Assembly (NCBI GenBank): GCA_903821635.1 | Contig: CAIJLV010000054.1 | Coordinates: 1 to 64,000, forward strand | From: an uncultured Verrucomicrobiota bacterium | GTDB lineage: Bacteria; Verrucomicrobiota; Verrucomicrobiia; Limisphaerales; UBA9464 | Direction: 5' to 3' | Length of the DNA: 64,000 nucleotides | Shown here: positions 1 through 64,000 of the stretch, in pieces | How positions within the stretch are numbered: position 1 is the first letter of the stretch | How the letters are laid out: the number at the start of each line of letters is the position of its first letter | Notes under the pieces: generated by a model | Seen by the model: the letters and a program-made list of their open reading frames with translations, nothing else | The model's database searches: none | What the model was told of the DNA's origin: nothing | Program-made: the position numbers and the translations under genes

Positions 1-77
1 CCTCTGCGCATGCTGTCAAAGAAATCCGCATTATTTTTGGTGGCTTTAATCTTGTCGAGCAAGAATTCCATCGCTTC
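1..77 (-). other. Antisense fragment encoding the C-terminus of transcription terminator Rho
   Basis: Read on the minus strand, about the first 77 bases give a peptide with AMEFLLDKIKATKNN followed by ADFFDSMRR. This lines up with the extreme C-terminus of Rho (E. coli Rho ends with AMEFLINKLAMTKTN and DDFFEMMKRS, recalled from memory). The similarity stops around base 77, where similarity to CoaE on the plus strand begins. The rest of Rho cannot lie to the right because coaE occupies that DNA. The stop codon of this fragment lies outside the window. The likely explanation is a mis-joined contig end; a real inversion is the alternative. Confidence 0.6.
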
Positions 78-80
78 GGT

Positions 81-623
81 GTGTCCGTGCTCGACACCGA
101 TGAGGTCGCGCATGGGTTGTTGGCGAGCGATGGGGAGGTAAAAGCGGCAATCCGGGCGCGGTTTGGAGACACCGTGTTTGTCGGTGGGGAGGTGGATCGC
201 AGGGCGTTGGGGCGGATCGTCTTTGGCGATTCTGCTGCCCGTAAGAACCTAGAGGCGATCCTGCATCCCCGTATTCAGATTCAAACCGAAGCTTGGTTGG
301 CCGCTCGTTCAGCGGGCCAGTCTGCCGCGGTGCTAATCCCGCTGCTCTACGAGGTGAACCGGGACAAATCGTTCGACTTGTGTGTGTGTGTGGCGTGTTC
401 GCCAGCCACCCAGCGGGCCCGCCTGCGGGAACGTGGTTGGGCCGACGCAGAAATCGACCGACGCAATGCGGCTCAGTTGTCGATCGAGGAGAAGATTAAG
501 CGGGCTGATGTGGTAATTTGGACTGAAGGGGCGATGAAGAATCATGCGGCCCAGTGGCGTTTGGTGTTAAAGGATCGCGTTCGAAGTGGAGAAGCCTGCC
601 CTCCCGACGCGGTATCGGTTTGA
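81..623 (+). CDS. coaE: Dephospho-CoA kinase, 5'-truncated
   Basis: Last enzyme of coenzyme A synthesis: ATP-dependent phosphorylation of the 3'-hydroxyl of dephospho-CoA ribose, cytosolic. The protein begins within the family's conserved segment VSVLDTDEVAHGLL and continues with LHPRI, the segment IPLLYE, and the helix around ARLRERG, all typical of CoaE. The family's N-terminal P-loop (GGIGSGKST type) is missing. The reading frame stays open to the window edge, but its upstream codons are antisense Rho-like sequence rather than CoaE. The GTG at 81 is therefore only the first start codon available, and about 20-25 residues including the nucleotide-binding loop are lost. As given, the product could not be active; an intact copy probably exists in the true genome. 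It converges on the downstream regulator gene. Confidence 0.8.
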   Translation: MSVLDTDEVAHGLLASDGEVKAAIRARFGDTVFVGGEVDRRALGRIVFGDSAARKNLEAILHPRIQIQTEAWLAARSAGQSAAVLIPLLYEVNRDKSFDLCVCVACSPATQRARLRERGWADAEIDRRNAAQLSIEEKIKRADVVIWTEGAMKNHAAQWRLVLKDRVRSGEACPPDAVSV

Positions 624-642
624 GGGCGGGTAGTCCTAGACT

Positions 643-663
643 TCGAAAAGCGGCCGCTTTCGG
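643..663. terminator. Possible bidirectional terminator between convergent coaE and the DeoR gene
   Basis: The 138-base gap between two convergent genes contains the perfect palindrome AAAGCGGCCGCTTT (647-660), with near-complementary flanks cgaaa and ttcg. A-rich and T-rich sides on the two strands would suit termination in both directions, though the T-run is short. Confidence 0.35.
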
Positions 664-761
664 TCGAGTTTGGCGTTTGGATGGCGGTTCGCAGCCCAGA
701 GTAGTCCGGAGAACTCGCCGGTGGGGGCTAGCCTATCCCAGTCCGTTTCAGGGTTGGCAAT

Positions 762-1523
762 TCAACTCACTGCCACGACCACTTGGACCTCGACTTTCCG
801 TAGTGCTTGGGCGAGTTCGGCGGGCGGAGATCGGTCTGTGACCACAATGTCGATCGCGTCGAGCTCGCAGAGTTGGCTGATGGATTGGCGGCCAAATTTC
901 GACGAATCGATGCAGAAGATCACGCTTCGGGCCGCATGAATCATTGCTCGTTGCATGTCGATAAGGAGTCCGTGGGAGTTGCTGATGCCGTCGGTCGTGA
1001 TGCCGCCGCAGCTCATGATCGCCACGTCGGCGCGGATTTTCTGGAAGGCCTCCACCGCCAAGGGGCCGACCAACACGCCAAGCCGCGGATAGATGACGCC
1101 GCCGGAGACGACGACTTCCAGTTTGTTGGCGGCGGCAAACAAATTCGCGACCGGTAGGGAGTTGGTGAAAACCTGCGGCGCCTTGGGTTCGAGATATCGG
1201 GCGACGTGGTAGCAGGTGGTGCCGGCGTCGATAATGACGGTTTGGTTTGGCTGGATCAGGTCGGCGCAGGCGCGACCAATAAGCTCCTTCTCCGAAAGCT
1301 GATGGGTGTCGCGGGTGTTGAAGGTGAATTCGTCCGACTTTGGATTCACCAGCCGGGCGCCGCCGTGCGTGCGGCGGACGACACCCCGAAGTTCCAGCAC
1401 GATAACGTCGCGGCGAACCGTGGAAACGGACGTGTCTACCAACTCGGAAAGTTCATCCAAGGACGCGAACTCCACCTTCAGCAGGTGGTCTTCAATGCGT
1501 TTCTGGCGTTCTTCACCGGTCAT
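762..1523 (-). CDS. DeoR-family transcriptional regulator of the microcompartment operon
   Basis: A 253-residue DNA-binding repressor of the sugar-phosphate-sensing DeoR family. Residues 5-58 form the winged helix-turn-helix, with recognition region VSTVRRDV (33-40) and the family signature RRTHGGA (50-56). The DeoRC effector domain follows, with IDAGTTC (98-104) and FTNSLPVA (119-126), which in this family bind a phosphorylated sugar. The ATG at 1523 is chosen because the longer open frame to 1598 adds 25 residues with no family similarity and would cover the promoter region. The gene is divergent from pduL with an 87-base gap that holds an inverted repeat overlapping a promoter. This arrangement suggests local repression relieved by a fuculose or rhamnulose phosphate; that ligand is inference. 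Confidence 0.87.
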   Translation of the reverse strand: MTGEERQKRIEDHLLKVEFASLDELSELVDTSVSTVRRDVIVLELRGVVRRTHGGARLVNPKSDEFTFNTRDTHQLSEKELIGRACADLIQPNQTVIIDAGTTCYHVARYLEPKAPQVFTNSLPVANLFAAANKLEVVVSGGVIYPRLGVLVGPLAVEAFQKIRADVAIMSCGGITTDGISNSHGLLIDMQRAMIHAARSVIFCIDSSKFGRQSISQLCELDAIDIVVTDRSPPAELAQALRKVEVQVVVAVS

Positions 1524-1570
1524 TGCTTGAGTAATAAGTGGTAGCTTTTGGAAGTTATTGCAAGAAACGC

Positions 1571-1600
1571 TTTGACAATCTTTCAATCCAGCTGTCAAAT
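1571..1600 (+). promoter_or_regulatory. Promoter with overlapping inverted-repeat operator upstream of pduL
   Basis: TTGACA (1572-1577) matches the sigma-70 -35 consensus. After 17 bases comes TCAAAT (1595-1600), a weak -10. The same bases form the inverted repeat TTTGACA-N15-TGTCAAA (1571-1577 and 1593-1599). A repressor bound here would block RNA polymerase. Its place between deoR and pduL makes the DeoR protein the natural candidate to bind it. Confidence 0.5.
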
Positions 1601-1610
1601 CACCTCACTC

Positions 1611-2288
1611 ATGTCGACTTTGGTTTCTACCCCGCACCGTGCGGTCGTCGAGCATTTGGTCCGTCAGGCGGTTTACGCCCGAATGGGCCGGACTTTACCC
1701 CGCAGTGCGGGGGCGCCCAACGCGCTCATTGTCAATGTGAGTGCCCGGCATTGCCACCTGACGCAGGAGGCGGTCGATGCGTTGTTTGGCAAGGGCCATA
1801 AATTGCAGGTCCACAAGTGGCTCTATCAGGACGGGCAATTTGCCGCAAAGGAGACCGTGACGTTGGTGGGTCCGCGCAGTCGCGTGATTTCCAACCTGCG
1901 TATTCTCGGCCCCTGCCGAAGTTTAAACCAAGTCGAATTAGCCTACACTGACGGCATTGCTCTCGGATTCGACCTGCCGTTGCGCAGTTCCGGCGATATC
2001 AAGGGCACGCTCAGTGGGATGTTAATGGGCCCGGCCGGCTTTTTTGAAATGGAGCAGGGGATCATCCGTGCGCTGCGCCACGTGCACATGAGTCCGACGG
2101 ACGCGGACTTTTACGGGGTGAAGGCAGGCGAATGGATGAAGCTCAAAATAGGCGGTCCGTGCGGCCTGATGCTCGACCGGATGCTAGTCCGGGTGGACCC
2201 CAGCTTTAAACTTGAGGTTCACATCGACACCGACGAAGGCAACGCCTGCAACCTCCAGCCCGACACTCTGTGCGAGCTGGTTAAATAA
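1611..2288 (+). CDS. pduL: PduL-type phosphate propanoyltransferase (microcompartment)
   Basis: A 225-residue phosphotransacylase that converts acyl-CoA and phosphate to acyl-phosphate, regenerating free CoA inside the shell; here the acyl group is probably lactyl. The two PduL halves are visible, each with a zinc-binding His pair: SARHCHL (44-50) and RHVHM (156-160). The segment EVHIDTDEGNAC adds His204. The N-terminal 25 residues can form an amphipathic helix (AVVEHLVRQAVYARMG), consistent with an encapsulation peptide. The ATG at 1611 is preferred over a 1548 start because the extra residues overlap the promoter. First gene of the operon, 37 bases before the first BMC-H gene. The first motif has Cys between the two His residues, where the family usually has a hydrophobic residue. 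Confidence 0.9.
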   Translation: MSTLVSTPHRAVVEHLVRQAVYARMGRTLPRSAGAPNALIVNVSARHCHLTQEAVDALFGKGHKLQVHKWLYQDGQFAAKETVTLVGPRSRVISNLRILGPCRSLNQVELAYTDGIALGFDLPLRSSGDIKGTLSGMLMGPAGFFEMEQGIIRALRHVHMSPTDADFYGVKAGEWMKLKIGGPCGLMLDRMLVRVDPSFKLEVHIDTDEGNACNLQPDTLCELVK

Positions 2289-2325
2289 TTTTTCCTGACT
2301 CTCAACATTCAAACACCAACGAACA

Positions 2326-2619
2326 ATGAGCGAAGCAATCGGCATGATTGAAACGAAGGGCTTCACCGGCAGCGTCGAGGCAACCGACGCCATGGCGAAG
2401 GCCGCAAACGTCACTATCAGCAAAACCATCGCCATCGGCGGCGGTCTGATCACCGTCATCTGCCGCGGCGACGTGGCCAGCGTGAAGGCGGCAGTGGACG
2501 CCGGCAGCAAGGCCGCGAGCCGGGTCGGCGAACTCGTCGCCAGCCACGTGATCGCCCGGCCGCATGATGATCTCGGCAAAGTATTTCTCGGCGAAGTCGC
2601 AGCGGCGGCCAAGAAGTAA
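2326..2619 (+). CDS. BMC-H shell protein 1
   Basis: A 97-residue single-domain BMC (PF00936) protein that forms hexameric shell tiles. Typical features are the opening [12 protein letters not shown], the [14 protein letters not shown] segment (the conserved Lys edge at the hexamer interface lies elsewhere in the fold), and the closing [10 protein letters not shown]. The tail KKVFL-like end is short and Ala/Lys-rich. The sequence around the pore (IGGGLIT) is glycine-rich. It lies 37 bases after pduL and 38 before the next BMC-H. Diverged from the two other BMC-H copies, so the three probably give pores with different selectivity. Confidence 0.93.
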
Positions 2620-2657
2620 TCCAACTCAACCACTCCGCTTTCAACTCTCTAAAAATT

Positions 2658-2939
2658 ATGGCTCAACAAGCTATCGGCATGATCGAATGCAAAGGCCTGT
2701 GCGCGCTTTTCGAAGCCGCCGACGCCGCCCTTAAGTCCGCCAATGTCACCTTCACCGGGTGGGAAAAAGTCGGCTCCGGTTATGTAACTGCATTTTTTCG
2801 CGGCGACGTCGCCAGCGTGAAAGCCGCCACTGACGCGGGCGCGGCGGCGGCGGCTCAGGTCGGTTCGGTCGTTGCGGTGCAGGTTATTCCCCGTCCGCAT
2901 GAAGGTCTGAGCGGGCTCGGCAAGTGGCTCGTGCAGTAA
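2658..2939 (+). CDS. BMC-H shell protein 2
   Basis: A 93-residue BMC-domain hexamer protein. It starts [13 protein letters not shown], carries [14 protein letters not shown], and ends with [18 protein letters not shown], the usual end of the fold plus a short tail. The pore-region segment ([13 protein letters not shown]) differs from that of its neighbours, with an aromatic-rich strand. Cysteines at positions 11 and 15 are unusual for this family. Part of the shell operon; followed by a 102-base gap before the kinase gene. Confidence 0.93.
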
Positions 2940-3041
2940 ACGGACTCACCCGTGCCATGGTTGAATGAGTAAAATTGGAGTTGCCGTCCTCGGGGCTACC
3001 TCCCCTTAGAACTCATCTCATTTTGCCGGTTCCTTCACGCT

Positions 3042-4232
3042 GTGAAAATCCTCGTCGCCAACCTCGGTTCTACGTCGCTTAAGTGGCGGTTGTTCGAATT
3101 TTCGGACGCCGCTGTAACGCTGCTGCACAAAGGCGGCTTTGAGCGCGTGACCGACTATTCCAAGGCCATTGAGGACTGCCTCACGCAGCTCACGGAAGCC
3201 GGTGCCATCGCCAACGAAAGCGAATTGGCGGCGGTCGGCTTCAAGACGGTCATCGCTAAAGATGTCACTGGCTGTGTCCGGTTGGATGAGCCAGTGCTTC
3301 AGGCGATGGCGGATTACAACGGGCTCGCGCCGGCGCACAACCCGCCCTACATCACCGGCATCCGCCTCTTTGCGCAGCGGATTCCGAAGGTGCCGTTGGT
3401 CGGTCTATTTGAGACGGCGTTCTACCAGTTCGCGCCTGAAGCGATGATGCGGTATGCGGTGCCGGATTCTTGGCACGCCATTGGGGTTCGGCGTTGGGGT
3501 TTTCATGGTGCGAGTCACAAGTTCATCGCCGAACGCAGTGCTGAACTCCTCGGACGCCAAGACGTGGCCCGCCGGGCGCAGAATCTTTACGTGGACCACG
3601 GCCAATCGCCTGTTGAAGGCCCGCCGCTGCGGGTTATCTCGTGTCATCTCGGTGGTAGTTCCAGCATCACGGGCATTTTGAACGGCGTAGCCATTGGCAA
3701 CAGCTTGGGCATGAGCCCGCAATCGGGTTTGCCCCACAATAATCGTGTCGGTGACCTCGACGCGGAGGCGCTGCCTTACGTGGTTAAGACGCTTGGTCTT
3801 TCTATCGAGGAAGCCCAGCGGCAGTTCGCGAAGGAGGGCGGCCTGAAAGGTTTATCCGGCGGTTTTTCCAATGACGTGCGTGACATCCAAGAAGCGGCTG
3901 CAAAGGGTAACGCCCAAGCCAAGCTCGCCATTGATGTCTTTGTGAGTGAAGCCCGACGTTGGATTGGTGGCTATTTTCTTCAATTGAACGGCGCGGATGC
4001 CCTCGTGTTCACCGCCGGTATCGGCGAGAACCGCGCGGAACTACGCGCTGCCATCTGCGCCAACCTCGACCAACTTGGCATCGTGCTCGACGCGGAAAAG
4101 AACGCCGCCACACGGGCCACCGAAACGGTCATCAGCGCCCCAGAATCGCGGGTGAAGGTTATGGTCATTCCCACCAACGAGGAGCTCGTCGTGGCTCGCG
4201 AAACCCGTCGTTTGCTCGCCTCGTCCCGCTAA
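3042..4232 (+). CDS. Acetate/propionate kinase-family protein with altered active site
   Basis: A 396-residue ASKHA-fold kinase that would take the acyl-phosphate made by PduL to a carboxylate plus ATP. The fold is clear: VANLGSTSLKWRL at the N-terminus, HNPP (99-102), GFHGASH (153-159) and NRVGDLD (234-240). Three places differ from the canonical enzyme by eye alignment: GHRVVHGG is replaced by GFKTVIAK, so the Arg91 equivalent (M. thermophila numbering) is Lys68; FDTAFHQ is FETAFYQ, so the Asp148 equivalent is Glu124; and its His is Tyr127. The Arg241 equivalent (Arg235) is kept. Start is GTG at 3042. The gene lies among shell genes, so it may act in or on the microcompartment. I infer lactyl- or propionyl-phosphate as substrate, and activity is not certain. 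Confidence 0.85.
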   Translation: MKILVANLGSTSLKWRLFEFSDAAVTLLHKGGFERVTDYSKAIEDCLTQLTEAGAIANESELAAVGFKTVIAKDVTGCVRLDEPVLQAMADYNGLAPAHNPPYITGIRLFAQRIPKVPLVGLFETAFYQFAPEAMMRYAVPDSWHAIGVRRWGFHGASHKFIAERSAELLGRQDVARRAQNLYVDHGQSPVEGPPLRVISCHLGGSSSITGILNGVAIGNSLGMSPQSGLPHNNRVGDLDAEALPYVVKTLGLSIEEAQRQFAKEGGLKGLSGGFSNDVRDIQEAAAKGNAQAKLAIDVFVSEARRWIGGYFLQLNGADALVFTAGIGENRAELRAAICANLDQLGIVLDAEKNAATRATETVISAPESRVKVMVIPTNEELVVARETRRLLASSR

Positions 4233-4283
4233 CTGCCCAGCCTCCATTCTGCTCAATTTTCAAACGTCTCACCTCTCAAAAGT

Positions 4284-4568
4284 ATGGCACAACAAGCAAT
4301 AGGACTCATTGAAACCCGTGGGCTCGTGGCTCTGGTCGAAGCGACGGACGCGATGCTCAAATCGGCGAATGTCGAACTCGTCGGCCCGATGGTGCAGGTC
4401 GGCAACGCCATGGTGACGGCCACCGTCGTCGGCGATGTCGCCGCCGTAAAAGCGGCCACCGATGCCGGTGCCCAAGCCGTCAAGGCGATCAAAGGCGACC
4501 TCGTCAGCGTGCATGTCATCGCCCGTCCACATGAGGACGTGGACGCCGTGCTGCCGAAGAAGAAGTAG
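4284..4568 (+). CDS. BMC-H shell protein 3
   Basis: A 94-residue single BMC-domain protein. It opens MAQQAIGLIETRG, continues with the [14 protein letters not shown] segment, and ends HVIARPHEDVDAVLPKKK. It is the closest of the three to canonical PduA/EutM-like tiles; the lysine-rich tail is short. It sits 51 bases after the kinase gene. The following 98-base gap holds an inverted-repeat structure before the first BMC-P gene. Confidence 0.93.
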   Translation: MAQQAIGLIETRGLVALVEATDAMLKSANVELVGPMVQVGNAMVTATVVGDVAAVKAATDAGAQAVKAIKGDLVSVHVIARPHEDVDAVLPKKK

Positions 4569-4580
4569 GCCAGTAGGTCG

Positions 4581-4640
4581 GCAATCAGTAAGTCAGTGAT
4601 TTCAGTTACTGACGAGGTAGTCACACCGAACACTGATTGC
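4581..4640 (+). repeat. Nested inverted repeats between BMC-H and BMC-P genes
   Basis: An outer pair GCAATCAGT (4581-4589) and ACTGATTGC (4632-4640) is exactly complementary. Inside it, GTCAGT (4592-4597) and ACTGAC (4608-4613) are also complementary. The region is made of imperfect CAGT/ACTG units and is more AT-rich than its surroundings. In the transcript it could fold into a branched hairpin that affects expression of shell hexamers relative to pentamers. It is also compatible with a small dispersed repeat. Confidence 0.45.
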
Positions 4641-4666
4641 TGATCCGCTGAACACTGTTCCCCACC

Positions 4667-4978
4667 ATGTTCCTCGCCCGCGTAGAAGGATCGGTCGTTT
4701 CGACCAAGAAGGAAGCCAGCATGAACGGCCGCAAGCTGCTCCTGCTGCGGCCGCAGTTGGTGGACGACAAGGACCCGACCCAGTTCCGGTCCGGTTCGAA
4801 CACCATCATCGCGGTGGACACCGTGGGCGCGGGCATCGGCGAACTGGTGATGTTCTGCCAAGGCAGCAGCGCCCGCCTCGCCGGCGGCATGAGAGATGCC
4901 CCGGTGGACGCCGTGATCATCGGCATCGTCGATACGGTAGATGTGCTGGGTAAGGAAATTTTCAACGCCAGACAGTGA
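4667..4978 (+). CDS. BMC-P (EutN/CcmL) shell vertex protein 1
   Basis: A 103-residue pentamer-forming protein (PF03319) that caps the vertices of the shell. Family marks are MFLARVEGSVVSTKKEASMNG at the start, LLLRPQLVDD, the core VAVDTVGAGIGE-like segment (here IIAVDTVGAGIGELVM), QGSSAR, and VDAVIIGIVDTVDV near the end. It is the longest of three BMC-P genes in the operon and the only one placed before the aldehyde dehydrogenase. Confidence 0.93.
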   Translation: MFLARVEGSVVSTKKEASMNGRKLLLLRPQLVDDKDPTQFRSGSNTIIAVDTVGAGIGELVMFCQGSSARLAGGMRDAPVDAVIIGIVDTVDVLGKEIFNARQ

Positions 4979-5038
4979 GCCGGTGTGGACGCCCATGTCC
5001 GCAATTCGGCCAACAATATTGATAATCAATTTGAGCTG

Positions 5039-5054
5039 AGGAGGTGGGCCTCCT
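5039..5054 (+). promoter_or_regulatory. Shine-Dalgarno-like sequence within a perfect hairpin
   Basis: AGGAGG (5039-5044), loop TGGG (5045-5048) and CCTCCT (5049-5054) form a perfect six-base-pair hairpin hiding a consensus ribosome-binding sequence. It lies 26 bases before the ATG at 5071, too far for ordinary use. A weaker GGAAG (5059-5063) sits at a normal distance and probably serves the aldehyde dehydrogenase gene. Confidence 0.4.
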
Positions 5055-5070
5055 AGCCGGAAGCATTGTA

Positions 5071-6567
5071 ATGAGCGCAGTTAACGAATCCCTGATCCGA
5101 GATGTGGTCGCCGAAGTGTTGAGCCGGTTGGGCGGAGCGCCTGCCGCGGCGAAGCCGGCATCCTCCGAACCCGCCGCTTCTTCATGTGGCTGTGGGGGCA
5201 AAGGTGCCGCGACGTCCGCGCCCGGTTTGCGGGGCAAGTTCGGCGTCTTCCAGGATGCGAACGAGGCGAGCGCCGCCGCCCACGAATCGTTCGTTCAACT
5301 ACAGAAGGCCGGCGTCGCCGCCCGCGTGAAGATCGTCGAGATCGTCAAGGCGATGGCCGAGGCGAACGCCGAGGCGTGGGGCAAGATCGAGCTGGAAGAG
5401 ACGAAGATTGGCCGCCTCGACCACAAGATCGAGAAGCTGAAGATCATCAAGCTCGTCCCTGGCGTCGAGTGGCTCCGCCCGGACGCCCGCAGCGGCGATC
5501 ACGGCATCACGCTGGAGGAATATACGCCCTTCGGCGTCGTCGGCGCGGTCACGCCGAGCACGCATTCGATTCCGACGTTGAGCGGCAACATCGTGAACAT
5601 CTGCGCGGCGGGGAATGCGGTGGTGTTTAACCCGCATCCGAGCGCGGCGCGTTGCGCGGCGCTTGCGGTGCGCGCCTACAACGAAGCCATCTATCGCGAG
5701 ACCGGTATTGAGAACATCGCGACCATCATCGAGAAGCCCTCGATGGAGAGCTTTGCCGCGATGTGCAAGCACGAGGCCGTCCGCATCCTGCTCGTCACCG
5801 GCGGTCCCGGCGTCGTGAAAGCCGCGATGCAGACTGGCAAGCGCGCCATCTGCGCCGGCCCCGGCAATCCGCCGGTTTATGTCGATGACACCGCCTGCAT
5901 GAAGCGTGCGGCGAAGGCGATCATCCAGGGTGCGAGCTACGACAACAACCTGCTCTGCATCGGCGAGAAGGAAGTCTTCGCGCTGGAAAACATCGCGGAC
6001 AAATTGATGGCGCAGATGGAGCAGAACGGCGCGGTGAAACTCACGAACGCCCAACTCGACGCGCTGACCCAGGCGGCGTTCACCATCACGCCCGGTCAGG
6101 GTGGCGGTTGTGGCCACGCGCGCGTGAACAAGGATTTCATCGGCAAGGATCCTTCTGTGTTGGCCAAAGCCGCCGGGCTGAATTTGCCAGCCGGAACGCA
6201 GCTATTGTTCGCTGAAACTGATGCGAACCACCCGTTCGTCGTCGAGGAACAGATGATGCCCTTCCTGCCGATCACGCGCGTGAAGAGTTTGGAAGAAGGC
6301 GTTGCCCGCTCGCTCGAAGCCGAACACGGCTACAAGCACACGAGCATCATTCATTCGCACGACATTGAAGCCCTAACCGCAATGGGTCGCACGCTCGATA
6401 CGACCCTGTTCATTAAGAATGGGCCCAGTATGGCGGGTCTCGGATTGGGAGGCGAAGGCTACCTCAGTTTCTCTATCGCGACGCCCACCGGTGAAGGGGT
6501 CAGCAATCCGCGCACCTTTACCCGCGTTCGACGCTGCGTGATGGTGGACAACCTGAAGATTTACTGA
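5071..6567 (+). CDS. CoA-acylating aldehyde dehydrogenase, PduP/EutE-like
   Basis: A 498-residue NAD-dependent enzyme that oxidises an aldehyde (lactaldehyde is expected here) to acyl-CoA inside the shell. An amphipathic N-terminal helix ESLIRDVVAEVLSRL (6-20) followed by an Ala/Pro linker is a typical encapsulation peptide. A small CGCGG cysteine cluster (about 39-43) lies in the linker. The catalytic domain has TPSTHSIPT (161-169), NPHPSA (187-192), TGGPGVV (243-249) and the nucleophile Cys296 in NNLLCIGEK. ATG at 5071 is chosen over GTG at 5044 because the peptide-like helix begins there. The stop is 8 bases before the next shell gene, so coupling is likely. It shares a pathway with PduL and the aldolase. 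Confidence 0.92.
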   Translation: MSAVNESLIRDVVAEVLSRLGGAPAAAKPASSEPAASSCGCGGKGAATSAPGLRGKFGVFQDANEASAAAHESFVQLQKAGVAARVKIVEIVKAMAEANAEAWGKIELEETKIGRLDHKIEKLKIIKLVPGVEWLRPDARSGDHGITLEEYTPFGVVGAVTPSTHSIPTLSGNIVNICAAGNAVVFNPHPSAARCAALAVRAYNEAIYRETGIENIATIIEKPSMESFAAMCKHEAVRILLVTGGPGVVKAAMQTGKRAICAGPGNPPVYVDDTACMKRAAKAIIQGASYDNNLLCIGEKEVFALENIADKLMAQMEQNGAVKLTNAQLDALTQAAFTITPGQGGGCGHARVNKDFIGKDPSVLAKAAGLNLPAGTQLLFAETDANHPFVVEEQMMPFLPITRVKSLEEGVARSLEAEHGYKHTSIIHSHDIEALTAMGRTLDTTLFIKNGPSMAGLGLGGEGYLSFSIATPTGEGVSNPRTFTRVRRCVMVDNLKIY

Positions 6568-6575
6568 GCCTCCCC

Positions 6576-6854
6576 ATGCTCCTCGCCCGCGTCGAAGGCA
6601 ATGTGGTCGCCACCCGGAAGCATCCCAGCTTCGAGGGTTGGCGGCTCGTCATCTGCCAGCCGATCGGTCAGGACGGCACGCCGGAAGGCTCGCCGCAGAT
6701 TGCCATCGATTCTCATGGGGCAGGCATGCACCAGCGGGTGGTGATTTCCAGCGACGGCTCGGAAGCGCGCAAGGCGGTCGGTGACCCGAGAAGCCCGGCT
6801 CGGTGGTTGGTGGTCGGGATCGTGGACGAAAAGGAACCGGGAGTGCCGGTATGA
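6576..6854 (+). CDS. BMC-P (EutN/CcmL) shell vertex protein 2
   Basis: A 92-residue pentamer protein with MLLARVEGNVVATRKHPSF at the start, IAIDSHGAGMHQRVVISSDG in the middle and WLVVGIVDEKE near the end. Its stop codon overlaps the next start (ATGA at 6851-6854), so the two BMC-P genes are probably translationally coupled. The sequence HGAG replaces the more usual VGAG of the family core. Confidence 0.92.
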   Translation: MLLARVEGNVVATRKHPSFEGWRLVICQPIGQDGTPEGSPQIAIDSHGAGMHQRVVISSDGSEARKAVGDPRSPARWLVVGIVDEKEPGVPV

Positions 6855-7156
6855 AACTCGGCGCCGTCATCGGGCGGGTCACATTGAGCACGGTCGTTCC
6901 CGAGTTGCGGGGCGCACGCTGGCTGATCGTTTCGCCGTTTACCCGGGAGCATTACCAGCGCGGCTGCGACACGCCGCTGGGCCTGAGCAAGGATCCGAGT
7001 CTGGTGGTTTACGACGCGCTCGGTGGCGGCGTGGGCCAGACTATCGGTTACGTCGAGGGCCGGGAAGCGGCCCAGCCTTTTGAAACCCCACCGCCGATTG
7101 ATGCCTTCAACGCGGCCTTGGTGGACGAAATCTTCTACAACCCGTTTAACAAATGA
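6851..7156 (+). CDS. BMC-P (EutN/CcmL) shell vertex protein 3
   Basis: A 101-residue pentamer protein. It begins MKLGAVIGRVTLSTVVPELRG, followed by SPFTREHY, VVYDALGGGVGQTIGYVEGREA, and ends with VDEIFYNPFNK. The ATG at 6851 overlaps the previous stop; the longer frame from 6803 adds residues unlike the family. The stop overlaps the ATG of the aldolase gene (ATGA at 7153-7156). The C-terminal extension after the fold (PFETPPPIDAFNAAL) is distinctive among the three copies. Confidence 0.92.
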   Translation: MKLGAVIGRVTLSTVVPELRGARWLIVSPFTREHYQRGCDTPLGLSKDPSLVVYDALGGGVGQTIGYVEGREAAQPFETPPPIDAFNAALVDEIFYNPFNK

Positions 7157-8193
7157 GCACGGTTTTCACCGCCAAAGATATCGAGGAGATCATCGCCAAG
7201 GGTGGCGATCCCGTCGCCGCCTCCAAGGACGCCATCCTCACGCCGTCCGCCAAGGACGTGCTGCGTGACTTCGCCGCGAAATCGTCGCGTTCGGCGCCAG
7301 TGTCTGCGTCGGTGTCTGCCGTGCCGGCGAAGCCGTTGAATTCCAAGAGTCCCAAGGCCGAACTAGAGGCCTACTTCAACTCCCCGGCCGCGCACGCGCT
7401 TAAGGAACAGATCTGCGCGATGGGGCGCCGGCTGTGGGAACGCGAATATGTGGACGGGAACGGTGGCAACATGGCCATCCGCGTCGGTGAGGACATCGCC
7501 ATCTGCACGCCGACGCTGGTCAGCAAAGGTTCGCTCAAGCCGGAAGACATGTGCCTCGTGGACTTCGAGGGCAACCAACTGCTCGGCACCAAGCGGCGCA
7601 CCAGTGAGATCTTGATGCACCTGCAGATGATGAAGCGGCAGCCGAGTGCCGTGGCCACGTGCCATTGCCATCCGCCGTATTCGACGGCGTTTGCGGTGGT
7701 TGGCGAAGCCCCGCCCACATGCATGCTGCCGGAGTATGAAGTGTTCTGCTCCGTTGGCGTCGCGCCGTATCGCACGCCCGGTTCGCCGGACATGGGCAAG
7801 CTCGTCGCGGAGCTGACCGACCAATACAACACCATCCTGATGGCGAATCACGGCGTGGTGACGTGGTCGCACAACAACATTGAGGAAGCCTACTGGCGCA
7901 TGGAGATCATCGAGGCGTATTGCCGCACGATCGTGGTCGCTGGTCAGCTCGGGAAACCGATCCAGACCTTCACCGGGCCGCAGATGAAGGACATCCTGAA
8001 CATCAAGAAGTCGCTCGGATTCGTTGACCCGCGTTACGGCATGAAGGAATGCGAACTCTGCGACAGCGGCGACTGGCGTCCGGGCGCGACGTGCGCCGTT
8101 CCTGAGCGTGCCGAAGCGGCCGTGGGCTACGACGCCGAGGCGGAAGCCGCCGTGCAGGCGATCACGGACCAGATTTTGGCGCAGATGAAGTGA
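7153..8193 (+). CDS. Class II aldolase/adducin-family protein (fuculose/rhamnulose phosphate aldolase type)
   Basis: A 346-residue zinc aldolase expected to split fuculose 1-phosphate or rhamnulose 1-phosphate into dihydroxyacetone phosphate and lactaldehyde, feeding the aldehyde dehydrogenase. The zinc site is visible as His171 and His173 in CHCHPPY and His233 in ANHGVV; Glu152 (TSEILMH) is the likely acid/base. The family core is about 210 residues. Here about 75 residues precede it, with helix AKDIEEIIAKGGDP and a second helix around SAKDVLRDFAAK. A C-terminal helix (AEAAVQAITDQILAQMK) also follows, after a Cys-containing segment (KECELCDSGDW). These extensions are likely docking or encapsulation elements. 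Starts overlap and spacing show strong coupling with the shell genes. Confidence 0.88.
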   Translation: MSTVFTAKDIEEIIAKGGDPVAASKDAILTPSAKDVLRDFAAKSSRSAPVSASVSAVPAKPLNSKSPKAELEAYFNSPAAHALKEQICAMGRRLWEREYVDGNGGNMAIRVGEDIAICTPTLVSKGSLKPEDMCLVDFEGNQLLGTKRRTSEILMHLQMMKRQPSAVATCHCHPPYSTAFAVVGEAPPTCMLPEYEVFCSVGVAPYRTPGSPDMGKLVAELTDQYNTILMANHGVVTWSHNNIEEAYWRMEIIEAYCRTIVVAGQLGKPIQTFTGPQMKDILNIKKSLGFVDPRYGMKECELCDSGDWRPGATCAVPERAEAAVGYDAEAEAAVQAITDQILAQMK

Positions 8194-8212
8194 GCTCGAA
8201 GGACCTTTTCCA

Positions 8213-9139
8213 ATGAAAGTTGCAATCATCGGTGGTGGCGGTCGTGTGGGTTCATGCGCGGCGTTCGCCTTACAGTGCGGCGGACTCGTCTCGGCGATCC
8301 AAATTCTCGACGCCAACAAGGATCTGGCCGACGGCGAAGCGCTGGATTTGCTGCACGGCAGCGCGTTCGCGGGCGACCAGAAGATCTACGCCGGCGATTA
8401 CGCCCGAGCCGCCGACAGCGACATTTTCCTCATCACCGCGGGCCTGCGCCGCAAGCCGGATGAATCGCGCCTCGACCTTATCAACCGCAACGTGGCGCTG
8501 TTCGTTGGGATTCTCGACAGCATCAAGGCGGCGGGTTTCCGGAAGGACGCCCACATTTTCGTGGTGTCGAACCCGGTGGACATCCTTACGCAGCTTGCCG
8601 GCCAGCGGCTCGGTCTGCCGTGGCAGCAAGTTTACGGGTTGGGCACGATGCTCGACACGTCGCGCTTCAGTTCGCTCATCGCGGAGGAGCTGAAGCTGGC
8701 TCCGACCCAAGTGAAAGCTCTGATCTTAGGTGAACATGGCGACTCCATGTTGCCGGTCTGGTCGAGCGCGACGGTCAACGGGTTGCCGCTGGCAGGACTG
8801 GCCGAATGCAGCCCGTCGTTCCAGAACACCGTTTTCGAACGCACTAAGGGCAGTGGCGCCGAAGTCATCAAGCGCAAGGGTGGCGCCGGTTGGGCGGTGG
8901 GTATTGCCATTCGCGACGTGATTCATGCGGTGCTGCTCAACAAGCAGACGCTGTTGCCGGTTTCGTCGCTAGTTCAGGGAGCCTACGACATCCGCGATAT
9001 CTGCCTGAGCGTTCCGAGCGTGGTCAGTCGCAAGGGCGTGGAGAAGCACGTCGAAATCAAGCTTTGGCCCAAGGAACAGATGGCGTTGCAGGCCTCGGCC
9101 CGTGCGCTGAAGGAAACGCTCGCGAAGGTAAAAGCCTGA
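8213..9139 (+). CDS. Lactate/malate dehydrogenase-family protein
   Basis: A 308-residue NAD-dependent 2-hydroxyacid dehydrogenase. It has the Rossmann loop IGGGGRVGS (6-14), Asp33 for NAD ribose, SNPVDILTQLAG (119-130), and catalytic His175 in GEHGDS. In the mobile loop the specificity position is Arg80 (GLRRKPDESR). Lactate dehydrogenases have Gln there and malate dehydrogenases Arg, so the loop looks malate-like, although the NPVD and GTMLDTSRF segments look lactate-like. In PVM-type loci this enzyme is thought to recycle NADH made by the aldehyde dehydrogenase. It lies 19 bases after the aldolase. There is no obvious encapsulation peptide, so it may work outside the shell. Substrate not settled from sequence. 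Confidence 0.85.
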   Translation: MKVAIIGGGGRVGSCAAFALQCGGLVSAIQILDANKDLADGEALDLLHGSAFAGDQKIYAGDYARAADSDIFLITAGLRRKPDESRLDLINRNVALFVGILDSIKAAGFRKDAHIFVVSNPVDILTQLAGQRLGLPWQQVYGLGTMLDTSRFSSLIAEELKLAPTQVKALILGEHGDSMLPVWSSATVNGLPLAGLAECSPSFQNTVFERTKGSGAEVIKRKGGAGWAVGIAIRDVIHAVLLNKQTLLPVSSLVQGAYDIRDICLSVPSVVSRKGVEKHVEIKLWPKEQMALQASARALKETLAKVKA

Positions 9140-9241
9140 ACATTGCCCCCAGACTCCATCACTTGGTGCCTCACCGCAGAATTGCGGCAGCGAGTGTGGG
9201 TGCCCAATGCTCATTGAGCCTTGGACCTTGGATATTCCCTC

Positions 9242-10531
9242 ATGAAATCCCTCGACGCCAAACTCGCTGAAATCCGGGCCAATCGCTCTTCGCGGGCCTT
9301 CATCATTGCCGATGCCAAGGACGCTGACATGGCGTTTGGGGTGCGGGCACCGGGACCGCGTGGTTTTCTGGCGCGGTCGGGCGCGCGACCGGGACAATTT
9401 TCGCCTGAAGTGTGGAGCCGTGACGAATTTGGCTACCGCAACTTGCCCGAATTTCTCGACATCATCCGCGAGGTCACGCACCAGGGCCTAGTTGATATCA
9501 TGCTGATGTCGGCTTACGTGAACGAACAACTCACCATTAAAGAAGGGTTATTCAAGAGCTCACACGTGACGCCGGCGGCGCGGGCGAACGACACCACGGA
9601 TGTGTGGGCCGTGCGGCACGGTTGCTATACCCGCGAACCCAGCCAGCCGTTTCGGAGCGCGACCATCGACCAGATTCAGTGCGGGGAGATTGAGTGCGCG
9701 CGTGATGGCAGTGGTGACTTTTTGGGCGCCAATCTGGGGCTCTATTCGGTCACGTTCGTCAATGAGTTGGAGCAGGATCGGGAAGCTTTACTGTGGTATA
9801 AAGCCTTCCGGGAAGAGGCTGAGCGGAAACAATTCCGACACTTCTTGGAAATCTTCGATCCGAACGTGGCCAGCGGCATTGCCCCCGAAAAACTTGGAGA
9901 ATTCATCAACGACAACATTCTCCGGACGTTAGCCGGTGTGCCTGAGTCGGGCCGCCCAGTGTTCCTCAAGATCGTCTATCATGGGCCCAAGGCGATGGAG
10001 GAGCTGGCTCAATACGACCCGAATCTCGTGGTTGGCATTTTGGGCGGGAGCGCCGGCACGACTTACGACGCCTTCCGGCTCATTCATGACGCGCAGAAAT
10101 ACGGCGCCCGAGTGGCGTTGTTTGGCCGCAAGATCAACAACGCCGAACACCAGCTAGCCTTCATCGAAATGCTGCGGCTCATCACCGACGGCAAGCTCGG
10201 TCCCGAAGAAGCGGTTCGGGCCTACCACGGTGTGCTGCAAGGCAAAGGGATCAAGCCTACCCGCCCGTTGGAATCTGACCTGCAATTGACCGATCAGACC
10301 ATGAGCTACGACGGCAGTGCGACGAAGCGGGCGACGGTGGCGGTGCAAAATAATCCCTTGGCTGGCGCCGCCCAACCGGCAGCGCCCGAGGTGGCGCAGT
10401 CAGTGCGACCTGCGGGCGGTTCGGTTATCGGCTGGCCCCAACGGCCTGATGGCGGGCCGGATTTTGAGGCCATGAACAGCGAGCAGCGGACGGCGTATCA
10501 CGAGGCGCGTTTGAAGCGCGTCTTTGGCTGA
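9242..10531 (+). CDS. DhnA-like class I aldolase homologue, microcompartment-associated
   Basis: A 429-residue protein I do not recognise as a named enzyme. The second half resembles DhnA/LacD-type class I aldolases (TIM barrel): FLKIVYHG (241-248) resembles the strand with the Schiff-base lysine, making Lys243 the candidate catalytic residue. NLVVGILGGSAG (261-272) and ARVALFGRKINN (289-300) resemble the phosphate-binding strands 7 and 8. About 80 residues follow the barrel, starting with a low-complexity Ala/Pro linker (about 345-385) and ending in a helix, RTAYHEARLKRVFG. The ATG at 9242 is chosen; GTG or upstream ATG would add a few unsupported residues. It is last in the operon, 102 bases after the dehydrogenase. 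Its reaction is unknown; a second cleavage or condensation on lactaldehyde or a sugar phosphate is possible. Confidence 0.65.
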   Translation: MKSLDAKLAEIRANRSSRAFIIADAKDADMAFGVRAPGPRGFLARSGARPGQFSPEVWSRDEFGYRNLPEFLDIIREVTHQGLVDIMLMSAYVNEQLTIKEGLFKSSHVTPAARANDTTDVWAVRHGCYTREPSQPFRSATIDQIQCGEIECARDGSGDFLGANLGLYSVTFVNELEQDREALLWYKAFREEAERKQFRHFLEIFDPNVASGIAPEKLGEFINDNILRTLAGVPESGRPVFLKIVYHGPKAMEELAQYDPNLVVGILGGSAGTTYDAFRLIHDAQKYGARVALFGRKINNAEHQLAFIEMLRLITDGKLGPEEAVRAYHGVLQGKGIKPTRPLESDLQLTDQTMSYDGSATKRATVAVQNNPLAGAAQPAAPEVAQSVRPAGGSVIGWPQRPDGGPDFEAMNSEQRTAYHEARLKRVFG

Positions 10532-10601
10532 GTCGGCCCCGGTGTTCGTCGGGTTTCAGGGGAGTCAGATCCGGGTCTTAGTTCGCCAATTTCCAGTGTG
10601 C

Positions 10602-10645
10602 GCCCGCCGGCCTAAACAGTGCTTATTGGCAGGGGTTCGGCGGGC
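10602..10645 (+). terminator. Weak inverted repeat after the microcompartment operon
   Basis: GCCCGCCG (10602-10609) and CGGCGGGC (10638-10645) are exact complements separated by 28 bases. They lie 70 bases after the operon's last stop codon and before the next start. There is no T-run, so a Rho-dependent end or an RNA structure upstream of the next gene are equally possible. Confidence 0.3.
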
Positions 10646-10690
10646 CTGAAATCACTAAACCGCACGCTGAAACCGGAAAGGAAACACGCC

Positions 10691-10909
10691 ATGAAACGCC
10701 TGTATTACGTCAGTGAAGAAATGTGCGGCGGGGAGGATTTGCCGCCGGAATTTGATTTGGGTGACTTTTGCGAAGTGCTGCAAGGCAAGCTCGACGATGT
10801 GGAGGTCATCCCGGTCACTGAGCCGGAAAGTGAAGCCGTGAACCGTGACGAGGACCTCGTGCCGGAAGCGGTCTTCTACGAGGCCCTCGGCGAGTATCTG
10901 CAACGCTGA
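10691..10909 (+). CDS. Small acidic protein of unknown function
   Basis: A 72-residue, strongly acidic protein (many Glu and Asp, one Cys), not recognised. A good purine-rich ribosome-binding region (GGAAAGGAAA) lies just before the ATG at 10691, which supports this start over the longer frame from 10619. No membrane segment or signal peptide is seen. It lies between the microcompartment operon and dtd, all on the same strand; the short gap (31 bases) to dtd suggests it is read with dtd rather than with the shell genes. Confidence 0.55.
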   Translation: MKRLYYVSEEMCGGEDLPPEFDLGDFCEVLQGKLDDVEVIPVTEPESEAVNRDEDLVPEAVFYEALGEYLQR

Positions 10910-10940
10910 CACGCCGGGCTAAAGGCCGCACGCTGGCCGA

Positions 10941-11393
10941 ATGCGGACCGTAGTGCAGCGGGTAAGCACCGCCAAGGTGCAGGTGGCGGGAGCGGTGGTC
11001 GGCGAGATCAAGGCCGGTTTATTGGTGCTGCTGGCGGTGGAGCCTGCGGATACGGCCGAAGATATCGAATGGCTCGCGGCCAAACTCAGGCACCTTCGCC
11101 TCTTCGACGACGAGGCCGGCGTGATGAATCGTTCGGTCTTTGAGGTGGGCGGCGACCTGCTCTTGGTGAGCCAGTTCACCCTGCATGCCAGCACCAAAAA
11201 AGGCACCCGCCCCTCGTGGCATCGGGCCGCCAAGCCGGACGTTGCCCGGCCACTTTACGAGGCGTTTCAGCGGCGGCTCGAAGAGTTACTCGGCCGGCCC
11301 GTGCCCACCGGAAGTTTTGGCGCGGACATGCAGGTGAGCTTGGTCAACGATGGCCCGGTTACCTTGATCCTCGATTCCAAGCTCCGCGAATGA
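10941..11393 (+). CDS. dtd: D-aminoacyl-tRNA deacylase
   Basis: A 150-residue protein that removes D-amino acids (and Gly from tRNA-Ala) mischarged on tRNA. It begins [17 protein letters not shown] and has the catalytic-region motif [13 protein letters not shown] (family SQFTL) and the C-terminal [15 protein letters not shown] (family NDGPVT, carrying the Gly-cisPro partner site region). The length is normal for the family. In the core, [11 protein letters not shown] replaces the usual RPSF..AA.P. It is followed by a Nudix gene 40 bases on. Confidence 0.95.
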
Positions 11394-11433
11394 ACCGTTG
11401 GCGACCGGTTGAGTCCAGCCGCAAGCTACGCCC

Positions 11434-11928
11434 GTGAGTGAAGAGATTTTTGATGTCGTCAACGAGCGCGACGAAGTCGTGGGGCAACTCGTCCGGCGCG
11501 AAGTTCACCGGCAAAACTTGCGGCATCGAGCCGTGCACGTGTTGCTCTTCAACCAGCGTGGGGAACTGTTTCTCCAGCAGCGTTCGCTGGCCAAGGATAA
11601 CTTCCCCGGCGTGTGGGATTCGTCGTCGTCCGGGCATCTTGATGCCGGTGAAGAGTATGACGCCTGCACGCTCCGCGAGGTCCGGGAAGAACTGGGAGTG
11701 CAACTCGGCGCCGTGCCGACGCGCCTCTTCAAGCTGGAAGCCTCGGCAGGAACCGGCTGGGAATTTTGCTGGGTTTACCGGGCCGAACACGAAGGTCCGT
11801 TCGGGCTACAGGAATCCGAGGTTCGGGGCGGCGGCTGGTTCACGCCAGAGGCCATCACCGAATGGATTGAGCGGCGGCCGCAAGATTTTGCCCGCGCGTT
11901 CGTCCTCGTGTGGCAACGCCTGACTTGA
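11434..11928 (+). CDS. Nudix hydrolase, YfcD/IDI-like
   Basis: A 164-residue Nudix protein. The complete Nudix box G-x5-E-x7-REVREELGV is present (about residues 67-89, GHLDAGEEYDACTL followed by REVREELGV). This gives a metal-dependent site for cleaving nucleoside-diphosphate-type or related substrates. The N-terminal half (FDVVNERDEVVGQLVRREVH, then HRAVHVLLFN) resembles the YfcD and isopentenyl-diphosphate-isomerase-like group, but the isomerase's catalytic Cys motif is not evident. I call it a hydrolase of unknown substrate. Start is GTG at 11434. Confidence 0.88.
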   Translation: MSEEIFDVVNERDEVVGQLVRREVHRQNLRHRAVHVLLFNQRGELFLQQRSLAKDNFPGVWDSSSSGHLDAGEEYDACTLREVREELGVQLGAVPTRLFKLEASAGTGWEFCWVYRAEHEGPFGLQESEVRGGGWFTPEAITEWIERRPQDFARAFVLVWQRLT

Positions 11929-12006
11929 AGCGGGCCGCCTGAAAACGGCGACGGGCAGCTTCGCGTTTTGGGGTCCCGACTCACGTTCAATCCGACCTAG
12001 GCGGCC

Positions 12007-13404
12007 GTGCGCTCGTTCGAGCCGATCATTTCGCGATTGATTCGAGGGCCGCGTGTGAGTTCATCCGCGGCCGTGAAGTTGAAGTTCAAAGACGTGGACG
12101 GTGCGATCGTGGCGCCGCCGGGATTCCGCACCGCCGGCGTGTTTTGCGACATCAAACGGCTGGGCACCGGCAAGGGGTCGAACAAGGGGCAGAAGCGTGA
12201 CCTCACCTTGATCGTTTCGGACGTGCCGTGTGCGGTCGCGGGCATGTTCACCACGAACCAGATTTGCGCTGCCCCGGTCAAGGTTTGCGTGCCGCGGGTG
12301 GCCAAGGGCATTGCCCAGGCGGTCGTCGTCAATTCCGGCAACGCCAATGCCTGCACCGGCAAGCAGGGCATGAAGGACGCCCTCGCCATGACGCGTCTCG
12401 TTGAGAAGACTCTCGGCATCAAGGACGGTTATGCGCTCGTCGGTTCGACCGGCCGAATCGGCGTGAACCTGCCGATGGAGCAGGTGAATTCGGGCATTCT
12501 GGCCACGGCCCCACTGCTCGGTTCCACGGTAGAACACGCCACGCACTCTGCTGAGGCGATCATGACCAGCGACACCAAGCCGAAGCAGGTGGCCATTGAG
12601 TTCAAGCTCGGCGGCAAGACGGTGCGGTTGGGCGGTATGTGCAAGGGGGCGGGTATGATTCAGCCTGGCATGAGCGCCACCGGCGCACGACCAGCGGCGC
12701 TGCCCCAAGGGCTTCACGCCACCATGCTGGCTTTTATCACCACCGATGCGGCCGTCGAGGCCAAGGTGTTGCAGGCGGAGCTACGGGAGGCGGTCGCGCA
12801 CAGCTTCAATCGGATCACGGTGGACGGCGACATGAGCACCAACGACACGGTCTTGGTGCTCGCCAATGGGTTGGCCGGGAACCCCAAGTTCAAGGTTGCG
12901 GGCAAGGACTTTGAAATCTTTCAAGCGGCGTTGACCCATGTCTGCCTAGAGCTCGCGAAGAAAATCGTGCGCGACGGCGAGGGCGTTCATCGCGTGGTGA
13001 CGGTGCGTGTAACCGGGGGCAAGAGTCTCGCCGAGGCGGATGCGGCGGCCCGAGCGGTGGCCAATAGCGCGCTGGTGAAGACGAGTTGGCACGGCGGCGA
13101 TCCCAATTGGGGGCGGATTATTGACGCGCTCGGCTACAGTTCGGCGACTGTGGTGGAGTCCCAGGTGGACATCGGTTACAGCGCCCCAGGCAGCCGTAAA
13201 ATCTTGTGGACTCTCAAGCGTGGGCAGCCGACCAAGGCGACCTACAAAGCCTTGTGCGCCGCGGCCGCGCCGGAGGAATTCGACCTGCACATTCGGCTGA
13301 ATTTGGGTGAAGGCGCCGCGCTCATGTATGCCGCGGACCTCACGGAGGAATACGTCGAGTTCAACAAGGGTGACGTGACGGATCCGGCCACGCTGGGGGG
13401 CTAG
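12007..13404 (+). CDS. argJ: Bifunctional ornithine acetyltransferase / N-acetylglutamate synthase
   Basis: A 465-residue enzyme of arginine biosynthesis that recycles the acetyl group from N-acetylornithine to glutamate. ArgJ cleaves itself before the Thr of an ATML motif; here that motif is HATMLAFITTD. Canonical proteins have KGSGMI-x-P-N-M directly joined to ATML, whereas this one has KGAGMIQPGMS, then about 15 extra residues rich in Ala and Pro, before HATML. Other landmarks are VVNSGNANACTG, STGRIGV, SFNRITVDGDMSTND, KTSWHGGDPNWGRI and the C-terminal NKGDVTDP. The first about 20 residues are outside the conserved core, so GTG codons further in could be the real start. It converges on the LacI-type gene with only 17 bases between. 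Confidence 0.93.
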   Translation: MRSFEPIISRLIRGPRVSSSAAVKLKFKDVDGAIVAPPGFRTAGVFCDIKRLGTGKGSNKGQKRDLTLIVSDVPCAVAGMFTTNQICAAPVKVCVPRVAKGIAQAVVVNSGNANACTGKQGMKDALAMTRLVEKTLGIKDGYALVGSTGRIGVNLPMEQVNSGILATAPLLGSTVEHATHSAEAIMTSDTKPKQVAIEFKLGGKTVRLGGMCKGAGMIQPGMSATGARPAALPQGLHATMLAFITTDAAVEAKVLQAELREAVAHSFNRITVDGDMSTNDTVLVLANGLAGNPKFKVAGKDFEIFQAALTHVCLELAKKIVRDGEGVHRVVTVRVTGGKSLAEADAAARAVANSALVKTSWHGGDPNWGRIIDALGYSSATVVESQVDIGYSAPGSRKILWTLKRGQPTKATYKALCAAAAPEEFDLHIRLNLGEGAALMYAADLTEEYVEFNKGDVTDPATLGG

Positions 13405-13421
13405 AGCGAAGCGCGGGCGGA

Positions 13422-14444
13422 CTAGCTCGGCGAGCTCGGCTTGGGGGCGCCCGTGCTCGCGCGAATCTCCAACTCGGCTCGTAGGCGGACGCTTTGCACC
13501 TCTTCACCGCGGAGCCGGCGTTGCATCAGGTCCATGGCGACGGAGCCCATGCGGAGTTTGGGCTGGCGGGCAGTCGTGAGCGGCACCCGGAAGTATTCGC
13601 TGGTGAGCACGTTGCCGTAGCCGGCGAGGCTCAGATCGTGCGGGATGCGAACGCCTTGGTTCAACAACGTGTCCCCGGCCCCGATGGTGACGAGGTCGTT
13701 TACGCACTGGATGGCGGTGGCGCCGGGCTGTTCCTGCAAAAATTGGAGCGCAGCGGCGGACCCTTCTTCGATCGTCGAGCCCGCGTTGAAAATTAGGGTG
13801 TCATCCGCGGTGAGTCCGGCGTTGCGATGGGCGCGACGGTAGCCTTCCAACCGCTCTTGTGCCCACGGCGATATCATCGGGCCGGCGAAAAACGCGATCC
13901 GCTTGTGCCCCAATTCCAACAGATGCCGGGTCACGGACTCCGCAGCGTTCACGTCGTCGGTTTCGACGGCGGGAAACATTTGGCAAAAGGGCGCCCGATG
14001 GCCGAGCAGCACGACCGGCACGTCGCGCCGGGCGAGTTCCTCGTAAATCGGCGCGGACGGTTCGAGCCGGTAAACCGGGGAAATGAAGAGTCCATCCACC
14101 CGCCGCGAAAGGAAGCGGCGTAGCACGGTTTCCTCCCGGTCGGTGCGGTTTAGGGTGTGGGCGAGCAGGACATCGAAGCCGAGCTCGTAGGCTTGTTCCT
14201 CAATGGCCATGCAGATCCGGGCGTTGACCGGATTGGTGCTCGTGGACAGCACGAGTCCGAGGATGCGCGTGTTGCCGCTGCGGAGGTTTTGGGCCGAGAC
14301 GTCAGGCACGTAGCCCATCTGTTCGGCGAGTTTGCGGATTCGGTCTTTGGTGGCGGCGGAGAGATCGGGTTTGTCCCGCAACGCCTTGCTGACCGTCATG
14401 ACGGAGACGCCGGCGGCTCGGGCGATGTCTTTAAGTCGGACCAT
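13422..14444 (-). CDS. LacI-family transcriptional regulator
   Basis: A 340-residue repressor-type protein. The LacI helix-turn-helix opens the protein (LKDIARAAGVSVMTVSKAL, residues 4-22), followed by the hinge helix region AQNLRSGNTRILGL. The periplasmic-binding-protein-like effector domain (about 60-335) has HLLELGHKRIAFFAG and the DNA-distal QCVNDLVTIGA. No metabolic target is adjacent: the next gene on its strand upstream is NAD kinase, 33 bases away. The regulon is unknown; sugar uptake or utilisation genes elsewhere are the usual targets. Confidence 0.92.
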   Translation of the reverse strand: MVRLKDIARAAGVSVMTVSKALRDKPDLSAATKDRIRKLAEQMGYVPDVSAQNLRSGNTRILGLVLSTSTNPVNARICMAIEEQAYELGFDVLLAHTLNRTDREETVLRRFLSRRVDGLFISPVYRLEPSAPIYEELARRDVPVVLLGHRAPFCQMFPAVETDDVNAAESVTRHLLELGHKRIAFFAGPMISPWAQERLEGYRRAHRNAGLTADDTLIFNAGSTIEEGSAAALQFLQEQPGATAIQCVNDLVTIGAGDTLLNQGVRIPHDLSLAGYGNVLTSEYFRVPLTTARQPKLRMGSVAMDLMQRRLRGEEVQSVRLRAELEIRASTGAPKPSSPS

Positions 14445-14477
14445 TGGAATTTAAGGAAGTGGCCGAGGTGGCCAAAA

Positions 14478-15362
14478 TCAGAGATTTGAACCGGACCAGC
14501 CAAGTTTCAGGCGCAAGGTGCTGAAGAAATTAGAGCCTTCCAACTGCAGCATGCGCACTGAACGCGCACTGCGACGGATCGTGACCGTGTCGCCCACGGC
14601 AAGTTCGACCTGCTGCTGGCCATCGGCGGCGACGGTGGCGAGCAGGCGTGAGCTGACCAGCTTCACCTCCACGGTCGAAGCAAGGTTCACCACCACTGGC
14701 CGAATGCTGAGGGTGTGCGGGCAGATGGGCGTCAGCGTCAGCGCCTCAGTGTCGGGACTCACAATCGCGCCGCCCGCCGCCAATGAGTAGGCGGTCGAGC
14801 CCGTGGGCGAACTGGCGATGAACCCGTCGCAGCGGTAACGCGTGAGCAAGACGTCGTTCACCCGCACTTCCAGTTCGATCAGGCGTGAAGTGAGGCCTCG
14901 GCTGAGCACGAAATCGTTGAGCGCGAGGAGCGAAGAGTGGTCGCCACCGTGACAGACCACGCCTTCCAGCAGCGCGCGTTCCTCGACTTGAAAGCGGCCT
15001 TCCCAGAGGCGGTGCAAGGCGGCTTGCAGATGATTGGGCGAAACCGCGGTGAGAAACCCGAGGTGACCGGCATTGATGCCCAGCACTGGCGTCGCCGAAC
15101 CGGCGATTTCGCGGGCGGCCTTCAGCATCGTGCCGTCGCCACCGAAGACGAGGATCACGTCGGTGTTGGCCGCCAGTTCTGGCATGGAGCAGGCCTTTTT
15201 GACCGGCATGCCCAGCATGGCCGCGGTGTTGGTTTCGAAGACGGCCGTTCGGCGGGCGGCGGCCACCAACCGTTGGGCGCGGTGCACCAACCGCACGACG
15301 TCGGGCTTCTCCGGGTTCGCGATCAGGCCCACGCGACGGATGCTGGTGGCGATTTTCTTCAC
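14478..15362 (-). CDS. nadK: NAD kinase
   Basis: A 294-residue ATP-NAD kinase that makes NADP. The diagnostic GGDGTML lies at 74-80, followed by INAGHLGFLT and LNDFVLSRG. The segment IASSPTGSTAYSLAAGG carries the substrate-binding loop. The C-terminal part VVNLASTVEVKL resembles the usual domain end. The start codon overlaps the tlyA stop by four bases (ATGA around 15359-15362), a pairing of tlyA and nadK seen in many bacteria. Confidence 0.95.
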   Translation of the reverse strand: MKKIATSIRRVGLIANPEKPDVVRLVHRAQRLVAAARRTAVFETNTAAMLGMPVKKACSMPELAANTDVILVFGGDGTMLKAAREIAGSATPVLGINAGHLGFLTAVSPNHLQAALHRLWEGRFQVEERALLEGVVCHGGDHSSLLALNDFVLSRGLTSRLIELEVRVNDVLLTRYRCDGFIASSPTGSTAYSLAAGGAIVSPDTEALTLTPICPHTLSIRPVVVNLASTVEVKLVSSRLLATVAADGQQQVELAVGDTVTIRRSARSVRMLQLEGSNFFSTLRLKLGWSGSNL

Positions 15363-16108
15363 GCAGTCTTTTCGAGCAGCGCCAGAAATTCCTTGTTGCC
15401 GGCTGGGCCGAGCAACGGGCTTTCCGTGACGCCGCGCCAGAGTAAGCCCAGCGGTTGCGCGGCGACAAACTCTTCCAGTTCGGCCAGCACGCGGGCGTGA
15501 ATTGCCGGATCGGTGATCACCCCGGCGCCGCGGTCGGCTTCTTCCTTGCCCGCCTCAAACTGCGGCTTCACCAGCGCCACGAACCGGCCGCCGGGGCGGA
15601 GCAGGGGCGCGGCGGGTGGCAGAATCTTGCGCAGCGAGATGAACGAGCAGTCGGCGACGATGAGGTCGCAGGCGGTGAAGCCGGCGCCGAACGACGCCGC
15701 GGTGAGATGCCGGGCGTTGGTCTGCTCCATGGCCACGACGCGCGGATCGTTCCGGAGCTTCCACACGAGCTGGTTGGTGCCGACATCCACGGCGAAGACC
15801 TTGGCGGCACCGCGCTGCAAGAGGCAGTCAGTAAAACCGCCCGTGCTGGAACCGAGGTCCAAGGCGGTGACGCCTTGGACCTCGACTCCGAAATGGACGA
15901 GGGCGTGTTCCAGCTTGTGGCCGCCGCGACTTACGAATTTGTCCCCGGCGAGCAATTCGATCGGGTCGACGTCGCGCACCGGATCGCTGGCCTTCTTGGC
16001 CGGATGGCCGTTCACGCGGACCTGGCCGGCCATGATGGCGCGCTGCGCCTTGGCCCGGCTCTCGCACAGGCCGCGATCCACCAGCGCTTGGTCGAGGCGG
16101 GATTTCAT
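15359..16108 (-). CDS. tlyA: TlyA-family rRNA 2'-O-methyltransferase / hemolysin-like protein
   Basis: A 249-residue protein with an N-terminal S4 RNA-binding domain (1-60: RLDQALVDRGLCESRAKAQ, VRVNGHPAKKASDPV, then KFVSRGGHKLEHAL) and an FtsJ-like SAM-dependent methyltransferase domain (LDLGSSTGGFTDCLLQRG at 84-101, DVGTNQL, ADCSFISL, VKPQFEAGKEE). TlyA proteins 2'-O-methylate cytidines in 16S and/or 23S rRNA. The ATG at 16108 is used; the longer frame to 16240 adds a low-quality 44-residue segment overlapping the preceding gene. It overlaps nadK and follows the PIG-L gene. Confidence 0.92.
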   Translation of the reverse strand: MKSRLDQALVDRGLCESRAKAQRAIMAGQVRVNGHPAKKASDPVRDVDPIELLAGDKFVSRGGHKLEHALVHFGVEVQGVTALDLGSSTGGFTDCLLQRGAAKVFAVDVGTNQLVWKLRNDPRVVAMEQTNARHLTAASFGAGFTACDLIVADCSFISLRKILPPAAPLLRPGGRFVALVKPQFEAGKEEADRGAGVITDPAIHARVLAELEEFVAAQPLGLLWRGVTESPLLGPAGNKEFLALLEKTA

Positions 16109-16178
16109 GAAGTGTGCCGGAGAACGGAAACGCCTTGGCCCACCCGCGTGGCGGACTTGGAGTGGTGTCGAGCGGCGT

Positions 16179-16958
16179 TCATCGGCGGGTTCCTGACGGC
16201 GCCGAAACCTGGTTCCCCAGCGCCTCCCGCAACGGATCATCCGCTGCGCCGCAAAAGCCCAAGTGCGAATGCCGAGTCCAGCCTTCGGCGTGCGTGAGTT
16301 TCTTGCCCAGCCCGGCGACGGTGCGGGATTCCTCGTCCGCGGCGGCCAGGTAGCTGTTCATGCCTTGGCTGGCGTCGAGCCATTCCTGCTGGCTCTGGTG
16401 GCAGGCGAGCGCGGCGAGCTTCTGTTCGTGGACCGAAGCGGTGTTCACGAGCAGTTCGGGCTTCACGGGCTCCCGGAGCGGGCCGCGCAAGCCGTGCGGG
16501 GTCGCGTGATAGATTGTTACCGCGCCGCTCCACGGCGCACAGGCAGGACGGGGGCGGAAGTTCGGCATGCCGCGGGCAAAGGCACCGGTGACCGCTAGGC
16601 GGCACGTCTCGGTGTGGTCCTCCATGTAATCCACCGGCGGATGCGTCAGCAGGATAGTCGGCCGGACCTTGCGGATCAGCGCGCTGACGCGAGCCAAGTT
16701 CGCCGCGGTGTAGGAGATCGCGAGATCGTCGCAGAAGGGTGGGTGCCAAGAGGCGCCGAGCACTTGGGCCGCCGCTTGGGCTTCCTTTCGCCGGACGGTG
16801 GCCGTGCGGGCCGACGACAGGGTGGAGCTGCCGAGGTTGCCTCGCGAGACGTTGCAGTAATGCAGTTCCCAGCCGCGCGCACGCAGTTGCAGGAGCGTGC
16901 CGGCGGCGCGGAACTCGATGTCATCCGGATGGGCGAACAGGGCAAGGACGGCGGGCAT
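16179..16958 (-). CDS. PIG-L family N-acetylsugar deacetylase
   Basis: A 259-residue LmbE/PIG-L metal-dependent deacetylase, acting typically on GlcNAc-containing conjugates. The zinc motif AHPDD lies at 9-13, and MEDHTETCRLA has the third metal-binding region. Length and core fit the family, while the C-terminal about 50 residues are variable. It lies 16 bases after the Gfo/Idh/MocA gene on the same strand, so the two probably work in one carbohydrate-modifying or glucosamine-related route; substrate not known. Confidence 0.9.
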   Translation of the reverse strand: MPAVLALFAHPDDIEFRAAGTLLQLRARGWELHYCNVSRGNLGSSTLSSARTATVRRKEAQAAAQVLGASWHPPFCDDLAISYTAANLARVSALIRKVRPTILLTHPPVDYMEDHTETCRLAVTGAFARGMPNFRPRPACAPWSGAVTIYHATPHGLRGPLREPVKPELLVNTASVHEQKLAALACHQSQQEWLDASQGMNSYLAAADEESRTVAGLGKKLTHAEGWTRHSHLGFCGAADDPLREALGNQVSAPSGTRR

Positions 16959-16974
16959 TTTGCGAGGGGCGAGG

Positions 16975-18000
16975 TCAGAGCTTCACCGGCTTGCCCGTCT
17001 TGGCTGACTTGTCGGCGGCGAAGAGCACTTCGTGGGTCTTCAGCGAATCCCGGAAGCTGGTGAGTGGCATCTCTTGGCCGGCGGCGAGCGCGGTGAAGAA
17101 GGCGTCGAATTGGGTCTGGTAGGGATGGTCGCTCACGTCGCCGGAATCGAGCATCTTCATCGATAGTTCACTCCACTTGGCCTTGTTGGTGTGCAGTTTC
17201 TGGGAGTGGAATTTGTTGTCGAGCAGGCTGCCTTCGCTGCCGCACAGGTGCGTGTGAAAGTAGTAGGGCTGGAGGCAGTCCACGACGGCGGCGCATTTGC
17301 CGATCTTGCCGCTCTTGAACTTCAGGATCGTGACGCTGCTGGTCGTGTATTCGTAGGGCTCGAAGAGCTGGCTGGCGGTCTTGGTGTCGTAGCTGGTGAC
17401 CTCCGCCACGTCGTCGCCTAGGCAAAGCAGCAAGGCATCGAGTGCGTGGCAGCCGGCGGTGAGCAGGGAGCTGCCGCCGGCATCCTTGCGCGTGTTCCAG
17501 CGGAACTGCCCATACCACGGTCCAATGCCATGGTAGTAATCGACTTCGCCATAGTGTAATTCGCCGAGCAGGCCTTGGTCGATGACGGCCTTGGTGGCGA
17601 GGAACTGGCTCGACCAACGGCATTCGAAGCACACGCACGTCTTCACGCCGGCTTCGCGAATCGCTTTGTCCATCGCGAGGCAGTCCTTCCAGGAGAGCGC
17701 GAGTGGCTTCTCGATGATGAGGTGTTTGCCGGCCTTGGCCGCCGCAATGACCTGCTTGGCGTGGTCAAAGGGGTAGCTGCACACCGTGATCACGTCGAGG
17801 GACGGGTCGGCGAGCATGGCGGTGAGGTTGTTGTAACACTTCACCGGGGAACCGTATTTCGCGCTCAGTTCGGCGGCGTCGAGCGGCCGCGAACTGTAGA
17901 TGGCGGTCACTTGGGCCTTGCCGGAGGCGTTGATGGCGGGGATGTGGGCGGTGGCGACCCAGCCGTGGCCGATGACGCCGACGTTGAATTTCTTGCTCAT
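16975..18000 (-). CDS. Gfo/Idh/MocA family oxidoreductase
   Basis: A 341-residue NAD(P)-dependent sugar or inositol oxidoreductase-like protein. It has the Rossmann start FNVGVIGHGWVATAHIPAI and the family's EKP motif in HLIIEKPLALSWKDC; the Lys contributes to catalysis. The C-terminal domain has the region GGSSLLTAGCHALDALL, giving the conserved His of the G-x(3)-D-x(3)-H-type motif. First gene of the minus-strand set with the PIG-L deacetylase. The upstream 138-base gap is shared with the divergent agmatine deiminase gene. Confidence 0.92.
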   Translation of the reverse strand: MSKKFNVGVIGHGWVATAHIPAINASGKAQVTAIYSSRPLDAAELSAKYGSPVKCYNNLTAMLADPSLDVITVCSYPFDHAKQVIAAAKAGKHLIIEKPLALSWKDCLAMDKAIREAGVKTCVCFECRWSSQFLATKAVIDQGLLGELHYGEVDYYHGIGPWYGQFRWNTRKDAGGSSLLTAGCHALDALLLCLGDDVAEVTSYDTKTASQLFEPYEYTTSSVTILKFKSGKIGKCAAVVDCLQPYYFHTHLCGSEGSLLDNKFHSQKLHTNKAKWSELSMKMLDSGDVSDHPYQTQFDAFFTALAAGQEMPLTSFRDSLKTHEVLFAADKSAKTGKPVKL

Positions 18001-18138
18001 AGAACAACGGGTTTGCTGGGCTCAGCCTGCCTCGAAACCAGGACCAAGTCACGCCCTCGAACAGGGTCTGTGAAATATCCGTCGCCGCACTTCGCGCTTA
18101 CCTTGGGGGCTCGAATGGCATATACCCTCGGGCACGCA

Positions 18139-19191
18139 ATGAGCAGCGCCCATACCCCGCGTGAACTCGGCTACCGCATGCCTGCCGAGTGGGAACCCCA
18201 TGCCGCCACTTGGCTGACTTGGCCGCGTCCGGAAGGCATCAGCTTTCCGGGGCGCTACGAATTGGTGCCCGAGGTTTACGCGAAGTTCATTTTCCACCTC
18301 GCCCAGCACGAGGCGGTGCACATCAATGTCTGGCACGCCGATCTCACGGCGGGCATTCGCGAGGTGTTGCGTCGGCATCACGTCCCGCTGGAGCGCGTCT
18401 CCTTTCACGAATTCCCCAGCTACGAACCTTGGTGCCGCGACCACGGTCCGATCTTTGTCGTGCGCGATAGTCCCGCCGGCCGCAGTCGGGCGGTGGTGGA
18501 CTGGGGCTACAATGCCTGGGGTGGCAAATATCCGCCGTTCGACTTGGATGACGAAATTCCGCAGCACGTCGCCAAACTGCGCGGCCTGCCGGTGTTCAAT
18601 CCCGGCATCGTGATGGAGGGTGGTTCCCTCGAACTCAACGGGCGCGGCACGCTCCTGACCACCGAGGCCTGCTTGCTGAATCCGAACCGCAACCCGCACC
18701 TCACCAAGGCCCAGATCGAGCGGTATTTGCGCGATTACCTCGGGGTGAGCCACATTCTCTGGCTCGGCGACGGCATCGTGGGCGACGACACCGACGGCCA
18801 CATCGATGACCTGACTCGGTTTGTGAATCCCAACACCGTTGTCACGGTGGTGGAGGAAGATCCGCAGGATGAAAACCACGGCCTCTTGCAGGAAAATCTC
18901 GCCCGACTGCGCACGATGACCGACGAAACTGGCCAACCGCTGCGCGTGGTGGAATTGCCGATGCCGGGCCGGATCGAATGTGAGGGGCAGCGGCTGCCCG
19001 CGAGTTACGCCAACTTCTACATCGCCAACGCGCAAGTGATCGTGCCGACCTACCGCGACCCCCACGACGCCCGCGCCTTGGAGATCCTTCAGCGCGAATT
19101 CCCTGACCGCAAAGTCGTGGGCATTGATTCCACCGACTTGATCTGGGGGCTCGGCTCCTTCCACTGCATCAGCCAGCAGGAACCCGCCTGA
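18139..19191 (+). CDS. aguA: Agmatine deiminase / peptidylarginine-deiminase-family protein
   Basis: A 350-residue enzyme converting agmatine to N-carbamoylputrescine and ammonia. Family marks are MPAEWEPHAATWLTWP, the segment EPWCRDHGPIFVV with substrate-binding residues, MEGGSLELNG, DDTDGHIDDL and the catalytic Cys343 in GSFHCISQQ. ATG at 18139 is preferred; ATG at 18115 is possible. The long frame upstream (from 17575) only runs antisense to the oxidoreductase gene. No other polyamine gene is nearby, so the pathway cannot be confirmed; members that act on free or peptide arginine are an alternative. Confidence 0.88.
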   Translation: MSSAHTPRELGYRMPAEWEPHAATWLTWPRPEGISFPGRYELVPEVYAKFIFHLAQHEAVHINVWHADLTAGIREVLRRHHVPLERVSFHEFPSYEPWCRDHGPIFVVRDSPAGRSRAVVDWGYNAWGGKYPPFDLDDEIPQHVAKLRGLPVFNPGIVMEGGSLELNGRGTLLTTEACLLNPNRNPHLTKAQIERYLRDYLGVSHILWLGDGIVGDDTDGHIDDLTRFVNPNTVVTVVEEDPQDENHGLLQENLARLRTMTDETGQPLRVVELPMPGRIECEGQRLPASYANFYIANAQVIVPTYRDPHDARALEILQREFPDRKVVGIDSTDLIWGLGSFHCISQQEPA

Positions 19192-19285
19192 GCCCCGACG
19201 ATGGCAAATCGGCCCCGACTTTGATCCCGCTCAAGGCGCGTTCATCGACGGGGGCGAGACTCTCACCGTGTCCAGTTCATCCCCC

Positions 19286-19714
19286 ATGTCTTCGCCCGCC
19301 GATTCGGATTTGCCTGCGGAACGGCGGACCACCGTCTTTGAATTCGTGGGTGGCCGCGCCGCCTTGCTGGATTTCCTCCGGCAATTTTACGCCGACGTGC
19401 GGCAGGATTCGCTGATCGGGCCGATCTTTGACGCGCACATTCACGATTGGCCGACTCACCTCGAAAAAATCACTGACTTCTGGGCGTTGCAGACCGGCGG
19501 TCCGTCGAACTACCGCGGCGGCTTCGGCGCGGTGCATTTGCCGCTGGGTTTGGCGGAGCCCCACTTCCGCCGGTGGTTGATGTTGTGGGAACTGAACTGC
19601 AAGGCGCGCTTGGAACCCGCCGCCGCGGAATACCTCATCGGCCGGGCCCATGAGCTCGCTGGCAACTTGCGCCGTTTGGTGGGCGGGCGCGGCGGCTTGC
19701 AAGTGACTGGCTGA
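19286..19714 (+). CDS. Truncated hemoglobin, group III-like
   Basis: A 142-residue globin of the 2/2 fold. It has FVGGRAALLDFLRQFYADVRQD, typical of the E-helix and CD region (group III: FY..V..D..IGPIF), then IGPIFDAHIHDWPTHLEKITDFW and the proximal histidine in AEPHFRRWLML. Group III members bind oxygen or nitric oxide and are of uncertain role. ATG at 19286 is used; GTG at 19268 would add six residues. It is 94 bases after the deiminase gene and converges with the caspase-like gene (10-base gap). Confidence 0.9.
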   Translation: MSSPADSDLPAERRTTVFEFVGGRAALLDFLRQFYADVRQDSLIGPIFDAHIHDWPTHLEKITDFWALQTGGPSNYRGGFGAVHLPLGLAEPHFRRWLMLWELNCKARLEPAAAEYLIGRAHELAGNLRRLVGGRGGLQVTG

Positions 19715-19724
19715 AGCGGCCCGA

Positions 19725-21488
19725 CTATTTCCTGCCCGGCGCGGGCAGCGTGAGTGATTCCAACCGGTGCAACTCGGCCAAGTCGGCCAAGGCTCGGGTG
19801 TCCTCAATCGCAGCGAGTGCGAACCAAGCGGCCGAGACTTCCCGGTAAATCACCGCCCGCCGGAAGTTTGCCCACTCGGTTTCGGCCGTCAGTGCGGCGC
19901 CGTCGGCGGCGACGTGCTGTAGTGTTCGCTGCCGCCATTCGGTCAGGGCGGCCACGGTGGGGTTGGCCGCGGTGAGGTCACCAGCGAGGGTTTGCACGAT
20001 CCACGTGTCGCGCAGTTCCGCGCGCCGGGCCAGCCACCGTCCCAGCGCGTCAAACCGGGCCGGGTCAGTGGCGGCCAGATGTGAATGCCGATTAAAGAGT
20101 TGATCCGGCCACCGGAGTGGATCGGGGTCGGCGGTTTCCGCGGCGGCGGCCTCCGGCTCCCAAGCGTGCTCTGCGAGCAGGGCCTTCGGTCGCCCACTCG
20201 CCCCGGCCAGTTGTGGAAAATACTGGTGCCACGCCGCCGCCACGGCGGGCCCGGCGGCCGCCGTCTGGGTCTCCGCTTCCGCCAGCAACTGGGCCGCCAC
20301 CTGCTTGCGCTGATGCAGCTCGGCCAGCATCTGGCGGGCCGATACCGGGTTGGCCAGCGCGGCCCGCCGGCGCGGTTGGTCGAGCCCCGGGGTGCGGGCG
20401 ATGACGTCTTCCACCCAGCGGCGATGGCGGGTCCAAGGCGCCGGCGCGGGGGTGGCCGGCTGCTTCCAAGCGGCGGTAAAGGCGGTCTGGGCGGCTTGCC
20501 GGCGTTCGCCCCAGACGGCTTGGTCTCCGGGGTGCTCGCTCAGGAGCGCTTCTGTCCAGCGTTCCAAATAGTAGTCCGAAGTCGCGAGCGGGAGCTCGAA
20601 GGACCAAGCCGGCAAAGCCAGCACGGCGGCCCGGTGCGCCTCGGTCAGCGTCAGGGCGGGGCGGCGGACTTTGCCCGGCGGGTTGCCGGCGGCAAATTTT
20701 CCAGCAAACAAGCCGACATACGTGTCTTGCCAGAAGTCGGGCGTGGTCGTGCAGCCAGCGGAGGCGAGGTCTTCGTGGGCCGCCGTAAAGCCCGCGGCGC
20801 CGCGTTGGATCACGGGGCGGCGGTCGTCGTCCCCCACGATCGCCTGGTGGAATCCGCCGGAGTAACAGGACGTGATCAGGAACACGAAATCGGCCTTGCG
20901 CCCCGGGGCAGCGAGCCGGTTTCGGAGCTCAGGCACGGTAAACGGGGCGGGTTCGGTGGGCGCCTGCTGCTGGGTGGGCTCGGCTTGCCAGAGCAGGAGT
21001 CGGTTGTGGCGGAAGCGGTCGGGGTGAAATTCAGGCAACGTGGGCTCGGGCGAACCGTGGCCGTGGGCGAACAGCCAAACTTGGCCGGGGGCGCGCAAAT
21101 GGCGGGTCAACGCCGAGGCGAGGTTGGCTGGGGTGGCGGGCTGATTCCGGCGCAGGCGGCCGGGTTCCAGGGTTTCAAACGCGAGCACTTCGCCCGGCTT
21201 TGCCTCGGCTTCCCGCTGGATGCGCACATCGGCGTAAAATGGTTTCCGGCCGGGCTGATTGCCGGCACCGAAAAGCACGGTCGTCTGCGCTGGCCGGTAG
21301 CGCCGGCCCAATTCGGTGCGCCAAAAATCCGCCACTTCAAAGATGGAGGCCTCTTGTGCCGCCGGCACGCCACCCGAACCCAAGACGATGAAATGATCCG
21401 CGGCCTGAAGCGGGCATGCCCCGAGCCACAGGGCCGGCAATAACCAACCGGCTGCGACCCGGTGCCAGGGGAGTGGAGGGCAAAACAT
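19725..21488 (-). CDS. Secreted caspase-like (clan CD, C13-like) cysteine peptidase
   Basis: A 587-residue secreted protein with a signal peptide at 1-29; LGACPLQAA makes either a lipoprotein (lipobox LGAC, Cys25) or signal-peptidase-I cleavage possible. The peptidase domain spans about 30-260. The catalytic dyad of clan CD is visible as His-Gly in LFAHGHGS (His142 or His144) and Cys208 in LITSCYSGGF, each at the end of a hydrophobic strand as in legumain and caspases. The C-terminal half is Ala/Arg-rich, helical and unlike known domains. The ATG at 21488 gives the signal peptide; the frame to 21761 adds 91 residues without merit. It is divergent (133 bases) from the DUF1549/1553 gene. Substrate unknown; no obvious prodomain. 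Confidence 0.75.
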   Translation of the reverse strand: MFCPPLPWHRVAAGWLLPALWLGACPLQAADHFIVLGSGGVPAAQEASIFEVADFWRTELGRRYRPAQTTVLFGAGNQPGRKPFYADVRIQREAEAKPGEVLAFETLEPGRLRRNQPATPANLASALTRHLRAPGQVWLFAHGHGSPEPTLPEFHPDRFRHNRLLLWQAEPTQQQAPTEPAPFTVPELRNRLAAPGRKADFVFLITSCYSGGFHQAIVGDDDRRPVIQRGAAGFTAAHEDLASAGCTTTPDFWQDTYVGLFAGKFAAGNPPGKVRRPALTLTEAHRAAVLALPAWSFELPLATSDYYLERWTEALLSEHPGDQAVWGERRQAAQTAFTAAWKQPATPAPAPWTRHRRWVEDVIARTPGLDQPRRRAALANPVSARQMLAELHQRKQVAAQLLAEAETQTAAAGPAVAAAWHQYFPQLAGASGRPKALLAEHAWEPEAAAAETADPDPLRWPDQLFNRHSHLAATDPARFDALGRWLARRAELRDTWIVQTLAGDLTAANPTVAALTEWRQRTLQHVAADGAALTAETEWANFRRAVIYREVSAAWFALAAIEDTRALADLAELHRLESLTLPAPGRK

Positions 21489-21621
21489 CGGGCGACAGGT
21501 TCCCGGACGAGTGCGGGCGGGGTCAAGCGGGTGGAATTTTTCCGAATTTGAGGTGCCCCAAGCCGTCTGCGCCCGGTGAATTTCGTCTCCGGGGCAGTTG
21601 AGCCTGCCGCGGTTCTGCTCC

Positions 21622-24600
21622 ATGATTGTTTCCATGATTACCCGTTCGGCAGGCAGGTCAGGCCCCGTGCGAGCTTTGGTCCTCGGCCTCTGGTGCGCCT
21701 TCGTGGCCTCGGCGGCGCCGGTCACCTTCAACCGCGACATCCGGCCGATCTTGTCGGACAACTGCTTTGCCTGTCACGGCTACGACGCCAAGACGCGCAA
21801 AGCCGGGTTGCGACTCGACACGGCGGAAGGTGCGTTGGCCCCGAACAAGCACGGTAAAGTGCCCATTAAGCCGGGTGAATTGGCGGCCAGCGAACTATGG
21901 CTGCGCTTGAACTCGACCGATTCGGAGGACGTGATGCCGCCGCCCGAATCCCACAAGCAACTCACGGCCGGGCAAAAGGAGCTGGTTAAGCGCTGGATTG
22001 AGCAGGGCGCGCCCTACCAGAAGCACTGGGCGTTTGAGCCGGTGGCGCCGCCGGCGGTGCCCGCGGTGGCTGCGGTCCGTTCCGGCAATCCCGTGGATCA
22101 GTTTGTCCAAGCCCGGTTGCAGGCGGAGAAGCTCGCTCCGGCCCCTGAGGCGGATCGCGAAACGCTAATTCGCCGGTTGAGTTTTGATCTGCGCGGGCTG
22201 CCGCCGACGCCGGCCGAAGTGGCCCGCTTTGTCGGCGATGTTTGGCCAGGTGCTTACGAACGACTGACCGATCGGTTGCTGGATTCGCCGCACTTCGGGG
22301 AGCACATGGCCAAACATTGGCTCGATGTCGCGCGCTACGCCGATACGCACGGGATGCACCTCGATAACGAGCGCCAGATGTGGGCTTACCGCGACTGGGT
22401 GGTGCGGGCATTTAACCGGAATCTGCCGTTTGACCGTTTCACCGTGGAACAATTGGCAGGCGACCTCTTGCCGTCGCCGACCACCGAGCAGTTGGTGGCC
22501 ACTGGGTTTAACCGCTGCAACGTCACCACGGGCGAAGGTGGTTCCATCGATGCCGAATGGATCTTTCGCTACGCGGTGGATCGGACGGCCACCACCGTGC
22601 AGGCGTGGCTTGGTCTGACCGCGGGTTGCGCCGTCTGCCACGACCACAAGTTTGATCCGGTGTCGCAGAAAGAATTCTATTCGCTCTACGCCTTCTTCCA
22701 CAGTGCCGCCGACCCCGCCATGGATGGTAATGCCTTGCGCACGGCCCCGTTGGTGCAGCTCAAGGATGCCGATTCCGAACAACAGTTGGCGGAATACCAA
22801 GCCGAGATTCGCCGCGCCGAAGCCAAGGTGAGCGCCGCGCTGAAGTCGGTCAGCTACCTCGATCCGGCTACGCTCACGCCGCCACCGGCGCCACGGGAGG
22901 AAGAGGTTGTCTGGCTGGATGATGACGTTCCCGCCGGCTTCAAAGCGCAGGGTTCGCCCGCTTTTGTCGGGGCAGGGAACCCGGTCTTCGCGGGGCAGAA
23001 AGCCTTACGCCGACAGGCGGATGAACTGGTGCAGGACGTGTTTGAAAGCAACCCGCCGGCCCTGACGATTCCGCGGAACGCCAAGCTGTTTGCGTATGTT
23101 TACCTCGACCCGGCTAACCCGCCGAAGGAGATCATGCTCCAGTTCAACGTGGGCGACTGGGAACACCGCGCCGCGTGGGGCGACGTGGACGCCATCAGTT
23201 GGGGCGAAAAGGGCAAACCCAGCCGGGCTCATCTCGGGGCACTGCCGAAGGCGGGCGAATGGGTGCGGCTGGAATTCGATGCCGAGAAGGTGGGTTTGAA
23301 AGCTGGTGACCTGCTTCGCGGACTCGCTTACACGCAGTTTGGCGGGACGGTTTTCTGGGATAAGGCGGGCGTGGTGGGCCGCTTGGATCCGGCGAATGAC
23401 GCCACCCAGTCGTTTCTGGCGTGGACCCGGCAATTCGACGGCCAGGAGGCCAACGGGTTGCCCGACGCGGTGCGCAAACTCTTCAAGGATGTGGCGCCGA
23501 CCAACCGCACGCCGGAGCAGGTGACGCAGTTGCGCGAGTATTACCTGTCCCGCGCCTGCGCCACGACCAAGGCGACGTTTGCGCCCCTCACCGAAGCCAT
23601 CGCGGCGGCCCAAAAACGTTACAACGAGTTCAACGACGGGATCGTGCAGTCGTTCATCTTCCGGGATTTGGAAAAGCCGCGCGACAGCTTCGTCATGCAG
23701 CGGGGCGCCTACGACAAACCGGGCGAACGAGTTTCCCGCAACGTGCCGGCCGTGTTGCCGCCGCTCCGCAACACCAACAATCTGACGCGGCTCGACCTTG
23801 CGGAATGGCTTGTGAGCCCTGAAAACCCGCTCACTGCCCGCGTGACGGTTAACCGTTTCTGGCAGCAATTCTTCGGCACTGGACTGGTGAAGACGTCCGA
23901 TAACTTCGGTTCCCAAGGTGAGCCGCCCAGCCATCCCGAACTGCTCGACTGGTTGGCGACGAACTTTCGCGAAACCGGTTGGGACATGAAACGCTTCGTG
24001 AAACTGCTCGTCACGTCCGCCACCTACCGGCAGGCCGCCGCCGTGGCGCCGGAGTTGCTGGAGCGGGATCCGGAAAACCGGCTCTTCGCGCGCGGTCCCC
24101 GGTTCCGGTTGGACGCGGAACAATTGCGTGACAACGCGCTGTTCGTCTCTGGCTTGATTGATCTGACCCTCGGTGGCAAGGGCGTGAAGTCGTATCAGCC
24201 GCCCAACATTTGGGAGCCGGTGGCTTACTCGGGTTCGAACACGAAAGATTACAAACAGGACGCGGGCAGCGCGCTCTACCGGCGCAGCCTCTACGCCTTC
24301 GTCAAACGCACCGCACCGCCCCCGTTCATGGGCACGTTTGATGCGCCCAACCGCGAGCAAATGTGCGCCCGCCGCGAGCGCAGCAATACGCCGCTGCAGG
24401 CGTTGCAGCTCATGAACGACGTGCAGCATTTCGAAGCCGCCCGCGGGCTGGCGCAGCGAATGCTGAAGGAGGGGGGCCGCACCGTGGATGACCGGTTGGT
24501 TTTCGGCTATCGCACCGTGCTGGGGCGAGCGCCGTCGGGACCTGAGCTCGCCGTCGTGACCAACGCCTTAAAGCAACACCTGACCCGCTATCAAGCTGAC

Positions 24601-24735
24601 CAGGAAGCCGCGAAGCAGGTCGTTTCCTTCGGTGACTCTCAGCCCGATGGGGCGCTGGCGGTGCCCGAACTGGCGGCCTACACGCTCGCTGCAAACCTGC
24701 TCCTGAATCTCGATGAAACGGTAACCCGGAACTGA
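21622..24735 (+). CDS. PSD1-type protein: PSCyt1 cytochrome + DUF1549 + DUF1553
   Basis: A 1037-residue secreted protein of the kind common in Planctomycetes and Verrucomicrobia. Signal sequence about 1-30, then a heme c-type domain (PSCyt1) with NCFACHG (CxxCH) and MPPPESH as likely Met ligand region. DUF1549 follows ([35 protein letters not shown]), with a second CxxCH motif in [15 protein letters not shown]. Then DUF1553 ([42 protein letters not shown]). A middle segment (about 400-650) of galactose-binding-like type separates them. Function is thought to be electron transfer or surface carbohydrate processing, but no activity is established. ATG at 21622 is chosen; TTG at 21598 or ATG at 21634 are alternatives. 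Five bases before its DUF1501 partner. Confidence 0.9.
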
Positions 24736-24740
24736 ACTCC

Positions 24741-26216
24741 ATGAATCCGCTCCTTGATTTCCATCTGCACCAGACCCGCCGCCAGTTCTTCGGGCAGACT
24801 GGCCTGCGTCTCGGCGGCATGGCGCTCGCCTTGATGGGTGCCAAGTCCGTCGGCGGCCAATTGCTGGGGGCGGCTTCGCCCGAGCGGGTGCACCCGCCGT
24901 TGCCGGGTTTCCCGCACTTCGCGCCCAAGGCGAAGCACCTCATCTATCTGCACATGAACGGCGCGCCGTCCCAGCTCGATATGTGGGATTACAAGCCGCG
25001 GTTGGGTGAATACTTCGACAAGGATCTGCCGGACTCAGTGCGACAGGGCCAGCGCATCACCACCATGACTTCGGGGCAGGCGCGCTTCCCAGTGGCGCCC
25101 TCCATGTTCAAGTTCAGCCAAGCGGGCCAGTGCGGTCGCTGGATCAGCGAACTGTTGCCGCACACCGCGGGCATCGTCGATGACCTCGCGCTGATCAAGA
25201 CGGTCCACACCAACGCCATCAACCACGACCCGGCCTGCACGTTCGTGATGACCGGCAGTGAAGTCTCCGGCAAAGCCAGCCTCGGTTCCTGGCTCGCCTA
25301 CGGCTTGGGCAGCGAGAATAACGATCTGCCCGCGTTTGTTGTGCTTACGCCGACTTGGTCTTCCAAGTCCGCCGCGCAGGCCCTCTTCACCCGCATGTGG
25401 AGCAGTGGTTTCCTGCCCGGCCGCTACAATGGCGTCGCTCTGCGCTCCGTCGGTGACCCGGTGCTTTACATCCAGAATCCGCCCGGCGTCAGCGGTTCCG
25501 ATCGGCGAACGATGCTGGATGCGTTAAACACGCTGAATCAGCGCAGCCACGAACACTTTGGCGATCCCGAGACGCTGACCCGCATCGCTCAATACGAAAT
25601 GGCGTTCCGCATGCAGAGCAGCGTGCCGGAACTCGTCGATTTTCAGGGCGAATCCAAGGCCACGCTCGACTTGTATGGCGACGACGTAAAGAAGCCCGGT
25701 TCCTTTGCGGCGAGCGCGTTGTTGGCCCGGCGGTTGGTGGAACGCGGCGTCCGCTGTGTGCAGGTGCTCCACCGCGGCTGGGATCAGCACGGCAGTTTGC
25801 CGACCGAGATCCGCGCCCAATGTCGCGACATCGACCAGGCCACCGCCGCCCTGGTGAAGGACCTCAAACAACGCGGCCTGCTTCAGGATACGTTGATTGT
25901 CTGGGGCGGCGAATTTGGCCGGACGGTCTATTCGCAGGGCAAGCTGACCCGCGACGACTACGGGCGTGACCATCACCCGCGCAACTTCTGCATGTGGATG
26001 GCGGGCGGTGGCGTGAAGCCCGGCGTGTCCTACGGCGAGACCGACGACTTCAGCTACAGCCCGGTGGAAAATCCGGTTCACTTGAATGACCTGAACGCGA
26101 CCCTCCTCCACTGCATGGGCATCAATCACGAGCGGTTCACGTTCAAGTCCCAGGGACTCGATCAGCGCCTGACCGGAGTCGAGCCGGCCGCCCCAGTGAA
26201 GGCGCTCTTGGCCTAG
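24741..26216 (+). CDS. DUF1501 family protein, Tat-exported
   Basis: A 491-residue protein of the DUF1501 family (alkaline-phosphatase-like/sulfatase-type fold). The N-terminus has a twin-arginine signal, [17 protein letters not shown]. Marks include [65 protein letters not shown] and [17 protein letters not shown], with His-rich likely metal-binding sites. It is nearly always paired with a DUF1549/DUF1553 protein as here (5-base gap). The pairing suggests a co-exported couple; the reaction is unknown. Confidence 0.92.
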
Positions 26217-26328
26217 CGGTCGGCATTGTTGCGCACCCGCACGCCGTTGAACCGCCGCGGTGTAAACGGTCACCCCAAGCGCACCGCCTTCGGGTTGCGG
26301 TTCGCCGGATTCGCCCCACGCTAGGGGC

Positions 26329-26904
26329 ATGATTCGGCTTCTGGCAGCGGTGGGAATGCTCGGTTTGTGCCTCGGTTGCTCGGCGGTGCCGCGGCAGGCA
26401 GACTCCGCCGCCGGGTTTCGCGCCGCGGTGGCAGAGTTGGCCAGCCAACCGAACGTCGAACCTGGTTCCGAGATAGAGCAACAGGGTATCAACCGGCTGA
26501 AAAGTTTCTTGGGCAACTGGAGTCCGGCCACAATCCGGCTGGAGACCGCCCGAGTGTATGCGCCGAACGCCTACCTCAACGACACGTTGAAAACACTGCG
26601 GGGCGCGGACGCGATTCGGGACTACTTTCTGGAAACCGTGGAAAACGCGGAGAGTCTCACGGTGCAGTTCGAGGACGTGACGCGAGCGGGCGACGGGTTT
26701 TACTACTTCCGCTGGGTCATGGACGTGCGGATGAAGCGGATCGCCAAGGGCGAAATCATTCGCACGCCGGGCATCACCTTGGTGCGGTTTGACGCGCAGG
26801 GGCGGGTGCTGATCCACCAAGACTACTGGGACAGCGCGGCCGGATTATGGGAACACGTCCCGGGGCTCGGCCGCGGTATCCGCACGATCAAGGCCCGATT
26901 CTAA
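26329..26904 (+). CDS. Secreted NTF2-like (SnoaL-like) lipoprotein
   Basis: A 191-residue protein with a hydrophobic signal ([17 protein letters not shown]) and a Cys that could be lipidated. The residue three before that Cys is also Cys, so the lipobox is imperfect. The rest (about 65-185) fits the NTF2/SnoaL fold: a helix and strand pattern with [29 protein letters not shown] and [15 protein letters not shown]. Such folds bind small molecules or act as enzymes, but no catalytic residue can be named. The gap before it (26217-26328) holds nothing clear. It converges on the lamin-tail gene. Confidence 0.75.
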
Positions 26905-26987
26905 CTCGGGCCCCGACTCCCGCCGCCCGGCCGGTTTCGTTCGCCCGCCGGGCTTGTGGCCAAGTAAAGCGGCCCCGTGGTCGAGTC

Positions 26988-29900
26988 TCAGGGCCACATG
27001 GGGCTGACGACTTGGAGGTAGCGAGTTTCGCCGGGCCCGGTGAGGGGCACGTCAATGATTCGCCCCGCGGTTCCGGCTGGCACGTCGAGGACCTTGAGCC
27101 AAGCGCCGCTGGTGAGTTGGTCCCGGGCAAGGATCGTGTAGCTGACGCCGGCTTGGGTGGTGAAGCGCACTTGTGGGGGCGTTCCGGGAAGCACGCTGAG
27201 CACCACGGGCTCCGCGGTGGCTTCCGTCACGCTGACCTGCACCTCGTCCTCACCGGCGAGCAACGAGTCGTTGACCCCAAACCGCAGGCGGTAAGTGCCG
27301 GCGAGGTCGAAGGTGACGATCGTCTGGGGCGAGTTCGGGGCGGTGAAGGTGGTGGTTCCAGGACCGGAAACCTGCGTCCAAGTAAACGTGGGCACGCCGG
27401 GCGGCGAGGGCAGGCCGTCATCGGTGAAGGTGGCGGTGAGCAAGAGGGGTTCACCCACCGTCGTGGTGCGGTCGGAGCCGGCACCGGCCGTCGGCCCGGT
27501 GTTGCCCGGCAGGCGTTGGCCCGTGAGGGTCAGGTCGAAGCTGAGATCGGACGAACCGCCGCCACTTTGGTGCACCTCCACGGCCAACACGTTTTCGCCT
27601 TCCAGCAAGGGGCCGAGATCGATCGGGCTTTCGAAGAATGCACTTTCGTCGGCACCCCCCACGGCGGAGTTGGCCAGCGAATTATAGGTGAGCGTGCCTT
27701 CCGGGAGGTTGCTGCGAAAGATTTCCACCCCGTTCAGGTAAACTGCCGCGCCGTCATCGCGGAGGACTCCGAGTTTTAGCGACTGCATGCTGCTGGCGGA
27801 AAGGACGTTGAAGCGGGTGCGGAAATAGGTGGTGGGGTATTTGTTGCCGGCGTCCGGGCCAAACCCGATCACGGTCGTTTCATCGGAGTCGCCAAAGCCC
27901 AGTTGGGCTCGGCCGGCCGGCCAAGCGCTGTCATTGAACGACGGCGCTCGCCAAGCGGTGCCCTGATCCACGCCCGTGTCGAGATAGCGCCAGAGGGAGC
28001 CGGCCGCCAACAGGGTCACCTCGCCGGCGGAGCGGGTCACGCTCACCAGCAGGTCGTCGCTGCTGGCCAATTCACCGTCACTGACCGTGACGCGGAGGCC
28101 GAACAAGCCAGTGCCCGGGACCGCCACTGTCGTGTTCGCCGCGTTGCGAGCCCCAAAGACCACGCCCGCCGGGCCGCTGATCTGGGACCAAGAGTAACTC
28201 AGCGGTTCACCGGGTTGGCCGTCGTCTGTGGCGGTGGCGGCAACTGGTAGGGTGACGGGGAAGGCGGCTTCGACCAAATCACGATCCGGACCGGCGTCAG
28301 CAACGGGCGGGCGATTGGCGCGGTTGTCAAAGCCGGGCGAACCGCCCAGCGGACTGGCGCGCCACGCGGCGGGATCATCGCCGTAGCGGACCGGAATTCG
28401 GCGCTCAAGCGTGGCGCCGAGGCCGGCGGCGGCGGTCGGCCACGGTGCCTGATCGCGGTAGCGCACGGAATCCACGACGAGATAAGGCACGACGGTGACG
28501 GCTTGCCCCGTCGAGTTGGTCGTGAAGTCCGGGCTGTCTGGCCGCTGCAATTCCAAGCGTTCGCCCCCATCCTGCAAGTTGCCGAGGAACGGGCCAAACA
28601 CGGGCACCGCCGCGGGGATGCCGTAGCGGGACCGAAACAGCGTTGGATCACCCGCCGTCACGACGGCGAAGCCTCGGGCGGGCAGCAGCGCGCCGGCGGG
28701 GAATTCGAAGTCGAGGCCGGCCACGCGCCAGCGATGGGTGGGAAAAGCCGGATCAAACAGCGGCACGGCGGCGTCCGTCAGATTGTGCAGTTCCACAAAT
28801 TCCACGTCGCCGGCTCGCGGATGGTAATTGAACTCGCTGATGACGACCGGGCTGAGGGCCGGGCCGGCATTGGCAGCGCCGAAGGTGCGTGCCGCCTGGG
28901 TTGGGAACTGGAGTTCGCCCACGCTGTTCGTGTAGCGGCCGAAGGAGTCGCCGTTGGCGGCGGCCGGAAAGCTGAAGCCATCACTGTAGCCGGTCAGCGT
29001 GCCGGCGGCGTTGGCACTGAACAGCCACACCTGTTCACCGTGCGAGCTGAAGTTGAAACGGTTTGGACTCCCGGCTTGATTGAAGTCCGCTTCGGTCAAC
29101 ACGAGGTAGCCGCCGGCGGGAATGACCGTGTCGTTCGGAAGCCGGAATTGGTTGGGCACCCGGGCGTCGTCGGTCAGGAACCAGCCCGAGATTTCGGCCA
29201 CCTCCGCGGTCGGGTTGTGGAGTTCGACGGAATCGAACAGCGGCGGGTCGGTGTGGGTGAGCAATTCATTGATGACGACGCGCGGAATAGCACCCACCGG
29301 ATCATCGCTGCCCGGCGAGCCGCCGGCTTGTGCACTGGCCCGCCAGTGGGTCGCGACGTTGGGGTCGGGGTTGGCGTTCGGATTCGTCGGCACGAGGGAG
29401 AAGCCCCCGCCGTCGGCACTCGCCGGCCACGGCGCGGCATCGCCGTAGGTGACTTCGAAAATCGTTTCCCCGGTGGCGTGGCTGAGGGTGAGACGTTCGC
29501 CGCCGTTGGCGAGTTTACCCGCGTAAACTCCGGCGACGGGCACGGTGGGATGACGGTTGGTGAAGGCGTCGCGGTCGCTGACCAAGACGGCAAACGCGCC
29601 CGGAGCCAGGGCGCTGCCGCGGGGGAAGGTGAAGCTGAGGCCATTCGTGAACCCGACTCCGCTCAGGTCGAGTTCGGTGGCGCCGGTGTTCTTTAACTCG
29701 ATGAATTCGAAGCGGTCGCCATCCACGTCGCCGACCGGCGGCGGGTTATACATCAGTTCGGTGATGGCGAGCGTCCGCCACGTCTGGGCGAGGATGAAGT
29801 CGGCTTCGTTCAGGGCGCTCCAATTGGTGCCGTTCAAGGCGCGGGCTCTGACGAGCACGCTCTCGGTCAGGGGCAACACTAAGCCGCTGGGCCCGCTGCG

Positions 29901-32213
29901 GGCGGTCGGAGAGACGGCCCCGCCCAGCAAGCGCGGGTCCGACCCATCGGTCGTGTAATGGAGGGTGCCGACGGGGGCGGAGAGCGCGAGTTGGAAACCG
30001 TTCGAGAACACGCCGCCGTGACGGCTGAAGCCGGGGGCGGTGGTGGCGGGGTAGAGATTTTTGCTGCGGAGTTGATTGAGGACGTTGGCGGAGCGCTGGT
30101 TGAAATAGTTGCCCATGATCTCGTTTACGGAGCTGAGCCAGTTTTGGCGGGTCAGGGGGGCGGTGGGCCGCTTGGAGTCGCCCCACCGGGCCGACTCGGC
30201 GACGACCGCCGAATAAATCTGGTTGGTGCGGGCACCGAAACGGGCGCGGGCGGCCTCAGGGGTCAGGGCACCGCCGTTGAAGAAGTGGGCCTGCACGCGA
30301 TCGGCGACGCGGAGGCGGAATTCGGGGTTGGCGCTGAGCTTCTGCCAGATCCACTGCGGGTTGCTTTTACTCACGCCGGTGTCGCCCGAAGAGAAGGGGC
30401 CAGTGCGGTTTTGGGTGACTTCGAGGAGGGTGTGTTCGGCGTCATGCGAAGTGAAACGGAAGCCCCCGTAGGCGCCGCTGCGATTGCGCTGGCCATACCA
30501 GTTGTTGGGCGAGGAATTACCGAGGAAGTTGGAGATCGGGGCGTCGAGGTTACCGCCGAAGAGGATGACCAGCATGTAGTCGATGAGGTTGTCCACATCG
30601 AGCAGGTTTTCGTAGGCGGGATTGGGCGTGCCGTCGGCGTTGCGGCCCTCGATTTTGAAGTAGGCGGCGTTGCTGACGAAGCCGGAGCGGCCGGCGTTGT
30701 AGAGCCGCGTCCAGGCCTGCATGTCGCCGTCGGTGGCGTTGAGGGTGTAGGGGCCGGCTTCGACTTTGATGACGTCCCAGTCCTCCTTGTTGCCGCCGTA
30801 ATAAGTGCTGGAGTAGGCGGCTTCGGGGCGTTCGCAGGTGTTATAAAGCCCCCAATACTGGCCGTTAATGTAGAGATGGTAGTAGTTGCCGCGCTCACCC
30901 TGCCGGCCCATCGCGAGCTGGGTGTCGCGGCTGAATTGGTCGCGGATGAAGACGCCGGTGCTATCGCCTTGGAAGCTCCAAGAATAGTTCTGGAAGGTGC
31001 GCAGATCGAGTGCGTCGAACTCGTCGGCGCCTTGGTCGCCAAAGAGCGGATATTTGAGCTTCGAGTCCCCGTATTCCTCGCGGAAGAAGAAGCGCAGGGC
31101 GTGCTTGGGGTTGTCGGTGCTGCGCGAAAAACCGCCGCGGATGCGGATGCCGGCGTTGACCTGGAAACCGTTTTTGCCATCGGGCTGCATCAATTCCAGT
31201 GAAATGGGGCGTTCCCAAGCACGTCCGTCTTGGCCGGGGTTGGCGTAGATGCCGGTCGAGGCGTTGAAGAGGTGGTTCAAATCCGTCACCACGCTGAAGG
31301 AGGGCAGCGACTTTAGGGCGGGGATGATTTCGTCCCGGTAGAGAGCTGAGTTTACGATGTCCGGATCCATGCCGTAGTCGCGCACGTTGAACCCCCAAGA
31401 CGCGGGCCAGCCGGGTGGGGCGACGCCATTGGTGGCCTGCCGGATGACGTCCGCCAGAAACAGATAGGTGTGCGTGTCTACGCCTGACGGTTGAAGGCCG
31501 GCCTTAAAGGCCGCCGCCCGCACGATGGCGGTGCCGCTCAGAGAAATCGGACCGGCGTAGGTGAAGCCGTTGTTCAAGCTCGGCGGCGTGCCGTTGGTCG
31601 TGTAGCGGATCGTCGCGCCTGCGGTGGCGGTGCTGATCACCAAATCGAACGCCTGCTCGTAGAAGCCGCGGTCGTGGCTGAATTTGGTGTCGGCCACGAA
31701 ATCCGCAAAGCCGCCGGTATTGGCCAAGCCCGGCGAGGGCGGGGAGAAGAAGTAGCGTTGGCCGGCTCGGGTGCCGAACGAGATGTCCGTCTTTTGGGCG
31801 GGGTATTCCGGGGCAAACTCGGTGGCTGGCACGGATGAATCAGGCGGAAACAGGGCGAGGTATTCCCCATTGGCCGCGAGGCTGAAGCTGGTGTGCAACT
31901 GGGCGCCCGCTTGGGCCCGGTCCTTGCCGGAGGCGAACACCACCAAAAAGGCACCGGCATTCAGGTTGGTGGCGGGGAACCGCCATTTGGCCGGCAGCGC
32001 GGGGTCGTCGGTAAGCGACCAGTCTTGGAGATTCACCCTGCTGGCTGAGGTGTTTTGCACCTCGATCCAGTCGGAGAATTCGCCCTCCTCATCCGCCCTT
32101 TGGCTGTTGTTACTGGCGAGAAATTCAGTGAGGGCAACCTGCGCCTGCCCGGAAGCCAGCAGGCTCAGGGCGGCAAAACAGGTCAGCAGGCGGCGAAGAA
32201 ACAGACGGCTCAT
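26988..32213 (-). CDS. Giant secreted protein with lamin-tail domains, CotH kinase-like domain and PKD-type repeats
   Basis: A 1741-residue secreted protein (signal peptide MSRLFLRRLLTCFAAL then SLLASGQA). In order: lamin-tail domain (about 25-150: LTEFLASN, FSDWIEVQNT, WSLTDDPALP), chitobiase-C-like repeat (ATIRYTTNGTPPS), CotH-type kinase fold (about 330-600: IRIRGGFSRSTDNPKHALR, DLRTFQNYSW, YYHLYINGQYWGLYN), a second chitobiase-like repeat, three more lamin-tail domains (about 870-1270), a PKD/REJ-like domain (PPVADAGPDRDL), a lectin-like jellyroll domain (DGAAVYLNGVEIF), another PKD-like domain, and a C-terminal tail of the type shared with neighbours. It is divergent from the first delta-60-repeat gene, so the TACGTA box between them may serve both. 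Start at 32213 gives the signal peptide. Likely surface-exposed. Confidence 0.85.
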   Translation of the reverse strand: MSRLFLRRLLTCFAALSLLASGQAQVALTEFLASNNSQRADEEGEFSDWIEVQNTSASRVNLQDWSLTDDPALPAKWRFPATNLNAGAFLVVFASGKDRAQAGAQLHTSFSLAANGEYLALFPPDSSVPATEFAPEYPAQKTDISFGTRAGQRYFFSPPSPGLANTGGFADFVADTKFSHDRGFYEQAFDLVISTATAGATIRYTTNGTPPSLNNGFTYAGPISLSGTAIVRAAAFKAGLQPSGVDTHTYLFLADVIRQATNGVAPPGWPASWGFNVRDYGMDPDIVNSALYRDEIIPALKSLPSFSVVTDLNHLFNASTGIYANPGQDGRAWERPISLELMQPDGKNGFQVNAGIRIRGGFSRSTDNPKHALRFFFREEYGDSKLKYPLFGDQGADEFDALDLRTFQNYSWSFQGDSTGVFIRDQFSRDTQLAMGRQGERGNYYHLYINGQYWGLYNTCERPEAAYSSTYYGGNKEDWDVIKVEAGPYTLNATDGDMQAWTRLYNAGRSGFVSNAAYFKIEGRNADGTPNPAYENLLDVDNLIDYMLVILFGGNLDAPISNFLGNSSPNNWYGQRNRSGAYGGFRFTSHDAEHTLLEVTQNRTGPFSSGDTGVSKSNPQWIWQKLSANPEFRLRVADRVQAHFFNGGALTPEAARARFGARTNQIYSAVVAESARWGDSKRPTAPLTRQNWLSSVNEIMGNYFNQRSANVLNQLRSKNLYPATTAPGFSRHGGVFSNGFQLALSAPVGTLHYTTDGSDPRLLGGAVSPTARSGPSGLVLPLTESVLVRARALNGTNWSALNEADFILAQTWRTLAITELMYNPPPVGDVDGDRFEFIELKNTGATELDLSGVGFTNGLSFTFPRGSALAPGAFAVLVSDRDAFTNRHPTVPVAGVYAGKLANGGERLTLSHATGETIFEVTYGDAAPWPASADGGGFSLVPTNPNANPDPNVATHWRASAQAGGSPGSDDPVGAIPRVVINELLTHTDPPLFDSVELHNPTAEVAEISGWFLTDDARVPNQFRLPNDTVIPAGGYLVLTEADFNQAGSPNRFNFSSHGEQVWLFSANAAGTLTGYSDGFSFPAAANGDSFGRYTNSVGELQFPTQAARTFGAANAGPALSPVVISEFNYHPRAGDVEFVELHNLTDAAVPLFDPAFPTHRWRVAGLDFEFPAGALLPARGFAVVTAGDPTLFRSRYGIPAAVPVFGPFLGNLQDGGERLELQRPDSPDFTTNSTGQAVTVVPYLVVDSVRYRDQAPWPTAAAGLGATLERRIPVRYGDDPAAWRASPLGGSPGFDNRANRPPVADAGPDRDLVEAAFPVTLPVAATATDDGQPGEPLSYSWSQISGPAGVVFGARNAANTTVAVPGTGLFGLRVTVSDGELASSDDLLVSVTRSAGEVTLLAAGSLWRYLDTGVDQGTAWRAPSFNDSAWPAGRAQLGFGDSDETTVIGFGPDAGNKYPTTYFRTRFNVLSASSMQSLKLGVLRDDGAAVYLNGVEIFRSNLPEGTLTYNSLANSAVGGADESAFFESPIDLGPLLEGENVLAVEVHQSGGGSSDLSFDLTLTGQRLPGNTGPTAGAGSDRTTTVGEPLLLTATFTDDGLPSPPGVPTFTWTQVSGPGTTTFTAPNSPQTIVTFDLAGTYRLRFGVNDSLLAGEDEVQVSVTEATAEPVVLSVLPGTPPQVRFTTQAGVSYTILARDQLTSGAWLKVLDVPAGTAGRIIDVPLTGPGETRYLQVVSPMWP

Positions 32214-32361
32214 GGCGCAAATCACGTGATGGAGACCTTCTAAATTGAGCAAATTCCGGGCCGATTAGCAATTTTGTCGTCGGTTAATCAGGCCGAACCA
32301 ACCGTCGAAATCAGCTCCGCCGTCGATCGGAGGGGTGAGCGGGAATTGGGGGGGACATAGA

Positions 32362-32378
32362 TACGTAAATATACGTAG
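32362..32378 (+). promoter_or_regulatory. TACGTA-N4-TACGTAG box, copy 1
   Basis: TACGTA (32362-32367), four bases AATA, TACGTA (32372-32377), G. It ends 52 bases before the ATG at 32431 and stands in the AT-richer divergent gap between the lamin-tail/CotH gene and the first delta-60-repeat gene. The same arrangement recurs at 36669 and 41065. A dimeric or tandem transcription factor would suit two palindromic half-sites ten bases apart. Confidence 0.6.
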
Positions 32379-32430
32379 AGGGTTGATTATGAGTCGTCAC
32401 TGCGGGCTTGCCCCCCAAGGTGTCAGCGAC

Positions 32431-35400
32431 ATGAGGCTCCGCTTGATTCGTCGGTTGTTGGGGTTTGGTTCGTTGACCGTCGCGGCCTTGGCCCAATCGC
32501 CGGGTTCCCTAGACACCAACTACGTGACGCTGCCCGGCACGGATTCCACGCCAAACTTCGTGGTTCCGCTCGCCGCCGGCAGGGTCATGACCGGCGGCAG
32601 CTTCACGAACTACGGCGGCAGCGGCCGGGCGGGATTGGTGCGCCTGAATGCCGACGGAACCGTGGACACTACCTTCGCGTTGCCGGCGCCGAAGTCCGTT
32701 TCGCCGCCCATCGTCTTCAACGGCACGGTGCTCTTTGCCGGCTCGACCAATGCGGGGAACATCCTCGGTGCGGCGGTCCGGCCGGACGGGCGCACGGTGT
32801 TCTACGGGCAATTCACCCGCCTCGGGACGGTGGACAATACGAACAACCTCGCCTTGGCCAACGCCGACGGTTCGCTGGCGCCGTTCACGCCGAACCTTGC
32901 CTTGGTGACGCGGGCCAGCGTGCTGAATGGACCCGGCGACAGTGTCTATGTCGGCGGTGCCTGGAACGTGGTGGATGCCGCCAAGCCGGTGATCCAGCGC
33001 CTGAAGGCCGACGGCTCGAACGATGCGACCTTCGTCGGGCCGACGCCGGCTTCGCTCGGCTATGCGGCCGGACAGGTCAGCACCCTGCTCCGTGGTCCCG
33101 GAGATACGCTCTACGCTGTCATCATCTCGACCACGCAGGAGGTGATCCGCCTGACGGCCACCGGTGCGCTCGACGCCACGTTTGCCGACGGGGGCCGGGC
33201 CGCCGGCAGCTTTTCCACGACCCGGTTTGCCGGCACCCCCAGCGGCCAGCTGGTGCTTAGCGGCACCGGCCTCTACCGCGGCACGGCGCGTGTGAGTTCC
33301 CTGACCCGGCTGACGCTGGATGGGGCAATTGATGTCACTTTTGTTCCGCCCGCCGGCATCACCCTGAGCAGCGAAATCGGCGTGCAGGCGGACAACAAGG
33401 TGGTGGCGCTGGACGTGCCCGGCACGGTGGCGGCCCGTTTCAATGAGAACGGCTCGCGCGATCCCGGTTATGTCGATCCGGGTAAGGTGAAGCTGCCGGT
33501 GGTCGCTGCCTTCGACATGGCGATCGGCCCGGACGGTTCCGCTTTTGTCGCCGGGTTGTTCTACAACGCGCAGTTCCAGCAGTTTAATGGCGTCTTCCAC
33601 CTCCTAGGTGATCCCAACACCGCCCCGACCATCGCCACCCAACCGCTGGCGCAGACCAACACGCTGGGCGCACGCACCCGCTTCACTGTCACGGCGCAAG
33701 GCGCGGCGCCTTTGAGTTACCAATGGTTTCGCGGAACGACGCTGATTCCCGGGGCGACCGCCGCCGAATTGATCCTGCCCGTGACGGCGGTGGCGGATGA
33801 CGCGGACTTTCACTGCGTGGTATCGAACAGCCTTGGCTCCACGCCGAGCGCCGCGGTTCACCTGACCCTGCTCGATCCGATCCCGGGCACGGTCCATCGC
33901 GAGACGGACGTGCCGGTGGGTCCCAACGATGAAGTCCGCGACCTCGCCTTTGATGCGGCCGGTGGCCTGGTGGCGAGCGGCCGGTTCTTGAAATGGGACA
34001 ACACGGGCCGCGCCCACCTCGCACGGCTGCTGCCCGGCTCGGAGGACCTTGATCCGGCCTTGAGCCCCACCCCGCAGTCCACCGCGAACGGAAGCCACGT
34101 GCAGGTGTTGCCGCTGGCCGACGGCAAGGTGTTCGTGGCCGGTCTGGCCGGGGTCAGCTACAACGGCAAGAACCACGAGGGGATCGTCCGCTTCAACGCC
34201 GACGGCTCGGTGGATACCACCTTCAATCCCACCGGCTCGGGCGGCTCCCTGACCATTTCAAGCGTGAGTGACAATAGCTCGCTCGTGGCGGTGGGAGCGG
34301 ACGGCAAGGTGGTGCTCGCCGCGCAGACGTGGAACGACGAAAACGTCGTCGTTTCGTTCGTTGGTTCGTATATCCGCCTGAACGAGAACGGCACCCGGGA
34401 CACCAGCTTCGCGCTGCGCGGCTCCAGTTACTTCGTGACCACCACGGTCATCACCGCGCTGCCCGATGGGCGTTATCTCGTGGCGGGAACCACCAACAGT
34501 GTGGGCTCCGCCTTCACCGGCGTGCTCCGCCTGAATGCCGACGGCACGGTGGACCGGACCTTCCAGACCGCCAGTCCCTACACGCTGGGCGCCGGGGTGA
34601 ATGACCTCCTCGTGCAACCCGACGGACGCATCCTGGTGGCGGGCACCTTCAACGTCCGGAACGACCTGACCCTTGGCCTCATCCGCCTGCTGCCGGATGG
34701 CCGGCTCGACCCGACCTTCAATGGTGTGCCCCAATTGTCGCAGTCGCCGAACTTCAGCCGCGGCGACGTGCGCCGCCTCGCGTTGCAGGCCGACGGCCGG
34801 ATCGTAGCACTGGCTCGTCCGCTGAACGGAACCTTCCCGACGGCCAACGTGGTGCGCTTCTGGCCCAGCGGCGCGCTCGATCCGGAGTTTCAGGTGGCGA
34901 CCAATTTGAGCCGCAACGGCAACCCGATCCTGTTCGCCGTTGCGGCGCGCCCGGACAACGCGCTCTTCGTGGGCGGCAACTTCACCGAGTTCTCCGGGTT
35001 TCCGCGCAAGAGTTTCGTCCGCCTCAACGGCGGTCCGCTGCGTCCCACGCCGGCGGCGCCGACCATCGCCAGCCAACCCGCCCGCGTCGTGGCCAAGGTC
35101 GGAACCAACGTTACCTTCACGATCGTTCCCGGCGGCGCCGGTCCGTTCCAATTCCAGTGGCGGCGTAATCTCGCGCCCGGCTCCACGAACTTCACCGACA
35201 TCCTCGGTGCCACCAACGCCAGCCTCACGGTGAACAACCTGCGGCTCACGCCGACGGACGCGGGCCTGTTCCAGTGTGGCGTCGTGAATCCGGGCGGCTC
35301 GGTTTACAGCGCCGTCATCCCGCTGTTGGTTGAGCCGGACCCCGCGTCGCCGGGGCAGGTGGACCCCAGTTTCGTGCCCACGGTGGTGCTCGACCGGAGG

Positions 35401-36567
35401 GTTCAGCAGATGGCCGTGAATCCGGATGGCTCCGCTTACGCTGTGGCCGGCGGTATCTTGGTGCGCCTGTTCGAGGATGGCACCCGCGACACGACCTTCA
35501 CCTCGCCCGCGGACCTGTTTGTGCCGGGTGTGGGCGGCATCTCGGTTGTGCGCCGGCAGCCTGACGGCAAAATCTTGGTCGGCGGCGCGTGGAAAGACGG
35601 CGCGTTGGCGCGCCTGCTGCCCGACGGCAGTTACGATCCGTCCTTTGTCCGGGGCAATGGCTTCACCGCCAATTCCCGGATCTCGCTGATCGAACTCCAA
35701 AGCGACGGAAAGATCCTGGTCGTGCTGCCGCAGGGCGGTCAGTTCCGGAACGTGGCTGGGAAGACCGTGTCGTCCCTCGCACGATTCCTGCCCGACGGAA
35801 CGCTGGACGACACTTTCCAGTCCCTGGACCTGATCGCAGCGCTCCCCGGCATCGGAACTAACCCGGGCGCCTTGACCGGGCTGCGGGTGCTCGACGATGA
35901 CCGGCTTTACCTCGGCGGCATTTTCACCTCGGTGCAGGGCGTGGCGCGCTTCGGCGTGGCGCGGTTGGACGCCGCCGGTTCGCTCGACACGACCTTCGTG
36001 CCGCCGACCAACGGTTTGGTCACCATCGGGTTTGGTTCGATGGGATTCTACGCCCTCGGGCCCGTTACCCCGGACGGCGGCCTCTACATCTTCGGTCGCT
36101 TCACCCAGCCCACGCGAACCGCGCTGCGGCTGCGCCCCGACGGGACGGCTGAAGCCGGTTTCCTCGTCGCCACCAGTGACGAAATCGAAGCCGGTGTCCT
36201 GCAAGCCGACGGCAAGCTGATCTTCAGCCACAGCGGCGTGATTGAACGGGTCAACCCCGACGGCACGACCGACGCCGCGTGGAATAAGACCGGGGCCTTC
36301 AACGTGGAAATGACGATCCTGCCCGACGGCAAACTGCTCGCCGGTGGCAGCCGCTTCTTCACCGGGATCGGCCCGGCGACGGTTGCTCCGGAAGTGAACT
36401 TCACCCTCACGCCGGACGGCCTGACCCTCGCGTGGCCGGCTGGTTACCAACTGCAACGTGCCAAGACGCTGTCGCCGCCGGACTGGCAGGACCTGGCGAA
36501 TCCGTCGCCGTTCACCGTGCCGCTGGGCGGGCCGGGCGAATTCTTCCGCGTGGTGCCGGCGCCGTGA
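32431..36567 (+). CDS. Giant secreted delta-60-repeat (DUF5122) beta-propeller protein, copy 1
   Basis: A 1378-residue secreted protein (signal MRLRLIRRLLGFGSLTVAALAQ). The body has three blocks of delta-60 repeats (about 30-400, 490-860, 970-1290), each unit of the form ..PDGKILVGG.F...RL..DG.LDTTF.. and probably folding as beta-propellers. Two immunoglobulin-like domains separate them: one around PTIATQPLAQTNTLG and SYQWFRG, the other around PTIASQPARVVAKVG and QFQWRRN. It ends with a tail (YQLQRAKTL, FFRVVPAP) common to all three copies. ATG at 32431 is preferred over ATG at 32335 because it begins the signal peptide. First of three tandem paralogues. The role is unknown; adhesion or polysaccharide interaction on the cell surface are plausible. 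Confidence 0.85.
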   Translation: MRLRLIRRLLGFGSLTVAALAQSPGSLDTNYVTLPGTDSTPNFVVPLAAGRVMTGGSFTNYGGSGRAGLVRLNADGTVDTTFALPAPKSVSPPIVFNGTVLFAGSTNAGNILGAAVRPDGRTVFYGQFTRLGTVDNTNNLALANADGSLAPFTPNLALVTRASVLNGPGDSVYVGGAWNVVDAAKPVIQRLKADGSNDATFVGPTPASLGYAAGQVSTLLRGPGDTLYAVIISTTQEVIRLTATGALDATFADGGRAAGSFSTTRFAGTPSGQLVLSGTGLYRGTARVSSLTRLTLDGAIDVTFVPPAGITLSSEIGVQADNKVVALDVPGTVAARFNENGSRDPGYVDPGKVKLPVVAAFDMAIGPDGSAFVAGLFYNAQFQQFNGVFHLLGDPNTAPTIATQPLAQTNTLGARTRFTVTAQGAAPLSYQWFRGTTLIPGATAAELILPVTAVADDADFHCVVSNSLGSTPSAAVHLTLLDPIPGTVHRETDVPVGPNDEVRDLAFDAAGGLVASGRFLKWDNTGRAHLARLLPGSEDLDPALSPTPQSTANGSHVQVLPLADGKVFVAGLAGVSYNGKNHEGIVRFNADGSVDTTFNPTGSGGSLTISSVSDNSSLVAVGADGKVVLAAQTWNDENVVVSFVGSYIRLNENGTRDTSFALRGSSYFVTTTVITALPDGRYLVAGTTNSVGSAFTGVLRLNADGTVDRTFQTASPYTLGAGVNDLLVQPDGRILVAGTFNVRNDLTLGLIRLLPDGRLDPTFNGVPQLSQSPNFSRGDVRRLALQADGRIVALARPLNGTFPTANVVRFWPSGALDPEFQVATNLSRNGNPILFAVAARPDNALFVGGNFTEFSGFPRKSFVRLNGGPLRPTPAAPTIASQPARVVAKVGTNVTFTIVPGGAGPFQFQWRRNLAPGSTNFTDILGATNASLTVNNLRLTPTDAGLFQCGVVNPGGSVYSAVIPLLVEPDPASPGQVDPSFVPTVVLDRRVQQMAVNPDGSAYAVAGGILVRLFEDGTRDTTFTSPADLFVPGVGGISVVRRQPDGKILVGGAWKDGALARLLPDGSYDPSFVRGNGFTANSRISLIELQSDGKILVVLPQGGQFRNVAGKTVSSLARFLPDGTLDDTFQSLDLIAALPGIGTNPGALTGLRVLDDDRLYLGGIFTSVQGVARFGVARLDAAGSLDTTFVPPTNGLVTIGFGSMGFYALGPVTPDGGLYIFGRFTQPTRTALRLRPDGTAEAGFLVATSDEIEAGVLQADGKLIFSHSGVIERVNPDGTTDAAWNKTGAFNVEMTILPDGKLLAGGSRFFTGIGPATVAPEVNFTLTPDGLTLAWPAGYQLQRAKTLSPPDWQDLANPSPFTVPLGGPGEFFRVVPAP

Positions 36568-36668
36568 GGGTTCGAATCCGAGACCGGTTCGCTACGGGGC
36601 TGCGCCAGGCAGGTAGGCTAGTGTGAAAGCGGGGGCAGGTTGGGGGGCACCGAGGACGGGAGCGGGCA

Positions 36669-36685
36669 TACGTAGTTATACGTAG
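36669..36685 (+). promoter_or_regulatory. TACGTA-N4-TACGTAG box, copy 2
   Basis: TACGTA (36669-36674), four bases GTTA, TACGTA (36679-36684), G. It ends 54 bases before the GTG at 36740. The sequence between box and start also resembles copy 3 (short blocks around GAGGCT and TTGTGAGGATTTC at the start), as expected for duplicated upstream regions. Confidence 0.6.
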
Positions 36686-36739
36686 AAACCTCAAAGAGGC
36701 TAGCCCTCGGGAAAGGATTTCGTTTGGGTTTCCCAAGTT

Positions 36740-39700
36740 GTGAGGATTTCAGCCTTGGTTTCATTCTTGGTCGGCTTGCAGTTTGCGTTGCCGGTGGTGG
36801 CGCAGCAGCCGGGGTCGTTGGACACCAACTATGTGGCGGTGGCCGGCACCGATGTGGCCCCCAACATTCTAGCCCCGCTGGCTGACGGTCGGCTTTACGT
36901 GGGTGGCTCGTTTACCAATTACGGCGGCGCTGGCCGGGCCCAGATGGCGCGGTTGCTGCCGACGGGCCAGGTGGACACCAGTTTCACCCTGCCGCCGCTC
37001 CGCGTGATCAACGCGGCTGTGATCTTCAACGGGCAGGTGCTTGTGCCCGCCTCCACCAATGTCGGCAATGTGGGCGCCATTCTGCCATTGCCGGATGGCC
37101 GCGCGGTGATCGCCGGCAAATTCAATCACTTGGGCGCCACGCCGGCCCGGGGCTTGGCCTTGTTGAACTTGGATGGGTCGCCGGCGGTCACGGCCTTCGA
37201 CTTCGAAACCATCGAGCCGGAGGCGTTGCTCGCCGGCCCGGGCGGAACCTTCTACGCGGGTGGGAAAGGGAATCTAGTGTCCCAGCGGCTGCCGTTGCTC
37301 CGCTTCCGGCCCGATGGTTCCCGCGATCCCAGCTTCACCCCGCCGCTGCTCACGGAACTCGGCTATGCCAGTGCCAATCCGTTCATCCTCCGGGCGGGAC
37401 CTGACGACACGCTTTACTCGATCACGGCCGCTGCGGTGGGCTTTACGCCGACCTCTGACATCGTGCGCCTGACCAGTTCCGGGGCGTTGGATTCCACCTT
37501 TGCCGGCACGGGCAAAGCTGGCATTCCGTTCGCCAATTTTTCCAGTTTTGTCACCGATGCGGCGGGGCGCATGACTTTCACCGGGGTCACTAGCTACCGC
37601 GGCGCCACGCTCACTCGGAAGATCAACCGGCTCACGCGGGATGGCAGTTTGGACGCCACGTATCAGGTCGCATTGGATCCTGGATTTGGGGCGCGTGTGG
37701 TGGCGGTGCAGGCCGACGGCAAACTGCTCTATACCGGGGGCCAACTCCCCATCAACCGGCTCAAAGCGGACGGCACGGTGGATACCGCCTACGCCGATCC
37801 GGGCAAGGTGCCCGTGCCGCAGAATTTCTTGTCGTTGAGCCAGTTTGCGTTGGCCCAGGACGGAAGCCTGTTCGCGGGCGGTTTCACCTTTTCGAAGAGC
37901 TTTGCGCTGATCAATGGCGTCTATCATATCTTTGGCGATCCCAACTCCGCGCCGGTCCTCGCGGTCCAACCCGTGGCGCAGACTAATACGCTGGGCGCCC
38001 GCACGCGGTTTAGTGTCACGGCTCAGGGGGCGTCGCCGCTGACGTATCAATGGTTTCGAAACGGGGTGGCCATCGGTGGCGCCACTGAGAGTAACTTGAT
38101 TCTGGAACCGACCACCGCCGCGGATGCGGCCGCCGACTTCCACTGCGTGGTCGCGAATAGCTTGGGGGCCGCGCCTTCGGAAACCGCCCGGTTGACGCTG
38201 CTGGAACCCGTCGCGGGCAACGTGTATCGCGAGACTGATCCGCCGACCGGGGCGAATTCCCAAATCCTCGACCTGCAATTCGACGCCACGGGCGGCCTGA
38301 TTGCCGCGGGCGGTTTCACCCAGTTCAACGGGACGAACCGCATCCGGATCGCCCGCTTGATCGACCACGGTCGGCACGTGGACCCGGCGTATGATACTGC
38401 GACCCTGAACGATTTAAGTCTGGTGCAGCACGTGCTGCCGCTCCGCTCGGGCAAGGTGCTGGCGCTGGGCAATTTCGGCGTCACCTACAACGGCGTGCAG
38501 CACAACGATGCGGTGCGGTTGCACCTCAACGGTGCCCTCGATACCACGTTCAACCCCACGGGCAGGGGCGGTTTGTCGGGCTCCCGCTTTTCCGAGGGCC
38601 CGGGTGGGGAACTGCTGGTGGCGACGGGAAGGTGGAACGATGAGTTGCTCCCGTTCGCGTTTGGCCGCCTCAGCGCCGAGGGGGTGCGCGAAGCTTCCTT
38701 CGTGCCTTCGCCCGCGTTCTTCCCGGGCGGACTCGTGCTGGCTTTGCCCGATGGTAAGGTGCTGGTCGGCGGTCGGACCAACAGTGCCGGTAGTTCCAGC
38801 GGCGTGCTGCGGTTAAACGCGGACGGCTCGCAGGATGGGAGCTTTTACCGGGGACTACAGCCGGATTTCACGGCGCTGACCCCGACGGCCCTGTTGCGGC
38901 AGCCGGACGGCAAGATCTTGGTCGCCGGCACTTTCAACCGGCTCGTCGGTTTCCAGAACTATACGCTCGGCGTCATCCGTCTGCTGGAGCACGGGCAACT
39001 CGACCCGAGCTTCAATCCGGTCCCCGCGTTGTCCTCCCTAGTCGGCTTCCCGGTGCAGCGGATCGCGCTACAGGCGGACGGGCGGATCCTGATTCAAGGC
39101 GCGTTCACTAGCGTGGGCGGTTTCCCGCGCCCGGGGGTTGCCCGGCTCTGGTCCAACGGCGTGGTGGACATCGAATTCGCCACCGGTTCGCCGCGGCGCA
39201 CCTACCTCTCCGGCAATCCCTTGGGCACCGTGTCCGCGCTCGCGGTGTCGCCTACCAACGAGATTTTCCTCGGCGGCGACTTCCACCAATTTGACGGATT
39301 GCCGCGAACCAATTTCGTGCGGGTCCTTGGCGGACCGCTGCGCGCGCCGCCGGCGCCGCCGACCCTCGCCAGCGTGCCGGCGCGCGTGGTGGCGGCCACT
39401 GGCACCAACGTGACGCTGACAGTCGTGCCGGCGGGAGAAGGCCCCTTCCAGTATCAATGGCGGCGCAACTCGCAAACCGGCTCGTCCCTGTTCACTGACA
39501 TCCTCGGCGCGACCAACGCCAGCCTGTCGTTGGCCAACCTCCGGGTGGAGGATTCCGGTCTGTTCCAAGTAGCGGTGGTGAATCCAGGCGGAGCGATCTT
39601 CAGCGCCTACCTCCCGCTGCTCGTGGAGCCAAGCCCGGTGGTGCCGGGAACGATTGACCGTTCCTGGGTGGCCCAAGGTTTTCTGCGGGGCGTTTCGGCC

Positions 39701-40951
39701 GTGGCTCCGGATGGCTTGGTCTATGGGGCCCGGGCCGAGGGCGTGACGCGCCATTTCGAGGACGGCACGCCGGATCTCAGTTTCGTGACACCGGCCGATC
39801 TCGTGCGGGCGGACAGCCTCGTGGACAACAGCATCACGGCGCTATTGCGGCAACCCGATGGCCGGCTGCTGCTCGTCGGTCGACTCTCGACGGACGGCGG
39901 TCCGTGCAATGTCATCGGCAACACGTGTTTCGAGCCCAAGCGCGGGCTGGTGCGCCTACTGCCCGACGGTAGCTACGATCCGGACTTCATTCAGACCAAC
40001 TCCTTCTCGGGCGACGCGCAACTTAAGCCGGGCGCGCTGCTCTTGCAGACCGATGGAAAGATCTTGGTCGGCGGCGCGTTCCAAAACTTCTCCGGGCGCA
40101 CGGTCACCGGGTTGGTGCGTTTTGGCGCGGACGGTGCCTTCGACGACTCCTTCGTGGTGAATCTGGAGAGCGACTTGACGAATCCCCCGCGGACGCTGCC
40201 CGGCACTGCAAGCGTGCTGCTCCCATTGCCCGACGGCCGCTTCTACGTGGGCGGCAGCTTCACGAAAGTGCAGGGCGTGGCCTGCAGTGGCATCGCCCGG
40301 TTAAACGCGAACGGCTCGCTCGACACCGGCTTCGTTCCGCCCGCGATGGCGAACGTCGGCCTCGGTCAAAGTGGCAGCCTGACGCTGTATGGCGTCGGCC
40401 CGGTCACGCCCGAAGGCGGCCTCTATGTCTTCGGTCGTTTTCAGTGGGTGGCGGGCGGTCCGATTTACGCTGCCCTGCGGTTGCGGCCCGACGGTTCGGT
40501 GGATGACACCTTCAAGGTCACCAGCGACTTCGCGATCAACACCGGAGCGGTGCAAACCGACGGCAAGCTCATCATCACCGGCCAGTTCACCCAGTTGAAC
40601 GGCCAGTCCCGCGGTGGCTACGCCCGGCTGGACCTGGATGGCTCGACGGACGCCAGCTTCACGTTGGGCACAGCCTTCGGCGTGGGCGTGCCCCTGACGC
40701 TCCTGCCCGACGGCAAACTGCTGGCCGGGGGCACGCGCAGCTTCACCGGGGTGGCGGTCGAAGCGGTAGCCGCGGAAGTCGATTTCACCCTGACGCCTAC
40801 CGGTCTCGAACTGACTTGGCCGGCGGGCTACCAGTTGCAACGGGCCACGACCCTAGCCCCCGCGGACTGGCAAAACGTGGCCAATCCTTCGCCGTTCACC
40901 GTGCCGCTCAGCGGGGTTGGAGAATTCTTCCGCGTGGTGCCGGCGCCGTGA
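36740..40951 (+). CDS. Giant secreted delta-60-repeat (DUF5122) beta-propeller protein, copy 2
   Basis: A 1403-residue paralogue of the preceding gene with the same plan: signal peptide (MRISALVSFLVGLQFALPVVAQ), propeller block, Ig-like domain (TNTLGARTRFSVTAQGASP), propeller block, Ig-like domain (VAATGTNVTLTV and YQWRRNS), propeller block, and a tail with YQLQRATTLAPADWQNVANPS and FFRVVPAP. GTG at 36740 is the start; the leader GTGAGGATTTC is shared with copy 3. Its last bases are nearly identical to those of copy 3 but less so to copy 1. It encodes one extra disulfide-type pair (PCNVIGNTCFE) in the last block. It ends before a strong hairpin (41005-41025). Confidence 0.85.
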   Translation: MRISALVSFLVGLQFALPVVAQQPGSLDTNYVAVAGTDVAPNILAPLADGRLYVGGSFTNYGGAGRAQMARLLPTGQVDTSFTLPPLRVINAAVIFNGQVLVPASTNVGNVGAILPLPDGRAVIAGKFNHLGATPARGLALLNLDGSPAVTAFDFETIEPEALLAGPGGTFYAGGKGNLVSQRLPLLRFRPDGSRDPSFTPPLLTELGYASANPFILRAGPDDTLYSITAAAVGFTPTSDIVRLTSSGALDSTFAGTGKAGIPFANFSSFVTDAAGRMTFTGVTSYRGATLTRKINRLTRDGSLDATYQVALDPGFGARVVAVQADGKLLYTGGQLPINRLKADGTVDTAYADPGKVPVPQNFLSLSQFALAQDGSLFAGGFTFSKSFALINGVYHIFGDPNSAPVLAVQPVAQTNTLGARTRFSVTAQGASPLTYQWFRNGVAIGGATESNLILEPTTAADAAADFHCVVANSLGAAPSETARLTLLEPVAGNVYRETDPPTGANSQILDLQFDATGGLIAAGGFTQFNGTNRIRIARLIDHGRHVDPAYDTATLNDLSLVQHVLPLRSGKVLALGNFGVTYNGVQHNDAVRLHLNGALDTTFNPTGRGGLSGSRFSEGPGGELLVATGRWNDELLPFAFGRLSAEGVREASFVPSPAFFPGGLVLALPDGKVLVGGRTNSAGSSSGVLRLNADGSQDGSFYRGLQPDFTALTPTALLRQPDGKILVAGTFNRLVGFQNYTLGVIRLLEHGQLDPSFNPVPALSSLVGFPVQRIALQADGRILIQGAFTSVGGFPRPGVARLWSNGVVDIEFATGSPRRTYLSGNPLGTVSALAVSPTNEIFLGGDFHQFDGLPRTNFVRVLGGPLRAPPAPPTLASVPARVVAATGTNVTLTVVPAGEGPFQYQWRRNSQTGSSLFTDILGATNASLSLANLRVEDSGLFQVAVVNPGGAIFSAYLPLLVEPSPVVPGTIDRSWVAQGFLRGVSAVAPDGLVYGARAEGVTRHFEDGTPDLSFVTPADLVRADSLVDNSITALLRQPDGRLLLVGRLSTDGGPCNVIGNTCFEPKRGLVRLLPDGSYDPDFIQTNSFSGDAQLKPGALLLQTDGKILVGGAFQNFSGRTVTGLVRFGADGAFDDSFVVNLESDLTNPPRTLPGTASVLLPLPDGRFYVGGSFTKVQGVACSGIARLNANGSLDTGFVPPAMANVGLGQSGSLTLYGVGPVTPEGGLYVFGRFQWVAGGPIYAALRLRPDGSVDDTFKVTSDFAINTGAVQTDGKLIITGQFTQLNGQSRGGYARLDLDGSTDASFTLGTAFGVGVPLTLLPDGKLLAGGTRSFTGVAVEAVAAEVDFTLTPTGLELTWPAGYQLQRATTLAPADWQNVANPSPFTVPLSGVGEFFRVVPAP

Positions 40952-41004
40952 GGGTCGGGCTCCATCCCGATCCGGTTTGTTGACAACCGCGCCCGCACGT
41001 CGGA

Positions 41005-41025
41005 GCGCCGAGCGTTGCTCGGCGC
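41005..41025 (+). terminator. Strong hairpin after delta-60-repeat gene copy 2
   Basis: GCGCCGAGC (41005-41013), loop GTT, GCTCGGCGC (41017-41025): a perfect nine-base-pair stem with a three-base loop, in the gap after copy 2. There is no strong T-run after it. It would end or protect transcription of copy 2 while leaving copy 3 to start from its own box 40 bases on. Confidence 0.45.
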
Positions 41026-41064
41026 GGCTTGGGCAACAAACCGAATAAGCCTGCTGCGTGAGGC

Positions 41065-41081
41065 TACGTATTTCTACGTAG
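41065..41081 (+). promoter_or_regulatory. TACGTA-N4-TACGTAG box, copy 3
   Basis: TACGTA (41065-41070), four bases TTTC, TACGTA (41075-41080), G. It ends 55 bases before the GTG at 41137. Spacer bases differ in all three copies while the two hexamers and the following G are kept. Confidence 0.6.
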
Positions 41082-41136
41082 GAACGCCTATGAGGCTCGC
41101 CCCCAGAAGCGGAATCCGCTTGGCTCGCAAACTGTT

Positions 41137-44100
41137 GTGAGGATTTCCCCGTTTGTCTCTCGCCTAGCCGGACTGCTGCTGGCGTTGCGTTTGGTTGCCC
41201 AACAACCCGGCACCTTCGATACGAACTACGTGACGGTCCCGGGCACGGATCAGTTACCCGTGATGATCACGCCGTATCCCGGCGGGAAGCTGCTCGTGGC
41301 GGGTAGCTTCACCAACTACGGCGGCACGGGCCGCGCCGGGGTTGTCCGCCTGAACGCCGGCGGCACGGTGGACTCCGGCTTCACCCTGCCGACGCCGCTC
41401 AAGATTGACCCGCCGATTGTTTTCAACGGGCAGGTCTTCTTCGTGGGGGCGACCAATCCGGGTAACCTCCAGGCCGTGCTCGCGCTGCCCGACGGGCGGA
41501 GCGTGGCGGCTGGAACTTTCACGCATCTCGGCGGGGCCGCGGTGAAACAGCTCGCGGTGCTGGCGGCCGACGGCACCCCGCAGCCGTTTGCCGCGCCGCC
41601 CGACACCTTTGCGCCGGGTTCGTTGCTCAGCGGGCCGGGCGATACGTTTTACGTCGGGGGCGGAGGCACATTCACCGGTGGGCTGGCTCCGCTGGTGCGG
41701 CTGCATCCCGACGGCACGCGGGACGCCGGTTTCACGCCGCCCACGCTCACCAATCTCGGCATTCTGAGCGCGAACCTCGGCACGCTGATGCCCGGGCCGG
41801 GCGACACGGTTTACGCCCTGCTCGCTGGCGCGATCAACTTCTCCACGGCCCGCTACGAATTGGTCCGGTTCACCGCCAGTGGCGCGTTGGACGTGAGCTT
41901 CAACGGCACCGGCCGGGCGCAGTTGAGCTTCCCCACGCTGTTCCAGTTCGCCGCCGCGCCCGGCGGGCAACTGGTGTTCTACGGCACCGGGCAATATCGC
42001 GGCGCGGCGGTGCCGAGGAAGCTGAACCGGCTCACGCTCGCTGGGGATTTCGACCCCACGTTCGTGCCTGCGAGCGAACCCAGTTTTGGCGGTGGGGCGG
42101 TGGCCGTGCAGCCGGACGGCAAAGTGCTCTTCACCGGCGGCAGTGCGGCAATCACGCGACTGAACGTCAGCGGCACGGTAGATACCGGCTATGTAGACCC
42201 GGCTAAGTTCCCGCCCGGCCGCAGCGCGCCGGGCTTTATCCGCCTGTTGGCGGTGGATGATGGTTCGCTCTACGCCACCGGCTTCGGCTTCGTCTTCACG
42301 CCCGTTTTCCAGCAACTCAACGGCGTCTTTCATGTGCTGGGCGACCCCAACACCGCGCCGGAGATCGTGATCCGGCCGCTGGCGCAGACGAACACCTTCG
42401 GCGCACGAACGCGCTTCCTGGTCGGCGCGCAGGGCGGCGCGCCGCTGGCCTACCAATGGGCCCGCAACGGCACGGCCATCCCGGGCGCAACTGCCAGCGA
42501 ACTCGTGCTTGAGCCGACCACGGCTGCGGACCGCGACGCGGACTTCACCTGCACCGTGTCGAACGGTCTGGGCTCCAAGACCACCGACGCCGTGCGGCTC
42601 ACGTTGCTCGCCGCCACCGCCGGCAGCGTGTATCGCGAGACGGATGTGCCCGTAGCCCCCGACGGCGAGGTGCGTGATCTCGCCTTCGACGCGGAAGGCC
42701 GGTTGTTGGCGGCAGGCGGTTTTGTGAAATGGAACAGCCTCCAACGCGTGCGGGCGGTTCGGTTGGATTCCGGTGGCCGGATCGTGGACCCGGCCTTCGA
42801 CACCGGCACGCAGCTCAACGGCGTGCCCGTGCTGAACACCATCTACCCGCTCAGTTCCGGGAAGTCGCTCGTGCTGGGAAATCTAGAGGTGAGCTACGGC
42901 AGCAAGGTGCATCTCGGTTACCTGCGGCTCAACGCCAATGGTTCGGTGGATACCACCTTCAATCCCGATGGCACAGGCTCGCTCTTCAGTTCAGCCTTCG
43001 CGACCCGGCCCGCCGAGGATGCCGACGGCAAAGTCCTGATCTACGACCAGGGCTGGAACGGCGAGTTCGTCAGCCCCGCTTACTTCCGGCTGAATGCGAA
43101 CGGCACGCGGGACACAAGCTTCGCTCTCGGCGGGACGAGTTACGTCCCGTCCGGCGGCAACGCGGTGCTCCGGTTGCCCGACGGACGCTTTCTCGTGTCG
43201 GCGGAGCTCCTTCCGCCCCCCCCGGTGGGACCGGCCAATCCGGCCAATGTCCTGCGCGTGAATCCCGACGGCACCGTGGATCCGACCTTCGTCCACAATG
43301 CGTTGGTCCGGTTCGCGGCCGGCGGCATTTCGCAGCTTCTACGGCAGCCGGATGGCCGCATCTTGGTGGCGGGAGAATTCACCAGCACCCAGTTCAATGG
43401 CGTCAACCTGGCGGTGATGCGCCTCGAGGCCGATGGCCGATTGGATCGCACGTTCAATCCCGTGCCCCGCCTTTCCGCCAGCCCCTCGGGTGGTGCCCGG
43501 CGCATCGCTCTCCAAGCCGACGGCCGCATCCTCGTCCAGAGCCGCTTCAATCAGCCGGGGCTGTTCCGCCTGTGGCCCAACGGGGTGCTGGACCTGGAGT
43601 TCGTGCCTGGTATCGCCTCGCGTCGGAGCGGTTCGAGCGAGCTCTCGGCGCTCGTGGTCAACCCGGCGAACGACGTTTTCCTGGGCGGGTCGTTTGAGAT
43701 GTTCAACAGTTTCCCCCGGACCAACTTCGTCCGGCTCACTGGCGGTCCGCTGCGTCCGATTCCGGCTCCGCCCACCATCGTCAGCCAGCCCACGCGGGTC
43801 GTGGCCAAGGCGGGCACCGCGGTCACGCTCACGGTCGAACCCGGCGGCGACGGGCCGTTCCAGTTTCAGTGGCGGCGCAACCAGACCGTCGGCTCGACGA
43901 ACTTCGTGGACCTTGTCGGCGCGACCAATGCCAGCCTCACGCTCCCGAGCGTGCGCCTGACGCCGTTCCAACAGGACTCCGGTCTCTACCAGCTCGCGGT
44001 GGTGAATCCCGGCGGCGCAGTTTTCACCCGCTACATCACGCTGCTGGTGGAACCCGACCCGGTGGTTCCCGGCACGTTGGACACGTCGCTGGCCGCACCG

Positions 44101-45333
44101 AACTTCCTGGGCATCCTCAGCGGCCAGCCGCAGATCACGGACGTGAACCCGGACGGTTCCATCTACGGCTCGCTCGGCAAAACCATCGTCCGGCTCTTTG
44201 AGGACGGCACGCGCGACCTCACGTTCAACCCGCCGGCCGATCTGGTCGGTGCCAACGATGGTATCGCGGTGGTGAAGCGCCAGCCGGATGGCAAGGTGCT
44301 GATCGCGGGCCGGATGAAGGACGGCTGCTTGGCGCGGCTCCTGCCGGATGGCAGCTATGATCCCGATTTTATCCGCACGAACAGCTACGGGGGCTTCTTC
44401 CAGAATGTTCCCTGGGCGCTAGGTTTGCAGAGCGACGGGAAAATCCTGCTCGCCGGAAACTTCGAGAACTTCTCGGGCCGTGCTCAACCCGGCCTAGTGC
44501 GCTTCCTGCCTGATGGCCAATTCGACGAGAGCTTCAATGCGAACCTGCTCGCCGACCTGACCAACCCGCCGCGCGCCTTGCCCGGCAGCGTCATCGGGCT
44601 CCACATCCTGTCGGATGATGGCATGTATATCTCCGGTGGCTTCACCCACGTGCAGGGTGTCCCGCGCAGCGGCGTGGCCCGACTGAAGGCCGATGGCTCG
44701 CTGGACACGGGCTTCGTGCCGCCGGTCATGGCCAACGTCGGTCTCGGTGACGGCGGCAACTTCACGCTTTATGTCGGCGGTCCGCTTACTCCAGAGGGTG
44801 GCGTCTACGTCTTTGGGCGTTTCCAGTTCGAGTTCAACGGACCGATCTACGCCGCCTTACGCCTGCACCCGAACGGCACCGAAGACAGCAGTTTCCGCGT
44901 GAACACGGATTTTCAGATCAACGCCGCGGTGGTTCAAGGCGACGGCAAACTCATCATCACCGGCCAGTTTACGCGCTTAAACAATCAGGCCCGCGGCGGC
45001 TTTGCGCGGCTGAACCGCGACGGTTCGACCGATCCCACGTTCGCCCCCACGGCGACTTTCGGCGTCGGCGTCGCGATGACGCTGCTACCCGACGGTAAAC
45101 TGCTCGCGGCGAGTCAGCGCTACTTCACCGGCGTCGGGCCCGCTCTGCCGGCGCAGGAAATTGACTTCGTGCTGAAACTCGACGGTCTCGAACTGACTTG
45201 GCCGGCGGGCTACCAGTTGCAACGGGCCACGACCTTGGCCCCCGCGGATTGGCAAAACGTGGCCAGTCCTTCGCCGTTCACCGTGCCGCTCAGCGGGGCT
45301 GGAGAATTCTTCCGCGTGGTGCCGGCGCCGTGA
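41137..45333 (+). CDS. Giant secreted delta-60-repeat (DUF5122) beta-propeller protein, copy 3
   Basis: A 1398-residue paralogue with the same layout: signal peptide (MRISPFVSRLAGLLLALRLVAQ), three delta-60 propeller blocks separated by two Ig-like domains (TNTFGARTRFLVGAQGGAP; AKAGTAVTLTVEPGGDGP and FQWRRNQ), and the shared tail ending FFRVVPAP. GTG start at 41137. The closing 120 or so bases match copy 2 almost base for base, whereas the body has drifted, which suggests gene conversion or recent duplication of the end. A clear intrinsic terminator follows at 45356-45385. Confidence 0.85.
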   Translation: MRISPFVSRLAGLLLALRLVAQQPGTFDTNYVTVPGTDQLPVMITPYPGGKLLVAGSFTNYGGTGRAGVVRLNAGGTVDSGFTLPTPLKIDPPIVFNGQVFFVGATNPGNLQAVLALPDGRSVAAGTFTHLGGAAVKQLAVLAADGTPQPFAAPPDTFAPGSLLSGPGDTFYVGGGGTFTGGLAPLVRLHPDGTRDAGFTPPTLTNLGILSANLGTLMPGPGDTVYALLAGAINFSTARYELVRFTASGALDVSFNGTGRAQLSFPTLFQFAAAPGGQLVFYGTGQYRGAAVPRKLNRLTLAGDFDPTFVPASEPSFGGGAVAVQPDGKVLFTGGSAAITRLNVSGTVDTGYVDPAKFPPGRSAPGFIRLLAVDDGSLYATGFGFVFTPVFQQLNGVFHVLGDPNTAPEIVIRPLAQTNTFGARTRFLVGAQGGAPLAYQWARNGTAIPGATASELVLEPTTAADRDADFTCTVSNGLGSKTTDAVRLTLLAATAGSVYRETDVPVAPDGEVRDLAFDAEGRLLAAGGFVKWNSLQRVRAVRLDSGGRIVDPAFDTGTQLNGVPVLNTIYPLSSGKSLVLGNLEVSYGSKVHLGYLRLNANGSVDTTFNPDGTGSLFSSAFATRPAEDADGKVLIYDQGWNGEFVSPAYFRLNANGTRDTSFALGGTSYVPSGGNAVLRLPDGRFLVSAELLPPPPVGPANPANVLRVNPDGTVDPTFVHNALVRFAAGGISQLLRQPDGRILVAGEFTSTQFNGVNLAVMRLEADGRLDRTFNPVPRLSASPSGGARRIALQADGRILVQSRFNQPGLFRLWPNGVLDLEFVPGIASRRSGSSELSALVVNPANDVFLGGSFEMFNSFPRTNFVRLTGGPLRPIPAPPTIVSQPTRVVAKAGTAVTLTVEPGGDGPFQFQWRRNQTVGSTNFVDLVGATNASLTLPSVRLTPFQQDSGLYQLAVVNPGGAVFTRYITLLVEPDPVVPGTLDTSLAAPNFLGILSGQPQITDVNPDGSIYGSLGKTIVRLFEDGTRDLTFNPPADLVGANDGIAVVKRQPDGKVLIAGRMKDGCLARLLPDGSYDPDFIRTNSYGGFFQNVPWALGLQSDGKILLAGNFENFSGRAQPGLVRFLPDGQFDESFNANLLADLTNPPRALPGSVIGLHILSDDGMYISGGFTHVQGVPRSGVARLKADGSLDTGFVPPVMANVGLGDGGNFTLYVGGPLTPEGGVYVFGRFQFEFNGPIYAALRLHPNGTEDSSFRVNTDFQINAAVVQGDGKLIITGQFTRLNNQARGGFARLNRDGSTDPTFAPTATFGVGVAMTLLPDGKLLAASQRYFTGVGPALPAQEIDFVLKLDGLELTWPAGYQLQRATTLAPADWQNVASPSPFTVPLSGAGEFFRVVPAP

Positions 45334-45355
45334 GGGGCGGGCTGGGGCGCTTTGT

Positions 45356-45385
45356 GCTGCCGGCGAGGACGCCGGCAGCGCTTTT
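45356..45385 (+). terminator. Intrinsic (Rho-independent) terminator
   Basis: GCTGCCGGCG (45356-45365), loop AGGA, CGCCGGCAGC (45370-45379), followed by GCTTTT. The stem is ten perfect base pairs, GC-rich, with a short T-run: the best intrinsic terminator in this stretch, closing the delta-60-repeat array. Confidence 0.7.
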
Positions 45386-45486
45386 CCGGGGCCGTTTTTG
45401 CGCACGTGGTCTAGGTGCGGCCTCGGGCTCTTGGGGCACAGAATTGTCTTTCTTAACCACTTTGGAGGTATTTTCCTGCCGACGAA

Positions 45487-48400
45487 ATGCCCCTCCATTC
45501 AAGGACTTTCCTGCCGCCTCGGCTGGTTTTTTTGGCGGGCCTTCTGTTGCTCCTGTTTCCCGCCCAGGCCCAAGTGTTCACCGACCACTTCACGAACGCC
45601 CCATTGCAGCTTGGCCTCACGTTCACCGTTAGCACCAACAACCGAGCGGCCTCGGCCGAAGCCGGTGAACCCGCCCACCTAGGCGGGTCGGCTCGCCGTT
45701 CGCTTTGGGCAGCTTGGCGGCCCGCTTTGGGCGGCCATGCGCGGATTTCCGTTGCGGCGAGCTCACCCGGCCTGCGGGTCGGCGTTTATACCGGCGACGC
45801 CCTTACCAACCTAAGTCTGGTTACGGGGCTGAGCCGCGGGACCACGAATGAGCTGTTCTTCGTCGCACAGCCTGAAACCACCTACCGACTGCTGGTTGAT
45901 GCCGTGCCCAATACCCCTGGCACCACTTTCACTTTCGCGGCAAGCCTCGCGCGGATCATCTTGGAGGAACCGGATCCGCAAATCCGCTTGCGGGCGCCAA
46001 CCAACCTTACCCTTCGGGTCGCCCCGGCCCCGGGCGACTCCCTAGAAAGTGTGGAACTGTTTGCCCGCGACCAAAGGCTCGCGTTGCTGCTCGCCCCGCC
46101 CTTTGCCCAATCCGTCGCCCTAGACCAGCCCGGTCCGGTCCGGATCCGCGCCGTGGCTACCAATGCAGCCGGCGTCCGCCTGGAAGCTCACGAGCTTGAA
46201 GTCGTTGTCCGGCCTGCCAACGACGACATCGAAGATGCGATCGAGATTCCGTCGAACGTCCTGCGCGGGAAGCTCCGGGGCGACGCCCTCTGGGCCTCGG
46301 CTGGCCTCGGCGATCGGACGGTGATCCCGCCGTTGCAGTCGCTGTGGTGGCGCTGGTCGCCGCGGTTCGCCGGGTGGGCGGAGCTGTCGCTGCCGGAACC
46401 GTCGCCGGCCCAATCCGTCTGGCTCCGCCAAGGGCCCACGGTCACCAATCTGACGCCCGCCATTTCGCCTATGGACTCGACGGGATCAAAACAAACCCGG
46501 GTGTTCGTCTCCCCCGACCCCGCTCAGACGCTGTGGCTGAACCTAGCCGGGCGCCCTTCCGGTGGCGCGGCCCCGGTTGAACTACACTTCGAGTTGCTGA
46601 CCCTAGAGTTTGATCCACCGCCCACCGGAGGTCTGCCCACTGGGCCCATCGCCCTTCGGTGGAAACTGGCAGATACGAATCTGGTGCTGGAACGGTTGGA
46701 GCTACTGGTGGATGGGGTTCCCGCGCTGGCGGCAGATCTGGCTTCCCGCGAGTTTGTCTGGCTGCCGGACAAGGGAGGAGCGCTGAAGCTTTCCCTCCGT
46801 GGCCGCGACGGCGAAGGGAACGAGCACTTCTCGGCCGCAACCCAAATATTCCTGCCGTCACTGAACGACAACTTCGCGACCCCGGACGTGCTGCCACCGG
46901 ACCTGACCCGGCACTCGTGGACCAACCGGGATGGCCTGCTGACCCGCGAGGAATTGGAGCCGCCGCACGGCGAAGGAATTTTCAACCCCATCGCCTCAGC
47001 CTGGTGGTCTTGGACTCCGACGCGATCAGGCGTTGCCCAATGGCAGGTTCACGCGCCGGACCTCCACCTCGCGATCATGGCGGTTTATCTTGGAGATTCT
47101 TTCACCAACCTCACGGTCGTCGGGCGAAATTCCGGCCCGCGCCGCTTTGCTGACCGGGTCATTTTCCCGGTTGAAGCCGGCCGCACCTACCGACTGGTTC
47201 TCGACGGAGCCTCTCAGACCGGCCAGCGCGTGGCCGAGGCGACGCTGTCGCATCATCCGGCCGGACTCGACGGGATGCTCGCGGCCGGGGATCTCGCCCT
47301 CGGACTCACCAACCGGCTCCGGGTCGTGACGCGGACGCCCGGCATCACGCCGGCCAGCGCGAAGTTCTTCCTCGACGACGTGCTGCTCGGTGAGGTTGCT
47401 GGCCCGCTGCCCGTGCTCGAATGGTTGGGCACCGGCCGGGGACCGCACTCGCTTTCCGCCTTGGTCACCACGGACACGGGCGAATCCTTCACCACGCCGA
47501 GCTATCCCGTTTACGTGGCGCCGGTGAACGACCTCCGCCGGAACGCGCTGTCGCTGCCGGAAACGGTCACGTGGAGCTACGAGGGCGATCACGGCCAGGC
47601 CACTTGGGAATTCAACGAAACGGAGGGCTGGGGCGAAGGCGGTTCGGTGTGGTTGCGTTGGCAGGCGCCCGCGACGCGGGGCTACGCCTTCCGGGTAACC
47701 GGTGGCCCGGATACCCGCTTTTACGTCTTCGGCGGCGATGATTTCGGCGCAAGCTGGCTGGTCAACCGGCTGCCGACTGGCGGCGGAGAAGGCGTGGTCG
47801 ATCTCCACGGCGAATACGCGACCTATTTCCAGATCGCCGGGCCTTGGACAAACGGCCTCCCGTCACCATTTCGAATTGAACGCTTGACCACGCCGCCGAA
47901 CGACGATTTTGCCCAAGCGGTCGTGCTTACGGGACCCACGGTTGAGTTCGCCGCGACGAACCAGTTCAGCACGACGGAAGACCAAGAGCTTTCGGGCCTG
48001 CGGGGATCTTTGTGGTGGCGGTGGACGGCGCCGGCCACCGGAGATGTCACGATTCAGGCGGACGACAGCGATTGCTCGGTCGGGGTGGCTATGTTCCGAG
48101 GCGAAGAGTGGTCACAGTTGCGGAAACTGGGCGAGACCATGCCCTTGGTGACGTTCCAACCCGACGGCACCAAGAATTCGGGACTCAGCACCACGTTCCG
48201 GGTGTTTGCCGGCCAGACCTACCATCTGGCGCTCGGCCCCGACTGGCAAGGCGGGCCGCTCAATGGCGTGATCCGGGCCCGGTTGGGGTTGCAGCCGCTG
48301 CCCGATTTGCCGCCCAACGACGAGCCTGACCAACCGACCGTGCTGACCGGGCCATTGGTCTCGGTGACCACGCACAATCGCCAGACTTTGGGAGACGAAT

Positions 48401-51400
48401 GGGTCGGGGCCATCCCGTTGCAGCATACCGTCTGGTTTGAGTGGACGGCCCCGAGCACCGGGGTTTTGCGCGCCTCGGTGGCCAGCTCTGAATTTCAGCC
48501 GATGTTGTTCCTTGGTCGCGGCCGATATCCCAGCTTCCAAAACCTGAATTTCCAAAACACCGGCTTTTGGGAGCCCATTTTCGCCGAAGTTACCGCCGGT
48601 GAAACTTACACCATGGTGATCGGGGCGGGGCGATTTGGCGCCTCCGAGGGAGAGTTTCGGCTGGAATTGGAAATGATCGATCTGCCACCGCGACCCGCCA
48701 ATGACCGTTTCGCGGAGCGCCTTCCGGTAGGCACCAATCGAGTGGTTCAGGTGGTTGATCTCGCGGCCGCGACGCGGGAGTCCGACGACCCAGATTTTGT
48801 CACCACCCAGCCCAACGGCAGCCTATGGTGGGAATTGCTCGCGCCGACGGCGGGCCATTTTGTGGTGAACACGACTCCGTGGGTCGAATTCTTAGCCTAC
48901 CGTGGCAACGTGCTGGCCCAACTTGTTCCGGTGGAGCCGCAAGTCAGAGAGCATCCGGCCGTCATCGAGGTGGTTGCGAACGAACCCGTGCAATTGTTGC
49001 TTTATGGTCCGAGGTTTGTGTCCACCACCAACGAGCTGAGGATCTATTTTGTCCCCGCGGGGGTTCCCAATGACGCCTTCGCCAACAGTCAGCGGTTGGA
49101 AGGGACCAACTTGGTGGCGGATGGGTTTCTGCTGGGAGCCACCCGTGAACCGGGCGAACCCAATCACGCGTTTCCCGCCAGCTCGGACCCTCTCAGTGGC
49201 GAGTCCGCTTGGTGGTCTTGGGCGGCGCCGTTCACCGGCAGGGCGACCTTGCGGTTTGGCTTCGGCGATTTGCATTGGGTAGGCGTCTATCGGGGGCCCG
49301 AGGTTGGTAGACTGACCCGGGTGCCGGGGTATCGCAATTCGGGGAGGCACGTCTTCACCGCAGAAGCGGGTCAGATTTATCATTTCGGGGTGGAGCGACT
49401 TAACGGTGCGTCCGGACTGGTCGACTTGAAGCTCGCCCTAGAGCCATTTACCGAGACCGTAAGCGACCACTTTGAACAAGCCATCCGGCTCACGCCCGCA
49501 CAGCCCGAATCCCGGCAGAGTATCACGGATGCCTCCCGGGAGCTTGGCGAACCGGTCCATCATCCGGGACTCTGGGGCAAGACCCTGTGGTGGCGGTATG
49601 TCATGCCGCAGAATGCCGACATGTCCGTCACCGTCGGGGAGGTCACGCTCAGCGACGTGGCCGTGGCGGTCTATTCGGGGACATCGGTCAGGTCACTGAT
49701 TCAGCAAGCGCGCGGCACGGGCTACCTCCGGTTTCCCGCCGTGGGCGGTCGGGAGTATTACATCGTGGCGGAAGTGCCCGCGGATGCGGTCGGCGACGTT
49801 GAGATCAGGGTCAATGCGCGAGCCAACCCCGGGGGATTGGTTTCGGTGGCCGGCAACTTGGTGCGTAATCCCAGCTTCGAGGAGTTGGAGGACGCCCTGC
49901 CGGGCAAGGACTGGGCCATCGAGCCCGGCTATGGCGGCTACGTCGGGGCTTCGGCACCCGGGGCGGCCGACGGCGCCAACTTCATCCAAATCGGCGGCGC
50001 GGCGACGGTCCGGCAAACCGTGCCCACCGTGGCCCAGCGCGTGTATCGGCTCCGGTTCGCCGTCCTAGGTGCCAGCGGCACAGGCCTCGCCACCGTGCGG
50101 GCCCTGATGGACGGAGTGCTGGTCGGTCAGGCCTCGTTTCCCACGGCGTTCTCTGAAGATTTCTGGCATTGGCTCGAATTTGTAGTCACCGCCCCGGCCG
50201 ACCACTGCCTGCTGTCGTTGGAGACCGCCGGTGAAGCGGTCAGTTTGGATGCGATCAGCTTGGTCTGGCTTAACGAGCCGCCCCGGCTAATCACCGTGCC
50301 CCAGGCTGCCTTTGCGTATGTCGGAGGCGCAGCTTCATTTGTGGCCGGAGCGAGCGGATCAGAGCCGCTGGCTTACCGCTGGTTCCATGACGGACAGCCA
50401 ATCCCCGACGCGAACCGTCACGTGCTGGTGCTGGATCCAGTGACTGCGGATGCGGCCGGGGACTATCATGTGGAGGTTGGGAACGGCTACGGGATGGCGG
50501 CGAGTTCCCGGGTCAAGTTGCAGGTCCAGTCCGTGGCCAGTCCCCAGATCGTCCTGCAACCGCAGGGTGAAGCCGTGGTGTTTGGCCAATTTCTTTCTTT
50601 GTCGGTGTCCGCGGTGGGGCCATCGCCGCTGACCTACCGCTGGCTCAAGGATGGCGTGGCGTTGCCGGGGGCGACCAACCGAAGCCTGACGCTCACCAAT
50701 GTGAGCCCGACCGACCTCGGGGAGTATCGGGTGATCGTGGGCAGCTATGCCGAAACGACCGAGAGCCTGCCGGCTCTCGTGACCGCCGCGCCTGAAGCCG
50801 CGCCCGAAGCCGAACTGGCGTTCCAGTTTGCCCCGTTCAGTCCGATTCCTGAGGCCCAGCTTGATGCGTATGTGTTCGACCTAGATGGGGTGACCCGCCT
50901 TCGCGGTAGCCAGTTTGTCGCCCAGCTTTATGTCGGGCCGGATTTGGAATCGCTTCGCCCAGTCGGGGCTCCGCGCCGTTTCATGGATGGGTTCCAAGAA
51001 GGTCGATGGCAGTTCGGTCTGGTGAATCTGCCCAATGTCCAGATGGGTCAGCCATTTGTCGCCCAAGTGCGCGCTTGGGATTCATCGAAGGCGGCCAGCT
51101 ACGAGGAAGCCAGGGCTTTGGGGATGCGCTTTGGGCGATCCAAGCCGCTCGCCCTGACCACCAGCAATCCGCCGTTGCCCAGTGAACTCCTGCTTACGGG
51201 ACTGGAATCATTCAGCCTGCAGCTCGGCCTGCCCGATTTCACGGTGGGTCGGGTTGAAGCACAGTTAGAACCGGGAGGCGGCCAATTGAAGTTCCGGCTC
51301 ACGGGAGCCAAAGGCTTTCGTTACCTGCTCGAACGGCGCTTCGAGGGCGGCAACTGGAGGCCAGTCAATGTCTTCGAAAACTTCCCGGGTGAACTGAGTT

Positions 51401-51459
51401 TCACCGTGCCGCTGGCCGAAGGTAGCGCCGCCTTCTTCCGGGCCCGCATCTTGGACTGA
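45487..51459 (+). CDS. Giant secreted modular protein with repeated ND..WWxWTAP modules, Ig-like domains and neighbour-type tail
   Basis: A 1990-residue secreted protein (signal MPLHSRTFLPPRLVFLAGLL and LLLFPAQA). The first about 1400 residues consist of about nine related modules of roughly 110-180 residues. Each starts with N-D-x-F-A-x-A-x-x-L (for example NDDFAQAVVLTG, NDRFAERLPVG, NDAFANSQRLEG) and contains S-[L/A]-W-W-x-W-x-[A/S]-P (SLWWRWTAPATG, SAWWSWAAPFTG). Three modules are joined to cohesive Ig-like pieces. A DUF642-like region (NLVRNPSFEELE, about 1460-1590) precedes two Ig-like domains (YRWFHDGQPI; YRWLKDGVAL). The C-terminal tail ends FFRARILD. ATG at 45487 lies below a GGAGG-type site at 45464. 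No TACGTA box precedes it. Related to the protein at 60268. Not recognised by name. Confidence 0.8.
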   Translation: MPLHSRTFLPPRLVFLAGLLLLLFPAQAQVFTDHFTNAPLQLGLTFTVSTNNRAASAEAGEPAHLGGSARRSLWAAWRPALGGHARISVAASSPGLRVGVYTGDALTNLSLVTGLSRGTTNELFFVAQPETTYRLLVDAVPNTPGTTFTFAASLARIILEEPDPQIRLRAPTNLTLRVAPAPGDSLESVELFARDQRLALLLAPPFAQSVALDQPGPVRIRAVATNAAGVRLEAHELEVVVRPANDDIEDAIEIPSNVLRGKLRGDALWASAGLGDRTVIPPLQSLWWRWSPRFAGWAELSLPEPSPAQSVWLRQGPTVTNLTPAISPMDSTGSKQTRVFVSPDPAQTLWLNLAGRPSGGAAPVELHFELLTLEFDPPPTGGLPTGPIALRWKLADTNLVLERLELLVDGVPALAADLASREFVWLPDKGGALKLSLRGRDGEGNEHFSAATQIFLPSLNDNFATPDVLPPDLTRHSWTNRDGLLTREELEPPHGEGIFNPIASAWWSWTPTRSGVAQWQVHAPDLHLAIMAVYLGDSFTNLTVVGRNSGPRRFADRVIFPVEAGRTYRLVLDGASQTGQRVAEATLSHHPAGLDGMLAAGDLALGLTNRLRVVTRTPGITPASAKFFLDDVLLGEVAGPLPVLEWLGTGRGPHSLSALVTTDTGESFTTPSYPVYVAPVNDLRRNALSLPETVTWSYEGDHGQATWEFNETEGWGEGGSVWLRWQAPATRGYAFRVTGGPDTRFYVFGGDDFGASWLVNRLPTGGGEGVVDLHGEYATYFQIAGPWTNGLPSPFRIERLTTPPNDDFAQAVVLTGPTVEFAATNQFSTTEDQELSGLRGSLWWRWTAPATGDVTIQADDSDCSVGVAMFRGEEWSQLRKLGETMPLVTFQPDGTKNSGLSTTFRVFAGQTYHLALGPDWQGGPLNGVIRARLGLQPLPDLPPNDEPDQPTVLTGPLVSVTTHNRQTLGDEWVGAIPLQHTVWFEWTAPSTGVLRASVASSEFQPMLFLGRGRYPSFQNLNFQNTGFWEPIFAEVTAGETYTMVIGAGRFGASEGEFRLELEMIDLPPRPANDRFAERLPVGTNRVVQVVDLAAATRESDDPDFVTTQPNGSLWWELLAPTAGHFVVNTTPWVEFLAYRGNVLAQLVPVEPQVREHPAVIEVVANEPVQLLLYGPRFVSTTNELRIYFVPAGVPNDAFANSQRLEGTNLVADGFLLGATREPGEPNHAFPASSDPLSGESAWWSWAAPFTGRATLRFGFGDLHWVGVYRGPEVGRLTRVPGYRNSGRHVFTAEAGQIYHFGVERLNGASGLVDLKLALEPFTETVSDHFEQAIRLTPAQPESRQSITDASRELGEPVHHPGLWGKTLWWRYVMPQNADMSVTVGEVTLSDVAVAVYSGTSVRSLIQQARGTGYLRFPAVGGREYYIVAEVPADAVGDVEIRVNARANPGGLVSVAGNLVRNPSFEELEDALPGKDWAIEPGYGGYVGASAPGAADGANFIQIGGAATVRQTVPTVAQRVYRLRFAVLGASGTGLATVRALMDGVLVGQASFPTAFSEDFWHWLEFVVTAPADHCLLSLETAGEAVSLDAISLVWLNEPPRLITVPQAAFAYVGGAASFVAGASGSEPLAYRWFHDGQPIPDANRHVLVLDPVTADAAGDYHVEVGNGYGMAASSRVKLQVQSVASPQIVLQPQGEAVVFGQFLSLSVSAVGPSPLTYRWLKDGVALPGATNRSLTLTNVSPTDLGEYRVIVGSYAETTESLPALVTAAPEAAPEAELAFQFAPFSPIPEAQLDAYVFDLDGVTRLRGSQFVAQLYVGPDLESLRPVGAPRRFMDGFQEGRWQFGLVNLPNVQMGQPFVAQVRAWDSSKAASYEEARALGMRFGRSKPLALTTSNPPLPSELLLTGLESFSLQLGLPDFTVGRVEAQLEPGGGQLKFRLTGAKGFRYLLERRFEGGNWRPVNVFENFPGELSFTVPLAEGSAAFFRARILD

Positions 51460-51511
51460 ATTCTGCACAACAACTTTGCGGCGGGCGCATTGGTCCTGTC
51501 AGACTCCCGAG

Positions 51512-53962
51512 GTGAACTGTGTTCGGTTCCTTCGTGGCTTGCTGGCGTTGTCCTTCGCCGTGCCCGTCGCTTGGCGGGCCGACGCCGGAGAGCCTTCCCC
51601 AGAGCGTCTCGGTGATGCTTGGTCCGATCCGCGCAATCCCATCGTGCGGATTTTTTCAGGCCGGCGTCTGGACCTGTGGTCGCTGAAGCCGGGGGCGACC
51701 GTTGAACCACCGGCGACGGCGGTTCCGGTTGCCGGCCCGCTCGACCGTTTTGTCGCCGCGAAGCTGGAGGAACACGGGCTTGCCCTGTCACCGGAAGCGG
51801 ATTCGCGCACGCTGATCCGCCGGCTGACGTTCGACCTCACCGGCTTGCCGCCCTCGGCCGAGGAGGTGGGGGCATTTGTGCGGGAATGCGCGCGGGAGAA
51901 ATCAGAAAGCAGGAAAGCAGGAGAACGAGAAACCGGGTGGTCACGGATCAATCCTGCTTCCGGGGTCGAGGCCTCGCGCGCTTACGAACGCCTCGTGGAC
52001 CGCCTGCTCGCCTCGCCGCGTTATGGCGAACACCAGGCCCGGCTCTGGTTGGACGTCATCCGTTACTCCGACAGCAACGGCTTCGACTGGGACGAGTTTC
52101 GTAAGCTCGCCTGGAAGTTCCGCGATTACACGATTCGCTCGTTCAACGCCGACAAACCGTTCGACCAGTTCATCCGTGAACAATTGGCGGGCGACGAACT
52201 GCTGGCCGGTCCACCGCGCGACGAAGCGGAGCAAGACGCGCTGATCGCCACCGGTTATCTGCGGCTCGGTCCGCACGACAACGCCGCGCCGCTCTTCAAC
52301 GAGCAGGACCGCAGCCGGGCCGAGCTGATGGCGGATCTGGTGGAGACCACCGGCAGCGCGTTCTTGGGGCTGACGCTGTCGTGCTGCCGGTGCCACGACC
52401 ACAAATACGATCCCCTCTCGCAGGCGGATCATTTCCGGCTGCGGGCGTTCTTCGAGCCGGTGAAGTTTGCGGACGATCTGCCGCTCGATTTGGCGTCGGA
52501 ACAGGCCGAAATCCGGCGGCACAACGAAGCGCTCGACGGCCAGGTGGCCGGTATGGAAAAGCCGCGTGATGAACTTCTCGCGACCGTGAAGGCCCGGCTC
52601 CGGGCGGAACGCATGGCCCAGCTCACCGCCGAAGAAAAGGCCCTGCTGGAGCTGCCGAAGGAAAAGGTCGCCGCCGACCTCAAGGGTAAGGTCGAGGCCG
52701 TCCGCAAACAGGCCGAACCCAGCGACGAAGAGGCGAAGGCCGCGCTCACGGGCGACGAGAAGGAACGTCACACTGGGTTGGAAAAGCGGATTGCCGAGGT
52801 GAAACGCCAACGTCGCGAGTTTGCCTTTGGGCTGCTCATGACGGACCGGGAAGGCCCACCGCCGGTGACGAAGATCCTGTTCCAAGGCAATCATAAGCAG
52901 GAACGCGAGCCGGTGGCGCCGGGCTTCCTGTCAGTCCTTGATCCCAATCCCGCGGCCATCCGCTCGGCCGCCACCACGAATACTTCCGGCCGCCGGACCA
53001 CGCTCGCGGACTGGATTGTCGCGCCCACGAATCCGCTGACCGCACGCGTGTTTGTGAACCGCGTGTGGCAACAGCACTTCGGCCAAGGTTTGGTGGAAAC
53101 AGCCAACGACTTCGGCCTCGCCGGTGCGCCCCCCACGCATCCCGAGCTGCTCGACTGGCTCGCGAATGAGTTCGTCCGCGGTGGTTGGTCGGTGAAGCGG
53201 TTGCACCGGCTCATCGTGTTGAGCGCGACGTATCGGCAGGCTTCCGCGGTTGGCGCGGCACCGACGGAGAATCTGGAAAGCAGGAAAGCAAGAAAACCGA
53301 ATAACGAGACCAGCGGGTCCTCCGCTTCTCGCGTTTTCGCGTCTTCGGATAACGCCGCACGTTCGGACTACGAACAGGATGCCGGCAACCAGTGGCTCTG
53401 GCGGCAGAATCCGCGCCGGCTTTCCGCCGAACAGTTGCGTGACACGCTGCTGGCGACCGCCGGTTCGCTGCAATTTCGTCCCGGCGGAACGCCCGTTTGG
53501 CCCGACCTGCCTCCGGAAGTGCTCCAGGCGAATCCGGCGTTCCTCGACGATAACGAAACCAAGACCAAGGGGTGGTATCCGTCACCGAAAGCCGAGCAGA
53601 ATGTTCGCAGTGTCTTCCTGGTCCAGAAGCGCACCGTGCGCGTGCCGTTCATGGAGACGTTCGATCTTCCGGAAAACTCGACGTCCTGCGCCCGCCGCAC
53701 GGAATCGATCGTCGCCCCGCAGGCGCTCTCGCTGCTGAACTCCCCGCTCGCCGTCGAAGTGGCCAACGCCTTGGCGGCCCGGGTTCGGCGTGAAGCCGGC
53801 GAAGACGCTGCGCAGCAGGTGGCGCGGGCTTTCCAATTGGCGCTGCAACGTTTGCCGGCGGCGGAGGAGCGGACGGCGTGCCTTCGCCTTCTCGAAAAAC
53901 GCAGTTTGCCGGAACTTTGCCGGGCGCTGCTCAACCTGAACGAGTTCGCCTACGTGGATTAA
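51512..53962 (+). CDS. DUF1549/DUF1553 protein without the N-terminal cytochrome domain
   Basis: An 816-residue protein with a signal peptide (VRFLRGLLALSFAVPVAW). DUF1549 (FVAAKLEEHGLALSPEADS, LIRRLTFDLTGLPPSAEEV) and DUF1553 (NPLTARVFVNRVWQQHFGQGL, VLSATYRQ, ESIVAPQALSLLNSPL) match the PSD1 gene at 21622, and the CxxCH of DUF1549 is CCRCHDHKYDP. The N-terminal PSCyt1 domain is absent, and no DUF1501 gene follows, so the usual partner is missing here. Between the domains lies a Lys/Glu-rich coiled-coil segment (about 345-460). Two stretches of repeat-like DNA are inserted in frame (51896-51965 and 53270-53349). GTG at 51512 is chosen for the signal peptide; TTG at 51476 would add 12 residues. 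Confidence 0.87.
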   Translation: MNCVRFLRGLLALSFAVPVAWRADAGEPSPERLGDAWSDPRNPIVRIFSGRRLDLWSLKPGATVEPPATAVPVAGPLDRFVAAKLEEHGLALSPEADSRTLIRRLTFDLTGLPPSAEEVGAFVRECAREKSESRKAGERETGWSRINPASGVEASRAYERLVDRLLASPRYGEHQARLWLDVIRYSDSNGFDWDEFRKLAWKFRDYTIRSFNADKPFDQFIREQLAGDELLAGPPRDEAEQDALIATGYLRLGPHDNAAPLFNEQDRSRAELMADLVETTGSAFLGLTLSCCRCHDHKYDPLSQADHFRLRAFFEPVKFADDLPLDLASEQAEIRRHNEALDGQVAGMEKPRDELLATVKARLRAERMAQLTAEEKALLELPKEKVAADLKGKVEAVRKQAEPSDEEAKAALTGDEKERHTGLEKRIAEVKRQRREFAFGLLMTDREGPPPVTKILFQGNHKQEREPVAPGFLSVLDPNPAAIRSAATTNTSGRRTTLADWIVAPTNPLTARVFVNRVWQQHFGQGLVETANDFGLAGAPPTHPELLDWLANEFVRGGWSVKRLHRLIVLSATYRQASAVGAAPTENLESRKARKPNNETSGSSASRVFASSDNAARSDYEQDAGNQWLWRQNPRRLSAEQLRDTLLATAGSLQFRPGGTPVWPDLPPEVLQANPAFLDDNETKTKGWYPSPKAEQNVRSVFLVQKRTVRVPFMETFDLPENSTSCARRTESIVAPQALSLLNSPLAVEVANALAARVRREAGEDAAQQVARAFQLALQRLPAAEERTACLRLLEKRSLPELCRALLNLNEFAYVD
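51896..51965 (+). repeat. In-frame repeat-like insertion 1 in the DUF1549 gene
   Basis: The stretch holds GAAAGCAGGAAAGCAGGA near its start and TCCTGCTTCC near its end, so its ends are inverted (GGAAGCAGGA on the other strand). The A/G-rich left arm contrasts with the GC-rich coding sequence. It encodes a hydrophilic segment REKSESRKAGERETGWSR with no counterpart in the homologue at 21622. It keeps the frame open. Confidence 0.55.
53270..53349 (+). repeat. In-frame repeat-like insertion 2 in the DUF1549 gene
   Basis: It begins GAAAGCAGGAAAGCAAGAAAA, nearly the same unit as insertion 1, and ends in a C/T-rich arm (CTTCTCGCGTTTTCGCGTC) that roughly complements the purine-rich left arm. It encodes ESRKARKPNNETSGSSASRV, unlike conserved DUF1553, placed between the ATYRQ motif and the YEQDAGNQW motif. 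Confidence 0.55.
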
Positions 53963-54018
53963 GGCTGGGCGGGGAAAAGTGCTTGTGACGTGGGTGTGGC
54001 GTGATGTATGTGTAGCGC

Positions 54019-54411
54019 ATGAAGAAGCCGGTGAAGTATTCGAGCGCACCACCACCGCCGGATGTCCTGCGCGATGTTCCCGGGCCGACCCTCGGGGGCG
54101 ACGAGGCGGCGGGCATGGTCCGCACCCAGATTTACCTTACTCGGGCCGAGCACGGTTTCATTGCAGCCGAGGCCGCGCGCCGGGGTGAACCAATGGCGGC
54201 GGTGATCCGCGGCTACATTGACGACAAGATGCGGCTGCCGGACTCCGCGTGGGCTACCAATCCCATGCTGGAGCCCACGCCGACGGATGCCGGGCTGGAA
54301 TTGCCGGAAGATGCGGCCATCAATCACGACCACTACCTCTACGGGGCGCCCAAGAAGTATGTGAAGAAACGGGGGCAGTGGGTGTTGGCCGAACCGGAGG
54401 CGGGGCGCTGA
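54019..54411 (+). CDS. Antitoxin, ribbon-helix-helix type (VapB-like)
   Basis: A 130-residue protein with a CopG-like ribbon-helix-helix around VRTQIYLTRAEHGFIAAEAAR then RRGEPMAAVIRGYID (about 34-70), which would bind DNA as a dimer. The C-terminal 60 residues (PEDAAINHDHYLYGAPKKYVKKRG) would block the toxin, as is usual for such antitoxins. Its stop overlaps the toxin start by one base. A TTGTGA-N18-TATGTG stretch just upstream (53983-54012), rich in TG, is a possible promoter and autoregulatory site. It is longer than most VapB proteins owing to an N-terminal Pro-rich segment. Confidence 0.7.
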   Translation: MKKPVKYSSAPPPPDVLRDVPGPTLGGDEAAGMVRTQIYLTRAEHGFIAAEAARRGEPMAAVIRGYIDDKMRLPDSAWATNPMLEPTPTDAGLELPEDAAINHDHYLYGAPKKYVKKRGQWVLAEPEAGR

Positions 54412-54821
54412 TGCACAGCCACCGGGTCTTCCTCGATTCGTCGTTCTGGATCGCCTTCCGCGATGCGCGCCAGACGCATCACGCCCGGGCGCGCGACTGC
54501 ATCGCGGCGCTGTTCCGGGAGCGGACGCATTTCGTGAGCACGCCGTTCGTGTTTGCCGAGACCCATGCGACGTTCGCCCGGTCGCAGGTGGTGCGGGAGA
54601 AGATCATCGCCGATTTCTGGGAGAACCCGCTGCTGCATTTCGCGGAGGTGACCGACGCCGACCACCGCGCGGCCATCCAATTGCTGCGGCAGCACGCGGA
54701 CAAGTCGTATCCCTTCTGCGACGCCATTTCGTTTGTCGTGATGCGGCGCCTTGGCGTGAAGCGGGTCGCCGCCTTTGACGACCACTTCCGGCAGGTCGGC
54801 GGGTTCGAGGTCATTGGGTAA
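54411..54821 (+). CDS. PIN-domain ribonuclease toxin (VapC-like)
   Basis: A 136-residue PIN-domain protein that would cut RNA, often tRNA or rRNA, when the antitoxin is lost. The acidic residues of the active site are present: Asp9 (VFLDSSFW), Glu50 (FVFAETHATF), Asp104 (PFCDAISFVVM) and Asp123/124 (AAFDDHF). ATG at 54411 is used; an open frame from 54249 simply runs over the antitoxin gene in another frame. The tight overlap with the antitoxin gene supports a toxin-antitoxin module. Confidence 0.85.
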   Translation: MHSHRVFLDSSFWIAFRDARQTHHARARDCIAALFRERTHFVSTPFVFAETHATFARSQVVREKIIADFWENPLLHFAEVTDADHRAAIQLLRQHADKSYPFCDAISFVVMRRLGVKRVAAFDDHFRQVGGFEVIG

Positions 54822-54842
54822 TCAGGGAGTCCCCTGCGCGTT

Positions 54843-56348
54843 TCACGGCGCCTTGGCGTCTGGTCGCGGCCTAAGCTTGCCCGCGAGCGTCACTTCAATC
54901 CGCCCGTCTGGCAAAACCGTCGGAGTCACCTCCACGACCACGACGTCCGGCAGGTCATCGCTGCTGATTCCCACCGCTGCCTGCTGTCCGTCGCCGGTCG
55001 TAATCTGGGCGGATTGTAGGGTTTCGATGTCTTTTCGTTGGAACAACCGGTCGAACATTTCCTGAACCTGCGCCGTGGCCATCATCTCATGCGCTTCTGG
55101 GTCGTCGCTAGTCGCGAAGCGGCCCAACCCGAACTCGGTTAACGTTCCTTCCGGGATCTGCGTGATCCTGGATTCGACATCCACGACTGATTTCCCGTCG
55201 TCCTGACGCGTTACCGGCGTCAGGAACAGCAGAGCGCGCCGTCCCTCGGACCAATTCCATCCGCCAACGACCATGGTTGCTCCCGGTGGGACTTGTGTTC
55301 GGACGTTGGTGATCAATGGCGGGCCCGGCCTGTTATCGGGGTTGGTGTCGGGCTTGGCCTCGGGCCGTGCCGATGGTTTCGCGGTTTGCCGTCGTAGGCG
55401 AGCCACCTCGCCGCGAAGTCGTAGCAGTTCCGCGCGCGAATCCTGCGCGGCCGCGAGTTCGGCGTCCTTTCGGGCGGCGAGTTGCTGGGCGTCGCGGAGG
55501 GCGGTGGATTGTTCCGCCAACTGGGCGGTCAGGGCGGATTGATCGGTCCGCAGCCGTTCCAAGTGCTGTTGTTGCACGAGCAGGGCCGTGCCCAGCAGGC
55601 CGAAGCCAACGACGACTGCACCGATCTTGAGTTTTGTGGAAGCCATGAGGGAAAGGAGTCCGAAGGTGGAGGCTGTAATGGCGCCGGCAGCCGCCGCGCC
55701 GGCCGCGATGTTCGCGGCGAGTCCCGCCGGGGCGGCGACCACGGCGGGTCCGCCCAGTGCGAGAGCGAGGGCCGAACCGGTCGAGGTAATCCCGCGCTTG
55801 GCCAGTCGCCCGCGTAGTCGGTCGAGTGCCCGCTCCACCCGCATGCGGGCGGCGTTTTCGCTTAGGCCCAACCGGGCGCCCACGTCAGCGAAGGGGCGAT
55901 GCTCAAAATGGCGGAGCAGCAGGGCGACTCGGTCGGCTTCAACCAGCTCGTGCATGGCCTCGTCGAGCACCGGGGCGAGGCGGCTCCAATCGGCTTCGGG
56001 ATCGGTGGAACGATGGGATTCCTGCATGGCGTGGGTCTCCCGTTCGCGGCGTTGACGGCGTGATTCGTCGCGGACCTGCCGAACGGCTAGGCGGTGGGTC
56101 GTCGTGTAAAGCCAGCCAACCAACGCCGGATGCCGGGTAAGCCGACTCGCTTGGCGGGCAAGTTCGGTGAAGACCCCCTGCGCGATGTCCGCCGCGGCGG
56201 CGGAGTTGCCGCCGACCTGCCGTAGGGCGGCGGAATGGACGACATCCAGGTGGCGGCGCACCAGTTCCGCAAAGGCCGCCTCCGACCGCTCGTCCGCGTA
56301 GCGGCGAAGCAGTTCGGCATCGGTTGGAGTGGCGGCGGCAGGCATCAT
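54843..56348 (-). CDS. Membrane-anchored ECF sigma factor with secretin-like C-terminal extension
   Basis: A 501-residue fusion. Residues 6-185 form an ECF sigma factor: region 2 (ELLRRYADERSEAAFAELV, DIAQGVFTELARQA, GWLYTTTHRLAVRQVR) and region 4 (LLLRHFEHRPFADVGARLG, LSENAARMRVERALDRLR). A hydrophobic Ala-rich part (about 190-235) and a clear transmembrane segment (KIGAVVVGFGLLGTALLV, 241-258) follow. A coiled-coil stretch (about 258-330) and a Pro/Lys-rich linker come next. The last about 150 residues (VRTQVPPGATMVVGGW, QSAQITTGDGQQAAV, EVTPTVLPDGRIEVTLAG) resemble the beta region of secretins. The plan implies that a signal at or beyond the membrane controls the sigma factor without a separate anti-sigma. 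The gene converges with the toxin gene; no target is seen. Start at 56348 (MM). Confidence 0.8.
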   Translation of the reverse strand: MMPAAATPTDAELLRRYADERSEAAFAELVRRHLDVVHSAALRQVGGNSAAAADIAQGVFTELARQASRLTRHPALVGWLYTTTHRLAVRQVRDESRRQRRERETHAMQESHRSTDPEADWSRLAPVLDEAMHELVEADRVALLLRHFEHRPFADVGARLGLSENAARMRVERALDRLRGRLAKRGITSTGSALALALGGPAVVAAPAGLAANIAAGAAAAGAITASTFGLLSLMASTKLKIGAVVVGFGLLGTALLVQQQHLERLRTDQSALTAQLAEQSTALRDAQQLAARKDAELAAAQDSRAELLRLRGEVARLRRQTAKPSARPEAKPDTNPDNRPGPPLITNVRTQVPPGATMVVGGWNWSEGRRALLFLTPVTRQDDGKSVVDVESRITQIPEGTLTEFGLGRFATSDDPEAHEMMATAQVQEMFDRLFQRKDIETLQSAQITTGDGQQAAVGISSDDLPDVVVVEVTPTVLPDGRIEVTLAGKLRPRPDAKAP

Positions 56349-56421
56349 CGTCACCAGCAAATGCCCGATGACGACGAAACCGCACGGGAAAAGTGCGCGG
56401 TGCCGGCGCGTGACCGGTGAG

Positions 56422-57411
56422 TCAGGCCGCCGTTGCACCGTCGTCGGCCAACTCGTCGACCAACGTGGCCGCGGTGAGGGTTGCGCAGCCTTCGAGCTTA
56501 TTGCCGAGGTAGGCGAACAGCGGGAGGCCGCGCTGACGTGCTTCACGGATGAGTCGGACCGTGGCGGCCCGCGCTTCCGGGAATGGCTCGCGCACGCGGT
56601 CAAAGGGCTGAAGCTGCTGCTCCCGTTCCTCGTAGTCGGTGCCCGGACGGGTGAGCAACCGAGCGCCCGCGAAGTGGGCGGTCCAGCAGCCGGGTTGGGT
56701 CAACTGCTCGTCGAGCGTCGGGCCGTCGGACCACTGGTTGAACAGGTAGGCCACGCCGTGCGCGGCCAACAGCGCGAAGAAGTCCGGGTGCAGGAAACTG
56801 CGGTTGCGCACCTCGACGCCGTAACGCCAGCCGCCCGGCAGGTCGCCGAGGAAATGGTCGAGCGCCGTCACGAAGTCGCGTCCGCGGGCGAAGTCTTGCA
56901 CGTGGAAACGGGAGAACTCGAACATCACCAGCCCGACGGATTCCCGGATGGGCTCCAGCGAGTCGAGGAACTCCCGGCGGAACAGTTCCGCGTCGAGGAA
57001 GCCGGGATTGGGTTGGCCGCCCAGTTCGCTGTGGCGCGGCAACGGCGGGTAGCGCTTCACGGTGATGTGGTCGGTGACCTTGAGCGAGAAGCGGAAGTGC
57101 GCCGGCACCTGCGCGACGAGGCTGCGGGCGAACTTCTCGGTCGGGAACGTGTAGTAGGTCGCGTCCACGCCCACCGTTGGGAAGACGGTGGCGTATTCCT
57201 CCAGACAATGCTGCTGGAACCGGGTGTCCGAGAGTTTGCCGCGGTAGCGGTAGCGGTCCTCGGTGTAGAGCCCGCCAAGCCAGCCCGGATACTTCCAGGA
57301 GGACGTGCCGAGATGGATGCCTTGAGCCGAGAGCGCCGCCAGCTTCCGACCCAGTGAAGTGGGCCAGTGGTCGTCCGCCGGAGGCAGGAGCTGGGGCAAA
57401 CCGTCGTGCAT
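56422..57411 (-). CDS. DUF72 family protein
   Basis: A 329-residue protein of the DUF72 (YecE-like) family, a TIM-barrel fold of unknown activity. Landmarks are IHLGTSSWKYPGWLGGLY, YATVFPTVGVDATYYTFP, FRFSLKVTDHITVKRY, WRYGVEVRNRSFL, VAYLFNQWSDGP, and the end segment GLPLFAYLGNKLEGCAT. The ATG at 57411 is chosen; the frame to 57495 adds a poor 28-residue piece that overlaps the following gap. It is in the same minus-strand run as the DUF2256, photolyase and SDR genes, 47 bases after the DUF2256 gene. Confidence 0.88.
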   Translation of the reverse strand: MHDGLPQLLPPADDHWPTSLGRKLAALSAQGIHLGTSSWKYPGWLGGLYTEDRYRYRGKLSDTRFQQHCLEEYATVFPTVGVDATYYTFPTEKFARSLVAQVPAHFRFSLKVTDHITVKRYPPLPRHSELGGQPNPGFLDAELFRREFLDSLEPIRESVGLVMFEFSRFHVQDFARGRDFVTALDHFLGDLPGGWRYGVEVRNRSFLHPDFFALLAAHGVAYLFNQWSDGPTLDEQLTQPGCWTAHFAGARLLTRPGTDYEEREQQLQPFDRVREPFPEARAATVRLIREARQRGLPLFAYLGNKLEGCATLTAATLVDELADDGATAA

Positions 57412-57458
57412 CGTCGCCGTTGAATTTTCGAGAGCCGGGCCGAACTCGCCAGCCGGAA

Positions 57459-57620
57459 TCAACTCCCGGTCGTCGCCCGCGGCCCCTTCCCGCACCGGCA
57501 GGCGGCGCTGCAGAACTTAACGTTGGCCCAGTCGCGTTCCCATTTCTTCCGCCAAGCAAACGGCCGGCCACACCCGGCGCAGGTTTTTTCGGGCAGATGC
57601 TGTTTCTTTACGCCGCGCAT
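57459..57620 (-). CDS. DUF2256 zinc-ribbon-like small protein
   Basis: A 53-residue protein, [18 protein letters not shown] onwards, with KFCSAACRC near the end. Cys14, Cys17, Cys37 and Cys41 form a CxxC...CxxxC zinc-binding pattern; the tryptophan pair around [14 protein letters not shown] is typical of DUF2256. It overlaps the photolyase gene's end by 13 bases, and this family is commonly next to photolyase or cryptochrome genes. It is too small to show up well by length alone, but the family match is clear by eye. Function unknown; photolyase assembly or a flavin/iron-sulfur role is speculation. Confidence 0.75.
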
Positions 57621-59200
57621 TTTGCCCGCACATCGTCCGCCTGCCGCGCGATGGCGGCGCGTTGCTCCGTGGGCAGCCGCGCGAGATTGCGCACCTGCAT
57701 GACCATGCGGGGATTCCGCGCCAGCATCACTTCGTGCCGTGCGAGGAAGTCCCAGTAGAGCGTTGTAAAAGGACACGCCTTTGGCCCCGTGGCCTGCGCG
57801 GGATCGAACCGACAGCCGGCGCAGTAGTTCGACATGCGCTGGATGTATTTGCCGCTCGCCACGTAGGGCTTCGACGCCATCACGCCGCCATCGGCGAACT
57901 GCGACATGCCGAGCGTGTTCGGCAGCTCGACCCATTCCACGGCGTCCACATAGATCGCCAGATACCACTCGTGAACCTCGCGCGGTCGGACGCCGAGCAG
58001 CAGCGCGAACAGTCCGGTCACCATCAGGCGCTGGATGTGGTGGGCGTAGCCGTGGTCCAGCGTTTGCCGGAGCGCGTGCCGCAGGCAGTTCAACTCCGTG
58101 TTCGCAGTCCAATAGAACCGCGGCAACGGTTGGACCGCGCCGAGCGTGTTGCGGTCGAGGTAACCGGGCATGAACCGCCAGTAAATGCCGCGGACGTATT
58201 CGCGCCATCCGAGGATCTGGCGGATGAAGCCTTCGGCCGAAGCCAGCGGAACGGTTCCGGCCCGCCACGCCCGTTCGGCTGCCGTGATGACCTCGCGGGG
58301 CGACAGCAGCTTTAAGTTCAACGCCGCGCTCAGGCGCGAATGGTAAAGCCACGGTTCGCCCGACCACATCGCGTCCTGCCAGCGGCCGAAGTCCGCCAAC
58401 CGGTGCGAGATGAAGTCATCGAGCGCCGCCCGCGCATCGGCCGCGGTCACCGGCCAGTCGAACTGCGCCACGGAACCCGGATGCTGCGCAAACCGCGCCC
58501 GCACCACGTCGAGAACTTCCTGTGTCACCGCATCCGGCGCGAACCGCCGCGGCGCGGGCAAGAAGCCGGGACCTTCCTTGCCGAAGCTCTCGCGGTTATC
58601 GTGATCGAAGTTCCACTGGCCGCCGGCCGGTTGGTCACCGTCCATCAGCACGCCGTGGCGCTGGCGCAGTTCACGGTAGAAGAACTCCATCCGGAGTTGT
58701 TTCCGTCCGGCGGCATGCCGCGCGAATTCTTCCGGGGAACACAGGAAATGCCGGTCGGCGCGCTCGTCCAGAGTCACGCCGCCGTCGGCGCAGGTTCGCT
58801 TGAGTTCCTCGCGCACGGACCATTCGCCCGGTTCGACCAACACGACGCGTTCCGGCCGAAGGAGGCGCAGGGTCGCGGCCAATTGGGCGGCGAGGGTTTC
58901 GCCGGTTTCTACCCAAGAAATGTGCTCAGGCGTTTCGGAATCCCACGCCGCGCCCTCGGCCTTCAACACGCGATAGCACACCCGCCAACCCCGAGCGCGC
59001 AGTTCGTCGCGGAAGTGCCGCATGGCCGCGAGGAAGACGGCGATGCGCGGCTGGGAACTCCAGACCTTCGTGGACTCGCCCGCCACCTCGGCTAGCCAGA
59101 CGACATCGCGGGCGGAATCAAGCCCGTCGAAGGCGGCCGACGCGGCGTCCAACTGATCGCCCAACACGACGACCAGATTCCGGCACGGCAGTCCCTTCAT
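57608..59200 (-). CDS. FeS-type cryptochrome/photolyase-related protein ((6-4) photolyase, PhrB-like)
   Basis: A 530-residue flavoprotein for light-driven repair of UV-damaged DNA or light sensing. An N-terminal Rossmann-like domain ([16 protein letters not shown]) binds the antenna chromophore. The C-terminal helical domain binds FAD and DNA ([54 protein letters not shown]). Four cysteines matching the [4Fe-4S] site are Cys372 (ELNCLRHA), Cys460 and Cys463 (NYCAGCRF), and Cys476 (KACPFTTLY). The pattern marks the FeS-BCP group. Its start overlaps the SDR stop (ATGA). The deamination of residues such as His/Tyr in the active site cannot be judged here. Confidence 0.9.
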
Positions 59201-60057
59201 GTTCCCGCCGGGAAATCAGCCGCGGCGGCGACGGCTTCACCCTCCTCGGCGGCCTTGGCCAGTTCGGCTGCGCGGTCGCGGAGCTTTTTCACCATGTAGC
59301 GGCCGAGCGGAAAGCGAAACGGAGCGCGCCCGGAATGAACCATGGCCACGATGGCGGCGGCCGCCTGGGCTGGATCGCCGGGTTGCTTGCCGTCGATGGC
59401 CTTTAGCACGGCCGCGAATTTCCCCGAGGTGCGGTCGTAGTCGGGAATCCGTTGGCTGGCGCGTTCGAGCGAACGGTGGATGAACTCGGTGCGGAACGGG
59501 CCAGGTTCAACCAGCGTGACTTTGACGCCCAGCAGCGCCATCTCGGCCCGGACGCTTTCGGACAGAGCTTCCAGTGCGGCCTTGGCTGCTCCGTAGGCGC
59601 CGAATCCGGGGTAATTCGCGATCGCGGCCGCGGCGGTGAGGTTCACCAAGTGGCCGGCCCGCTGCTCGCGGAAGCGTGGCAGCACCGCTTGGATGACGTT
59701 CAAGGCGCCGAAGAAGTTGGTCTCGAAACACCGCCGAATCTGCGCGTCGTCGCATTCTTCCACCGCCCCCAGCAGGCCGTAGCCGGCGTTGTTGGCCACC
59801 ACATCAAGCCGGCCAAAACGGGTAATCGCGGCGGCGACGGCGGCTTGAACCTGCGGCGCGTCGGTCACGTCCAGCGGCAGGAGGAGGCAGCGTTCCGGCA
59901 CCGTGGCCGCCCAAGCTGCGAGGGCCATCGGCTGGCGGGCGGTAGCGACGACGCAGTCGCCGGCGTTCAGGGCGGCTTCGGCGAGCGCCCGGCCCAGTCC
60001 GGAAGAGCAGCCAGTGATGAACCAGGTTCGCGGCCGGGCTGAAGTCGGATCACTCAT
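59197..60057 (-). CDS. Short-chain dehydrogenase/reductase
   Basis: A 286-residue SDR oxidoreductase with the coenzyme loop TGCSSGLGRALAEA, NNAGYGLLGAVEE, and the active-site pair in AYGAAKAALE (Tyr and Lys). The usual active-site Ser is replaced by Thr in LVNLTAAAAIA. Substrate unknown; classical members act on alcohols and ketones. ATG at 60057 is chosen as the frame to 60258 adds a poor extension. First gene of the minus-strand cluster with the photolyase; its stop overlaps the photolyase start. A 210-base gap before it (60058-60267) holds an inverted repeat GCAACCG/CGGTTGC (60094-60129) that may end the next gene. Confidence 0.88.
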   Translation of the reverse strand: MSDPTSARPRTWFITGCSSGLGRALAEAALNAGDCVVATARQPMALAAWAATVPERCLLLPLDVTDAPQVQAAVAAAITRFGRLDVVANNAGYGLLGAVEECDDAQIRRCFETNFFGALNVIQAVLPRFREQRAGHLVNLTAAAAIANYPGFGAYGAAKAALEALSESVRAEMALLGVKVTLVEPGPFRTEFIHRSLERASQRIPDYDRTSGKFAAVLKAIDGKQPGDPAQAAAAIVAMVHSGRAPFRFPLGRYMVKKLRDRAAELAKAAEEGEAVAAAADFPAGT

Positions 60058-60093
60058 TGATATTAGCCGACGGTAGAGTGGTTTCTCGATCCG

Positions 60094-60129
60094 GCAACCG
60101 GTCGGCGATTTTCCGGCGCCGGCGGTTGC
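60094..60129 (-). terminator. Possible hairpin downstream of the giant protein gene
   Basis: GCAACCG (60094-60100) and CGGTTGC (60123-60129) are complementary, with GC-rich sequence between them. It lies about 140 bases after the stop of the giant gene at 60268 and before the SDR gene on the same strand. The T-run is weak. Confidence 0.25.
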
Positions 60130-60267
60130 GGAACGCCAATCAAAGCCAAGTTTCCCGAGGCCTTGCTCCGGTCCAATTGGGGAGTCGTTCCGCCGCTTGC
60201 GCCCCGACGGGCAGATCGCGCTGGTGCGGACTGGCCGCGAAAAGCTCGGCGTAACCAAGCCGCCCCG

Positions 60268-63200
60268 TCACGGCCGGCGGATCCGGAAGAACCGTGGCCC
60301 GGGAGTGTCCGTCGCCTGTTCGGGCAATTCGACTGGGCGACCCTCGAACCAGCCGGAGCTGACCGTTCGCCACTCGCCCAGCTGCGCCGAACTTTCCAGC
60401 AGGAAAGGGGAGTCGGGTTCGCCCTGAGCCAGCAGGCGGATTCCGTTGATTCCGACCGTGGCCGTCAGCGCCAGCTCCGTCGCGGGCACCTCAGGTCCAA
60501 AGAGGTTGACTGAGATGGCGCCGACGCTGTTGTCGAAGCCGCCGACCGCAATCTCATAGGCAGTCCCGGCGTTGGCGGTCCAAGTGGCGGTGCTGGGCCC
60601 CGCGAATGAGCCGGTGTCATCATTGGCCGCCACGAGCGTGCGTTGGCCGGCGCTGACTGAATAAACGTGAACGACCGTGTCGAGGATCGAGCCGGAGGTG
60701 TTGACGGCAGCGGTCCCGCCGGCAAAAGCGTGCCAGCGCCACCAAAGGGTGCGGGTGCCGTCCAGGCCGGTGCCCGAGCCGGCGGTGGGCGCCGCCCCGA
60801 CATTGCTCGCGAGCGTGGATTCCCGGCTCCCCCGCAGTCGGACGGCGAATTCCGGGGTGGAATTGGTGGCCGGCAGCAGCGGGAGCAGGCGCAGGTGGGT
60901 CGGTCCGACCTCGCCCAAGGCCGTGGCGACCGCGATCAGGTAAGTGGCTCCCGCCGTTGCTGAAAACGCGCAGACGGAACCCAAACTGTTGCCCTGCCGA
61001 TTGGCGGCGATGGCCTGGAGCGCATTGCCCTCGGCGGCTTGATAGACTGCAAGGACGGGCTGAAACCCAATGGCTTCGGTGTGGAGCTGGAACCAGCCGT
61101 CCGAAGGGGCCCGCCAACGTCTCCAGACGGAATGGCCGGCCAGCAGGCCGGCGTGCGCCGGTTCGTCGGGCTCAGTGGTGGCGCCAGCGGTCTGTTCCTC
61201 CCAAATAATTGATTCGCCGTGGAGCTCTCCCGCTTGCGCCCGGTCATCGTTCGGCGGTGCCGCATTGAAATCGCCGAGCCAACTGACAAGGCCGATCTCC
61301 CCGCCGTAGTTTGAATCGACCGCGAGTGAGTAGGTTTCGCCGGCGCGGACCGAAAAACCGACTTCCCAATCCAGCGTGCTGGTCTTGAGCGGGACGGGTT
61401 CGAGGTTGGCGAGGTCGTTCCCGGCGTAAACCGCGAGGCGGTGGACTTGGTTGCCGATCGCCGGTTGGAGCTGCATCCAGCCGTTGGTTTCGGCGGTCCA
61501 AGCCCACCAAAGGGACCGATCCGCCGGCTGGTTTCCAGGGTGGGGTTCGGCCGCTTCCGCGGTGGCGAGGTGATTGGAGCCGACGAGCCACAGCCGGGGA
61601 CCGTGCAGGCGGATTCGATCGGCGAACGCATCGTTGAACCGGCCGTCAAGCTGTTGGATGCCCAGCGAGTATTCACCGACCTGCCAAAGCCCACCTGCCA
61701 CCCCGATCCAGTAGGTGACTCCGGCCTGGGCCTGAAAAGTCGGATTCCCGAAACCAGCCACGGAGACCAGCGACTCCGGCGTGGTGCCGGTGAAAACTCC
61801 GAAAGCATAGGGTCCGTCGGGGCGCTGCCTGACGGTGACTTGGGTCAGCGCTTCCGCGGGTGCCGTCCATTTCCACCACCTGGACCCGGCTTCGATGGAG
61901 TTGTAAATGCTTGGTTCGCCAGGTTCCACGGTGGCGCCGAACAGCGAGCCGTCGACCAAGACTGAGGGGCCGAAGAGTTCTGCGGCGGCGGCGAAGGCGT
62001 CGTTCTGGGGCAGGGGATACACGTGGAGAGTCAGCCCGCCGCCGGCCTCGACCAGCAGTTGATACTCGACGCCGGCCTCAGCGGTGAACGCGGTCGCGCC
62101 ATTCCCGGCGGCGACTCGCACCAGTTGGCTCAGGCTGGAGCCCCGATACACGGCGACCAACGGCTTCTGGTTTTCCGCCAGTCCGCTCCAGACAAAAGTG
62201 CCGCTTCGGGGCGCCGTCCAAGTCCACCAGAAGGAGTCGCCAAAAACACGACCCTCATGGTTCGGTTCGCCGGCCTCGCGGGTTCCCGCCTGAAGTCGCG
62301 CGTTGAATCGAAGGTCGTCTCCTTGGAGGCGCGAGCGGCGGGCGAAATCGTCGTTGGGCGAACTGGGGGTGAAGCTGAAATCATACCAGACTTCCAGCTT
62401 GGGGTTGTTGCCGGGCCCAGTGGCGATGCCCAGCCGATACGTTTCCCCCGCCTTCACTCGGATGCGTCCGTCGCCGTCGGCGACTGGCTTTAGTCGGGCG
62501 ACGCTCGGTCCCTGAAAGACGCCGGCGGCCCCCAAGGAGCCGTGGCCGACCTCCTCGACTGCAAGGTGGCCCGAAGCGGGAGCGGTCCAAGTCCACCAGC
62601 GGGATTGGCGGTAGCCGGTTCCCGGCAGGAACGGTTCCTCGAATTCGAGGGAATCGTCGGCAAAGCTGCCGCCGAGGCGAAAAGTGGGGCCCCGGACCTC
62701 GGTGGCGTTTTCGAAAAAGTCGTTGGCCGTGAGCGCTCCGATGACGTTGAGCTGGCCCGACCGCGGCCCCTGATTCGGCAACTGCCAGTCGGCTAGGGTG
62801 AGCTGGTAGACCCTTCCGGCGAAGGCGGAAAAGACGAAGGAACCTTCGCTGGAACTGCCCACCGGTTGCAGAGCCTCGATTGTTTCGCCCCGGTAGACGG
62901 CGACGAATCCCGGCGGTTCCCGCTGGATTCTCACCCAGCAATTACTCGGCGCCGTCCACGACCACCAAATGCTGCTGGCGGTTCCCTCGCCGCCTTCGGG
63001 CCCGGCGCCTTCGGTGGTGCCGGAGAATCTGACGCTGCTGCCGGACAACGGGAGGCGGTTGGCGAAGTTGTCGTTCTCGGGTGGGGCGGGCAGGAACCGG
63101 TGGGCGATTTCGTAGTCCGGGAGCCCGCCGGGGGTTCTGATCATCGCGAGGTAGGTCGTCTCACCGGCTCCGGTCGCGACGAGGAGTTCGGAACCACTGA

Positions 63201-64000
63201 CGATCAGTGGGACTGGTTTTAAGTTCGCCAGCGAGTCGCCGCGGTAGGCGTTGAGCCGTAGTCCGAGGGCAAAGAGATTGAACTGGCAGGTGCCGGCCCG
63301 GTCCGCGGTGAAGCGGAACCACACCGACGGATTTAAGGCGCTTTCCTGTGGCTCACGGGTTGCGCCGGCCAGACTACCCGTCAGCCGTTGGATCGGGCCG
63401 AGCGGATAGGCGTTGGCGAAGTGGTCGTGGGGCGGCCGTTGGGAGTGGAGTGAAAAACCGAACGGTCCCGAAGCTTGGCTGTGGCTGGTAACGAGAATGC
63501 GGTATTGGCCGCCGGCCACGGCGTTGAATACTCCGGAAGTGACCGTGATCTCAGCCGGTGCCGCGCCATCAATGCGCGTAATCGCCAAGGAAACCGGCGT
63601 CTGTGTGCCGTCGATGGCCAAGTGCACGAGGCCGGTCAACGGGGCTGTCCACCGATACCACAACTGACGCCAACGGTTGAGCAGGTCGTCGTCTGCGCCG
63701 CCGACCGCCGCGTAAGTGTCACCTGCGACGGTCAACCGTTCCGCCGCCAAGGGGATGGCGTTTTCCGGCGTCGTGTTAAGCGGGCTTTCGGTGAAGACCG
63801 GTCGCCACCGGAATGCGCCCGGCACAGACCGGGTCGCAACCCAGATTTTGTAGGAAGATCCCCGCCGAACAATGAAGTCACGGGTGGTGCTCGTTCCGGC
63901 GGCGGGTTGGATCGCCAGGCCCAGCCCGCTGAGGTCGCGAAGTGCAGCTCCGGTGGCCACGCCGATGATCAGTTCGCCGTCGCTTTCCAGTTCCAGCCGC
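60268..64000 (-). CDS. Giant modular protein (C-terminal part), related to the protein at 45487
   Basis: The frame runs off the right edge: codons remain open from 63960 to 64000 (RLELESDGELIIG), so only the last about 1240 residues are seen and no true start. It consists of about nine modules like those in the 45487 protein, each beginning N-D-x-F-A (NDNFANRLPLSG, NDAFAAAAELFG) with S-x-W-W-x-W-T-A-P (SLWWAWTAETNG, SFWWTWTAPRSG) and often A-T-x-E-P-x-E-P-x-H. The last module (TRTLWWRWHAFAGG, VHVYSVSAG) is closest to a PPC-like beta-sandwich. It ends with a tail LLAQGEPDSPFLLESSAQLG then WRTVSSGWF and FFRIRRP, similar to its secreted neighbours. Probably exported; role unknown. Confidence 0.75.
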   Translation of the reverse strand, partial: RLELESDGELIIGVATGAALRDLSGLGLAIQPAAGTSTTRDFIVRRGSSYKIWVATRSVPGAFRWRPVFTESPLNTTPENAIPLAAERLTVAGDTYAAVGGADDDLLNRWRQLWYRWTAPLTGLVHLAIDGTQTPVSLAITRIDGAAPAEITVTSGVFNAVAGGQYRILVTSHSQASGPFGFSLHSQRPPHDHFANAYPLGPIQRLTGSLAGATREPQESALNPSVWFRFTADRAGTCQFNLFALGLRLNAYRGDSLANLKPVPLIVSGSELLVATGAGETTYLAMIRTPGGLPDYEIAHRFLPAPPENDNFANRLPLSGSSVRFSGTTEGAGPEGGEGTASSIWWSWTAPSNCWVRIQREPPGFVAVYRGETIEALQPVGSSSEGSFVFSAFAGRVYQLTLADWQLPNQGPRSGQLNVIGALTANDFFENATEVRGPTFRLGGSFADDSLEFEEPFLPGTGYRQSRWWTWTAPASGHLAVEEVGHGSLGAAGVFQGPSVARLKPVADGDGRIRVKAGETYRLGIATGPGNNPKLEVWYDFSFTPSSPNDDFARRSRLQGDDLRFNARLQAGTREAGEPNHEGRVFGDSFWWTWTAPRSGTFVWSGLAENQKPLVAVYRGSSLSQLVRVAAGNGATAFTAEAGVEYQLLVEAGGGLTLHVYPLPQNDAFAAAAELFGPSVLVDGSLFGATVEPGEPSIYNSIEAGSRWWKWTAPAEALTQVTVRQRPDGPYAFGVFTGTTPESLVSVAGFGNPTFQAQAGVTYWIGVAGGLWQVGEYSLGIQQLDGRFNDAFADRIRLHGPRLWLVGSNHLATAEAAEPHPGNQPADRSLWWAWTAETNGWMQLQPAIGNQVHRLAVYAGNDLANLEPVPLKTSTLDWEVGFSVRAGETYSLAVDSNYGGEIGLVSWLGDFNAAPPNDDRAQAGELHGESIIWEEQTAGATTEPDEPAHAGLLAGHSVWRRWRAPSDGWFQLHTEAIGFQPVLAVYQAAEGNALQAIAANRQGNSLGSVCAFSATAGATYLIAVATALGEVGPTHLRLLPLLPATNSTPEFAVRLRGSRESTLASNVGAAPTAGSGTGLDGTRTLWWRWHAFAGGTAAVNTSGSILDTVVHVYSVSAGQRTLVAANDDTGSFAGPSTATWTANAGTAYEIAVGGFDNSVGAISVNLFGPEVPATELALTATVGINGIRLLAQGEPDSPFLLESSAQLGEWRTVSSGWFEGRPVELPEQATDTPGPRFFRIRRP

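Follow-up and report, generated by a model that had tools for sequence, protein, structure and literature searches.

Identification of a probable second aldolase gene in a PVM operon

The microcompartment operon located at the beginning of the window (the whole stretch of 64,000 nucleotides analysed, from an uncultured bacterium of the phylum Verrucomicrobiota) already contains a class II aldolase. Which role, then, can be attributed to the protein encoded by its last gene, hereafter named X, which resembles an aldolase of an unrelated type? The preliminary description had proposed that an aldolase homologue closes a microcompartment operon already provided with a class II aldolase, and both statements are borne out: the class II enzyme (PF00596) is encoded at 7153-8193, and an intact open reading frame at 9242-10531 follows the PVM genes. 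The locus is a complete PVM-type (fucose/rhamnose) microcompartment operon composed of the following genes:

762..1598 (-), divergent DeoR-family regulator
1548..2288 (+), phosphate propanoyltransferase (PTAC, PvmB-type), whose true start is probably internal
2326..2619 (+), BMC-H shell protein
2658..2939 (+), BMC-H shell protein
3042..4232 (+), acetate/propionate kinase
4284..4568 (+), BMC-H shell protein
4667..4978 (+), BMC-P shell vertex protein
5044..6567 (+), CoA-acylating aldehyde dehydrogenase (AldDH)
6576..6854 (+), BMC-P shell vertex protein
6851..7156 (+), BMC-P shell vertex protein
7153..8193 (+), class II aldolase, PVM signature enzyme, PF00596
8213..9139 (+), lactate/malate dehydrogenase-type NAD+ recycling enzyme (LDH, PvmO-type)
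9242..10531 (+), gene X, 429 aa, resembling class I aldolases and bearing a BMC-type tail

This composition is that given for PVM loci in PMC4207490. The PF00596 aldolase, the AldDH, the PTAC, the kinase, the LDH/MDH-type enzyme, the three BMC-H and three BMC-P proteins and the DeoR regulator are all shared with the known PVM microcompartment, and what the window operon has beyond it is a second, unrelated aldolase with a tail of its own.

The open reading frame of X extends from an ATG at 9242 to a stop codon at 10529-10531, and sequence comparison indicates that its start residue is common to the homologues. X begins 102 bp past the stop codon of the LDH gene, in the same orientation, and no promoter- or terminator-like site was detected in this gap by a simple scan. 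In other genomes the gap between the class II aldolase gene and X is about zero, X abutting or overlapping it (for instance in G291 and G470). A genome scan recovered at least 575 relatives of X, the best 80 of which are 67-84% identical over nearly the full length; X is thus a real coding sequence, and the explanations by chance, by a frame error or by a non-coding frame were rejected since orthologues exist. A search of viral contigs gave one fragment. Directly downstream of X, the window contains an acidic open reading frame of 73 residues (10688-10909, +) without a Pfam match.

Sequence relationships and predicted fold

At the sequence level, X matches no Pfam family at E <= 1. It does not belong to PF01791 (DeoC/LacD), the two PF01791 matches of the genome being located elsewhere, and its scores against the NCBIfam models TIGR01949 (15.3 bits, curated cut-off 299), NF005556 (15.4 bits, cut-off 241) and NF006081 (11.4 bits, cut-off 297) are far below the thresholds of the DhnA-type families. 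X is consequently a distant homologue of the DhnA and LacD proteins that lies outside the curated families; of the initial designation as a "DhnA-like class I aldolase", the homology stands and the family membership does not. Used alone as a query with phmmer, X retrieved nothing useful from the PDB. A profile built from 20 diverse homologues detected LsrF (E 0.006) and, more weakly, MJ0400 (E 0.5), and in the LsrF alignment Lys243 of X falls on the catalytic Lys203 and Arg296 on the phosphate-binding Arg254. The corresponding profile comparison of the X family with E. coli YihT gave no match, whereas that with LsrF succeeded. The X proteins probably constitute an undescribed family of their own, of the class I aldolase type.

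The structure was predicted in two AlphaFold (AF2) models, one of the whole protein (pTM 0.59, mean pLDDT 64) and one of residues 1-355 (pTM 0.75, mean pLDDT 72), which are moderately confident and leave the loop 28-66 unresolved. The predicted fold consists of eight strands in the order of a TIM barrel, (beta/alpha)8. The top ranks of Foldseek were occupied by MJ0400 (E about 1e-7) and by LacD and LsrF (1e-6). With VIA, the sulfohexulose-1-phosphate aldolase obtained a Z-score of 16.4 (251 residues, 3.9 A), effectively tied with LacD, YihT and the FBP aldolases (Z about 15-16). The similarity to LacD covers the whole barrel (Z 15-16, about 250 residues, 3.8-4.3 A), and is to be read as evidence of fold and not of function. 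Lys243, Glu203, Asp24 and Arg296, as well as Asp27, are invariant in 99 homologues. The motifs containing the candidate active-site residues are located as follows:

9302..9316 (+), residues 21-25 of strand 1, where the ADAKD motif begins (Asp24 and Asp27 invariant)
9836..9856 (+), strand 5, residues 199-205, with the invariant Glu203 as candidate acid/base
9962..9973 (+), strand 6, residues 241-244 (FLKI), with Lys243 as candidate Schiff-base lysine
10043..10060 (+), residues 268-273, the GGSAGT loop that follows strand 7, a candidate site for the phosphate
10124..10135 (+), residues 295-298, GRKI closing strand 8, Arg296 being aligned to the phosphate ligand Arg254 of LsrF

The structure prediction and the overlay on LacD/DhnA aldolases suggested in the preliminary description thus yield a TIM barrel with class I aldolases as matches. 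Its candidate Schiff-base lysine in FLKIVYHG is indeed residue 243, on strand 6, aligned to Lys203 of LsrF and invariant in the 99 proteins. From the barrel, the class I aldolase matches, the LsrF alignment and the invariance of Lys243, Glu203, Asp24 and Arg296, we conclude that X is probably a distant class I aldolase, predicted to be active.

Distribution of X and linkage to PVM genes

Whether X is kept at this place in other PVM loci was answered positively for many loci of its order. PVM genes are found upstream of X, in the same order, in most of the loci of the best 80 among the at least 575 relatives. Among 196 genomes of the window's order, X is present in 114, the PVM class II aldolase in 129 and both in 109, this co-occurrence having a Fisher p of 3e-27 uncorrected for shared ancestry; the two genes lie within 4 kb of each other in 95 of the 109 genomes with both. 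In the rest of the phylum, class II aldolases of the PVM type are frequent, but X, where it occurs, is unlinked and untailed, which indicates that the recruitment of X is confined to one lineage. In many PVM-positive genomes, X is either absent or represented solely by an untailed, unlinked form. Where a tailed X lies away from PVM genes, the PVM aldolase is still encoded in the genome in all 17 cases (17/17), some of them on short contigs.

Downstream of X, no recurrent sugar kinase or isomerase was detected in 43 BMC-linked loci, and bifunctional RhaD-type open reading frames occur in three of these 43. One of them, in the locus L009 (11305-13551, -), closes off the PVM operon in convergent orientation to X and codes for a bifunctional rhamnulose-1-phosphate aldolase/short-chain dehydrogenase. 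Six loci (L001, L003, L010, L019, L021 and L024) come from metagenome bins titled Klebsiella pneumoniae or Akkermansia muciniphila, although their PVM genes resemble those of Pedosphaera/Limisphaerales and are very similar to the window; the titles of these records look wrong.

The linker and the C-terminal tail

The low-complexity linker and the terminal helix noticed at the outset are both present in the model:

10307..10426 (+), low-complexity disordered linker, residues 356-395, absent in stand-alone relatives
10433..10528 (+), conserved 32-residue tail with a terminal helix at residues 413-428, candidate encapsulation peptide

The linker is predicted with a pLDDT below 50 and the helix with a pLDDT of about 85. 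In the BMC-type X proteins the tail corresponds to the consensus WPxxxDGxPDFxxMTSxQRxAYxxxRLxRxFG. It is present in 77 of 78 BMC-type proteins and in none of the 22 stand-alone relatives (0/22), and one branch of a quick tree, with a support of 99, separates tailed from untailed proteins. The tail motif was found in no other protein of the 19 related genomes searched, X being its sole carrier.

Encapsulation peptides are terminal amphipathic helices of about 18 residues carried on a disordered linker (PMC12339742). As modelled, the tail of X has this architecture, a terminal helix joined by a disordered linker, and its absence from the 22 stand-alone proteins agrees with the absence of such peptides from homologues outside microcompartments. 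The hydrophobic moment of the helix is 0.19-0.36 (shuffle p 0.17-0.48), and the N-terminal peptide of AldDH is likewise non-significant in the same test. The idea of a tail docking to the shell, already put forward, is strengthened by the finding of the tail only in the BMC-type lineage, and the tail probably packs X into the organelle.

Two loci show irregular tails. In L007, part of the X tail recurs about 900 bases further downstream (12178-12300), as a truncated duplication. L027 contains the sole BMC-linked X without the tail motif (10001-11191); it ends early with a different C-terminus, possibly through a frameshift or an assembly error.

Stand-alone relatives and their genomic neighbours

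The stand-alone relatives of X are 48-62% identical to it, count about 345 residues, stop before the linker and have no tail. They come from rhizobia and other Verrucomicrobiota, without adjoining microcompartment genes; those of the rhizobia are annotated as "hypothetical protein" and are included in sugar ABC-transporter operons. In 21 of the 22 stand-alone loci examined (all but L120), a ketohexokinase (Khk) or PfkB kinase and/or a D-lyxose/mannose isomerase is encoded on the same strand within about 3 kb. The same partners adjoin six tailed X genes located off the PVM operon:

L031, isomerase-Khk-X
L025 and L034, Khk-X
L036 and L037, PfkB-X-isomerase
L048, PfkB neighbour

Ketose-1-phosphate routes usually run from an isomerase through a kinase to an aldolase. 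The substrate of the stand-alone relatives would accordingly be a ketose-1-phosphate produced by the neighbouring Khk/PfkB kinase, often after a D-lyxose/D-mannose-type isomerase, and cleaved into dihydroxyacetone phosphate (DHAP) and an aldehyde. The cleavage of D-xylulose-1-phosphate to glycolaldehyde and DHAP is known chemistry (PMC4918971), and the sulfofructose-1-phosphate route pairs the PfkB-type kinase YihV with the class I aldolase YihT (PMC9594981). A protein family that has no Pfam model and is labelled hypothetical in rhizobia thereby receives a likely function.

No kinase or isomerase gene lies beside X in the window; the genome encodes one unlinked Khk and no D-lyxose isomerase was found in it. 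Ten positions differ consistently between the tailed and the stand-alone proteins, one of them, four residues after Lys243, being a His (His247) in place of an Asn. With one of these tail-associated substitutions so near to Lys243, the specificity or the substrate of the tailed enzymes may differ from that of the stand-alone ones.

Proposed role of X and alternative explanations

On balance, we are inclined to regard X as a Schiff-base ketose-1-phosphate aldolase that was recruited as a cargo of the PVM microcompartment and feeds a second aldehyde to the shell. In this scheme, Lys243 would form a Schiff base with the ketone of the ketose-1-phosphate, the phosphate being held by Arg296 and the GGSAGT loop, and the C3-C4 bond would be cut to give DHAP and an aldehyde. 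In one lineage of Verrucomicrobiota the enzyme would have gained the disordered linker and the conserved terminal helix and so become PVM cargo. The tail would place the cleavage inside the shell, where, next to the class II aldolase that cleaves fuculose- or rhamnulose-1-phosphate, the aldehyde would meet the encapsulated CoA-acylating AldDH. To judge from the neighbours of the relatives, candidate substrates of X are D-xylulose-1-phosphate (giving glycolaldehyde), D-fructose-1-phosphate (giving glyceraldehyde) and a 6-deoxyketose-1-phosphate (giving lactaldehyde). The preliminary description had imagined an additional branch through another carbon-carbon bond; such a branch fits the ketose-1-phosphate neighbours, and the lactaldehyde it mentioned is not specifically supported. 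A more specific version, which we hold only tentatively, is that the tailed X cleaves a non-6-deoxy ketose-1-phosphate inside a shell with two feeds and that the off-operon X is still targeted to the shell by its tail. The ketose would then be D-xylulose-1-phosphate or D-fructose-1-phosphate, derived from D-lyxose/D-mannose-type sugars, and glycolaldehyde or glyceraldehyde would consequently be handled by the AldDH that acts on lactaldehyde.

Alternatively, X could be encapsulated and catalytic and share the substrates of the class II aldolase (L-fuculose-1-phosphate and/or L-rhamnulose-1-phosphate), as a metal-free or stereochemically looser backup that opens no new branch. LacD-type aldolases have a loose stereochemistry, in most genomes X comes straight after the PVM aldolase, a bifunctional RhaD accompanies some linked loci, and the genome of the window lacks a D-lyxose isomerase; the positions near Lys243 that changed with the gain of the tail would also fit a shift to 6-deoxyketose phosphates. 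However, a pure fucose/rhamnose backup would need neither the D-lyxose isomerase nor the Khk/PfkB kinase found with the off-operon tailed genes, and many PVM-positive genomes do with an untailed, unlinked X or with none, so that we consider this explanation unlikely. Somewhat less probable again is that X functions as an aldolase in the cytosol, as part of the regulon and not of the organelle, with a tail serving another purpose, for example oligomerisation. Class I aldolases of the LsrF type form decamers (PMC2728841), the tail is not clearly amphipathic, and its motif occurs in no other protein of the 19 related genomes. Against these points stand the restriction of the tail to the BMC-type lineage, the PVM aldolase present in the genomes of all 17 unlinked tailed cases and the architecture shared with encapsulation peptides.

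The chemistry itself could be another one, X being a lyase of the same superfamily, such as an LsrF-like thiolase or a condensing enzyme resembling ADH synthase, since its best sequence matches are LsrF and MJ0400 and not an FBP aldolase. The kinase and sugar-isomerase genes that consistently occur in the neighbourhood are in keeping with an aldolase of sugar catabolism instead, and no LsrG-like or aromatic-pathway neighbour was recognised, which makes this reading quite improbable. The invariance of the catalytic residues in 99 proteins and the full-length orthologues, 67-84% identical in the best 80 of at least 575, leave hardly any room for reading X as a scaffold without catalytic activity or as a passenger gene undergoing decay, even if two aldolases in one shell would not be expected and the tail has been lost in one locus (L027).

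Comparison with known systems

Metabolosomes take their names from a single signature enzyme, the one that generates the aldehyde. If X is an aldolase with a packing tail, as we favour, the compartment may cleave another kind of sugar phosphate in addition to those of fucose and rhamnose; two sugar routes would then share one shell, and the PVM organelles of Verrucomicrobiota would accept a wider range of substrates than fucose and rhamnose. The untailed and tailed relatives of X would form a natural before-and-after pair for studying the recruitment of an enzyme into an organelle.

In the SPU microcompartments, too, the aldehyde is supplied within the shell by a class I aldolase (PMC8217296). 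There, however, this enzyme is of the DeoC type (PF01791) and is the signature enzyme, whereas X does not belong to PF01791 and adjoins a class II aldolase. The portions of the BMC survey literature considered contain no mention of a second tailed aldolase in PVM loci; relative to these, the class I aldolase, the PVM shell and the terminal peptide are of known kinds and their combination is new.

Among the individual enzymes, LsrF/MJ0400 ADH synthase and the archaeal FBP aldolase (DhnA-type) have in common with X the TIM barrel, the strand-6 lysine and the GR arginine after strand 8, whereas the identity is only about 14% in structural alignment and X adds the 28-66 loop insertion and the C-terminal tail. 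LacD and YihT/sulfohexulose-1-phosphate aldolase gave the best structural Z-scores (15-16.4), but are about 10% identical to X, which has no PF01791 match. YihT likewise works with a PfkB kinase making a ketose-1-phosphate (PMC9594981). The relatives of X neighbour Khk and D-lyxose isomerase genes and not, as YihT does, sulfoquinovose genes, with the exception of an isomerase-like neighbour in the locus L122. In this locus (7440-12036), a stand-alone relative of X is accompanied by a PfkB kinase, an FbaA-type aldolase of class II and a protein similar to SftI, a sulfoquinovose isomerase, with a match below the cut-off (E 2e-33); the locus may represent a hybrid sugar or sulfosugar cluster. Finally, one Verrucomicrobiota genome (G229) encodes four stand-alone paralogues of X (C13, C14, C35 and C58), which adjoin different PfkB/Khk kinases or a DeoR regulator and suggest an expansion to several sugars.
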